Positions 1 through 28,401 of a DNA stretch of 28,401 nt are shown piece by piece (the stretch's first letter is position 1; each line of letters opens with the position of its first letter). Source of the stretch: a virus. Below the pieces are notes generated by a model. It saw only the letters and a program-made list of their open reading frames with translations, did no database searches and was not told the DNA's origin. Location of the stretch: positions 1 through 28,401 of the IMG/VR virus record IMGVR_UViG_3300009509_000084; one strand, 5' to 3'. A program made the position numbers and the translations under genes.

Positions 1-147
1 TTGCATCACCATAAATTCCTGATACCCTACCAGAAATTCCTGTTGCATCACCATAAATTCCTGATACATCACCAGAAATTCCTGTTACATCACCATAAAT
101 TCCTGATACATCACCAGAAATTCCTGTTACATTACCATAGATCTCCT
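1..147 (-). repeat. Tandem 21-bp coding repeats (42-bp alternating pairs)
   Basis: Six clear 21-bp units start at 1, 22, 43, 64, 85 and 106, plus a degenerate one at 127. Odd and even units differ at fixed positions, so the real period is 42 bp. The pairs at 43-84 and 85-126 differ by a single base. The pair at 1-42 has several changes. The array continues past the left edge. There are no spacers, so it is not a CRISPR array. Confidence 0.9.
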
Positions 148-238
148 CATGTACCCCTCCTATACGCTTCCAATCTCGGAAGTAGTAACATGCATTCCCA
201 TCCATTCTCTTCTTTGTCCTCCTTAGACTCTTTTTCAT
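1..238 (-). CDS. Heptapeptide-repeat protein, 3' end outside window
   Basis: The frame is open from an ATG at 236-238 to the left edge of the window, so the protein is truncated at its C-terminus. A strong ribosome binding site (TAGGAG, four bases before the ATG) fixes the start. The first residues are basic (MKKSLRRTKKRMDG), followed by a short aromatic stretch (ACYYFRDWKR). From about residue 36 the protein consists of seven-residue units alternating GDVTGIS and GDVSGIY, with six clear units visible and no sign of ending. Gly-Asp-Val-x-Gly-Ile repeats of this kind suggest a solenoid or beta-helix. I recall similar repeats in uncharacterised metagenomic phage proteins but know no function. 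It is the last gene visible in the direction of transcription and follows the 62-aa membrane peptide. The plus-strand frame over the same bases is His/Gln/Phe-rich and is a shadow. Confidence 0.75.
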   Translation of the reverse strand, partial: MKKSLRRTKKRMDGNACYYFRDWKRIGGVHEEIYGNVTGISGDVSGIYGDVTGISGDVSGIYGDATGISGRVSGIYGDA

Positions 239-240
239 TT

Positions 241-300
241 AACTCCTATCTAAACTTAGCTAATCCATAGCAACACATGCATATATACATTGTAATACCT
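241..300 (-). repeat. 60-bp imperfect direct repeat, copy 1
   Basis: This stretch matches 454-513 at 50 of 60 positions by my count, and all ten differences are transitions. Read on the minus strand it holds the C-terminal codons of the 62-aa peptide (VLQCIYACVAMD, stop), then a leader that ends in the ribosome binding site of the heptapeptide-repeat gene. Confidence 0.8.
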
Positions 301-448
301 CATTAAACTTTATACCTCCACAAATTACTGCCGTAGTAAGATAAAGGATAGCTACTATTCCAGCAGTCACCATCCACTGCTTATCTTCCTTAATAGTAAT
401 AACAATTTCGCTTACCTTCTCTGCAAGATTATTTATAAAACCTTTCAT
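260..448 (-). CDS. Small membrane peptide (62 aa)
   Basis: The peptide has a short amphipathic N-terminus (MKGFINNLAEKVSEIVITIK), a single predicted membrane helix at about residues 26-44 (VTAGIVAILYLTTAVICGG), and a Cys-containing tail ending VLQCIYACVAMD. A strong ribosome binding site (AGGAG about eight bases upstream) supports the start. It lies between the HNH region and the repeat protein. Its 3' end and the spacer after it are duplicated at 454-513. It could be a lysis accessory or a superinfection-exclusion peptide, but nothing in the sequence decides this. Confidence 0.6.
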   Translation of the reverse strand: MKGFINNLAEKVSEIVITIKEDKQWMVTAGIVAILYLTTAVICGGIKFNEVLQCIYACVAMD

Positions 449-453
449 ATTTT

Positions 454-513
454 GACTCCTATCTAAACTTAACTAATCTATAGTAGCACATGTATATACA
501 TACTGCAATACCT
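454..513 (-). repeat. 60-bp imperfect direct repeat, copy 2
   Basis: This is the mate of 241-300. In the matching minus frame it encodes KVLQYVYTCATID and a stop at 473-475, a clear paralogue of the C-terminus of the 62-aa peptide, but the frame is closed at 527-529. It therefore looks like the tail end of a lost paralogue, followed by a leader that now supplies the ribosome binding site of the 62-aa gene. Confidence 0.75.
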
Positions 514-675
514 TTATAGAATATATTTAACCCTCCCATTTGCCTTTAGCCGTATGAGTTTTCCGTACTTTTGCTGTAATTCTTCCAACAACATCTCTAA
601 TAAAACCGCATCAAATTTTTTGATCTCAAGAGACTTTTCCCATAAGCCAACGCGTAAAAAAAGCACCTCCCTCAT
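514..675 (-). CDS. Short ORF, or frameshifted C-terminus of the HNH protein
   Basis: An open frame overlaps the end of the HNH gene in the +1 frame. A possible independent start is the ATG at 673-675 (MREVLFLRVGLWEKSLEIKK). Everything after about residue 12 reads like a natural helical tail (KKFDAVLLEMLLEELQQKYG) ending GRVKYIL. HNH proteins of phages often continue past the histidine-rich part with such a helix, so this may be the displaced end of the upstream gene rather than a gene of its own. No good ribosome binding site precedes the ATG. Confidence 0.4.
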   Translation of the reverse strand: MREVLFLRVGLWEKSLEIKKFDAVLLEMLLEELQQKYGKLIRLKANGRVKYIL

Positions 676-916
676 GAGCAGATTCCTTTCCCCATAAATG
701 ATGTCTAATACAAAGATAAACACCATTTTCGGTGTCCCATTTAAGGATTTTCACCTTGCGAGTGATAATATGATGACAATCTAGCTTAACTCCTGTAGTT
801 TGACATACCTCACACTTGCTATCTGCACGCTCAAGAATATACATTCTCCAAAGCTTATTAAGTTCTCGTTCGAGTTTCTTCTTGATCTTTTTCTCTGACT
901 TTCTGCTCTTCTTCAT
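626..916 (-). CDS. HNH endonuclease-like zinc protein
   Basis: This 96-aa protein has a Lys/Arg-rich helix at residues 1-30, then CEVC (C35, C38), a paired His (H48, H49 in CHHII), Asn64 in the NGVYLC context, and C69 with H72-H73. That is the order of an HNH/recombination-endonuclease fold: two zinc-binding Cys, the catalytic HH, the N, and a second metal knuckle. The downstream SAHEGGAFFTRW matches the usual SAH-x-FxxW stretch of phage HNH proteins. In phages such enzymes nick or cut DNA, sometimes to help packaging. The stop at 626-628 comes early for the family, and the +1 frame carries a plausible continuation (see 514-675). Confidence 0.7.
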   Translation of the reverse strand: MKKSRKSEKKIKKKLERELNKLWRMYILERADSKCEVCQTTGVKLDCHHIITRKVKILKWDTENGVYLCIRHHLWGKESAHEGGAFFTRWLMGKVS

Positions 917-1049
917 ATATGTCCTTTAATCTACATAATAATTTTGAGAATATACGCTCAAATGCTCGCCATGCATGATGACGGCGATCAATATCAGTAT
1001 CTGTGAGATGCTCAATCTGTTGTTTTGTGAGATTGATTTCGATTTTCAT
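858..1049 (-). CDS. Hypothetical charged protein (63 aa)
   Basis: The protein is helical and strongly charged. It begins MKIEINLTKQQIEHLTD and ends in a Glu/Lys/Arg-rich tail. It overlaps the end of the HTH gene by 38 bp and the start of the HNH gene by 59 bp, which is more than most overlaps in this window. An AAGG stretch directly before the ATG is too close to be a normal ribosome binding site. The composition looks natural, so translation is plausible, but the start is uncertain and no family is recognised. Confidence 0.4.
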   Translation of the reverse strand: MKIEINLTKQQIEHLTDTDIDRRHHAWRAFERIFSKLLCRLKDIYEEEQKVREKDQEETRTRT

Positions 1050-1239
1050 CCTTTTTGCGAAGGTCTTTCATAGTATAACCATATCGACATGGTAAACACC
1101 GAACAGTAGAAGCTGTCAGATGATACTTTTCTGCGAGTTCCTCAGCAGATTTCCCTTCACGAAACGCTTGTAGAATTTCCATATTTCTCTCCTCAATTGC
1201 AGGACTTCGAGTATAGGGCTTTGGTTCGGAGAATTTCAT
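1012..1239 (-). CDS. Small helix-turn-helix protein
   Basis: I chose the ATG at 1237-1239 (MKFSEPKPYTRSP), giving 75 aa. The frame stays open upstream to 1320, but that stretch is AT-rich and translates to implausible Ile/Leu/Tyr-rich sequence. Residues 17-60 form a probable HTH: ERNMEILQAFREGKSAEELA, then EKYHLTASTVR as turn plus recognition helix. The pattern recalls resolvase- or transposase-type DNA-binding helices or a small transcription factor. It is the first minus-strand gene after palindrome 1307-1337. A TATAAT box ends 16 bases before the ATG and there is no ribosome binding site, so the mRNA may be nearly leaderless. Confidence 0.6.
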   Translation of the reverse strand: MKFSEPKPYTRSPAIEERNMEILQAFREGKSAEELAEKYHLTASTVRCLPCRYGYTMKDLRKKDENRNQSHKTTD

Positions 1240-1255
1240 AATACATATCAAATAA

Positions 1256-1284
1256 ATTATATATGATATAACCCTACTAAATGT
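1256..1284 (-). promoter_or_regulatory. Possible promoter of the HTH gene
   Basis: A perfect minus-strand TATAAT lies at 1256-1261. At 17-bp spacing the -35 position (1279-1284) reads ACATTT, a poor match. The predicted start site is only about ten bases before the HTH ATG. The region is so AT-rich that chance is a real possibility. Confidence 0.3.
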
Positions 1285-1306
1285 TATTACAATAATCAAT
1301 ACATTT

Positions 1307-1337
1307 ATCATTTCCCGCAAATTATGCGGGAAATGAT
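1307..1337. repeat. Perfect 13-bp palindrome, left copy
   Basis: The arms at 1307-1319 and 1325-1337 are exact reverse complements (core TTCCCGCA / TGCGGGAA) around a five-base AATTA loop. On the plus strand the stem runs into TTTTCATTCTTT, resembling an intrinsic terminator. The sequence TTCCCGCxxAATTxxGCGGGAAATGAT recurs at 1961-1987. Confidence 0.85.
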
Positions 1338-1959
1338 TTTCATTCTTTGATGACAGTAGAATAAGAGGAGATGATACAAATTATTCTCCATTTATTCTTG
1401 CCTTTCAAAAGATGGAATAGTAGTTTGAAAGTGGATAACTTAAAAATTCATGAGAGACTTCACGCCAGTACCTGCGTCTCGTCTCTGTCGGAAACTCATA
1501 CGACATTAAATAAAGTAGAACGAGAATAGGTATACCGCAAACGCCAGTCCGAAAATGCAAAAGATGTAAATGGAATGAATTGTCAAATTGGGGAAGTAAT
1601 CGAGGAGAAGGAAGGATGCGGCAAAATGTGCGAGGGATCTCGTTTCCCGTTATGCGACCCTCCCTTCTTCCTAAGTATAGCGGAGTTTGGAATAGATAAC
1701 AAGGTATAGGTGAGCCAAGATACAAAATGGAACAACTCACCGATAATAACAATAAGAATCTCATCTTATTTTACCACTCACACCGAACCGAAATGCAAAA
1801 TCCTCCAAGGAAATACCAGAAGTGTAGGGAATCTTTAGAAAGAATAAAAGATAGACGGTTTGTTCAAGAAGAAGAGGTTGAAGTCGAAAAAGAAATGATT
1901 GTTCATGAAATATTGTCTCTTTAGTGGCGAAATTTTTTTTCGAATCTATTTCTGAAATA
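1338..1959 (+). other. 0.6-kb island with plus-strand purine bias; probable decayed coding DNA
   Basis: Between the two palindromes the plus strand becomes purine-rich, as the minus strand is elsewhere in the window, so any coding here should be on plus. One plus frame is open at 1371-1529 (52 aa) and continues after a TAG at 1527-1529 and another near 1710. The frame one base behind holds VRKCKRCKWNELSNWGSNRG followed by an Arg-rich stretch. This faintly resembles the CxxC...NG...G zinc ribbon of InsA-type transposases, but the second Cys pair falls in a different frame. This pattern of sense fragments scattered over frames suggests a degraded gene. A purine-rich/pyrimidine-rich pair at about 1608-1670 could also fold. 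No confident gene is seen. Confidence 0.4.
1727..1924 (+). CDS. Hypothetical plus-strand ORF (65 aa)
   Basis: This is the only plus-strand ORF in the window that I consider possibly real. It begins MEQLTDNNNKNLILFYHSHR and ends in an acidic, Glu/Val-rich tail (QEEEVEVEKEMIVHEILSL). It shares its frame with the CxxC fragment upstream, separated by a TAA near 1695, so it may be the surviving 3' part of one decayed gene. An AGGTGAG lies too far upstream for a good ribosome binding site. The second palindrome lies about 40 bp beyond the stop and could act as its terminator. Confidence 0.3.
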   Translation: MEQLTDNNNKNLILFYHSHRTEMQNPPRKYQKCRESLERIKDRRFVQEEEVEVEKEMIVHEILSL

Positions 1960-1960
1960 A

Positions 1961-1990
1961 TTCCCGCATAATTCGCGGGAAATGATCATT
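1961..1990. repeat. Palindrome, right copy
   Basis: Arms TTCCCGC (1961-1967) and GCGGGAA (1975-1981) pair around a seven-base loop containing AATT, and are followed by the small palindrome AATGATCATT (1981-1990). It matches the copy at 1307-1337 over most of its length. The stop codon of the 26-aa peptide (1986-1988) lies inside it. Confidence 0.75.
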
Positions 1991-2066
1991 TTCTCAGAAT
2001 GGAGCAAATAGGGTTACCCATAAAACCCCTGTGTATCAAGTACTTCCAGTTATTAAGAATTTCCAT
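1986..2066 (-). CDS. 26-aa leader-like peptide
   Basis: An ATG at 2064-2066 follows a strong GGAGG at six-base spacing and opens a frame beginning MEILNNWKYLIHRGF and ending SILRK. It starts about 30 bases after the intrinsic terminator at 2098-2124 and ends inside the palindrome at 1961-1990. A CCATT/AATGG hairpin (2077-2089) abuts its ribosome binding site. A short peptide running into a hairpin resembles an attenuator arrangement, but no downstream minus gene is adjacent, so the role is open. Confidence 0.4.
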   Translation of the reverse strand: MEILNNWKYLIHRGFMGNPICSILRK

Positions 2067-2097
2067 TTTCGTCCTCCATTGCAAATGGCTTATTAAT

Positions 2098-2124
2098 AAA
2101 AAAACCCTCTGTGCTCGCAGAGGG
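2098..2124 (-). terminator. Rho-independent terminator
   Basis: On the minus strand a perfect seven-base stem, CCCTCTG / CAGAGGG, encloses a six-base loop and is followed by seven T residues. It is the strongest terminator in the window and closes the long rightward-to-leftward transcript that includes the lysis genes and the small genes after them. Confidence 0.92.
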
Positions 2125-2155
2125 CTGTTAGCAAACATAAACAATCAAGACTCTA

Positions 2156-2281
2156 TCAAGGCATCCACAATAAAAATGGATCTTCAGCATTGTCCATTGC
2201 GATCCTTTTTATCTTCTTAGGATCACGAACCTTTTCATTGTTCATAAGCCTTTCTAGTACTTTTTTCGACATTTGATACAT
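2156..2281 (-). CDS. Hypothetical 41-aa protein before the terminator
   Basis: A near-consensus AAAGGAGG precedes two in-frame ATGs, at 2279-2281 (three-base spacing) and 2270-2272 (twelve-base spacing). The second start would give 38 aa beginning MSKKVLERLMNNEKVRD. The product is basic and helical, ending DPFLLWMP. It is the last gene before the terminator at 2098-2124. No family recognised. Confidence 0.6.
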   Translation of the reverse strand: MYQMSKKVLERLMNNEKVRDPKKIKRIAMDNAEDPFLLWMP

Positions 2282-2444
2282 ATACCTCCTTTCTTCGAAG
2301 CTCCGTTTGTTTCAGATCCCTTCCACTGTTAAATTTGATATAATTTAATCCCCATGGCACTACCCGAATTGGTTCCCTTGATTTCTTCTTCTGAAGTAGA
2401 TAGGTTTGATCAAGATAGATATCCCTTAATCTCTTACTATTCAT
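2235..2444 (-). CDS. Hypothetical basic protein (69 aa)
   Basis: The start at 2442-2444 (MNSKRLRDIYLDQTYLLQKK) is preferred to a TTG at 2504, which lacks a ribosome binding site. The protein is Lys/Arg/Tyr-rich with a central REPIRVVPWGLNYIKF. Its last 47 bp overlap the ribosome binding site and start of the 41-aa gene. No function can be suggested. It may be an AT-rich chance ORF. Confidence 0.4.
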   Translation of the reverse strand: MNSKRLRDIYLDQTYLLQKKKSREPIRVVPWGLNYIKFNSGRDLKQTELRRKEVYVSNVEKSTRKAYEQ

Positions 2445-2493
2445 GACAATATTCTTACATATACAAAAAGGTACACCAATTACGCAAGAATTG

Positions 2494-2664
2494 TCAAGCT
2501 GCAAGAATAAGTATTATCGTCATAGCAATTGAGAAGATGATAAGAAGTCCCATACAGAAACCAACAACAAACTGATCGTTACAACGTGTCTTTTGCCTCC
2601 ATGCCTTATATTTCTTATCCCAATAAACAGTCCAATGGTGTATGATAGTTCGAGCAGTAAAAAC
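2494..2664 (-). CDS. Membrane-peptide frame lacking a normal start
   Basis: The frame 2494-2664 is open for 56 codons. It reads like a real small protein: an aromatic and basic part (HHWTVYWDKKYKAWRQK), then a membrane helix (VVGFCMGLLIIFSIAMTIIL). There is no ATG, GTG or TTG until the internal ATG at 2551-2553, which would give only 19 aa. Either a rare codon (an in-frame ATA) is used, or the 5' end has been lost next to the holin hairpin. Its neighbourhood fits a lysis accessory peptide. Confidence 0.35.
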   Translation of the reverse strand, partial: VFTARTIIHHWTVYWDKKYKAWRQKTRCNDQFVVGFCMGLLIIFSIAMTIILILAA

Positions 2665-2684
2665 TTATTCCGATATAATCGGAA
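2659..2684 (-). terminator. Stem-loop after the holin gene
   Basis: TTCCGAT and ATCGGAA (2678-2684 and 2668-2674) form a seven-base stem with a three-base loop directly after the holin stop codon, followed by TAAG and five T residues. It resembles a weak intrinsic terminator. Confidence 0.5.
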
Positions 2685-2909
2685 CTATTTCTTTTCGGTA
2701 TTTGCTGTCTTAAAGTCTTTTAATCCCTCAACCCCAATAAAGGTAAGAATTGGAATTAAAACCGCCCAAAGATCATCCTGCGTTAGTCCCCAGTCCCACG
2801 CTGCATTTCCGAAAGCAACAACTGCTGCGATGAGTGCAAGCAAGAATTTTCTGCTCGTACATCGTACTATGAGATCCCTCAAGATTCCTCGAAAATCGAC
2901 CTTAACCAT
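2685..2909 (-). CDS. Holin
   Basis: This 74-aa protein has a basic N-terminus, a first membrane helix at about residues 22-38 (FLLALIAAVVAFGNAA), a short loop with WGLTQDD, a second helix at about 47-62 (LWAVLIPILTFIGVEG), and a charged tail (KDFKTANTEKK). Small size, two helices and a charged C-terminus, immediately after an endolysin, are typical of class II holins, which open the inner membrane at lysis. It overlaps the endolysin 3' end by 31 bp. The ribosome binding site is weak, so translation may be coupled to the endolysin. Confidence 0.75.
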   Translation of the reverse strand: MVKVDFRGILRDLIVRCTSRKFLLALIAAVVAFGNAAWDWGLTQDDLWAVLIPILTFIGVEGLKDFKTANTEKK

Positions 2910-3955
2910 TTAATTATCTTAAAAAATAAATTAGGATTAGAGGCATTTACCTCGGTATCTTCCCTATTAGACTTCAATTCCTCCCTACATTTCTGAAGTT
3001 TATCCTGTAAAGTCTTTGTACTCTTTGCAACTTCAGATTGTACCTTTGCAACAAAATCCTCATTCAATGCTTTAATCTTCTCATCTTTCTTTTTTATCTT
3101 CTCAAACCATTCTCCTTCTTTTATCTGGCTAAGTGCTTTACATCTTTCTTCACACTCTGCAAGTTCCTGTTTAAGCTTCTGAACTTCCCGCTGAGTATCC
3201 TTTAAATTCCTATTGAGTTCATCGAAATTCCTATTATCGAAATCTTTCTTTATATATGCCCAATCAACAGTATATAATCTTTTGCTTAGTCCGATCAACT
3301 TCCTATCACTGAAATCCCCATTCTTTGTATTTATGTTTGGCTCTGCTACAAGCCCATCAAAATCATCATATACAAAGCACTTACCGCTATGCTCAGCTGT
3401 TATATTTGTCATCCATAATTCATCATTTCTCTTTACAAGATCATAGTGTGGTTTCATGTTGAATAAAAGTAACAATTTAGCTCGATTGATTATTCGATTT
3501 ATATCTAACCCTCCAGGACATGGTTTATTAGCAAAATATTGATGAATTGATATACCCGCTCCATATGCATTTGCTTGTTCTTTTGTAAGCAGCTTACAAG
3601 GAATATTATATTTCTTACATAAGCTTGCCACAAGCCATGATGATGTACTATAAAGCTCATTTGTTCTTATACTATCATTAGAATTTCCATCATCTTGATG
3701 CTCACTTCCAATCGAACGTTTATTAATATCAAAATTCGATGCATGCCAAGCAGTATCCTCATCCTCTACATATTGCTCAATCGTCCCATCCTTCATAACT
3801 GCATAATGTGCACTTGCTTTTGTTGTTGGTCTATTAAACCAATTATATAGAGATGTTCCCTTTCCACCATACGTATGAAGCACGATTTGTACAATAGGAC
3901 GATTTTTTCTACCCCTCGTATAATTCCGACTTATAATCTTCTTATTGACCTTCAT
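2879..3955 (-). CDS. N-acetylmuramoyl-L-alanine amidase endolysin
   Basis: I start it at the ATG at 3953-3955, which overlaps the XhlA-like stop (ATGA), giving 358 aa. An upstream ATG would add 20 Cys/His-rich residues inside the previous gene. Residues 18-155 form an Amidase_2 domain. H27 (IVLHTYGG), H138 and C146 match the zinc ligands of T7 lysozyme, and Y51 (SAHYAV) and K144 (HQYFANKPCPGG) match its catalytic Tyr and Lys with the same 6- and 8-residue spacings from the second His. It would cut the bond between muramic acid and L-Ala. About residues 235-340 are a long coiled coil rich in Glu, Lys and Leu, and the tail (FFKIIKWLRSIFEES) is amphipathic. This replaces the usual SH3 or LysM binding domain. 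Confidence 0.9.
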   Translation of the reverse strand: MKVNKKIISRNYTRGRKNRPIVQIVLHTYGGKGTSLYNWFNRPTTKASAHYAVMKDGTIEQYVEDEDTAWHASNFDINKRSIGSEHQDDGNSNDSIRTNELYSTSSWLVASLCKKYNIPCKLLTKEQANAYGAGISIHQYFANKPCPGGLDINRIINRAKLLLLFNMKPHYDLVKRNDELWMTNITAEHSGKCFVYDDFDGLVAEPNINTKNGDFSDRKLIGLSKRLYTVDWAYIKKDFDNRNFDELNRNLKDTQREVQKLKQELAECEERCKALSQIKEGEWFEKIKKKDEKIKALNEDFVAKVQSEVAKSTKTLQDKLQKCREELKSNREDTEVNASNPNLFFKIIKWLRSIFEES

Positions 3956-4299
3956 AGGAACTTGTTTACAATAAACGTTATAATACTCACAATCGTCGTG
4001 ATGACAGCAGACCATTTTATCATCGTACGCTCCACACTATTAAGCCTCTTCGTATTGCTATCTATAATTGGGGTTAAATCTTTAAGCATTTTACTGTTAT
4101 CATGAACTTGCAATTTCCATTGTTCAAGTTCCTTAATCAAATTCCTAATTTCCCCTACATTTTGATCTATACTCGATATATACCTCTCGAATGAAGTAAA
4201 TTTCTCATCCATTCGAGTTTCCATTTTGATAAGACGTTCCGAGTATTCTTCGATTTTATTCTCTAACTTGTTGACTTTCATTTGTAATGATTTGGGCAT
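3952..4299 (-). CDS. XhlA-like coiled-coil membrane protein
   Basis: Residues 1-88 of this 115-aa protein form a coiled coil with Leu/Ile/Met heptads. A single C-terminal membrane helix follows at about 93-114 (MIKWSAVITTIVSIITFIV) with a short Lys-containing end. This is the architecture of haemolysin XhlA-type proteins, which sit next to holin and amidase genes in PBSX-like and other phages and take part in lysis at the membrane. The stop overlaps the endolysin start by four bases, indicating coupled translation. A purine-rich GGAGGAAGAAGAG run precedes the ATG. Confidence 0.75.
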   Translation of the reverse strand: MPKSLQMKVNKLENKIEEYSERLIKMETRMDEKFTSFERYISSIDQNVGEIRNLIKELEQWKLQVHDNSKMLKDLTPIIDSNTKRLNSVERTMIKWSAVITTIVSIITFIVNKFL

Positions 4300-4393
4300 T
4301 TTTCTCTTCTTCCTCCAACATCTACATTCTCCTTACAATACTCTTACATAGTCTTTACAATTCTGTCCATCTCTAGCTAGATTTATATAATCG

Positions 4394-5143
4394 TTATAGA
4401 AGTTCACATTCATACCAGGCAAGTATTAATGTTGCACGACCATCTTTTATCTCTCCACTTAATCTGACAGCATATATAAAATTTTGTTTGAGCACCCATT
4501 CATTATCAGACCTACTTACTCCTCCTCTCACCTTTCCAGCACCCAAAAGCTCTCTACATAGAATAGTTCCATCGTTTGTAATTGTTGGATTTAGTGTCGC
4601 CTTACCCGCTTCTGGAGTACTCTCAATAGTAAGAATTCCGCTTGTGTTTGCACTATTTCTGTTATGATTATATGCAATAACATCTGTCCCTGTATCAACT
4701 GTTATTGTAGGATCTTCAAGAATTTCAAAGGTAGCTTCAGCTGTATTATCTACAGTGAAGAATAAATGTATCCAATCTGTAGTATCTGGCGTTTGAAATG
4801 CAATAATCAAATTTTCACCTACACCAAAATCGGAGTCAACCGCACATATACTATAGAACTCGCCTTCGTGAATCTCATGATGTGCTTTTAAGATTACCTG
4901 CGTCCTGAAATCATCTGAATAATTAATCAAGCGAACAATTGCTGCTCTCAATTCCTCTACAGATGCTACTGACGGGGAAGTCACATCTTGATAATCTATT
5001 CTAATAATACGCCCAGAAGCTTCACTTACAAGCACTTCACTATTAACAACATGCACTCCAGTGCTAATTTTATTAAATGAGTTAACCACTCCATCCACCG
5101 TAATTTTGAGCGTTAACCCATCGTTTTCTATTGTAGTAGCCAT
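4394..5143 (-). CDS. Virion structural protein, fibre or decoration type (249 aa)
   Basis: The first third contains VASVEELRAAIVRLINYSDDFR. The second half has the order common to a widespread group of uncharacterised phage virion proteins: VDTGTDVIAYNHNRNSANT, a Gly-rich turn with SRSDNEWVLK, and an end reading RATLILAWYECELL. These are alternating beta strands with no signal or membrane segment. It follows the 263-aa protein with only two bases between them, so both are probably made together as outer parts of the particle. The exact position in the virion cannot be told from sequence. An AGGA about nine bases upstream serves as ribosome binding site. Confidence 0.65.
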   Translation of the reverse strand: MATTIENDGLTLKITVDGVVNSFNKISTGVHVVNSEVLVSEASGRIIRIDYQDVTSPSVASVEELRAAIVRLINYSDDFRTQVILKAHHEIHEGEFYSICAVDSDFGVGENLIIAFQTPDTTDWIHLFFTVDNTAEATFEILEDPTITVDTGTDVIAYNHNRNSANTSGILTIESTPEAGKATLNPTITNDGTILCRELLGAGKVRGGVSRSDNEWVLKQNFIYAVRLSGEIKDGRATLILAWYECELL

Positions 5144-5145
5144 AA

Positions 5146-5937
5146 TTAAATTCCTAAAAGATCTTTATCTAAGACAGCCAAAATTGCAGTTGCATTTACT
5201 CTGGTTCCTGCATTATCTGAAATAGCTGATAACAGAAAATCATTCTTCTCATCAAATCCAGCACTATAATCATATAATCTCGCAAAGTTAGTTTGATAAA
5301 GAGGAACCGAATCACCTTCTAGAAATACTCCCCCAAACGGGCGAGCTTTAAATCGAAAGCGTGCATCCTTTCCCTTTGCAACTGAAGCTGTTAACAAGAA
5401 TAAGTCTGCTGTTTTATTTCTTGGAACTGTATAATACCCATTATGAGTAACTTGTGAATCTTGTCGCATACAACCTTGAACTTTAGAAGGAGTATCAGGA
5501 ACTCCATCTGTCAGTGTATCTTGCTCTGCTAGATAAACATTTCCTTGAGTTTCGGTTACAGCTGTTGCCATGAAGAATGCACGCAACCAAGTAAGATCCG
5601 CACCTACACGTACTTGATTCTGTCCATTAAGAACAACAAAGCTTAATTGCTCATCGTAATTCTCATCTAATCCTCTAAGAACAAGAGTGTTCCCTACATC
5701 AGCTGCATCTGTACTTGAGACATACAGCGGCTGAGCAGACGTTAGAAAATTGATCTTACCACCACAATCCCAAATATCCTCTTCTACACCTGCTCCTAAG
5801 TCGCGATTCTCTCCAATAACAATTTCATTAGTAGAGCCTGGTATCTTACTATTGCCCAACATAAGTCTAAATTGTTGAGTATAGAGAACATCTGGAGCGA
5901 CTCCTTCTAATTCGTCTCTAACATCACGAAAAGCCAT
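5146..5937 (-). CDS. Virion structural protein, beta-rich (263 aa)
   Basis: The product is beta-rich with few long helices. Its features are an IWDCGGKINFL stretch near residue 56, LYVSSTDAADVGNTLVLRGL near 71-90, a LNGQNQVRV turn, and a C-terminus ending TAILAVLDKDLLGI. The pattern of a D-W-G-G motif, a serine-rich paired-strand region and a Val/Leu turn is one I associate with phage tail-fibre or particle-associated proteins of unknown exact role. It precedes the 249-aa protein in the same operon. No ribosome binding site is visible upstream of the ATG (a TAAAAA stretch). Confidence 0.6.
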   Translation of the reverse strand: MAFRDVRDELEGVAPDVLYTQQFRLMLGNSKIPGSTNEIVIGENRDLGAGVEEDIWDCGGKINFLTSAQPLYVSSTDAADVGNTLVLRGLDENYDEQLSFVVLNGQNQVRVGADLTWLRAFFMATAVTETQGNVYLAEQDTLTDGVPDTPSKVQGCMRQDSQVTHNGYYTVPRNKTADLFLLTASVAKGKDARFRFKARPFGGVFLEGDSVPLYQTNFARLYDYSAGFDEKNDFLLSAISDNAGTRVNATAILAVLDKDLLGI

Positions 5938-5954
5938 TTTTTATCTACTTTAAA

Positions 5955-8834
5955 TTAGATACTCATCATAGAATAAGGATCATATGGAGCCATTTGGGGC
6001 TGGATTGTTCTCTGTAACAGAGATATCAAGGTTTGTAACTTTTGAGCTGCAACAGCCTCTTGATCAGTTGGAGAGGGAAGAAAATCTCTTAAGCTTTCTA
6101 ATTCCTGTAAAGACATTTGACCTCCTAAGTAAGCATTTTTAATTGCTGTATTTGCTAATGATAATGCAGATCTATATTGAGTGCTTTCGGTAGGTCTTCC
6201 TGTAATTCTTTCCCCAAGTTTACCAAGAGGAGTAGCCAATGGACCAGTTCTTACTCCACCCCTTTGTAACATATCAAGTGCAACTGAGGCAGCATCAGCT
6301 GCTTGAGCAAATTGCTTTTCTCGTGCTCCTAACTCTCCAGGACCATCTCCAGCCCCTAATCCTAGCACTTCCAATATCGTCTTAACATCACTTGGCTCTG
6401 TTCCTTGCTGTAGTAATTGTAATGCTATTGTCCTAGATTGATCTCCACCTGGCATTCCCGCCATCATTCCAGTAGGTAATTCCATTGCAGGAGAAACGTC
6501 AGCCCCAAAGCCAGGTATTTGAGGAATAGGCCCTAGCCCTGCACCAACACCAAACGCTGGGGGTGCCCCCATTCCACCTACAGCTGGAGGAGGTGCTCCC
6601 ATTCCACCTGTAAATAGTTGAGCTCCTAAAACTGGAGCTAGTTGCTGCCCAATTGGAAGCAACCGTTGTCCTAACTGTGCCATAGCTCTTGATCCTAAAA
6701 TATTTTGTAAAGCAGGAGGAACTCCAATCGTTGGAAGCTGTCTTCTTCCTATACTCTCCAACGCTCGTGCTGCTAATGCTTCTCCTCCAGTTAAAACCGG
6801 CTCTGGTAAAACTCTCCCTAAAGTTCCTCCAAGAAATGTCCTGCCAGCGAATGCAGTCGTTCCACGTGCTCTTCGTAGAGCATTCTTAGCATGACCTCTC
6901 TTTATATATTCCATTAAAGGCGCGAGCTTCTTATTTACAGCTGTATACCCAGGAATATTTTTTCTCATATCCTTCAAAATAGCCTTTTCAACCGCTCGCA
7001 GTGCTTCTGCCTTTGCACTTGTAAGTTGTTCCCCAGTTAATTTATAAATATCATTTCGTATAGTAGCTAAAAGTGCTTGCTTTTCTGTACCTGAAATAGT
7101 TGGAGCTCCTAATTGTGCTATCATCTTTTCTCCAGTTTTTTCAGAAACTGTAACTGGAATTCCTTGTCTTTCAATTAACCTTATGACTCCAGCAACATCA
7201 GGGTCAACTGCCTTACCCCTAAATGGAATTTTCAGAACATTCAAGTCTGTCTGAATATCCTTTGCAAAATCAAGTCTAGGCTGGTTATAATTTGCCTGGT
7301 TTATGAGCCGTTGCCTTTCTCTACCTAAATTCCCAACTGTTTGATCAACTCTATTAATCGTTCCACTTGTACTAACAATAGCTTCTCCTTCATCTTCCAA
7401 AACATCGATAACTCGATTATATAAACGCCTATTCTCCGCAGGATTTGGAAATCTCACCGTAGGCTCTGCAGTAAGAATATCAACTTTTATATCACGTCCT
7501 AATCTACGAAATCGATTCTTCCATGTAGGATCTACACGATCTAAAAGAAATGCTGCAGGTTCACTTAAGACTTCATCTCCAGATCGTGCCAATTCCTGTA
7601 TCCATGTCTTATCCGCTGTAGTTAATTGTCTTTTTGCTGATAGCTGTTGTAATCTATCCATTTCCCAAGTTGTAGGACCTGTTATTCTTCTGAATTCCCT
7701 TACCTGGGGAACAACACGCTCCTCTGGGATCATAGCCCTTTCAAGTCTTGTAGGAGGGGCTCCCACTCTTGTTGCTTTATAAAATTCTTCCAGATTTCTT
7801 CCAGCACTATTGACCCGATCTTGTACCATACGGTCTGTAATCTTTGATGCTTCATACTCTCCTTTGACAGCTTTTCCTAACATTCCCTCAGAAATCCCAG
7901 GAGTCCCTCGCTTGATTCCGGCTTCGATTTGTTCCCGCGTTAAAGTAGTCTTTGGCAGTGGATCTACTAATCCAAGTTCTCTTGCCAGAGTTGGTTGTTT
8001 TCTTATAAAGTAACTCTGTTGTGCATTTGTTAACCCCAATCTCTTATCACTAAATGCTCTTAAAGCACCCTTCTCGAATTCAGAAGTAGTTCTAGATTGC
8101 CGAATAATAGGAGTAAATTCCTCCACATTGGCTGGCATAAGTTCTGGTTCAACCCCAGGTACAGCCGGTGCAGCTGGCGTAATGCGCTCTGGAACTTCTA
8201 ATGGAGCTTCTGGAACAATTTCCTCGACTCTTGGTGCTCTTGCACCTCGCAATCGCCCTGCTAACCTTCCTAGCCCATAAACTGCAGCACCACCAAGACC
8301 GCCTCCTAATGCTCCCATTCCCAATCCTCCCAGTACACTCATAGGATCTTCCCATTCAGCTTGAGCAAGTCCAGTAACAGCCCCAGGAACCATTCCTGTA
8401 GCAATTGCACTTTGAAGCGGAGTTAATGCTCTTCCTGCAACTGAAGTTATTGGAGCCGTAGGAGCTACTGTTGCAGCAATTGCAAGCATATCCTTTATAG
8501 TCTCCCCAAGAGGATCTCCATATTGAAATTCTTGCCACTTTTCAGGTTTCATAATAAGTGGCTTATATCCCAACGCAGCTTCTGGACCTCTTAATGTAGC
8601 AGCAGTGTATCCCAAACTCTCAATAGCCTTTTGAGGGAATTCAACAAAAGGAGTAATAAAACTCTTTGCCATTCCACCTAATGTTCCTAGAAGACCTCCA
8701 CCACGAGGTTGCTGTGGTTGGAGAAGCTGTGCTTGAGGAAGCCCTTGGGCTTGACCTCCAACACCACGAGCCATTTGATATGGCCTACCGGATTGAATAT
8801 ATGCCCTTGCGGCTTCACCACGCAATATTGCCAT
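5955..8834 (-). CDS. Large internal virion (ejection) protein (959 aa)
   Basis: This is the longest gene of the window. The first 200 residues are Gly/Ala-rich and include a membrane-like Gly-zipper around residues 165-195 (LGGLGMGALGGGLGGAAVYG). The centre (about 240-640) is helical and charged (many Arg, Glu, Gln). A second Gly/Met/Pro-rich region lies around 725-775 with repeated GGMGAPP, then a helical end. It has no enzyme motif that I can see. Size, composition and position after three smaller Ala/Gln-rich proteins resemble the internal proteins that short-tailed phages eject ahead of their DNA to span the cell envelope. The function is inferred from these traits, not from a family match. 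A GGAG lies about ten bases before the ATG. Confidence 0.55.
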   Translation of the reverse strand: MAILRGEAARAYIQSGRPYQMARGVGGQAQGLPQAQLLQPQQPRGGGLLGTLGGMAKSFITPFVEFPQKAIESLGYTAATLRGPEAALGYKPLIMKPEKWQEFQYGDPLGETIKDMLAIAATVAPTAPITSVAGRALTPLQSAIATGMVPGAVTGLAQAEWEDPMSVLGGLGMGALGGGLGGAAVYGLGRLAGRLRGARAPRVEEIVPEAPLEVPERITPAAPAVPGVEPELMPANVEEFTPIIRQSRTTSEFEKGALRAFSDKRLGLTNAQQSYFIRKQPTLARELGLVDPLPKTTLTREQIEAGIKRGTPGISEGMLGKAVKGEYEASKITDRMVQDRVNSAGRNLEEFYKATRVGAPPTRLERAMIPEERVVPQVREFRRITGPTTWEMDRLQQLSAKRQLTTADKTWIQELARSGDEVLSEPAAFLLDRVDPTWKNRFRRLGRDIKVDILTAEPTVRFPNPAENRRLYNRVIDVLEDEGEAIVSTSGTINRVDQTVGNLGRERQRLINQANYNQPRLDFAKDIQTDLNVLKIPFRGKAVDPDVAGVIRLIERQGIPVTVSEKTGEKMIAQLGAPTISGTEKQALLATIRNDIYKLTGEQLTSAKAEALRAVEKAILKDMRKNIPGYTAVNKKLAPLMEYIKRGHAKNALRRARGTTAFAGRTFLGGTLGRVLPEPVLTGGEALAARALESIGRRQLPTIGVPPALQNILGSRAMAQLGQRLLPIGQQLAPVLGAQLFTGGMGAPPPAVGGMGAPPAFGVGAGLGPIPQIPGFGADVSPAMELPTGMMAGMPGGDQSRTIALQLLQQGTEPSDVKTILEVLGLGAGDGPGELGAREKQFAQAADAASVALDMLQRGGVRTGPLATPLGKLGERITGRPTESTQYRSALSLANTAIKNAYLGGQMSLQELESLRDFLPSPTDQEAVAAQKLQTLISLLQRTIQPQMAPYDPYSMMSI

Positions 8835-8839
8835 ATTTA

Positions 8840-9343
8840 TTATTCTCCAAGTAAACTAGAGAACCTTCTTCGCATAGTCTCAGCCAACGTTGCTCTTGGG
8901 GCAGTAGCAGTAGCCTCTCTAAACGCTGCTCCTAAATCCCTAGGCATAGCAGGTTCTGCACCCTGTGGAGGCCCCCATAGACCCTTAAACCCAGGAATAA
9001 GACTCATAACAGCATGAAATGGTCTATAAGGCGCTGGCAACTGAGCTCCTGCGTATGGTACTGGTGGAGCCGGAGCAGCTTCATCTGGCACTTCAATCAT
9101 CAATTCTTCACCTCCCATACCCATTCCATAAGGATCATAATAGCCACCCAGGCCACCTGGACCACCTAGACCACCATAAGCGCCCATTTGAGGAGCCATC
9201 AATGCTGACATTATCATCTCTTGACCTGCACCTACATCTACTATTCCCGATCTTCCTAAGAGGTCAATAAATTGTAGTTGTCTATATTGTTCAGGCGTTA
9301 TATCGAATTCTCCAAATCTATATGTTGTACCTGTTGGGGGCAT
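8840..9343 (-). CDS. Putative internal virion protein (167 aa)
   Basis: After a polar start (PPTGTTYRFGEFDITPEQYR) the middle is extremely Gly/Met/Tyr-rich (GAYGGLGGPGGLGGYYDPYG, about residues 54-73), then Pro/Ala-rich, ending in a basic helix (ETMRRRFSSLLGE). Low-complexity Gly/Tyr segments like this suggest a flexible or self-associating protein. It sits five bases upstream of the 959-aa gene and shares its bias for Gly, Met and Pro, so I place both in the same ejection or core assembly. No homologous family recognised. Confidence 0.5.
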   Translation of the reverse strand: MPPTGTTYRFGEFDITPEQYRQLQFIDLLGRSGIVDVGAGQEMIMSALMAPQMGAYGGLGGPGGLGGYYDPYGMGMGGEELMIEVPDEAAPAPPVPYAGAQLPAPYRPFHAVMSLIPGFKGLWGPPQGAEPAMPRDLGAAFREATATAPRATLAETMRRRFSSLLGE

Positions 9344-9359
9344 TCTTCTAATTTAAAAT

Positions 9360-10148
9360 CTAATATAAAGCACGTCCAGTTGCAATTGCTTGCATTTGTC
9401 TTTGTAATTGTGGTGTTCGTTGTGGATATGGAATCATATCCATATACTTTCTATATATTGCAGCTCTCTCATTTCGATCAACAGTTTGAGCAATTTCTGC
9501 AGCCATATTTCGCAATAAATCCTCTTCTATTCCTCGTGCCTCTGCCATACCAGCCAACCTTTCAGCAACTCCAGGTCTCTCAACAATTTGTGCTCCTGCT
9601 CCTGCTCCAACTTCAGGAGGTACTTCCATGCTGATAGGCAATGTTGGCCATCTCGGTTGGGCTACTGCCGCTCGTGCAGCTGCTGCCGCTCGTGCTTTGT
9701 CCGCCTCAGCTGCTTGGAATAACATCTGATACCTTTGAAACGCTCTACTATACGCTTGAGCTGCACCTTGTTGTCCAAGCTGTGCAGCTTGTAAAGCCCT
9801 ACTTTGCATCTCTGATGCTCGTCCTCCCAAAACATCAGATAAGGTACTTGCAGCAGATAATCTACCAGCTAATCCCCCTAACTCAGTTCCCATCAAAGAC
9901 ATCTTCTGTTGTGGAGTCAAACTAGCAGCTGTAGTTCCTGCAGCTAAACCTTGATATGGAATTTCCATAAATCGAGGTAGGAATTCACGCATCATACGCT
10001 CAGTTTCACCTACACTTCTTTGTAATATAGGCGTCCATTCTCTTTGGACAGCTTGCCTTGTTTGCTGCCATAGCTCAGGACTTTCATAAGGCCTTAATGC
10101 TGTCTCGGCTTCTCTCATTCTGGCCTCAGCTTCTTCTAGAGTTGCCAT
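9360..10148 (-). CDS. Putative internal virion protein, Ala/Gln/Arg-rich (262 aa)
   Basis: Almost wholly helical, with long runs such as LEEAEARMREAETALRPYE at the start and SRAFQRYQMLFQAAEADKAR, followed by an Ala-rich segment near residue 160. It has no Cys and few aromatic residues outside the helices, as in ejection proteins of podoviruses. It begins with ATG after an AATATTCAATA stretch, with no ribosome binding site, 20 bp downstream of the 242-aa gene. It is probably translated from the same mRNA and packaged inside the head. Confidence 0.5.
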   Translation of the reverse strand: MATLEEAEARMREAETALRPYESPELWQQTRQAVQREWTPILQRSVGETERMMREFLPRFMEIPYQGLAAGTTAASLTPQQKMSLMGTELGGLAGRLSAASTLSDVLGGRASEMQSRALQAAQLGQQGAAQAYSRAFQRYQMLFQAAEADKARAAAAARAAVAQPRWPTLPISMEVPPEVGAGAGAQIVERPGVAERLAGMAEARGIEEDLLRNMAAEIAQTVDRNERAAIYRKYMDMIPYPQRTPQLQRQMQAIATGRALY

Positions 10149-10169
10149 TATTGAATATTAATAATTATA

Positions 10170-10898
10170 TTAGAACCTAACTGGAGCACTTGGCATTCCT
10201 AATATACTTTCAACAGGCTTTGGAGGTCGAAACTGTGATCCAATTGTTCTAGCATACTCTTCCCATGTTGGCATTGTAGGAGCCTCTGGTGTTCTCCCTA
10301 ATTCAATAGATCTCATAAACGCTTCTTCTGCAGGTCTATAAAATAGTTCTTCAAATCCTCGTCTCCTCTGACCTATCCAATCAAGTAATTGTGCTCGTCT
10401 CCTTCTTTCTGCCTCTGCCTCAATTGCTCCAAAACCCCCTAACGCTCTTCCAAACCGTCCTCCACCAGTTCTTGCTAATTGAGTTCCATACTCCTGTTGT
10501 TGCTGACGAAGTTCTCGTTGAATAAATGGATCAATTTGAGCTGCGGCCTCTTGTTCGACTGTTGGTAATAAAGTCTCCCACGCTTTATAAAACGGAAGAA
10601 CTTCACTAAATAATGGTCCGGTATAAACATCCCTTGCTCCTGCCATTTCTGCGAATTGTTCCGGTAACGCTGGAGCTGGAGCCGGCGCTGGAGGAGTCGG
10701 GGCTGGAGATGGAGGTGGAGGAGCTGGAGCTTCTCCAAACTCTCCTGCACGAACCTTATTCAATAACCAAATATTCTGAGAATAAGTCCCACGATACGGT
10801 CCTTGTGGAGACCCCAATCGTTCATATAATTGCTTTTGACGTTGATATGAACTACCTGTTAATCCAGGCACATTCATAATTTCCTGATAAAGTGCCAT
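10170..10898 (-). CDS. Putative internal virion protein with Pro/Ala linker (242 aa)
   Basis: Residues 1-55 are globular (YQEIMNVPGLTGSSYQRQKQ). Residues about 57-80 are a Pro/Ala linker (APAPPPPSPAPTPPAPAPAP). Then comes a helical Gln/Arg/Glu-rich part with a GGGRFGRALGGFG segment that resembles Gly-rich motifs of ejection proteins. It has the best ribosome binding site in the window, AAGGAGGT seven bases before the ATG. The AGGAGG also encodes the last two Arg residues of the basic frame just upstream. It heads the block of four Ala/Gln/Gly-rich genes. Confidence 0.55.
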   Translation of the reverse strand: MALYQEIMNVPGLTGSSYQRQKQLYERLGSPQGPYRGTYSQNIWLLNKVRAGEFGEAPAPPPPSPAPTPPAPAPAPALPEQFAEMAGARDVYTGPLFSEVLPFYKAWETLLPTVEQEAAAQIDPFIQRELRQQQQEYGTQLARTGGGRFGRALGGFGAIEAEAERRRRAQLLDWIGQRRRGFEELFYRPAEEAFMRSIELGRTPEAPTMPTWEEYARTIGSQFRPPKPVESILGMPSAPVRF

Positions 10899-10901
10899 AG
10901 T

Positions 10902-10973
10902 TTACCTCCTTACTCTTCGCCGCCATGTAGAGCCAGAGCGACGCTTTGAGTATGACTTCTTTTGCTTAACAGC
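10902..10973 (-). CDS. Basic 23-residue frame, possible +1 extension of the 64-aa protein
   Basis: Directly after the 64-aa gene the +1 frame is open for 23 codons, encoding AVKQKKSYSKRRSGSTWRRR plus three more residues, half of them Lys or Arg. It has no start codon of its own: the only ATG (10975-10977) is one base out of frame and is followed by TGA in this frame. The composition matches the neighbouring basic genes, so it looks coding. It could be reached by a +1 shift at TGT TAA G, or one base may have been inserted into an original ATG-GCT start. Confidence 0.4.
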   Translation of the reverse strand, partial: AVKQKKSYSKRRSGSTWRRRVRR

Positions 10974-11160
10974 TCATTTTAGATTTTTTGTTGCCCATGC
11001 CTTTATTGGAGTTCACTCCAGATTTCTTGTACCCTTTATTCATATAACCCATCTTAGCACTTCTTTGATAGGTTTCTTGTTTTCCGCCGTTAGCCTTTCT
11101 TCTTTTTATGATACCAATGCCTTGGGAAGAACTAACAGATGCACCACCATTATAGGCCAT
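10966..11160 (-). CDS. Small basic protein (64 aa)
   Basis: Rich in Gly, Asn, Lys and Ser. It begins AYNGGASVSSSQGIGIIKRR and ends NKKSKMSC, with a methionine/lysine-rich tail and no hydrophobic core or membrane helix. It belongs to a run of basic genes between the fibre modules and the internal proteins. Like them it may bind or condense DNA inside the particle, which is an inference from charge only. Reading its last codons in the +1 frame adds a strongly basic tail (see 10902-10973). Confidence 0.6.
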   Translation of the reverse strand: MAYNGGASVSSSQGIGIIKRRKANGGKQETYQRSAKMGYMNKGYKKSGVNSNKGMGNKKSKMSC

Positions 11161-11186
11161 GATAAATGAGATAAAATATAAAATAA

Positions 11187-11396
11187 TTATCTTCCACGAT
11201 GTCTGTTGCGTCGTTTCGTATTACGGCTTTTCCGACCTCCTCGGCTCTTTCGTTTCTTCTTGCTTTTCTTTTTCTCTCGAGATGGTTTCCATCCTAACTT
11301 TCGTAACGTTCCATAGATATATGCTCCTGCACGCTTCTTACTAAATCCCCTCTTCTTAGCTTCTCTTTTGAGCTTTCTTTCTACTTTTTTTGGCAT
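11187..11396 (-). CDS. Small Lys/Arg-rich protein (69 aa)
   Basis: The N-terminal half has a short conserved-looking motif, KKRGFSKKRAGAYIYGTLRK ending LGWKPS, which I recall from many phage genomes as an uncharacterised small domain. The C-terminal half is a protamine-like tail of Lys, Arg, Ser and Gly. Net charge is very high. It is likely a nucleic-acid-binding virion or packaging component. The start ATG begins MPKKVERKL; there is no strong ribosome binding site. Confidence 0.65.
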   Translation of the reverse strand: MPKKVERKLKREAKKRGFSKKRAGAYIYGTLRKLGWKPSREKKKSKKKRKSRGGRKSRNTKRRNRHRGR

Positions 11397-11415
11397 AGTC
11401 TCTATATTCTAAAAT

Positions 11416-11646
11416 TTATTTCTCTTTTCTCTTCTTCCTCTTCGATTTTCTAAATTTAGCTCGTGCTGTGCGCCAATAAGCTGCCCCAGCTACTGCCTCT
11501 GGACTTCTAGCTCCTGCTGCAGCTGCCTTTCTTTTGATCTTTTTAAACGTAGAGGGCTTCATAATTGCTCCACGCTTCTGCCTACGTCTCCATTTGCGCA
11601 AACTTTTACTCGTTTTTTGTCTTCGTTGTCTTCTTCGACGACCCAT
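11416..11646 (-). CDS. Small Lys/Arg-rich protein (76 aa)
   Basis: The start is an Arg-rich stretch (GRRRRQRRQKTSKSLRKWRR), followed by a helical motif (RKAAAAGARSPEAVAGAAYW) and a Lys-rich end. The central motif aligns in spacing with the AGAYIYGTLRK motif of the next gene (aromatic, Arg, Lys, Ser in the same order), so the two may be diverged paralogues. DNA binding or condensation in the head is the likely role by charge. Confidence 0.65.
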   Translation of the reverse strand: MGRRRRQRRQKTSKSLRKWRRRQKRGAIMKPSTFKKIKRKAAAAGARSPEAVAGAAYWRTARAKFRKSKRKKRKEK

Positions 11647-11663
11647 ATTATTTCAAAAATTAA

Positions 11664-11828
11664 TTAAGCTATAGGAAGTTCTTCCTTAACAATCTCTTTT
11701 ATAACATCTTCTGCATTAGATTTACCTATCCCAAAGGTCTCATTTACAAGTTCCTCAGTTGATTGAGGATGTTTTTGTTTGTCGACCCAGTTATTTTTTT
11801 TATTTTGTATTAGCTGTTGTATTAGCAT
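11664..11828 (-). CDS. Hypothetical protein with HhH-like motif (54 aa)
   Basis: The frame starts MLIQQLIQNKKNNW and fills the gap between the fibre gene and the basic cluster. The second half, NETFGIGKSNAEDVIKEIVK, has the G-x-G with flanking helices of a helix-hairpin-helix DNA-binding motif, although one motif alone is weak evidence. The upstream sequence has no clear ribosome binding site and starts 16 bases after the previous stop. Confidence 0.5.
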   Translation of the reverse strand: MLIQQLIQNKKNNWVDKQKHPQSTEELVNETFGIGKSNAEDVIKEIVKEELPIA

Positions 11829-11843
11829 TATCTATATTTAGAA

Positions 11844-12584
11844 CTATTCAAGTGCTTCGGTAAATGCAAATATATTAATTACATCATCATCGAAATCTGC
11901 ACCTATGGCGTATAAAACAAAATCGTTAGTTTGCGATTCGCAGTAAATTACAATTCCCCCAAGAACTTCCCAATACGGCATTGGCTGATAACTATCAGTT
12001 CCTCCTATATTTCGCTTTAATTGACATAAGAAAGCAGGAGGATAACCATAGTTATGGCTTACTGTCACTGTATTTCCAGCTGTTGGCCCTGCCGTCGAAT
12101 AGACATCTCTAATCTGCAATGTATTAAAACTTGAATAGAATGATTGGTTAGTATCCGACGAACTAAACACATCTTCACCATCTTGTGATACTTTTATCCC
12201 ATAATCAGAACTCTTGGTTCCCGTAAACTCTGTAAAGCTCGTATCAGCAGGATCATACATTATGAAATATGCAACTTTATCCCCATTGGCTGTACCAGTA
12301 AACCTTAACTTGCTACTATCAATTACTGCTTCAATTCCTGCTACACCTAGGCCCATTGATAGAATATACCCTGAATCGTGGCTTACATCGTAGGAGTAAG
12401 CTAAAAACGCTGGTTCATATCCCAATGAATGGCTTACATCAGTTGGTGTTCCAGTTGCTGTTACATTTCCTGAACTATGAATTTTTAAAGAGTTGAAACC
12501 TGAATTATAAACTAGATTCTTATTAGCCGTTGATAATACATCTTCACCTGGTTTACTAACCTTTATCCCATAATCACCAGCCAT
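11844..12584 (-). CDS. Tail-fibre-like protein with two DYGIK modules (246 aa)
   Basis: Two tandem copies of a module of about 120 residues make up the protein. Copy 1 (residues 3-120) starts GDYGIKVSKPGEDV and has SHSLGYEPAFL near residue 51. Copy 2 (127-246) starts SDYGIKVSQDGEDVFSS and has VSHNYGYPPAFL near residue 174. Each module is beta-rich and probably folds alone. A third copy is the adjacent 130-aa gene. Such modules are usual in appendage proteins that bind host surfaces. The ATG overlaps the stop of the 130-aa gene (TAATG), so translation is coupled. Confidence 0.65.
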   Translation of the reverse strand: MAGDYGIKVSKPGEDVLSTANKNLVYNSGFNSLKIHSSGNVTATGTPTDVSHSLGYEPAFLAYSYDVSHDSGYILSMGLGVAGIEAVIDSSKLRFTGTANGDKVAYFIMYDPADTSFTEFTGTKSSDYGIKVSQDGEDVFSSSDTNQSFYSSFNTLQIRDVYSTAGPTAGNTVTVSHNYGYPPAFLCQLKRNIGGTDSYQPMPYWEVLGGIVIYCESQTNDFVLYAIGADFDDDVINIFAFTEALE

Positions 12585-12976
12585 TATGCATTTATCCCTT
12601 CGTCATAAAGTAAGTAATAATAATAATCAAAAGTCTTATTACCTGCCGCTGAAGCATAAAAATATAGAACTACATTATCCAAATCGCTCGCATCATTCTG
12701 TATATAAACTGCATCAGTTGCTACTGCTATTATCCCACGACCAATTTTCTTGTTATTGGCAGAGGCTATTCCCCAAAACAATAGAATCATTGGGTTATAG
12801 CCTAAATTATGATTTATTGTTACAGTATCTGTATTTCCTGCTAAAACCGTAATTGTTCCTCCTCCATTCAAATCGACCTTTAATACCTTGTACTTACTCC
12901 ATAGATTAAAGTCCCTTGGGTCGGAACTGAAAACATCACTTCCTGCTTTTGCTGCTTTAATTCCATAATCTGCCAT
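12584..12976 (-). CDS. Tail-fibre-like protein with one DYGIK module (130 aa)
   Basis: A single module: ADYGIKAAKAGSDVFSSDP at the start, VTINHNLGYNPMILLFWG near residues 52-69, and a Tyr-rich end (TFDYYYYLLYDEG). The order of motifs equals that of the two modules in the 246-aa protein, so one gene arose from the other by duplication. It lies between the 94-aa protein and the two-module protein, forming with them a likely fibre or appendage set. Confidence 0.65.
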   Translation of the reverse strand: MADYGIKAAKAGSDVFSSDPRDFNLWSKYKVLKVDLNGGGTITVLAGNTDTVTINHNLGYNPMILLFWGIASANNKKIGRGIIAVATDAVYIQNDASDLDNVVLYFYASAAGNKTFDYYYYLLYDEGINA

Positions 12977-12978
12977 GA

Positions 12979-13263
12979 TTAAAACCCATTTGCATCAAAT
13001 CCAATCAATACTCTATCATTTGCCCCATCGTTGATTATTATTCTCTTATTCTTTGCATCAATCTTCAATAATCCTTGTTTTCCTAGTTTAATTACTCCTT
13101 CACTTCCAATAGTTCCACCAACAATATAATCAGACTTCAATCTTGTTATATCCCCACGACTTCCACTACTAGCAGTACTATAATTCACTGTATATAGAAA
13201 ATTATTAAAACCAGCTTCGCTTAAATCCTTGATATCTATATCTTTTTGTTTCAATTCTGCCAT
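12979..13263 (-). CDS. Small virion appendage protein (94 aa)
   Basis: The first part is polar (LKQKDIDIKDLSEAGFNNF). The end, LKIDAKNKRIIINDGANDRV with LIGF after it, is a strand-turn-strand unit that I recall from short phage tail or fibre proteins. No catalytic motif. It starts one base after the nozzle gene and ends two bases before the DYGIK-module gene, in one operon. Likely an adaptor that joins fibre modules to the tail, by position. Confidence 0.5.
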   Translation of the reverse strand: MAELKQKDIDIKDLSEAGFNNFLYTVNYSTASSGSRGDITRLKSDYIVGGTIGSEGVIKLGKQGLLKIDAKNKRIIINDGANDRVLIGFDANGF

Positions 13264-13264
13264 T

Positions 13265-14947
13265 TTATGCAGTAGGTAATCTAGTTGTAGTTCCTATCTG
13301 AGTCTCAAATCCATAACCTTCTAATGAAAGTTTGCCTGTTCCTGTAAACTTCAGAGAATGACTAAAGCCCTCCTGAGCCGCTCTAGGCCTTCTCTCTATC
13401 CCTGTTACAGCTGAACTAGCTGCAAATGACCTTAGACTTTCATAACTCTCTCTATTCTTTGATATTTCAAGAGTTACTGTATTATCGGCCACATATTTTA
13501 TAAAATATTTCTTTATCTTATTTTTAACCCTTGGATCTCCTAAGACATGATGAGGAGTCCTAAAATCAAAGCTAATTGCAGTTGTGCTTCCATCATTATT
13601 TGCATCTGTAGTTCCTGTCTTTAATTTATAAACTGCACTTGTTCCTTTATCTCCCCTGTATAAATTCTTTGCTCCATTTGTATTAATAAAGTTCACATAA
13701 ACAACTCCTGCATCCGGATAACTATTAACAGTCCAGGTTTCTCTGGTAGTATCAAACTCTAGCTCTGCATTTGTTAATCCACTTGCAGGGGCTCCAGGAA
13801 GTGTTTCCAAATCACCGATAGATAGCCTATATATCCCTTCACCAGGGAATACTCCTGATGCAAACTGTCCCCAATTAGAATCATTAATTAAATCCCAAAT
13901 ACCATATCCATTCACTTCATCCCTAATTTTACCTGTTATATCTCGTATTCCCCTTTGTGGATCGTAAGAATAAACTCCTTCCCGATTTACCCATATAACC
14001 AAACCATTTACTACCTGAACTGTTCGATAATTAACACAGCCAAAGTTCTTTTCATCATCACTCCAATTACTAGTAGCATCCCAAAAGTAAATCTTATCTT
14101 CATCCCATGCGATAAAGTTCTCTTTATAACTAACCAATCCAGTGCACTTTCCATCTAATTTGAAGTTATTCTGCAATATATAGACGGTATCATTATCCCA
14201 TCCAGAAGTATCTGAATCTGTCTGGACTACAGTATTTGCAGATACTCCTCCTACTTTTGTGCTAGTAATCAATGCCATCTCTCCATCTGTAGTATTATAA
14301 ATAATCGATCCAACCATATCAGCTTCAAATATTCCTGTTGTAGTCGTTACTGTATTAGCTCCAGCTATATCAGCATTAGCTGCACAAGTTCCTGTAGCCG
14401 CATAAAACGTATCTGTGAAAGGATTAGTGTAGAAAATCACATTTGGCTTAATACTGTTTCCACCAACAGCTAAAATATTTTTATTTACAGCTAATATAGA
14501 TCCTCCAATTGTTGGCGTTACATCTATAATTTCCCCTCCTGTAGTATAGCTTAGAGCTGTAACACCATCATCCGAACCTACATAAAGTCGATTAATATGG
14601 TTGATAAAGTCCACTCTAGTATCAGCAGGCCACTCGTCAGTATCTTTTGAATCCCAGATACCAGTACTTTCGTTATAAGCATATAAATCTCTCTGAGTGA
14701 CCATCATCAACTTTCTAGTTGACCCGTCAGTAGAGTTATAAACACCAAGCCCCCAAACTCTATCTGAAGCTGTCACTCTATTACCTAGTCTGCTAGTTCC
14801 TTTTCTTGTTACCCAATTTCCAGGCTGATCTAATGTTACATTTTTAAGGAGCGGCGATTCATTATTTACTACTAAACTAGGATCACTACTCTGATCCATA
14901 CCACTTGTAAGCCCTTGAATCCAAAGAGATTTTATTTTAGCTGCCAT
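13265..14947 (-). CDS. Tail nozzle / DNA-stabilisation protein, gp10-like (560 aa)
   Basis: The start, LWIQGLTSGMDQSSDPSLVV followed by a NESPLLKNVTLD stretch, fits the N-terminus of P22 gp10-like nozzle proteins, which close the tail tube after DNA packaging. Repeated blade-like units (VWGLGVYNSTDG, DLYAYNESTGIWDS, INRLYVGSDDGVTAL, NFIAWDEDKIYFWD) point to a beta-propeller. Residues about 183-260 interrupt the propeller with a separate domain (AATGT ... YNTTDG ... DNDTVYIL) that is repeated in the adaptor gene upstream. Start and upstream stop overlap by one base, and AAGGA supplies a good ribosome binding site. Confidence 0.75.
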   Translation of the reverse strand: MAAKIKSLWIQGLTSGMDQSSDPSLVVNNESPLLKNVTLDQPGNWVTRKGTSRLGNRVTASDRVWGLGVYNSTDGSTRKLMMVTQRDLYAYNESTGIWDSKDTDEWPADTRVDFINHINRLYVGSDDGVTALSYTTGGEIIDVTPTIGGSILAVNKNILAVGGNSIKPNVIFYTNPFTDTFYAATGTCAANADIAGANTVTTTTGIFEADMVGSIIYNTTDGEMALITSTKVGGVSANTVVQTDSDTSGWDNDTVYILQNNFKLDGKCTGLVSYKENFIAWDEDKIYFWDATSNWSDDEKNFGCVNYRTVQVVNGLVIWVNREGVYSYDPQRGIRDITGKIRDEVNGYGIWDLINDSNWGQFASGVFPGEGIYRLSIGDLETLPGAPASGLTNAELEFDTTRETWTVNSYPDAGVVYVNFINTNGAKNLYRGDKGTSAVYKLKTGTTDANNDGSTTAISFDFRTPHHVLGDPRVKNKIKKYFIKYVADNTVTLEISKNRESYESLRSFAASSAVTGIERRPRAAQEGFSHSLKFTGTGKLSLEGYGFETQIGTTTRLPTA

Positions 14948-15891
14948 TATCTATTCCTTCTATAGAATCTTAGATTCTGTCTCATAAAGTTCACCTTACG
15001 TTGTTTTCTCTCCGAAACGTGATATCTTAATAATTGCCCCTTCGCTAATTGATACCTTTGCTCAAATTGATTTGCTTCATCAAATCGTTCCAACTTTAAG
15101 AGAGCATCTGCAGTTGCTCCAAATACAAGCGCCTTATGTGTTCCAAGAGGTAATCTAGGAACATCATTATCTCCAGAAAGAGCTGTCGGAATCTCCAAAT
15201 ACCTCATATAAATCGCATCATCAAGCGCCTCTGTCCAATCAATTGGTCTAATTATAATTGCAGAAGTTGGAGTTCCAGAAATATTTACAGTATCAAACCA
15301 GTATCTAGGATCATCTTGATCAAATAAATCATCCTTATTTCTACCTTTTTCATATTCAAACAAATCTCTATATTCCCCAGTTATCGCTCTTCTATAATCG
15401 CGATCAGTCGAGGAATATTTCACTCCTACCCAATCGGGTCTAAGTACATCATTTGCATCTCCACCAAAGGTATAGATGCCAGTGAATACATAAACTGTAT
15501 CTCCATCCCATGTATCTCCAATTGTTGTATCAAGAGTAACTGTGGTGCCACTTGTATAAGCTGTAATCTTAGCTCCTTCACTATCAGTTGTATTATAGAC
15601 TCGAGCATCTACCATATTGCTGGTAAAGATACTGGTAGTTGTGACAAGAGTAGATCCTGTTGAAGATGCATCGACAGTTCCAGTTGCTGCATAATTATCT
15701 GCAGTAGATTCTCGCATATAGTATTCTTTTCTTAAATCTGCATATCTAGGTACAAGGTCTTCTCTATACCTATCATTTATCCAATTATCTATATCAGTTG
15801 AACTTATATCAGCATTGGATTCCAAATCTCCACTGCTATCCACATAATTTATATATGAGGCTACTCTTTTACGTATTTCTACTAGAGTCAT
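14947..15891 (-). CDS. Head-to-tail adaptor, gp4-like (314 aa)
   Basis: The N-terminus (residues 1-65) is helical, with DIDNWINDRYREDLVPRYAD, as in adaptor proteins that dock under the portal (P22 gp4, T7 gp11 class). Residues about 69-137 are an inserted beta domain (AATGTVDASSTGS ... YNTTDSEGAKI ... DGDTVYVF). The rest returns to an adaptor-like helical and beta part with ALDDAIYMRYLEIPTALSG and a long C-terminal helix. It lies directly before the nozzle gene, the order seen in podoviruses. The family call is from pattern and order, not an alignment. Confidence 0.7.
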   Translation of the reverse strand: MTLVEIRKRVASYINYVDSSGDLESNADISSTDIDNWINDRYREDLVPRYADLRKEYYMRESTADNYAATGTVDASSTGSTLVTTTSIFTSNMVDARVYNTTDSEGAKITAYTSGTTVTLDTTIGDTWDGDTVYVFTGIYTFGGDANDVLRPDWVGVKYSSTDRDYRRAITGEYRDLFEYEKGRNKDDLFDQDDPRYWFDTVNISGTPTSAIIIRPIDWTEALDDAIYMRYLEIPTALSGDNDVPRLPLGTHKALVFGATADALLKLERFDEANQFEQRYQLAKGQLLRYHVSERKQRKVNFMRQNLRFYRRNR

Positions 15892-16155
15892 CTATTTTTT
15901 ATCAATATTATGTATACAGCCATTTTCAGGAAGTTCTTTATTGCATCTAAGGCAGAACTTCATTAATCCCTTTAGACCAAATAAACTTCTCCCTTCTACC
16001 ATACGATGACATTCTTCATTCCACCATAATGGGACTGCAATATCTCCTGTGTACCATTCTTCTTCAATCCAACCTGTCCTTTTCCCATCGACCAAAAAGG
16101 GCTTTCTACTTGCTATAAAATCAGGCCTTTTGTCATATTTTAAGAATTTGTACAT
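15892..16155 (-). CDS. Hypothetical Trp/Cys-rich protein (87 aa)
   Basis: I start it at the ATG at 16153-16155 because that overlaps the stop of the 235-aa gene by one base (TAATG). The frame is open nine codons further upstream. The middle has KRTGWIEEEWYTGDIAVPLW, and the end has CLRCNKELPENGCIHNIDKK, where C, C, C and H could bind one zinc. It ends exactly where the adaptor gene begins. The conserved aromatic middle suggests a structural or nucleic-acid-related role, but I do not recognise a family. Confidence 0.6.
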   Translation of the reverse strand: MYKFLKYDKRPDFIASRKPFLVDGKRTGWIEEEWYTGDIAVPLWWNEECHRMVEGRSLFGLKGLMKFCLRCNKELPENGCIHNIDKK

Positions 16156-16862
16156 TAGTCTAACTCTCCAACAGCCAGCCAAGAATAGCCATGATAAGTT
16201 CCAACTGCTAAAGTCGTACCTCCTTCAGAACGGATATACGAGTCAAATCCACTTATAGTAATGTTTAACGATCTTGACTGAACTACAGCTGGAGTTGGTA
16301 CATCAAACTCTCCTATATTCGCAGGAGCACTTCCTTTCCGATGTAATTGTGCGGTTAGTAAAATAGGGAGTGCTGAAAATGTAATTCCAAAGGAAACAGA
16401 CTCAAGCACCTGGATTGTACCATCGCCTTGAATATATCCCCATCCAGATAGAAATATAGTGTTATTTTTATAAGCATTACTAATATTGTCTTGTCTTAAA
16501 ACTTGGATTTTAACTAACTTACTACTTTCTGGCGTTAACACAAGATGACCAGCGGCTCTCTCGAGTTTTGCGCCACTGGCAAAAGCAAGATCTTCATCAT
16601 CATCAATTGTTATAGTTCCAAAGTTACCAATATCCTTATCGGAGTCTACAACAACTGCCTTAGATGCAGCTACAGTGCCAGGAGTTACTCCATCCAGTCT
16701 ATTAAGCTCTGTAGGAGTGGATGTTCCTACATAATTCTCTCGTGTAATTTTCCTGGTAGATCCATTTACAGATTGGTCAGTATCACTGACATCTACCATT
16801 GGTAGAAGATCGCCATCAGCAACAGAAGTTGTAGCTGTAAGTTCTGTTATTTTCTTTGCCAT
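16155..16862 (-). CDS. Fibre / receptor-binding-like protein (235 aa)
   Basis: The N-terminus (KKITELTATTSVADGDLLPM) is the usual opening of phage fibre proteins that attach to a particle. Then come collagen-like or knob-less stretches (TELNRLDGVTPGTVAASKAV). The C-terminal 90 residues have strands in the order F-SALPILLTAQL ... SLNITISGFDSY ... YSWLAVGELD, which resembles the H-type lectin fold with its W-x-A-x-G end. It would bind carbohydrate on the host surface. The lectin assignment is by eye and needs structure prediction. Confidence 0.6.
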   Translation of the reverse strand: MAKKITELTATTSVADGDLLPMVDVSDTDQSVNGSTRKITRENYVGTSTPTELNRLDGVTPGTVAASKAVVVDSDKDIGNFGTITIDDDEDLAFASGAKLERAAGHLVLTPESSKLVKIQVLRQDNISNAYKNNTIFLSGWGYIQGDGTIQVLESVSFGITFSALPILLTAQLHRKGSAPANIGEFDVPTPAVVQSRSLNITISGFDSYIRSEGGTTLAVGTYHGYSWLAVGELD

Positions 16863-16865
16863 ATT

Positions 16866-17036
16866 TTAACCAGTCCTATCTGTAAAAGTAGTAGCAACAC
16901 CGGTTCCATCAACAAAAGATCCTGAGTTTTCTGCTAATAATAACTCTAAATCTTCTGTTAACAGATCTTCCCCATCCTCAGTTTGTAATTTCTCAGTAGC
17001 CCCCGCAGAGCCACTTTTATCGGTGAAAGTTGTCAT
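16866..17036 (-). CDS. 56-aa acidic peptide with duplicated ends
   Basis: The frame starts MTTFTDKSGSAG and ends ATTFTDRTG, so the same TTFTD(K/R)(S/T)G octapeptide stands at both ends. Between them is an acidic helix (EDGEDLLTEDLELLLAE). The start overlaps the stop of the 135-aa gene by one base (TAATG), and the stop is three bases before the fibre gene. It fills the only gap between two virion genes and is surely translated with them if at all. No known family. Confidence 0.6.
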   Translation of the reverse strand: MTTFTDKSGSAGATEKLQTEDGEDLLTEDLELLLAENSGSFVDGTGVATTFTDRTG

Positions 17037-17443
17037 TAAATATGATGTGAATCACTAAAATCCGAAACTAACCAGAGATTATTAGTTCCATCAGTTACTC
17101 TTGTCATACCGATTTGAATCCAAGGAAGAATATCCTCTGGGCTTAACGAGATAAATTCTACTGTATTTGAACTCAAGGTAATACTGGCGACTCTTGTAAT
17201 CTCCTGAACATTTGTGTTTGTCACGTTACTAATGAGGCGATTGTAAATTCCAAAATCAGAGGTTGCTGTTGGCCTATCCTTAGCTGTAAATTTTACAGAT
17301 ACAACTGAACTGCCAGCAACATGACCAGATCTTTGAGCAACAATTGTTACCCTTCTTGTTCCACGTATACTTAATCCCTTTGTTGTTGAAGGAACTGTTG
17401 TGCTTGCAGTAGCATCTTCAATAAGATGTTCAACTTTAACCAT
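17036..17443 (-). CDS. Virion beta-sandwich protein (135 aa)
   Basis: Alternating short strands with little helix: LSIRGTRRVTIVAQRSGHVA, SSVVSVKFTAKDRPTATSDF, VASITLSSNTVEFISL. The order of an IRG-x-RRVT strand, an R-SG turn and a VSVKF strand is familiar from small phage head or tail decoration proteins. It lies 16 bp downstream of the 147-aa protein, which has a similar size and strand pattern, so the two may form a pair at the head-tail region. Exact position in the particle is unknown. Confidence 0.55.
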   Translation of the reverse strand: MVKVEHLIEDATASTTVPSTTKGLSIRGTRRVTIVAQRSGHVAGSSVVSVKFTAKDRPTATSDFGIYNRLISNVTNTNVQEITRVASITLSSNTVEFISLSPEDILPWIQIGMTRVTDGTNNLWLVSDFSDSHHI

Positions 17444-17459
17444 TATATTAATCTAAAAA

Positions 17460-17903
17460 TTAAGATCTGCTAGTCCTGACAGTTTTAATAATGATAGTCC
17501 CAAAGTTATCAGACCCACTTTCTTTTACACTAATTCTTCCCCAGATATCTGCAACTGGAACAGAAATTCTTCCTTTATATGCTGTCCCTCCAACAGTTCC
17601 TGTTGATGATGGAAACCTAATATCATAGGGACGATATAAGAGCTCACTATATACTCCAGTAATATCTTCTATCTTTATTATTTGATAAAGATCGTCAGAT
17701 ACATCTCCAAACTCTATCCGGATATTAATATATCTATCTGACTGGCCGACTTTTGGAGTATAAGTAACAAGCAACATGAGTTGTTCCATCTCACGACCTA
17801 TCTTCTCAACTACAGTTGTATTATCTCCAAAAGAAGCTGTTAGAGTTTCAGGAGATGTTAAAGATCCAATTGATACTCCCTTTACTTGGAATGGCCCAAT
17901 CAT
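17460..17903 (-). CDS. Virion beta-rich protein (147 aa)
   Basis: The start MIGPFQVKGVSIGSL is followed by a helical linker (TVVEKIGREMEQLMLLVTYT) and repeated strands (SDRYINIRIEFGDVSDDLY, GRISVPVADIWGRISV). The plan recalls head-completion or decoration proteins. The ATG overlaps the stop of the 94-aa gene by four bases, so translation is coupled. With the next gene it lies between the capsid block and the fibre/adaptor block, where head-completion proteins usually lie. Confidence 0.55.
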   Translation of the reverse strand: MIGPFQVKGVSIGSLTSPETLTASFGDNTTVVEKIGREMEQLMLLVTYTPKVGQSDRYINIRIEFGDVSDDLYQIIKIEDITGVYSELLYRPYDIRFPSSTGTVGGTAYKGRISVPVADIWGRISVKESGSDNFGTIIIKTVRTSRS

Positions 17904-18184
17904 CGTATAAACGGCTTACTCAAAAATATCTTATACTTTCCAAGCTTAAACTTTGGAATGAACTTCCTCATTTCTTTTTCGGACTCTTCGATATAATCAG
18001 GACTTCTAAATACGTTCTTCTGGGGCTTCTTAGTTTCCTTCTTGACTGACCTTTCTGGTAAGTTACGTAAGACACTTGACTTTTCGATAACTGACCAATC
18101 CGTACCGACAAGATTTATAGCCTCTTCCGCAGAGACTCCTCGAACTTCTCCAGTATGTTTACTCTGTATATAAACTTTACTCAT
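17900..18184 (-). CDS. Hypothetical basic protein (94 aa)
   Basis: The N-terminal 35 residues (KVYIQSKHTGEVRGVSAEEA, then a GTDWSVIE end) resemble the front of small head or connector proteins with a G-x-V-x-x-A pattern. The rest is Lys/Arg-rich and without hydrophobic core (SVKKETKKPQKNVFRSP, KFIPKFKLGKYKIFLSKP). It follows an RNA stem-loop at 18206-18229 and a 32-aa Lys-rich frame. The charged end could contact DNA at the head exit, an inference only. Confidence 0.55.
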   Translation of the reverse strand: MSKVYIQSKHTGEVRGVSAEEAINLVGTDWSVIEKSSVLRNLPERSVKKETKKPQKNVFRSPDYIEESEKEMRKFIPKFKLGKYKIFLSKPFIR

Positions 18185-18205
18185 TAGCCTTCAATAACCC
18201 TATTA

Positions 18206-18229
18206 CTGCACTGCTTTTATCCAGTGCAG
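18206..18229 (-). other. Perfect 8-bp stem-loop between small genes
   Basis: CTGCACTG (18206-18213) and CAGTGCAG (18222-18229) pair exactly around an eight-base loop. There is no T run on either side, so it is not a normal terminator. It lies 22 bp upstream of the 94-aa gene and 9 bp after the 32-aa frame, where it could slow RNA decay or translation. Confidence 0.7.
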
Positions 18230-18238
18230 AGTATATGA

Positions 18239-18337
18239 TTACTTTTTTTTATTTTTAGCTTTGCTTACAGGTTTCTTAGACTTAGTGTTCTTATTAGCCT
18301 TAAGCTCCTGAGCAACGTTTTGGTCAATTGCACCCAT
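18239..18337 (-). CDS. 32-aa Lys-rich peptide
   Basis: A GGAG five to six bases before the ATG at 18335-18337 supports translation. The peptide starts GAIDQNVAQELKANKNTKSK and ends in Lys/Ser/Ala (KKPVSKAKNKKK). Thirteen of 32 residues are Lys. It starts 17 bases after the beta-helix gene stop and is followed by the stem-loop at 18206-18229. Size and charge resemble the small basic genes near 11 kb, but no sequence similarity is clear. Confidence 0.55.
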   Translation of the reverse strand: MGAIDQNVAQELKANKNTKSKKPVSKAKNKKK

Positions 18338-18354
18338 TGATACTCCAATAACAA

Positions 18355-19326
18355 CTAAACATTTGACTCATCAAAGAGAGTAGGTGCGGTTGCGCCTCCA
18401 CCTTGCTTGACGTAGAATGGTCCAACTGTCCGATCAGCACCGTTCCAATCAATTTGTGCTCCTGCTCCGACAGCATCTGCATTACATGCAAGACCATGAC
18501 CTGTTATTGTCCAGTTTGCAGCATCAATTTCAAATACATCAGCTGTTGAGCCTTCATTTGAGTAGAGACCACCATCAATGATTCCACCTTCTTGATCCAC
18601 ATCAACATCAACAAGAATACAGGCATTGGAAGCTTCATCTTTACAGTAGACAATATTGTCTTTTAGATACTGACTTCGACCGTTACCAGCAGCATCTGCA
18701 GCGAACTTAAAGCCTGCCGTTGAACCGTCTCCAATCTCAATCCAGTTATTCTTGTAAGTCATATACTTACCATTGTAAGTGACTACTGCACGCGTGAAGT
18801 CTTTATAAGTTCCACTCATTGATCCCTGAATTAAACAGTTGCTCATGCCGCAATAATTCACACCTGCACCTGCAGCTGCCCCAAATTGCACACAGTCACC
18901 AGTTTGAGTTACTGTATCAGCGTAAAACCTCAACCCATCAATCCAACAGTTATATCCCTGAATTCTGAGAAGAGGAGTATCTGCTCCAAGTGCAACAGAA
19001 GTTGTTAAGCCACCTTGCCCTGGTTGTGCAGCTGTGATTAGTACTCCAGACTTTGTTAATGGTACAGTTACAGGAGCTGTTGCAGCTGTTACTGTTTCAT
19101 ACCCTCTCATAACAATAACAGTTTGAACAAATCCAAATGTATCTGTCCCATCTCCAGCAGGGACTGCTGCAATTGCATCTGTAAGCGTTCGAAACACCTT
19201 ACCAGGATGCTCTTTCTGCATCTCAGCACCCCAATCACTAGTACCGACATACAGAAAGTTAGTCTTTCCTTTTACAATTCTGGGAATACCTCTCAGCGCA
19301 TCAATAGCTAGTTCTGTATAAGCCAT
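18355..19326 (-). CDS. Putative parallel beta-helix virion protein (323 aa)
   Basis: Residues about 45-300 show regular short strands and turns with many Gly, Asn, Asp and Ala. They include an AIAAVPAGDGTD turn of the pectate-lyase-like type, the rungs NCWIDGLRFYADTVTQTGDC and NYCGMSNCLIQGS, then YNGKYMTYKNNWIEIGDG. Such rungs define a right-handed beta-helix as in head fibres, decoration or tail-spike proteins. It lies directly after the major capsid protein, separated by a strong stem-loop (19362-19410), so a capsid-surface role is likely. No catalytic residues are evident. The start ATG has no ribosome binding site. Confidence 0.6.
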   Translation of the reverse strand: MAYTELAIDALRGIPRIVKGKTNFLYVGTSDWGAEMQKEHPGKVFRTLTDAIAAVPAGDGTDTFGFVQTVIVMRGYETVTAATAPVTVPLTKSGVLITAAQPGQGGLTTSVALGADTPLLRIQGYNCWIDGLRFYADTVTQTGDCVQFGAAAGAGVNYCGMSNCLIQGSMSGTYKDFTRAVVTYNGKYMTYKNNWIEIGDGSTAGFKFAADAAGNGRSQYLKDNIVYCKDEASNACILVDVDVDQEGGIIDGGLYSNEGSTADVFEIDAANWTITGHGLACNADAVGAGAQIDWNGADRTVGPFYVKQGGGATAPTLFDESNV

Positions 19327-19361
19327 TTTGTGAGATTAATAAATTATCCTTCTCCTTGACC

Positions 19362-19410
19362 AATCAGAGCGATAGGAGTTGGTTAGGCCAACTACTCCTC
19401 TAATCTGATT
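19362..19410 (-). other. Two-level RNA stem-loop behind the capsid gene
   Basis: An outer pair (19362-19368 AATCAGA with 19404-19410 TCTGATT) encloses an inner stem: AGGAGT at 19374-19379 with ACTCCT at 19394-19399, continued by TGG/CCA with a three-base bulge. It starts 22 bases after the capsid stop codon. There is no T run, so read-through or mRNA protection is more likely than termination. Confidence 0.7.
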
Positions 19411-19432
19411 TCGAAAGTGATTAGAAACTTCC

Positions 19433-20449
19433 TTATCCACTATAGACTGAGTTGTCACCCTTTGAGAGAGCCGCTGGATACCATGCAGTATTACCCCAGG
19501 TGTAATGATCATAAGCGAATTTAATAAGAGATTCATTTCTCTTATTAATCTCATCATCATAATTTGGATAACCAGGACCTGAGTATACTTTAAAGTACCG
19601 CTTGCACATATCCACATCAATGATGCCCCACATTGTATCCCAGTAGTTTGAGCTAGATGTCTTAGCAACTGTTGTTTCACCTGCTTGTACAGCTGCTTCA
19701 TATGAAAGCCAATCGACTACAAGAACGTCGAACTTGTCTCCCTTGCGGAAGTAGTTCTCGTCATTTACATCGGTACCTGGCTTTCCATCCGGCCCTTCTA
19801 CTCCTGCGATTTGAAATGCTTCTTCGCGCAGGTAGGGACCAACTATGATACATTTGTTCTTTCCAGGACTAGAAACATTCATAAGATTTCCCTGGTTTGA
19901 AACAACTGAAATCATTTGATCTTGAAGATCAAGAGCATTATTGTAAGTAAGCGGCCTTTGAACTCCATCTGGGAATGTATTTGCTTGTGCAGGCCCTTGA
20001 TCCTTTCGAGGATGCGAAGGACTTACAAATGGCTTGGAGTCCCCATAAACTATGAGTGGGTTCCAAGCATTTCTGAACATGCCCCAGATGTTTAGCTCTC
20101 GGCTATATCGTGCTGCCCTTGGCAAGTCACGAGCCATTTCTTCAACAGTATCTGTTTGATCTGTATCCCATAAAAGCTTGGAGAAAACTGTTTGCTTTCT
20201 GTAGATCTTTCGCTCATAGGAGTACTTATAACCCTCTAATTGCTCATCTTCAACAGCATTACCTAGTTCTCCAACTTCTTCCATAGGATTGAGACCGGCT
20301 CGAGTTACCTCATTAAATTGAAGCCTACCTGTTACGCGTTCCTTGAAAATAGAGGTGTAAACACCTATTGGTAACAGATCTTCCTCATCTTTAATGTAGG
20401 CATCAATTTCAGGTTTCCATGTCTGCCACTGGCCTACTGTCTCTGCCAT
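19433..20449 (-). CDS. Major capsid protein, HK97 fold (338 aa)
   Basis: The protein has no delta domain, in keeping with a separate scaffold gene. Residues 30-60 form an extended arm (VYTSIFKERVTGRLQFNEVT). Residues about 74-128 match the long spine-helix region with LPRAARYSRELNIWGMFRNA, followed by the loop GDSKPFVSPSHPRKDQG (137-151), equivalent to the G-x-LFSxxHP stretch of gpT-type capsid proteins. The DLQDQMISVVSNQG helix and CIIVGPYLREEAFQI follow in the right order, and the C-terminus has FKVYSGPGYPNYDD. It builds the icosahedral shell around the scaffold. It lies 26 bp after the 225-aa protein, without a visible ribosome binding site. Confidence 0.85.
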   Translation of the reverse strand: MAETVGQWQTWKPEIDAYIKDEEDLLPIGVYTSIFKERVTGRLQFNEVTRAGLNPMEEVGELGNAVEDEQLEGYKYSYERKIYRKQTVFSKLLWDTDQTDTVEEMARDLPRAARYSRELNIWGMFRNAWNPLIVYGDSKPFVSPSHPRKDQGPAQANTFPDGVQRPLTYNNALDLQDQMISVVSNQGNLMNVSSPGKNKCIIVGPYLREEAFQIAGVEGPDGKPGTDVNDENYFRKGDKFDVLVVDWLSYEAAVQAGETTVAKTSSSNYWDTMWGIIDVDMCKRYFKVYSGPGYPNYDDEINKRNESLIKFAYDHYTWGNTAWYPAALSKGDNSVYSG

Positions 20450-20475
20450 CTAGGTAGAAGTTAAAAAGTAAGATA

Positions 20476-21153
20476 TTACTCTGCTATTTCAACAGAGGCA
20501 TTGGACCTCATACAATAAGCAAAAACCCTCTTACTATTTATAGGTTTATTACCATCGATGGAGGTCGTGATAAAGTCCTTGTCAGGAAGATCCTTATCAG
20601 CACTGGATTCTAATAGCGCATAGTGATAGGTAGTATCGACTGCAAGCCCAACATGATGGTTGTCACTTGAATCCGTTGTTCCAGCCGCGGTTGTTGTACC
20701 TCTCGCAACTGCAACAGTACTTGCACCCCACAACGCAATACTAAGAATGTCTGAATTACTTATTGGCACAAGTTCCACTTCCTCTAAATCTGCAGAGGTC
20801 GTATTACTCTCATCATTAGTTGCTGAGAACGTATACTTTAGTGGAAGTTCACCAGTTTCATTAGTAACTGTTCCCTTTCTTAGATTTGAATCCACATCCC
20901 AAATTGGAACCGTACCTCCCTTTTGAAAGAAGCCTATTGCATATCCAAGAATTCTTCGATCATCAGCCCATGCACCAACACCAAACTCTACTCCATCAGG
21001 AGCAGCAGCAGTACCAGTAATTGAACTCATGAAACCCCCCAGATAAGCAGCAGTGCTATCTACAGCAGGAAGCCTAATAGAAGTACGATCGGCAATTGGT
21101 AGACCAAAAAGGTTCCTTTTGACTCTAGGACTCCAACTATACTTACTTGCCAT
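20476..21153 (-). CDS. Probable capsid accessory/decoration protein (225 aa)
   Basis: The product is Ala/Ser/Thr/Asp-rich and mostly strands: WSPRVKRNLFGLPIADRTSI, VEFGVGAWADDRRILGYAIG, VPIWDVDSNLRKGTVTNETG. It has no signal, membrane segment or enzyme motif. It stands between scaffold and major capsid protein, a usual place for a decoration or capsid-stabilising protein. A GTTKTTTAAGTTDSS-like flexible stretch near 155-165 may be a loop exposed at the surface. It could also be a second capsid subunit. The ATG follows a hairpin (21178-21200) and an AT-rich leader with no ribosome binding site. Confidence 0.55.
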   Translation of the reverse strand: MASKYSWSPRVKRNLFGLPIADRTSIRLPAVDSTAAYLGGFMSSITGTAAAPDGVEFGVGAWADDRRILGYAIGFFQKGGTVPIWDVDSNLRKGTVTNETGELPLKYTFSATNDESNTTSADLEEVELVPISNSDILSIALWGASTVAVARGTTTAAGTTDSSDNHHVGLAVDTTYHYALLESSADKDLPDKDFITTSIDGNKPINSKRVFAYCMRSNASVEIAE

Positions 21154-21177
21154 TATTGCAAGATAATAAATAATATA

Positions 21178-21200
21178 TAAGACGTCATGATTACGTCTTA
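21178..21200 (-). other. 8-bp stem-loop upstream of the 225-aa gene
   Basis: TAAGACGT (21178-21185) and ACGTCTTA (21193-21200) pair perfectly around a seven-base loop. On the minus strand AT-rich sequence (ATATATTATTTATTATC) follows. This could be a weak terminator after scaffold, an operator (a TTGACT overlaps its upstream edge), or an RNA stabiliser of the capsid mRNA. A shorter 13-bp odd palindrome (AGTCCATTGGACT, 21218-21230) lies just before it. Confidence 0.6.
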
Positions 21201-21245
21201 GTCAATCTCATGTTTATAGTCCATTGGACTTATTGGAAGAACTTT

Positions 21246-22175
21246 TTAAGAAGGTTGATTCTGAATCTCCCGCGCATAGCGTTCTGCCACCTTTGGGTTA
21301 TTCGCTTTCAATCGATCGTATGTTTCCTTTTGAGACCTTGTCATTGGTACAGTTTGTGGTCCAGTTCGTACTTGTACAGATCCAGACAGGCCACTTGTCG
21401 TACCAGTACCTCCCAGTAATACTCCTTGTCGGCCTTTTATCTCACCTTTTTCTTCTGCTTGTTTAATCTGTTGCTCACGATTCTCCGGTAGAGAATTATA
21501 TGCAAGTTCAAATAGATTATCAGCAGTATAATGCGGATAATAAGCCTTTAGAGTTGCTGCAACTGCTGCAATGCGCTGCCATTGGTGCGCTTTCTCCTGC
21601 TTCTTTTCATCAGTATCCAAATATCTCAAATCAAATTCTGGATGATTCTTTACAAAGGATTTCCAACCCTCTCGATCTTCAATCCTCTGATCAATTACCT
21701 GAGCTACTTGAGCAGGACTTATTGCAGGCTGTTGAGGAGCAACTACCTCCTGTTGAGTAGTAGCCTGTTGAGTAGACGTCTGTTGAGACTGAGCGCTTCC
21801 ATAAAGCTGTTCATGAGTCCCAGGATCTTCAATGCCATCTGCAAGGATTCCCTGTCTCCATTCCTCGTAGAGTTCGGGATTTTTAGCAAATACCGGATTC
21901 ATACGACGTAAAACAGCTTCCTGTTGGCGTCTCAAGATATCATAGTCGTCACGTAACTGTTGATTTCGTTTATCAACAATACTAACTTTATCGGCTAGAG
22001 CCTTCTTATCTAAGTCTTCCTTTGTTGGCTCATCTTCCTCCTTGGGGGATTCACCTATGGTGACTTCAGTCTTTTCTTCAGCTTTCTCTGCACCATCTTG
22101 AGAGGCTGCGACTTCGACTTCCTCAGCTTGCTTTCCTTCATCAGAGGCATTCTGAGGAACGTTCTTGTCTGGCAT
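21246..22175 (-). CDS. Scaffold protein (309 aa)
   Basis: The first 60 residues are strongly acidic (EEVEVAASQDGAEKAEEKTE and more). A helical part follows (about 60-95, DKRNQQLRDDYDILRRQQEA), then a Gln/Thr/Ala/Ser-rich linker around 127-155 (SAQSQQTSTQQATTQQEVV), a second helical part, and a basic end (MTRSQKETYDRLKANNPKVA). Acidic low-complexity protein directly before capsid genes is the hallmark of phage scaffolds, which guide capsid assembly and then leave or are cut. It is the first gene after the structured leader at 22204-22287. No ribosome binding site is visible before the ATG, so leader folding may control its translation. Confidence 0.75.
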   Translation of the reverse strand: MPDKNVPQNASDEGKQAEEVEVAASQDGAEKAEEKTEVTIGESPKEEDEPTKEDLDKKALADKVSIVDKRNQQLRDDYDILRRQQEAVLRRMNPVFAKNPELYEEWRQGILADGIEDPGTHEQLYGSAQSQQTSTQQATTQQEVVAPQQPAISPAQVAQVIDQRIEDREGWKSFVKNHPEFDLRYLDTDEKKQEKAHQWQRIAAVAATLKAYYPHYTADNLFELAYNSLPENREQQIKQAEEKGEIKGRQGVLLGGTGTTSGLSGSVQVRTGPQTVPMTRSQKETYDRLKANNPKVAERYAREIQNQPS

Positions 22176-22203
22176 ATAGAGTTTTTAAAAGCTTAATAAC
22201 ATT

Positions 22204-22287
22204 TTGCAGGTCACAAAACATAGAGGTCTCCATTAATTTTGCAACCTGCAATATGCTATCAAGTGCAAAACCAATAGAAACCTCTAT
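22204..22287 (-). ncRNA. Structured 5' leader of the scaffold/capsid operon
   Basis: On the minus strand 22287-22264 pairs with 22243-22220 over 24 consecutive positions without a gap: 20 Watson-Crick pairs and four G-U pairs. The outer arm is ATAGAGGT / ACCTCTAT and the inner arm TTTTGCA / TGCAAAA. The 20-base loop contains TTGCAGGT (22251-22244), which pairs perfectly with ACCTGCAA (22211-22204) just 3' of the hairpin. Together these form an H-type pseudoknot. The hairpin begins at the start site predicted from the promoter at 22293-22322. The scaffold ATG lies 29 bases after the last pair. All four wobbles are allowed only in minus-strand RNA, which argues for function as RNA. Confidence 0.7.
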
Positions 22288-22292
22288 ACTTT

Positions 22293-22322
22293 ACGATAGC
22301 ATACTACATATTGAATTGTCAA
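22293..22322 (-). promoter_or_regulatory. Promoter of the scaffold/capsid operon
   Basis: A perfect TTGACA (-35, 22317-22322), an 18-bp spacer ending in TGC, and a TATCGT (-10, 22293-22298) form an extended -10 promoter (TGnTATnnT). The -35 overlaps the stop codon of the upstream gene. The 9-bp arm GATAGCATA (22295-22303) covers the -10 and has an exact reverse complement at 22252-22260, which could be an operator pair. A second promoter with the same layout lies at 26232-26261. Confidence 0.65.
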
Positions 22323-22588
22323 ATTTTACCCAATCCCTCAAGTTTCTTACCTGATTGTTTACTTTTTTTCTCTATTCTAATATCCTTTAATATCTCGTTT
22401 GCCTTCTTCTTTTGATCATCCGTTGCTTCAAATACATCAATGAATGGAAAAACACCAAAGGGCGTATACTTCATCACTGCAGTAAGTGCCATATTATACT
22501 TCTTCACCCCTTTCGCCCAAAATATCCCATACTCTTTTACAACTTCCTCTGCTATTTGTCTAAGCTTTTCCTCTTTTTTGTCGTCCAT
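22319..22588 (-). CDS. Hypothetical helical basic protein (89 aa)
   Basis: The protein starts MDDKKEEKLRQIAEEVVKEY and continues GIFWAKGVKKYNMALTAVMK, a helical plan with an aromatic middle (YTPFGVFPFIDVFEA), then a Lys-rich end. It overlaps the preceding 99-aa gene by 29 bp and ends in the -35 box of the next operon. It may interact with portal or scaffold by location. No family recognised. Confidence 0.6.
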   Translation of the reverse strand: MDDKKEEKLRQIAEEVVKEYGIFWAKGVKKYNMALTAVMKYTPFGVFPFIDVFEATDDQKKKANEILKDIRIEKKSKQSGKKLEGLGKI

Positions 22589-22859
22589 TGGCTAATAACT
22601 TCTTAGCTAAATTAGGAATATTTAAAATTGACCTAAATGTCTTAAATCGTTCTGATAATTTAACAAAGTCCACACCTTCTAATTTTCCTTCAAGTAATGC
22701 ATCTCGTGAATAAATTAATTCCCCTTGCATAATAATATCACGCAGAATCTTATATGAATCCTGGTTCTCCCAGGCAACTAATTCTCTTAATTCATCCATT
22801 TTCAACTCATTTAATGGACTTTTCCTTCCTATTGTTTTTGTCTCTTTATAATCTTTCAT
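22560..22859 (-). CDS. Hypothetical protein (99 aa)
   Basis: The ATG overlaps the portal stop (ATGA), so translation is coupled. The protein begins KDYKETKTIGRKSPLNELKM. Its middle, DELRELVAWENQDSYKILRD, contains a helical Leu/Trp surface, and the C-terminus is basic (LLANGRQKRGKA). Small genes after a portal often encode head-assembly helpers. Nothing more can be said. Confidence 0.6.
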   Translation of the reverse strand: MKDYKETKTIGRKSPLNELKMDELRELVAWENQDSYKILRDIIMQGELIYSRDALLEGKLEGVDFVKLSERFKTFRSILNIPNLAKKLLANGRQKRGKA

Positions 22860-25276
22860 ATTACTCCTGGAGGCATAGCCCCAGCACCTGGCATTGGTCC
22901 AGCTTGAGCTAATCCAGTCTCCATCATAGCAGGAGGAATAGTTTCTCCCATTGGCATTGGTCCACCTGGACCAGGTAAGCCTGGTGGAGCTGGCGGAGGT
23001 GCCTGTTGCTGGCCCTCTTGAATTGTTAATGGAATTGCTTGTGTTTTCGGTGCATCATCTTTAGCAAGATGTCTCTCCAATAATCCAACTGCAGTAGTTA
23101 TCTTAGTTACTCGTGCTTGATGTTCAACATCTTGACCTAAGAACTCTCCCATTGGACCTTGTACCGCTATTAACTGATCCTTTTCCTTTCTTAACGAATC
23201 TAATAATTCTCTATGATGATACTTATGCTTTATACTCTCCCCAGGAATACCAGGGACTTCCTCTCCAGCAAGCATAGCCTTCTCTTGCTCAATTGCGTGT
23301 TCAACTTCTTCTTGAGTTGATTCATCTTGTAATTCTTCAACTATTCTTGGACTTAATCCATTAATCTCTACATACTCTCGTATGAGATGAGATACACCAG
23401 GCATTGTCAATAGTTGTTCATTTGAGAGTAATGGCAATAATACAGCCATTGCTTTGTCAACTTGCTCGACTTTTAATCCATGACTTCTTGGAACTAATGA
23501 ATCTGAGTCTATTTGCACATCCACATCACCAACAAGATCTAGATACTCGTCCTCAATAGTAAAGTATCCATAATCCTTTATTCTCTCTTCAATTAACTCT
23601 CCAGTTTCAAAATCATACATAATCTGTACACCCTCTGTTCTTACTGTTGGTCTTTTTTGAACAACTTCTCCATCAATTACTTCCTCTATATAACTTTGAG
23701 GCATCATTTGCTGCCTTATTCTAATTCGCTGTCTCACAGAATCTTTCCAGCCTTCTCCCCAGTTCTTCATTGCTTTCTTAACCATTTTTAGTGTGCTCTC
23801 CATTGCAAGAATATGCGTTCTTACTGCTTCTCCTGGCTTTGGAACTGAATATGCAAGTGGATTAATTCCTGAAGTCATGATTGCATCTTCTCTTAATGTA
23901 TCTCGTAATCTGTACGCTTCTATATTTACTCCAGGACTATCTAACCATCTAATATTATCCGGCCCAACGCTTCCACCTACTTCTACCTTAAGACCAGGCT
24001 CAACATACTCCCAACCTAAATCAATATCTTGAAAGACATCAGTATTGATAAATAATGGTCGATTGATATTGATCTTTTGTTGGTCAAGGAGCATATTTCG
24101 AGTTGTCTCATCTTCTGCCACTTGATTCTCAAGCATTACTCCTAAACCAGCTCCATAGAAGTAATTCTTCAATTCATAAAAGATATGTCGTGAAAATGGA
24201 AGTTCCTTATGGTTATATGGAAGAGGTCCATCTCGAATTAAAACATCATTCGCAATAATAATATATTTGTCTGTTTGCTTATTATAATATCGAATGAGCT
24301 CGACTTTATTTCCACTTACATCTCGAGGAGCCTTAAAGAACGGATCACTTCCTTCATACATTTGCTCTGAGTTCGTTGCACTTTCTACCTTATCTATATT
24401 CCCCTTTATGATCCATGGGTCTTGAGCATTCTTAAACTCGGCTCTAAACTGTTCAACAGATGGTATTTGTCTCCATACAATATCAGCTGCTTCGTAAGCA
24501 GGACCTCTCAGTATACGGGCATCTGGATCTACAAAGATCTCAAATATGTCAGTTGGAACGTATACACAACGATTACATTCAACTATCTCTTCTTTCTTCA
24601 CTAATGGTCGTTGTTCTTTAATAATACGCTCTTTGATATGTTCCGTTTCTTCTTCACTTTCTTTTCGTGCCCGTTCATATTCCTTTCCAGCTTGTTCTGG
24701 ACTTAAAACAATATTCACTGTTCTGGTTTTCTTCATCCATCCATTATATGGAATTGATGTTCCTCGTACAGCCATCTCAAATGCTGTTGTTGCTTTATAT
24801 CTATCCGCATCAGCTCTACTCTCCCAATCATCCTCAATATATCGCATGAGTTTTACTTTCGCTTTATCTTGCTCTTCAGTTGGAGTAAATATAACACCCA
24901 TCTTATTCTCTTGAAACTCTGCTAGAAACGCTTGTACTGTTGCAAAGACGAATGGAGATTTCAGATTGCTCTGATTTAATAAATACTCACGCCACATCAT
25001 GTATATCTTGTCATCCATATTCCAACGATCGCTCCAATTGGTGCCAGTTAACGATCCATCTTCAATAACAAGATCTCGCTCTGCAGCAACTGAGGTTTCT
25101 TCTGAAGGAATTGCCCATGGACACGATGTCCTACGAGCTGCGGACATAATTCTAACTCGCGTTCTAATATCTTTTACTAAATCATATTCTTTCTTACTTG
25201 TCCATTTACCTTTATACTTCTTATAATCCGTATCATCCCATGTTTGAGTTACACCTTTTTTCCCAAGTTTAGCCAT
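22856..25276 (-). CDS. Portal protein (806 aa)
   Basis: At 806 aa the protein fits the large portals of short-tailed phages. Residues about 50-230 form the early clip/wing region (MDDKIYMMWREYLLNQSNLK). A core helix-loop at about 365-405 contains YFYGAGLGVMLENQVAEDET, the FxGxG...E.....E-type stretch that precedes the crown or stem helices in P22-like portals, followed by QQKININRPLFINTD. The end, from about residue 740, is Pro/Gly/Met-rich (PPPAPPGLPGPGGPMPMGET). It forms the dodecameric DNA gate at one capsid vertex and binds terminase. Order terminase, accessory genes, portal, scaffold, capsid supports the call. It overlaps the zinc-ribbon gene by eight bases. Confidence 0.8.
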   Translation of the reverse strand: MAKLGKKGVTQTWDDTDYKKYKGKWTSKKEYDLVKDIRTRVRIMSAARRTSCPWAIPSEETSVAAERDLVIEDGSLTGTNWSDRWNMDDKIYMMWREYLLNQSNLKSPFVFATVQAFLAEFQENKMGVIFTPTEEQDKAKVKLMRYIEDDWESRADADRYKATTAFEMAVRGTSIPYNGWMKKTRTVNIVLSPEQAGKEYERARKESEEETEHIKERIIKEQRPLVKKEEIVECNRCVYVPTDIFEIFVDPDARILRGPAYEAADIVWRQIPSVEQFRAEFKNAQDPWIIKGNIDKVESATNSEQMYEGSDPFFKAPRDVSGNKVELIRYYNKQTDKYIIIANDVLIRDGPLPYNHKELPFSRHIFYELKNYFYGAGLGVMLENQVAEDETTRNMLLDQQKININRPLFINTDVFQDIDLGWEYVEPGLKVEVGGSVGPDNIRWLDSPGVNIEAYRLRDTLREDAIMTSGINPLAYSVPKPGEAVRTHILAMESTLKMVKKAMKNWGEGWKDSVRQRIRIRQQMMPQSYIEEVIDGEVVQKRPTVRTEGVQIMYDFETGELIEERIKDYGYFTIEDEYLDLVGDVDVQIDSDSLVPRSHGLKVEQVDKAMAVLLPLLSNEQLLTMPGVSHLIREYVEINGLSPRIVEELQDESTQEEVEHAIEQEKAMLAGEEVPGIPGESIKHKYHHRELLDSLRKEKDQLIAVQGPMGEFLGQDVEHQARVTKITTAVGLLERHLAKDDAPKTQAIPLTIQEGQQQAPPPAPPGLPGPGGPMPMGETIPPAMMETGLAQAGPMPGAGAMPPGVI

Positions 25277-25499
25277 TTAAATTTGGTAGATAATAAACCT
25301 TTTTATATTCTCCTGTATGAGCACTCACACTTGATCCACACTTTGGACATTTTAATGCTAACCAGATTTGTCTTCTTTGAGATCGCGGTCTCTTCCTAAA
25401 TCGATAATTACATCTTTTACATCTATAATACTCCAGTCGTACTCTTGCTTGACCTTGTCCATCTCTTTCTGTAGTCTCTACAAGCGGCTGAGTTCTCAT
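25269..25499 (-). CDS. Two-CxxC zinc-ribbon protein (76 aa)
   Basis: C27-K-R-C30 and C51-P-K-C54 make a classic zinc ribbon, with basic residues between the knuckles (YRFRKRPRSQRRQIWLALK) that could hold nucleic acid. The start MRTQPLVETTERDGQGQ is polar, and the tail (AHTGEYKKVYYLPNLNG) is aromatic. It is placed between the SAP-like protein and the portal and overlaps the portal start by eight bases, so the two are translated in a coupled way. It may be a DNA-binding packaging helper, by motif and place only. Confidence 0.7.
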   Translation of the reverse strand: MRTQPLVETTERDGQGQARVRLEYYRCKRCNYRFRKRPRSQRRQIWLALKCPKCGSSVSAHTGEYKKVYYLPNLNG

Positions 25500-25506
25500 T
25501 GAGTTC

Positions 25507-26199
25507 TCATTTTGATAACAAGTCGACTAATGCTGCTTTAGACTTTCCAATAGGATTAAAATTCTTTTTAGATGCCATTGATTGGAGCTCTTTATATGAT
25601 AGACGTCCGAGAATCTTCCTTCTTTCACTTTCACCAGCCGTAGCTTCCTCTTTTACTTCTTCTACATCTTTTTCTAAATCTGTCACTTCTAATCGATCTG
25701 TATACGGTGATGGAACCATAGCTTTCTTATTTACTCCTTCTTCTTGTATTCTTACTTCTCGTTCTCCTAGCAGATATTCTTTTATCCATCTCTTTGTAAT
25801 ATCTAGAACTATTTCATCTCCAGGCTTAAGTCTAAAAAATCCCATCTGAAGATTTTGAAATAGCTTAAATGTCTCCTCTCCTTCTTTATGAAAAGCTGTA
25901 ACCCTCTTTGCCTTCCGAGCACTCACCTTTTCCCTATGTCTTTTCTCCCAATAGCTATTACTCATATACTCACTGTAGCTATGAGCAGCTATAATCGCAT
26001 CAATTGTTTTAAACCTATCAAAATCACCACGTATAAAAGAATCATCCGTTCGTTTCTCCATGAAATACTTAGGATGAGTATTGAGGTTTTTTTCCGAAAC
26101 GCATAGTTCCATTAATTGATCATCTGAAAGCTCACTGAGGGATTTTATTTTATATTTCTTGAAGAGAGGATCGAGGGATTTATTACGGATCTTGAACAT
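25507..26199 (-). CDS. SAP-domain-like protein (230 aa)
   Basis: The first 60 residues are helical and charged. The centre includes a strand pair (FFRLKPGDEIVLDITKRWIK, about 120-139). The last 33 residues (LSYKELQSMASKKNFNPIGK, then SKAALVDLLSK) fit a SAP/HeH-type helix-extension-helix: L-x-x-L/M, a hydrophobic turn, G-K, then A-LVDLL. These bind DNA or the transcription machinery. It starts the operon after terminase and is preceded by a TTGACA promoter (26232-26261). I find no catalytic motif. A role in packaging start or in gene control are both possible. Confidence 0.6.
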   Translation of the reverse strand: MFKIRNKSLDPLFKKYKIKSLSELSDDQLMELCVSEKNLNTHPKYFMEKRTDDSFIRGDFDRFKTIDAIIAAHSYSEYMSNSYWEKRHREKVSARKAKRVTAFHKEGEETFKLFQNLQMGFFRLKPGDEIVLDITKRWIKEYLLGEREVRIQEEGVNKKAMVPSPYTDRLEVTDLEKDVEEVKEEATAGESERRKILGRLSYKELQSMASKKNFNPIGKSKAALVDLLSK

Positions 26200-26212
26200 A
26201 GGGGGTATAGCT

Positions 26213-26224
26213 AAAGTTAACTTT
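26213..26224. promoter_or_regulatory. 12-bp perfect palindrome, possible operator
   Basis: AAAGTTAACTTT is a perfect palindrome 13 bases upstream of the SAP-like gene ATG, at the predicted start of the transcript from 26232-26261. A protein dimer bound here would block the promoter. It is short enough to be chance in AT-rich DNA. Confidence 0.3.
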
Positions 26225-26231
26225 CTATCTT

Positions 26232-26261
26232 AGAATAACATAGTAACACTATTTCTGTCAA
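26232..26261 (-). promoter_or_regulatory. Promoter after the terminase gene
   Basis: TTGACA (26256-26261), an 18-bp spacer ending TGT, and TATTCT (26232-26237) repeat the layout of the promoter at 22293-22322. Both contain the shared core TATG(T/C)TAT(T/C)(C/G)TAA, thirteen bases after TTGACA. It sits in the only gap of more than 60 bp between terminase and portal and reads into the SAP-like gene. Confidence 0.6.
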
Positions 26262-26262
26262 T

Positions 26263-27588
26263 CTAGTAACCAGTTAATGGATTTATAACTCTACGACTGG
26301 ATCGACTATGTTGACTTCTTACTTGTTCCTTTTGCTTTGTATGATGCAATATAATATATCGAATTGCATCCATTCCATGATCATAAGCCTTTTCTGGCAT
26401 TTCGCGTTCATTTTTATCTTCTCCTCTTTTTTCTTGCCATCGATAACGCTCAAACTCTTTAATCAATTCAACACAATTTGGCCTGATAAATACTCGAGGA
26501 AGATTAGTAATAGGATTTATCTTAAGCCTATCCGCAATTCTATTAATACCACGAAGTACACTTTTATTAGTCTTCTCAACTGCACTGATGTAGAGACGGT
26601 ATCTACGATATTCTTCAATCTCTTGTTGATTAGCACTATCTCCAACAATAAATCTTTGATCATTCTTATATTTCTGACGAAGAGCTAGGATTGCTCCTGC
26701 GTGTTCTGGAATAGGCTTTTGAGTTGCAAAGTACTCATCAAATATCCACCAATTATCATCATCATCAAAATAACTTGCTATAAAGACAGTGGGATTTGTA
26801 TAACCAAAATCCATTCCACACTCCAACTGAAAGTTTCTTGGAACATCGAAGTCCTTGATGTTGATATCTCGATCAAACTCCTTAAAGATAAGTCCGGTAT
26901 GCTTCCTGAAATCAGCACCATACTCTTGCATCACATAATCCTCAGCCTTTTCACTTTTGATTTGTTCTATTTCTTTCTTGCCTACTTCTGTTAAAGTCCA
27001 TGGATTACCACTATCCCATGTCGCTACTCTCCAAGACTTCCAGTCTTTATTTTGAGGTTGGTTATTATTCTGTCCTCGCTCATAAAGATCATAGAAGTGA
27101 TTATATCCCTTTGGCGTTCCAATAAAGATTGCTCGACCTCCTTTATCTGCTAACGCAGGCCGGAGGATATTATTCCAGATCTCATCAAAGTACCTATATT
27201 CAGCAACCTCATCTAGAATAATGACATTTAATCCAGAACCCCGCAAGGTTTCCTTATTCTCTGCTCCCTTAAATTGTAGAAGTGCATTATGATGAAATAA
27301 AATGAGTAATTCACTATCATTCTTCTTTACATAACTCCCCTCTGGAAGCAGCTTTCCCATAATGTCTTGCTCTCGCCAATAGACATCCTTTGCTTGCCCA
27401 TATGTAGGACAAATTATCCACACTTTTGCATTAGGAGTTTCCCAACATGTTTGAACAGCTTCCATAAAAGCAAACGTAGACTTGCCTGATCTTCGACCCC
27501 AGACGCATACTTTGAATCTATGAGGATCTGTATGAAGTTCTGCCTGCTTTGGAGTAGGATGATATGGATGCTCAATTATCTTCTGCAT
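26263..27588 (-). CDS. terL: Terminase large subunit
   Basis: All motor and nuclease motifs are visible in the 441-aa protein. Walker A is GRRSGKST (31-38). Walker B is NVIILDEVAE with D126 and catalytic E127. The coupling motif is FIGTPKG (155-161). The RNase H-like nuclease has D260 (CGMDFGYTNP), D317 (FIVGDSAN) and D403/D407 (AYDHGMDAIRY). The protein pumps DNA into the prohead and cuts the concatemer. The architecture resembles PBSX/T4-family terminases (Terminase_6/3 type). AAGGA lies eight bases before the ATG. It overlaps the candidate small terminase gene by 17 bp. The packaging style (cos, pac or other) cannot be told here. Confidence 0.95.
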   Translation of the reverse strand: MQKIIEHPYHPTPKQAELHTDPHRFKVCVWGRRSGKSTFAFMEAVQTCWETPNAKVWIICPTYGQAKDVYWREQDIMGKLLPEGSYVKKNDSELLILFHHNALLQFKGAENKETLRGSGLNVIILDEVAEYRYFDEIWNNILRPALADKGGRAIFIGTPKGYNHFYDLYERGQNNNQPQNKDWKSWRVATWDSGNPWTLTEVGKKEIEQIKSEKAEDYVMQEYGADFRKHTGLIFKEFDRDINIKDFDVPRNFQLECGMDFGYTNPTVFIASYFDDDDNWWIFDEYFATQKPIPEHAGAILALRQKYKNDQRFIVGDSANQQEIEEYRRYRLYISAVEKTNKSVLRGINRIADRLKINPITNLPRVFIRPNCVELIKEFERYRWQEKRGEDKNEREMPEKAYDHGMDAIRYIILHHTKQKEQVRSQHSRSSRRVINPLTGY

Positions 27589-27970
27589 ACAAATATTCCT
27601 TGTCTACAGTTACTTGGTGAACTTCCTCTATGTATTGCTTACTCAATTCTGTAATGTTACTCAATATTGCACGCCGCATTTGTTCAGCTTCAAGTTCTAA
27701 TTGCTCAGTATATTGTCTGTCAAATACTGCAAATAATTCCACTTCCGATCTCTCATCTCTCCAAATTCTCTTTATCATACTCATAATATACTTCCTGAAA
27801 AGCATTTTCACTTTCTTAAATAGACTTGTTTCTCTCCGAGCCGCCTCCCAATATAGCTTCGCTACTTCTTGCCTCTTTATAGATGTCAACAATTCCATAA
27901 AATCAATCTTCCCTTCTTCTATAAGCTCAGTCATTAAGAACCAGAATTTAGTTATCTCACTATTTTTCAT
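27572..27970 (-). CDS. Candidate terminase small subunit (132 aa)
   Basis: Directly upstream of terL and overlapping it by 17 bp, this helical, charged protein (KNSEITKFWFLMTELIEEGK, then VAKLYWEAARRETSLFKKVK) has size and position of a small terminase. The end is acidic (EEVHQVTVDKEYLYAEDN). I do not see a clear HTH, which most small terminases have at the N-terminus, so the assignment rests on gene order. Its ATG overlaps the stop of the preceding membrane peptide (ATGA). Confidence 0.45.
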   Translation of the reverse strand: MKNSEITKFWFLMTELIEEGKIDFMELLTSIKRQEVAKLYWEAARRETSLFKKVKMLFRKYIMSMIKRIWRDERSEVELFAVFDRQYTEQLELEAEQMRRAILSNITELSKQYIEEVHQVTVDKEYLYAEDN

Positions 27971-28116
27971 CCATTAATGATTATCAGAATAGTTGCCCAT
28001 ATTAAATTTGCAACTACTATATTTATTACAATTCCAGTTATCAAAGCTCGCCAGGATTTAGAAAAGCATAGTTCGCACTTGCCTGCTGGTAGATTCCGAT
28101 AGACACCATCATTCAT
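27967..28116 (-). CDS. 49-aa membrane peptide with CxxC
   Basis: The frame starts MNDGVYRNLPAGKCELCFSK, with one CxxC at C14/C17, then a basic stretch and a single membrane helix (ALITGIVINIVVANLIWATI, about 24-43). Its start overlaps the end of the 90-aa gene and its stop overlaps the next ATG by four bases, so it is embedded in the operon. A short cytosolic zinc knuckle before a membrane helix is unusual next to terminase. No function known. Confidence 0.6.
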   Translation of the reverse strand: MNDGVYRNLPAGKCELCFSKSWRALITGIVINIVVANLIWATILIIING

Positions 28117-28388
28117 TATTTACTCCTTGGAACATTCGATTTGATAATAAGCTTGGCGTTACCTTCTAAGATCTTCTTCTCAGTTTCAACCATTCCATGA
28201 TTAGCCTTTAGAAGAAATATCGCCATTGGAGTGCTAACTCTACGACCACCATAAAGCCCATCCTCAATAAGCTTTTTTCGCTGATGAGTCATAAGCTTTT
28301 TTCTAGCAACGGAAAATGCTTTATGCTTCTTAGTCCATTCAACGAGTGTATCTGTATCCACTCGAATATAAATAGAAAGCCCTTCCAT
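28116..28388 (-). CDS. Hypothetical basic protein (90 aa, start may lie outside)
   Basis: The frame begins MEGLSIYIRVDTDTLVEWTK and is rich in Lys and Arg (KKLMTHQRKKLIEDGLYG). The end is LEGNAKLIIKSNVPRSK. The frame is still open at the right edge of the window (Gly-Leu-Pro-Thr before the Met), so the true start may be further upstream. Nothing like a ribosome binding site is visible in the 13 bases available. No family recognised. Confidence 0.55.
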   Translation of the reverse strand: MEGLSIYIRVDTDTLVEWTKKHKAFSVARKKLMTHQRKKLIEDGLYGGRRVSTPMAIFLLKANHGMVETEKKILEGNAKLIIKSNVPRSK

Positions 28389-28401
28389 TGTAGGAAGACC
28401 T

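Follow-up and report, generated by a model that had tools for sequence, protein, structure and literature searches.

The window, by which we mean the whole stretch of 28,401 bases that we analysed, is the IMG/VR virus record IMGVR_UViG_3300009509_000084, which comes from an uncultured phage. Its minus strand encodes a terminase large subunit (about 26263-27588) and a portal protein (22856-25276), both identified by domain hits, followed by two small genes, including one of 89 amino acids (22319-22588), and then by a 309-amino-acid protein (21246-22175). The same gene block holds a gene for a 225-amino-acid protein and, with a weak domain hit, the capsid protein (19433-20449). A domain search with the 309-amino-acid protein gave no match. 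We consider it to be the presumptive scaffold protein because of its position between portal and capsid and because of distant relatives: it is 22-26% identical to the proteins encoded at the same place in three related phages (L003, L006, and L069). The left end of the record has direct repeats with 21-base spacing (4-150), possibly within a repetitive protein, and two 76-base direct repeats (238-313 and 451-526; 79% identical and 213 bases apart).

The original prediction placed the leader described below upstream of a scaffold/capsid operon. This is doubtful, because the scaffold gene is followed by a terminator-like hairpin and a T run (21178-21200, minus strand), with counterparts 3' of the scaffold genes of L003 (5250-5267) and L069 (about 7217-7245). 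Thus, three of the four related phages have a terminator-like hairpin 3' of the scaffold gene, before the next gene begins; we found none at this place in L006. The scaffold gene may therefore be its own transcription unit in the window phage. These hairpins could also set the ratio of scaffold to capsid protein.

Upstream of the scaffold gene, we confirmed a match to a promoter with an extended -10 element at 22322-22293 on the minus strand (TTGACA-18-TATCGT, with TG preceding the -10). The -35 hexamer (22317..22322) overlaps the stop codon of the 89-amino-acid gene, and the -10 hexamer (22293..22298) predicts a start of transcription near 22287, at the base of a long hairpin. There are 7 such promoter matches in the window and 7.1 are expected by chance. 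The support for this promoter comes from L003, which has TTGACT-18-TACTAT, again with the TG, equally far from its own hairpin (TGCTACTAT), and from the shared pattern TTGAC-N16-TGCTA, which matches exactly once in each of the two genomes. Each match is at the leader, where it borders the upstream gene's stop codon on one side and the hairpin on the other.

At the other end of the leader, the A+U-rich sequence CTTTTAAAAACTCTAT (22176..22191, minus strand) precedes the ATG of the scaffold gene, and TTAAAAACTnnATATG is found at the scaffold start codon in both the window and L003. It is true, as originally stated, that the scaffold gene lacks a ribosome binding site, but this does not set it apart: Shine-Dalgarno sites are rare among the genes of this genome and of its relatives, and the starts are A+U-rich. 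In Bacteroidota likewise, most starts lack a Shine-Dalgarno site, and structure near the start tunes initiation (PMC6847099).

The RNA from this promoter would begin with a hairpin that we call hairpin A. Its 24-nt arms (22264..22287 and 22220..22243, minus strand) pair at 24 of 24 positions, with 20 Watson-Crick pairs, 4 G-U pairs, and no A-C, just as predicted, and they enclose a 20-nt loop (22244..22263). The minus strand of 22150-22300 folds at -45.6 kcal/mol, compared to -29.0 +/- 3.4 kcal/mol for dinucleotide shuffles (z = -4.9), and none of 200 such shuffles folded as well as the leader. Simulated windows matched for composition contained, in 4.26 Mb, 3 stems with 20 or more pairs and no more than one mismatch. 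The earlier reading had missed that if the RNA begins upstream, then stem A reaches 33 unbroken pairs (22296-22264 with 22243-22211). The stem in L003 (26 of 27 positions paired) likewise extends into the -10 region. We also noticed that the promoter spacer (22294-22313) can pair with the loop of A (22242-22261, minus strand) at 19 of 20 positions, which could occur only in read-through RNA; L003 has no spacer-loop counterpart of 16 or more pairs.

Eight bases of the loop of A (22251-22244, TTGCAGGT) are perfectly complementary to 22211-22204 (ACCTGCAA), and the original prediction took this exact match to be the second helix of an H-type pseudoknot. A scan for long stems revealed that these eight pairs, which are all that was seen before, are the middle of a 28-position helix, hairpin B. 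The 5' arm of B (22236..22263, minus strand) comprises the whole loop of A and 8 nt of its 3' arm, and the 3' arm of B (22192..22219, minus strand) includes the 22211-22204 segment. In the window and, separately, in L003, 27 of the 28 positions of B are paired. When we held A fixed and shuffled the downstream sequence 2000 times, the most pairs that we obtained were 16 for the window and 19 for L003. Taken alone, the outer part of B, beyond the pseudoknot core, is also significant (P = 0.0002 in the window and P = 0.002 in L003). This outer part lies in the loop of A (and, in L003, in its stem as well), so an intact A together with a paired core leaves it unable to pair. Since B takes the entire loop of A and part of its stem, A and B are mutually exclusive: they cannot both form fully in one molecule. 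Such a pair of overlapping stems was absent from 4.26 Mb of simulated sequence, and there was no other instance in 0.52 Mb of viral sequence that we fetched, where the sole match (L020) was L003's own record.

A hairpin loop that pairs outside of its hairpin, by 8 bp in the window and 12 bp in L003, is one hallmark of an H-type pseudoknot. However, if all 24 pairs of A are kept, then the 8-base strand must span a helix of about 65 Angstroms (estimated from the rise of A-form RNA). By this geometric estimate, which is not a computation, crossing the full 24-bp stem with 8 nt would be sterically strained and would need some fraying, and on these grounds we disfavour an H-type pseudoknot that keeps all of the 24-bp stem. 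Two exclusive hairpins fit better, because in each phage the pairing of the loop grows to 27 pairs, which A does not allow; the pseudoknot would be at most an intermediate. The same evidence bears on whether the leader is a 5' structure like the operator of phage T4. After the structure, some 40 nt of RNA rich in A and U, including UUAAA and UAAA runs, lead up to the start codon, and L003 folds better as A. But we think this explanation is rather doubtful: it would require the strained crossing, and it leaves unexplained the 27 pairs that the loop helix attains in either phage, given that the outer side could not pair with A intact. Membership in the T4 gene 32 type of operator was rejected because the downstream gene is a presumptive scaffold gene, at the position between portal and capsid, and not the gene for a single-strand-binding protein.

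L003 (IMGVR_UViG_3300038492_000245) has a major capsid protein that is 56% identical to the window's. (L002 and L003 are 99.99% identical over their shared stretch, so we treat them as one example.) The leader of L003 is about as long as the window's and lies in the corresponding gap, between the gene after the portal and the scaffold gene. It folds with z = -7.2 into a long hairpin whose loop pairs, by 12 bases, just downstream. Its architecture is that of the window: an extended -10 promoter, the long hairpin, a loop that is complementary to downstream sequence, and TTAAAAACTnnATATG at the start codon. Yet in their structured parts the two leaders are no more alike than shuffled sequences are, while the DNA of the capsid genes is 69% identical. 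As both hairpins are retained in two phages without similarity of leader sequence, we view the preservation of structure while the sequence was replaced as strong evidence of a function.

The expectation of conservation in related phages was thus borne out in L003, whose helices all recur in a different sequence, but not in the more distant relatives L006 and L069, where we found no two-hairpin leader. The element is not essential to this group of phages and has been gained or lost, since these two lack it. Our independent examples number only two, the window and L003. IMG/VR protein scans with the capsid, 225-amino-acid, and portal proteins (using several alignments) found the gene block only in L002/L003, L006/L007, and L069; L067 and L073-L076 were portal-only or remote loci. 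No relatives were found among GTDB genome contigs or INPHARED phages. A search of IMG/VR for the pattern TTGAC-N16-TGCTA-N92..122-TTAAAAACT gave 44 matches, and only L003 and its twin had a fold like the window's. In Rfam 15, no family matched at or above its gathering cut-off, so we rejected membership in an Rfam family; the sub-threshold matches were hairpin-like and mostly to microRNA precursors. Elements of this kind escape both sequence-based and Rfam searches.

Two other observations about these relatives are worth recording. First, the terminase large subunits of the window (26266-27588, minus strand) and L003 (L020 7702-9066) are only 16% identical, so this protein is uninformative about their relationship; next to 56% identity for the capsid protein, this suggests that a packaging gene was replaced between these phages. 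Second, L006, which lacks the two-hairpin leader, carries palindromic units (GAGGYGATRCCTC) in pairs (4860-4887 and 6648-6675), upstream of both its scaffold gene and its capsid gene.

The leader seems to be maintained as RNA. Across A and B in both phages, the positions that are not Watson-Crick pairs comprise 24 G-U, 1 A-C, and 2 others; this count uses the 33-position form of the window's A and is biased, because G-U was accepted as a pair by the scan and A-C was not. The plus strand of 22150-22300 folds at -32.6 kcal/mol, which is 13 kcal/mol worse than the minus strand and upholds the earlier claim that the pairing has a direction. Across the two phages the opposite strand folds 13-21 kcal/mol worse, and a scan of the opposite strand at the leader found no long stems. 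Judging from these patterns, selection acts on the RNA of one strand. A DNA palindrome was rejected because of the strand bias, and we give hardly any weight to the broader proposal that the locus is a DNA-level palindrome (an operator or a site of recombination or replication) or a quasi-palindrome that arose by chance. In favour of that proposal, quasi-palindromes can come from template switching, and the promoter spacer also pairs with the loop (22313-22294 with 22261-22242). In both phages, though, the G-U bias is on one strand and the other strand folds less well, and the structure was rebuilt with a different sequence in the relative and is unmatched in simulations.

If pseudoknot terms are left out, then A and B have energies of -45.3 and -47.6 kcal/mol in the window, or within about 2 kcal/mol of each other, while A is favoured by about 8 kcal/mol in L003. 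In this model, the resting balance between A and B differs between the two phages and is not conserved. Two mutually exclusive helices, each beyond chance, make the leader RNA plausibly bistable, and we classify it as a putative bistable cis-regulatory RNA leader. Direct paths from A to B have barriers of 37-44 kcal/mol when computed without pseudoknots, by a program that cannot model a loop toehold; the high barrier therefore implies only that such a toehold would be needed.

We also considered whether these stems are a site for RNase III or another nuclease, which would cut the scaffold mRNA free of read-through RNA from upstream or mature its 5' end. Both stems are long double-stranded RNA, with at least 24 pairs each (a site would need about 20 bp or more), and in read-through RNA A extends to 33 pairs, into the -10 region, as does the stem in L003. 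Nevertheless, we view this as unlikely, because the conserved promoter at the base of the hairpin would already provide a free 5' end and because a nuclease site does not need two exclusive hairpins. Less likely again, and in our opinion quite improbable, is a separate small RNA that acts in trans, with the scaffold gene merely downstream. It would have its own promoter and a compact structure, but no terminator separates the leader from the scaffold gene, and the leader and the start region are conserved together. Several other classes were rejected. A transcription attenuator does not fit: the leader contains nothing terminator-like, the window has GUUUUGUG just after A, and L003 lacks a U run at that place. 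Control by a leader peptide was rejected as well: a 30-codon open reading frame (22233-22141, minus strand) that begins within the leader overlaps the scaffold start out of frame, and by our reading L003 has only open reading frames of 7 and 2 codons. Nor is the leader a tRNA or a tmRNA.

We propose that this is a bistable leader RNA belonging to the scaffold gene, and a candidate switch, to which we give a little less than an even chance. Hairpin A would form first, as the RNA is transcribed. The 3' arm of B, as it emerges, would pair with the loop of A as a toehold (8-12 bases) and then displace A. In designed RNAs, loop toeholds do speed strand exchange (PMC6582335). In the A state, the 5' end would be buried in the stem and the roughly 44 nt that precede the start codon would be at least partly free, so that initiation without a Shine-Dalgarno site would be possible; for these reasons we infer that A is the likelier ON state and the long-lived one. 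In the B state, the 5' arm of A would be exposed and the helix would end 17 nt (window) or 14 nt (L003) from the start codon, and translation and the lifetime of the mRNA would be expected to fall. The region from -40 to -21 is paired in B and partly open in A; the start codon itself is sequestered in neither. Folding time or a bound factor, such as the scaffold protein, would set the balance between A and B and limit the output of scaffold protein. The original prediction had the leader protecting the mRNA or controlling translation. Structure at the RNA level in a 5' leader, the conserved promoter, and the architecture of L003 agree with that, but the pseudoknot form in which it was drawn is not supported. 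A metabolite or protein ligand for the leader, which was also suggested, is a guess.

Phages need scaffold protein in a suitable proportion to capsid protein, and to our knowledge little is known about RNA-level sensing of these amounts by phages. A leader with two exclusive folds that are retained without sequence conservation is a concrete and testable candidate. A bolder version is that it represents a new class of RNA switch in phages: a 5' hairpin would offer its apical loop as the toehold for an exclusive second hairpin, and free scaffold protein (or folding time) would use this to stop scaffold synthesis when the supply suffices; this would be a long shot. A review of T4 from 2010 suggested that the gene 32 pseudoknot might be the sole one in viruses to serve translational autoregulation (PMC3014915), which would make a second kind notable.

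Among known systems, autoregulation of the P22 scaffold would share the outcome, namely post-transcriptional control of scaffold synthesis, and we know of no leader element of this shape in P22. The leader of the MS2 maturation protein (PMC6582335, PMC6733600) also precedes a structural gene of a phage, and in it, as we propose for the window's leader, an early local hairpin gives way to another fold. But MS2 is an RNA phage whose cloverleaf leader is timed by delayed folding, whereas the window is from a DNA phage with two long rod-like hairpins, and for L003 the prediction is that the early hairpin is more stable than the later one. The operator pseudoknot of gene 32 in T4 and RB69 (PMC535899, PMC3014915) similarly has a 5' structure with loop pairing, followed by an unstructured A+U-rich stretch with UUAAA runs and then the start codon. 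The pseudoknot component in T4 measures about 28 nt, has short stems, and lies ahead of the gene for a single-strand-binding protein, while the window's leader has stems of 24-28 bp and an exclusive alternative fold and precedes a scaffold gene. The lambda cIII leader (PMC2777011) is a phage mRNA with two conformations that affect translation, helped by the binding of RNase III; the likeness that we draw is in the logic of alternative conformations. Designed RNAs of the riboregulator type (PMC6582335) also use a hairpin loop as a toehold for strand exchange, but they are synthetic and triggered in trans, and we propose that the exchange in the window's leader would occur within one molecule. 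By analogy, then, the layout of this leader resembles that of the T4 gene 32 operator, and its proposed logic resembles that of the MS2 maturation and lambda cIII leaders.
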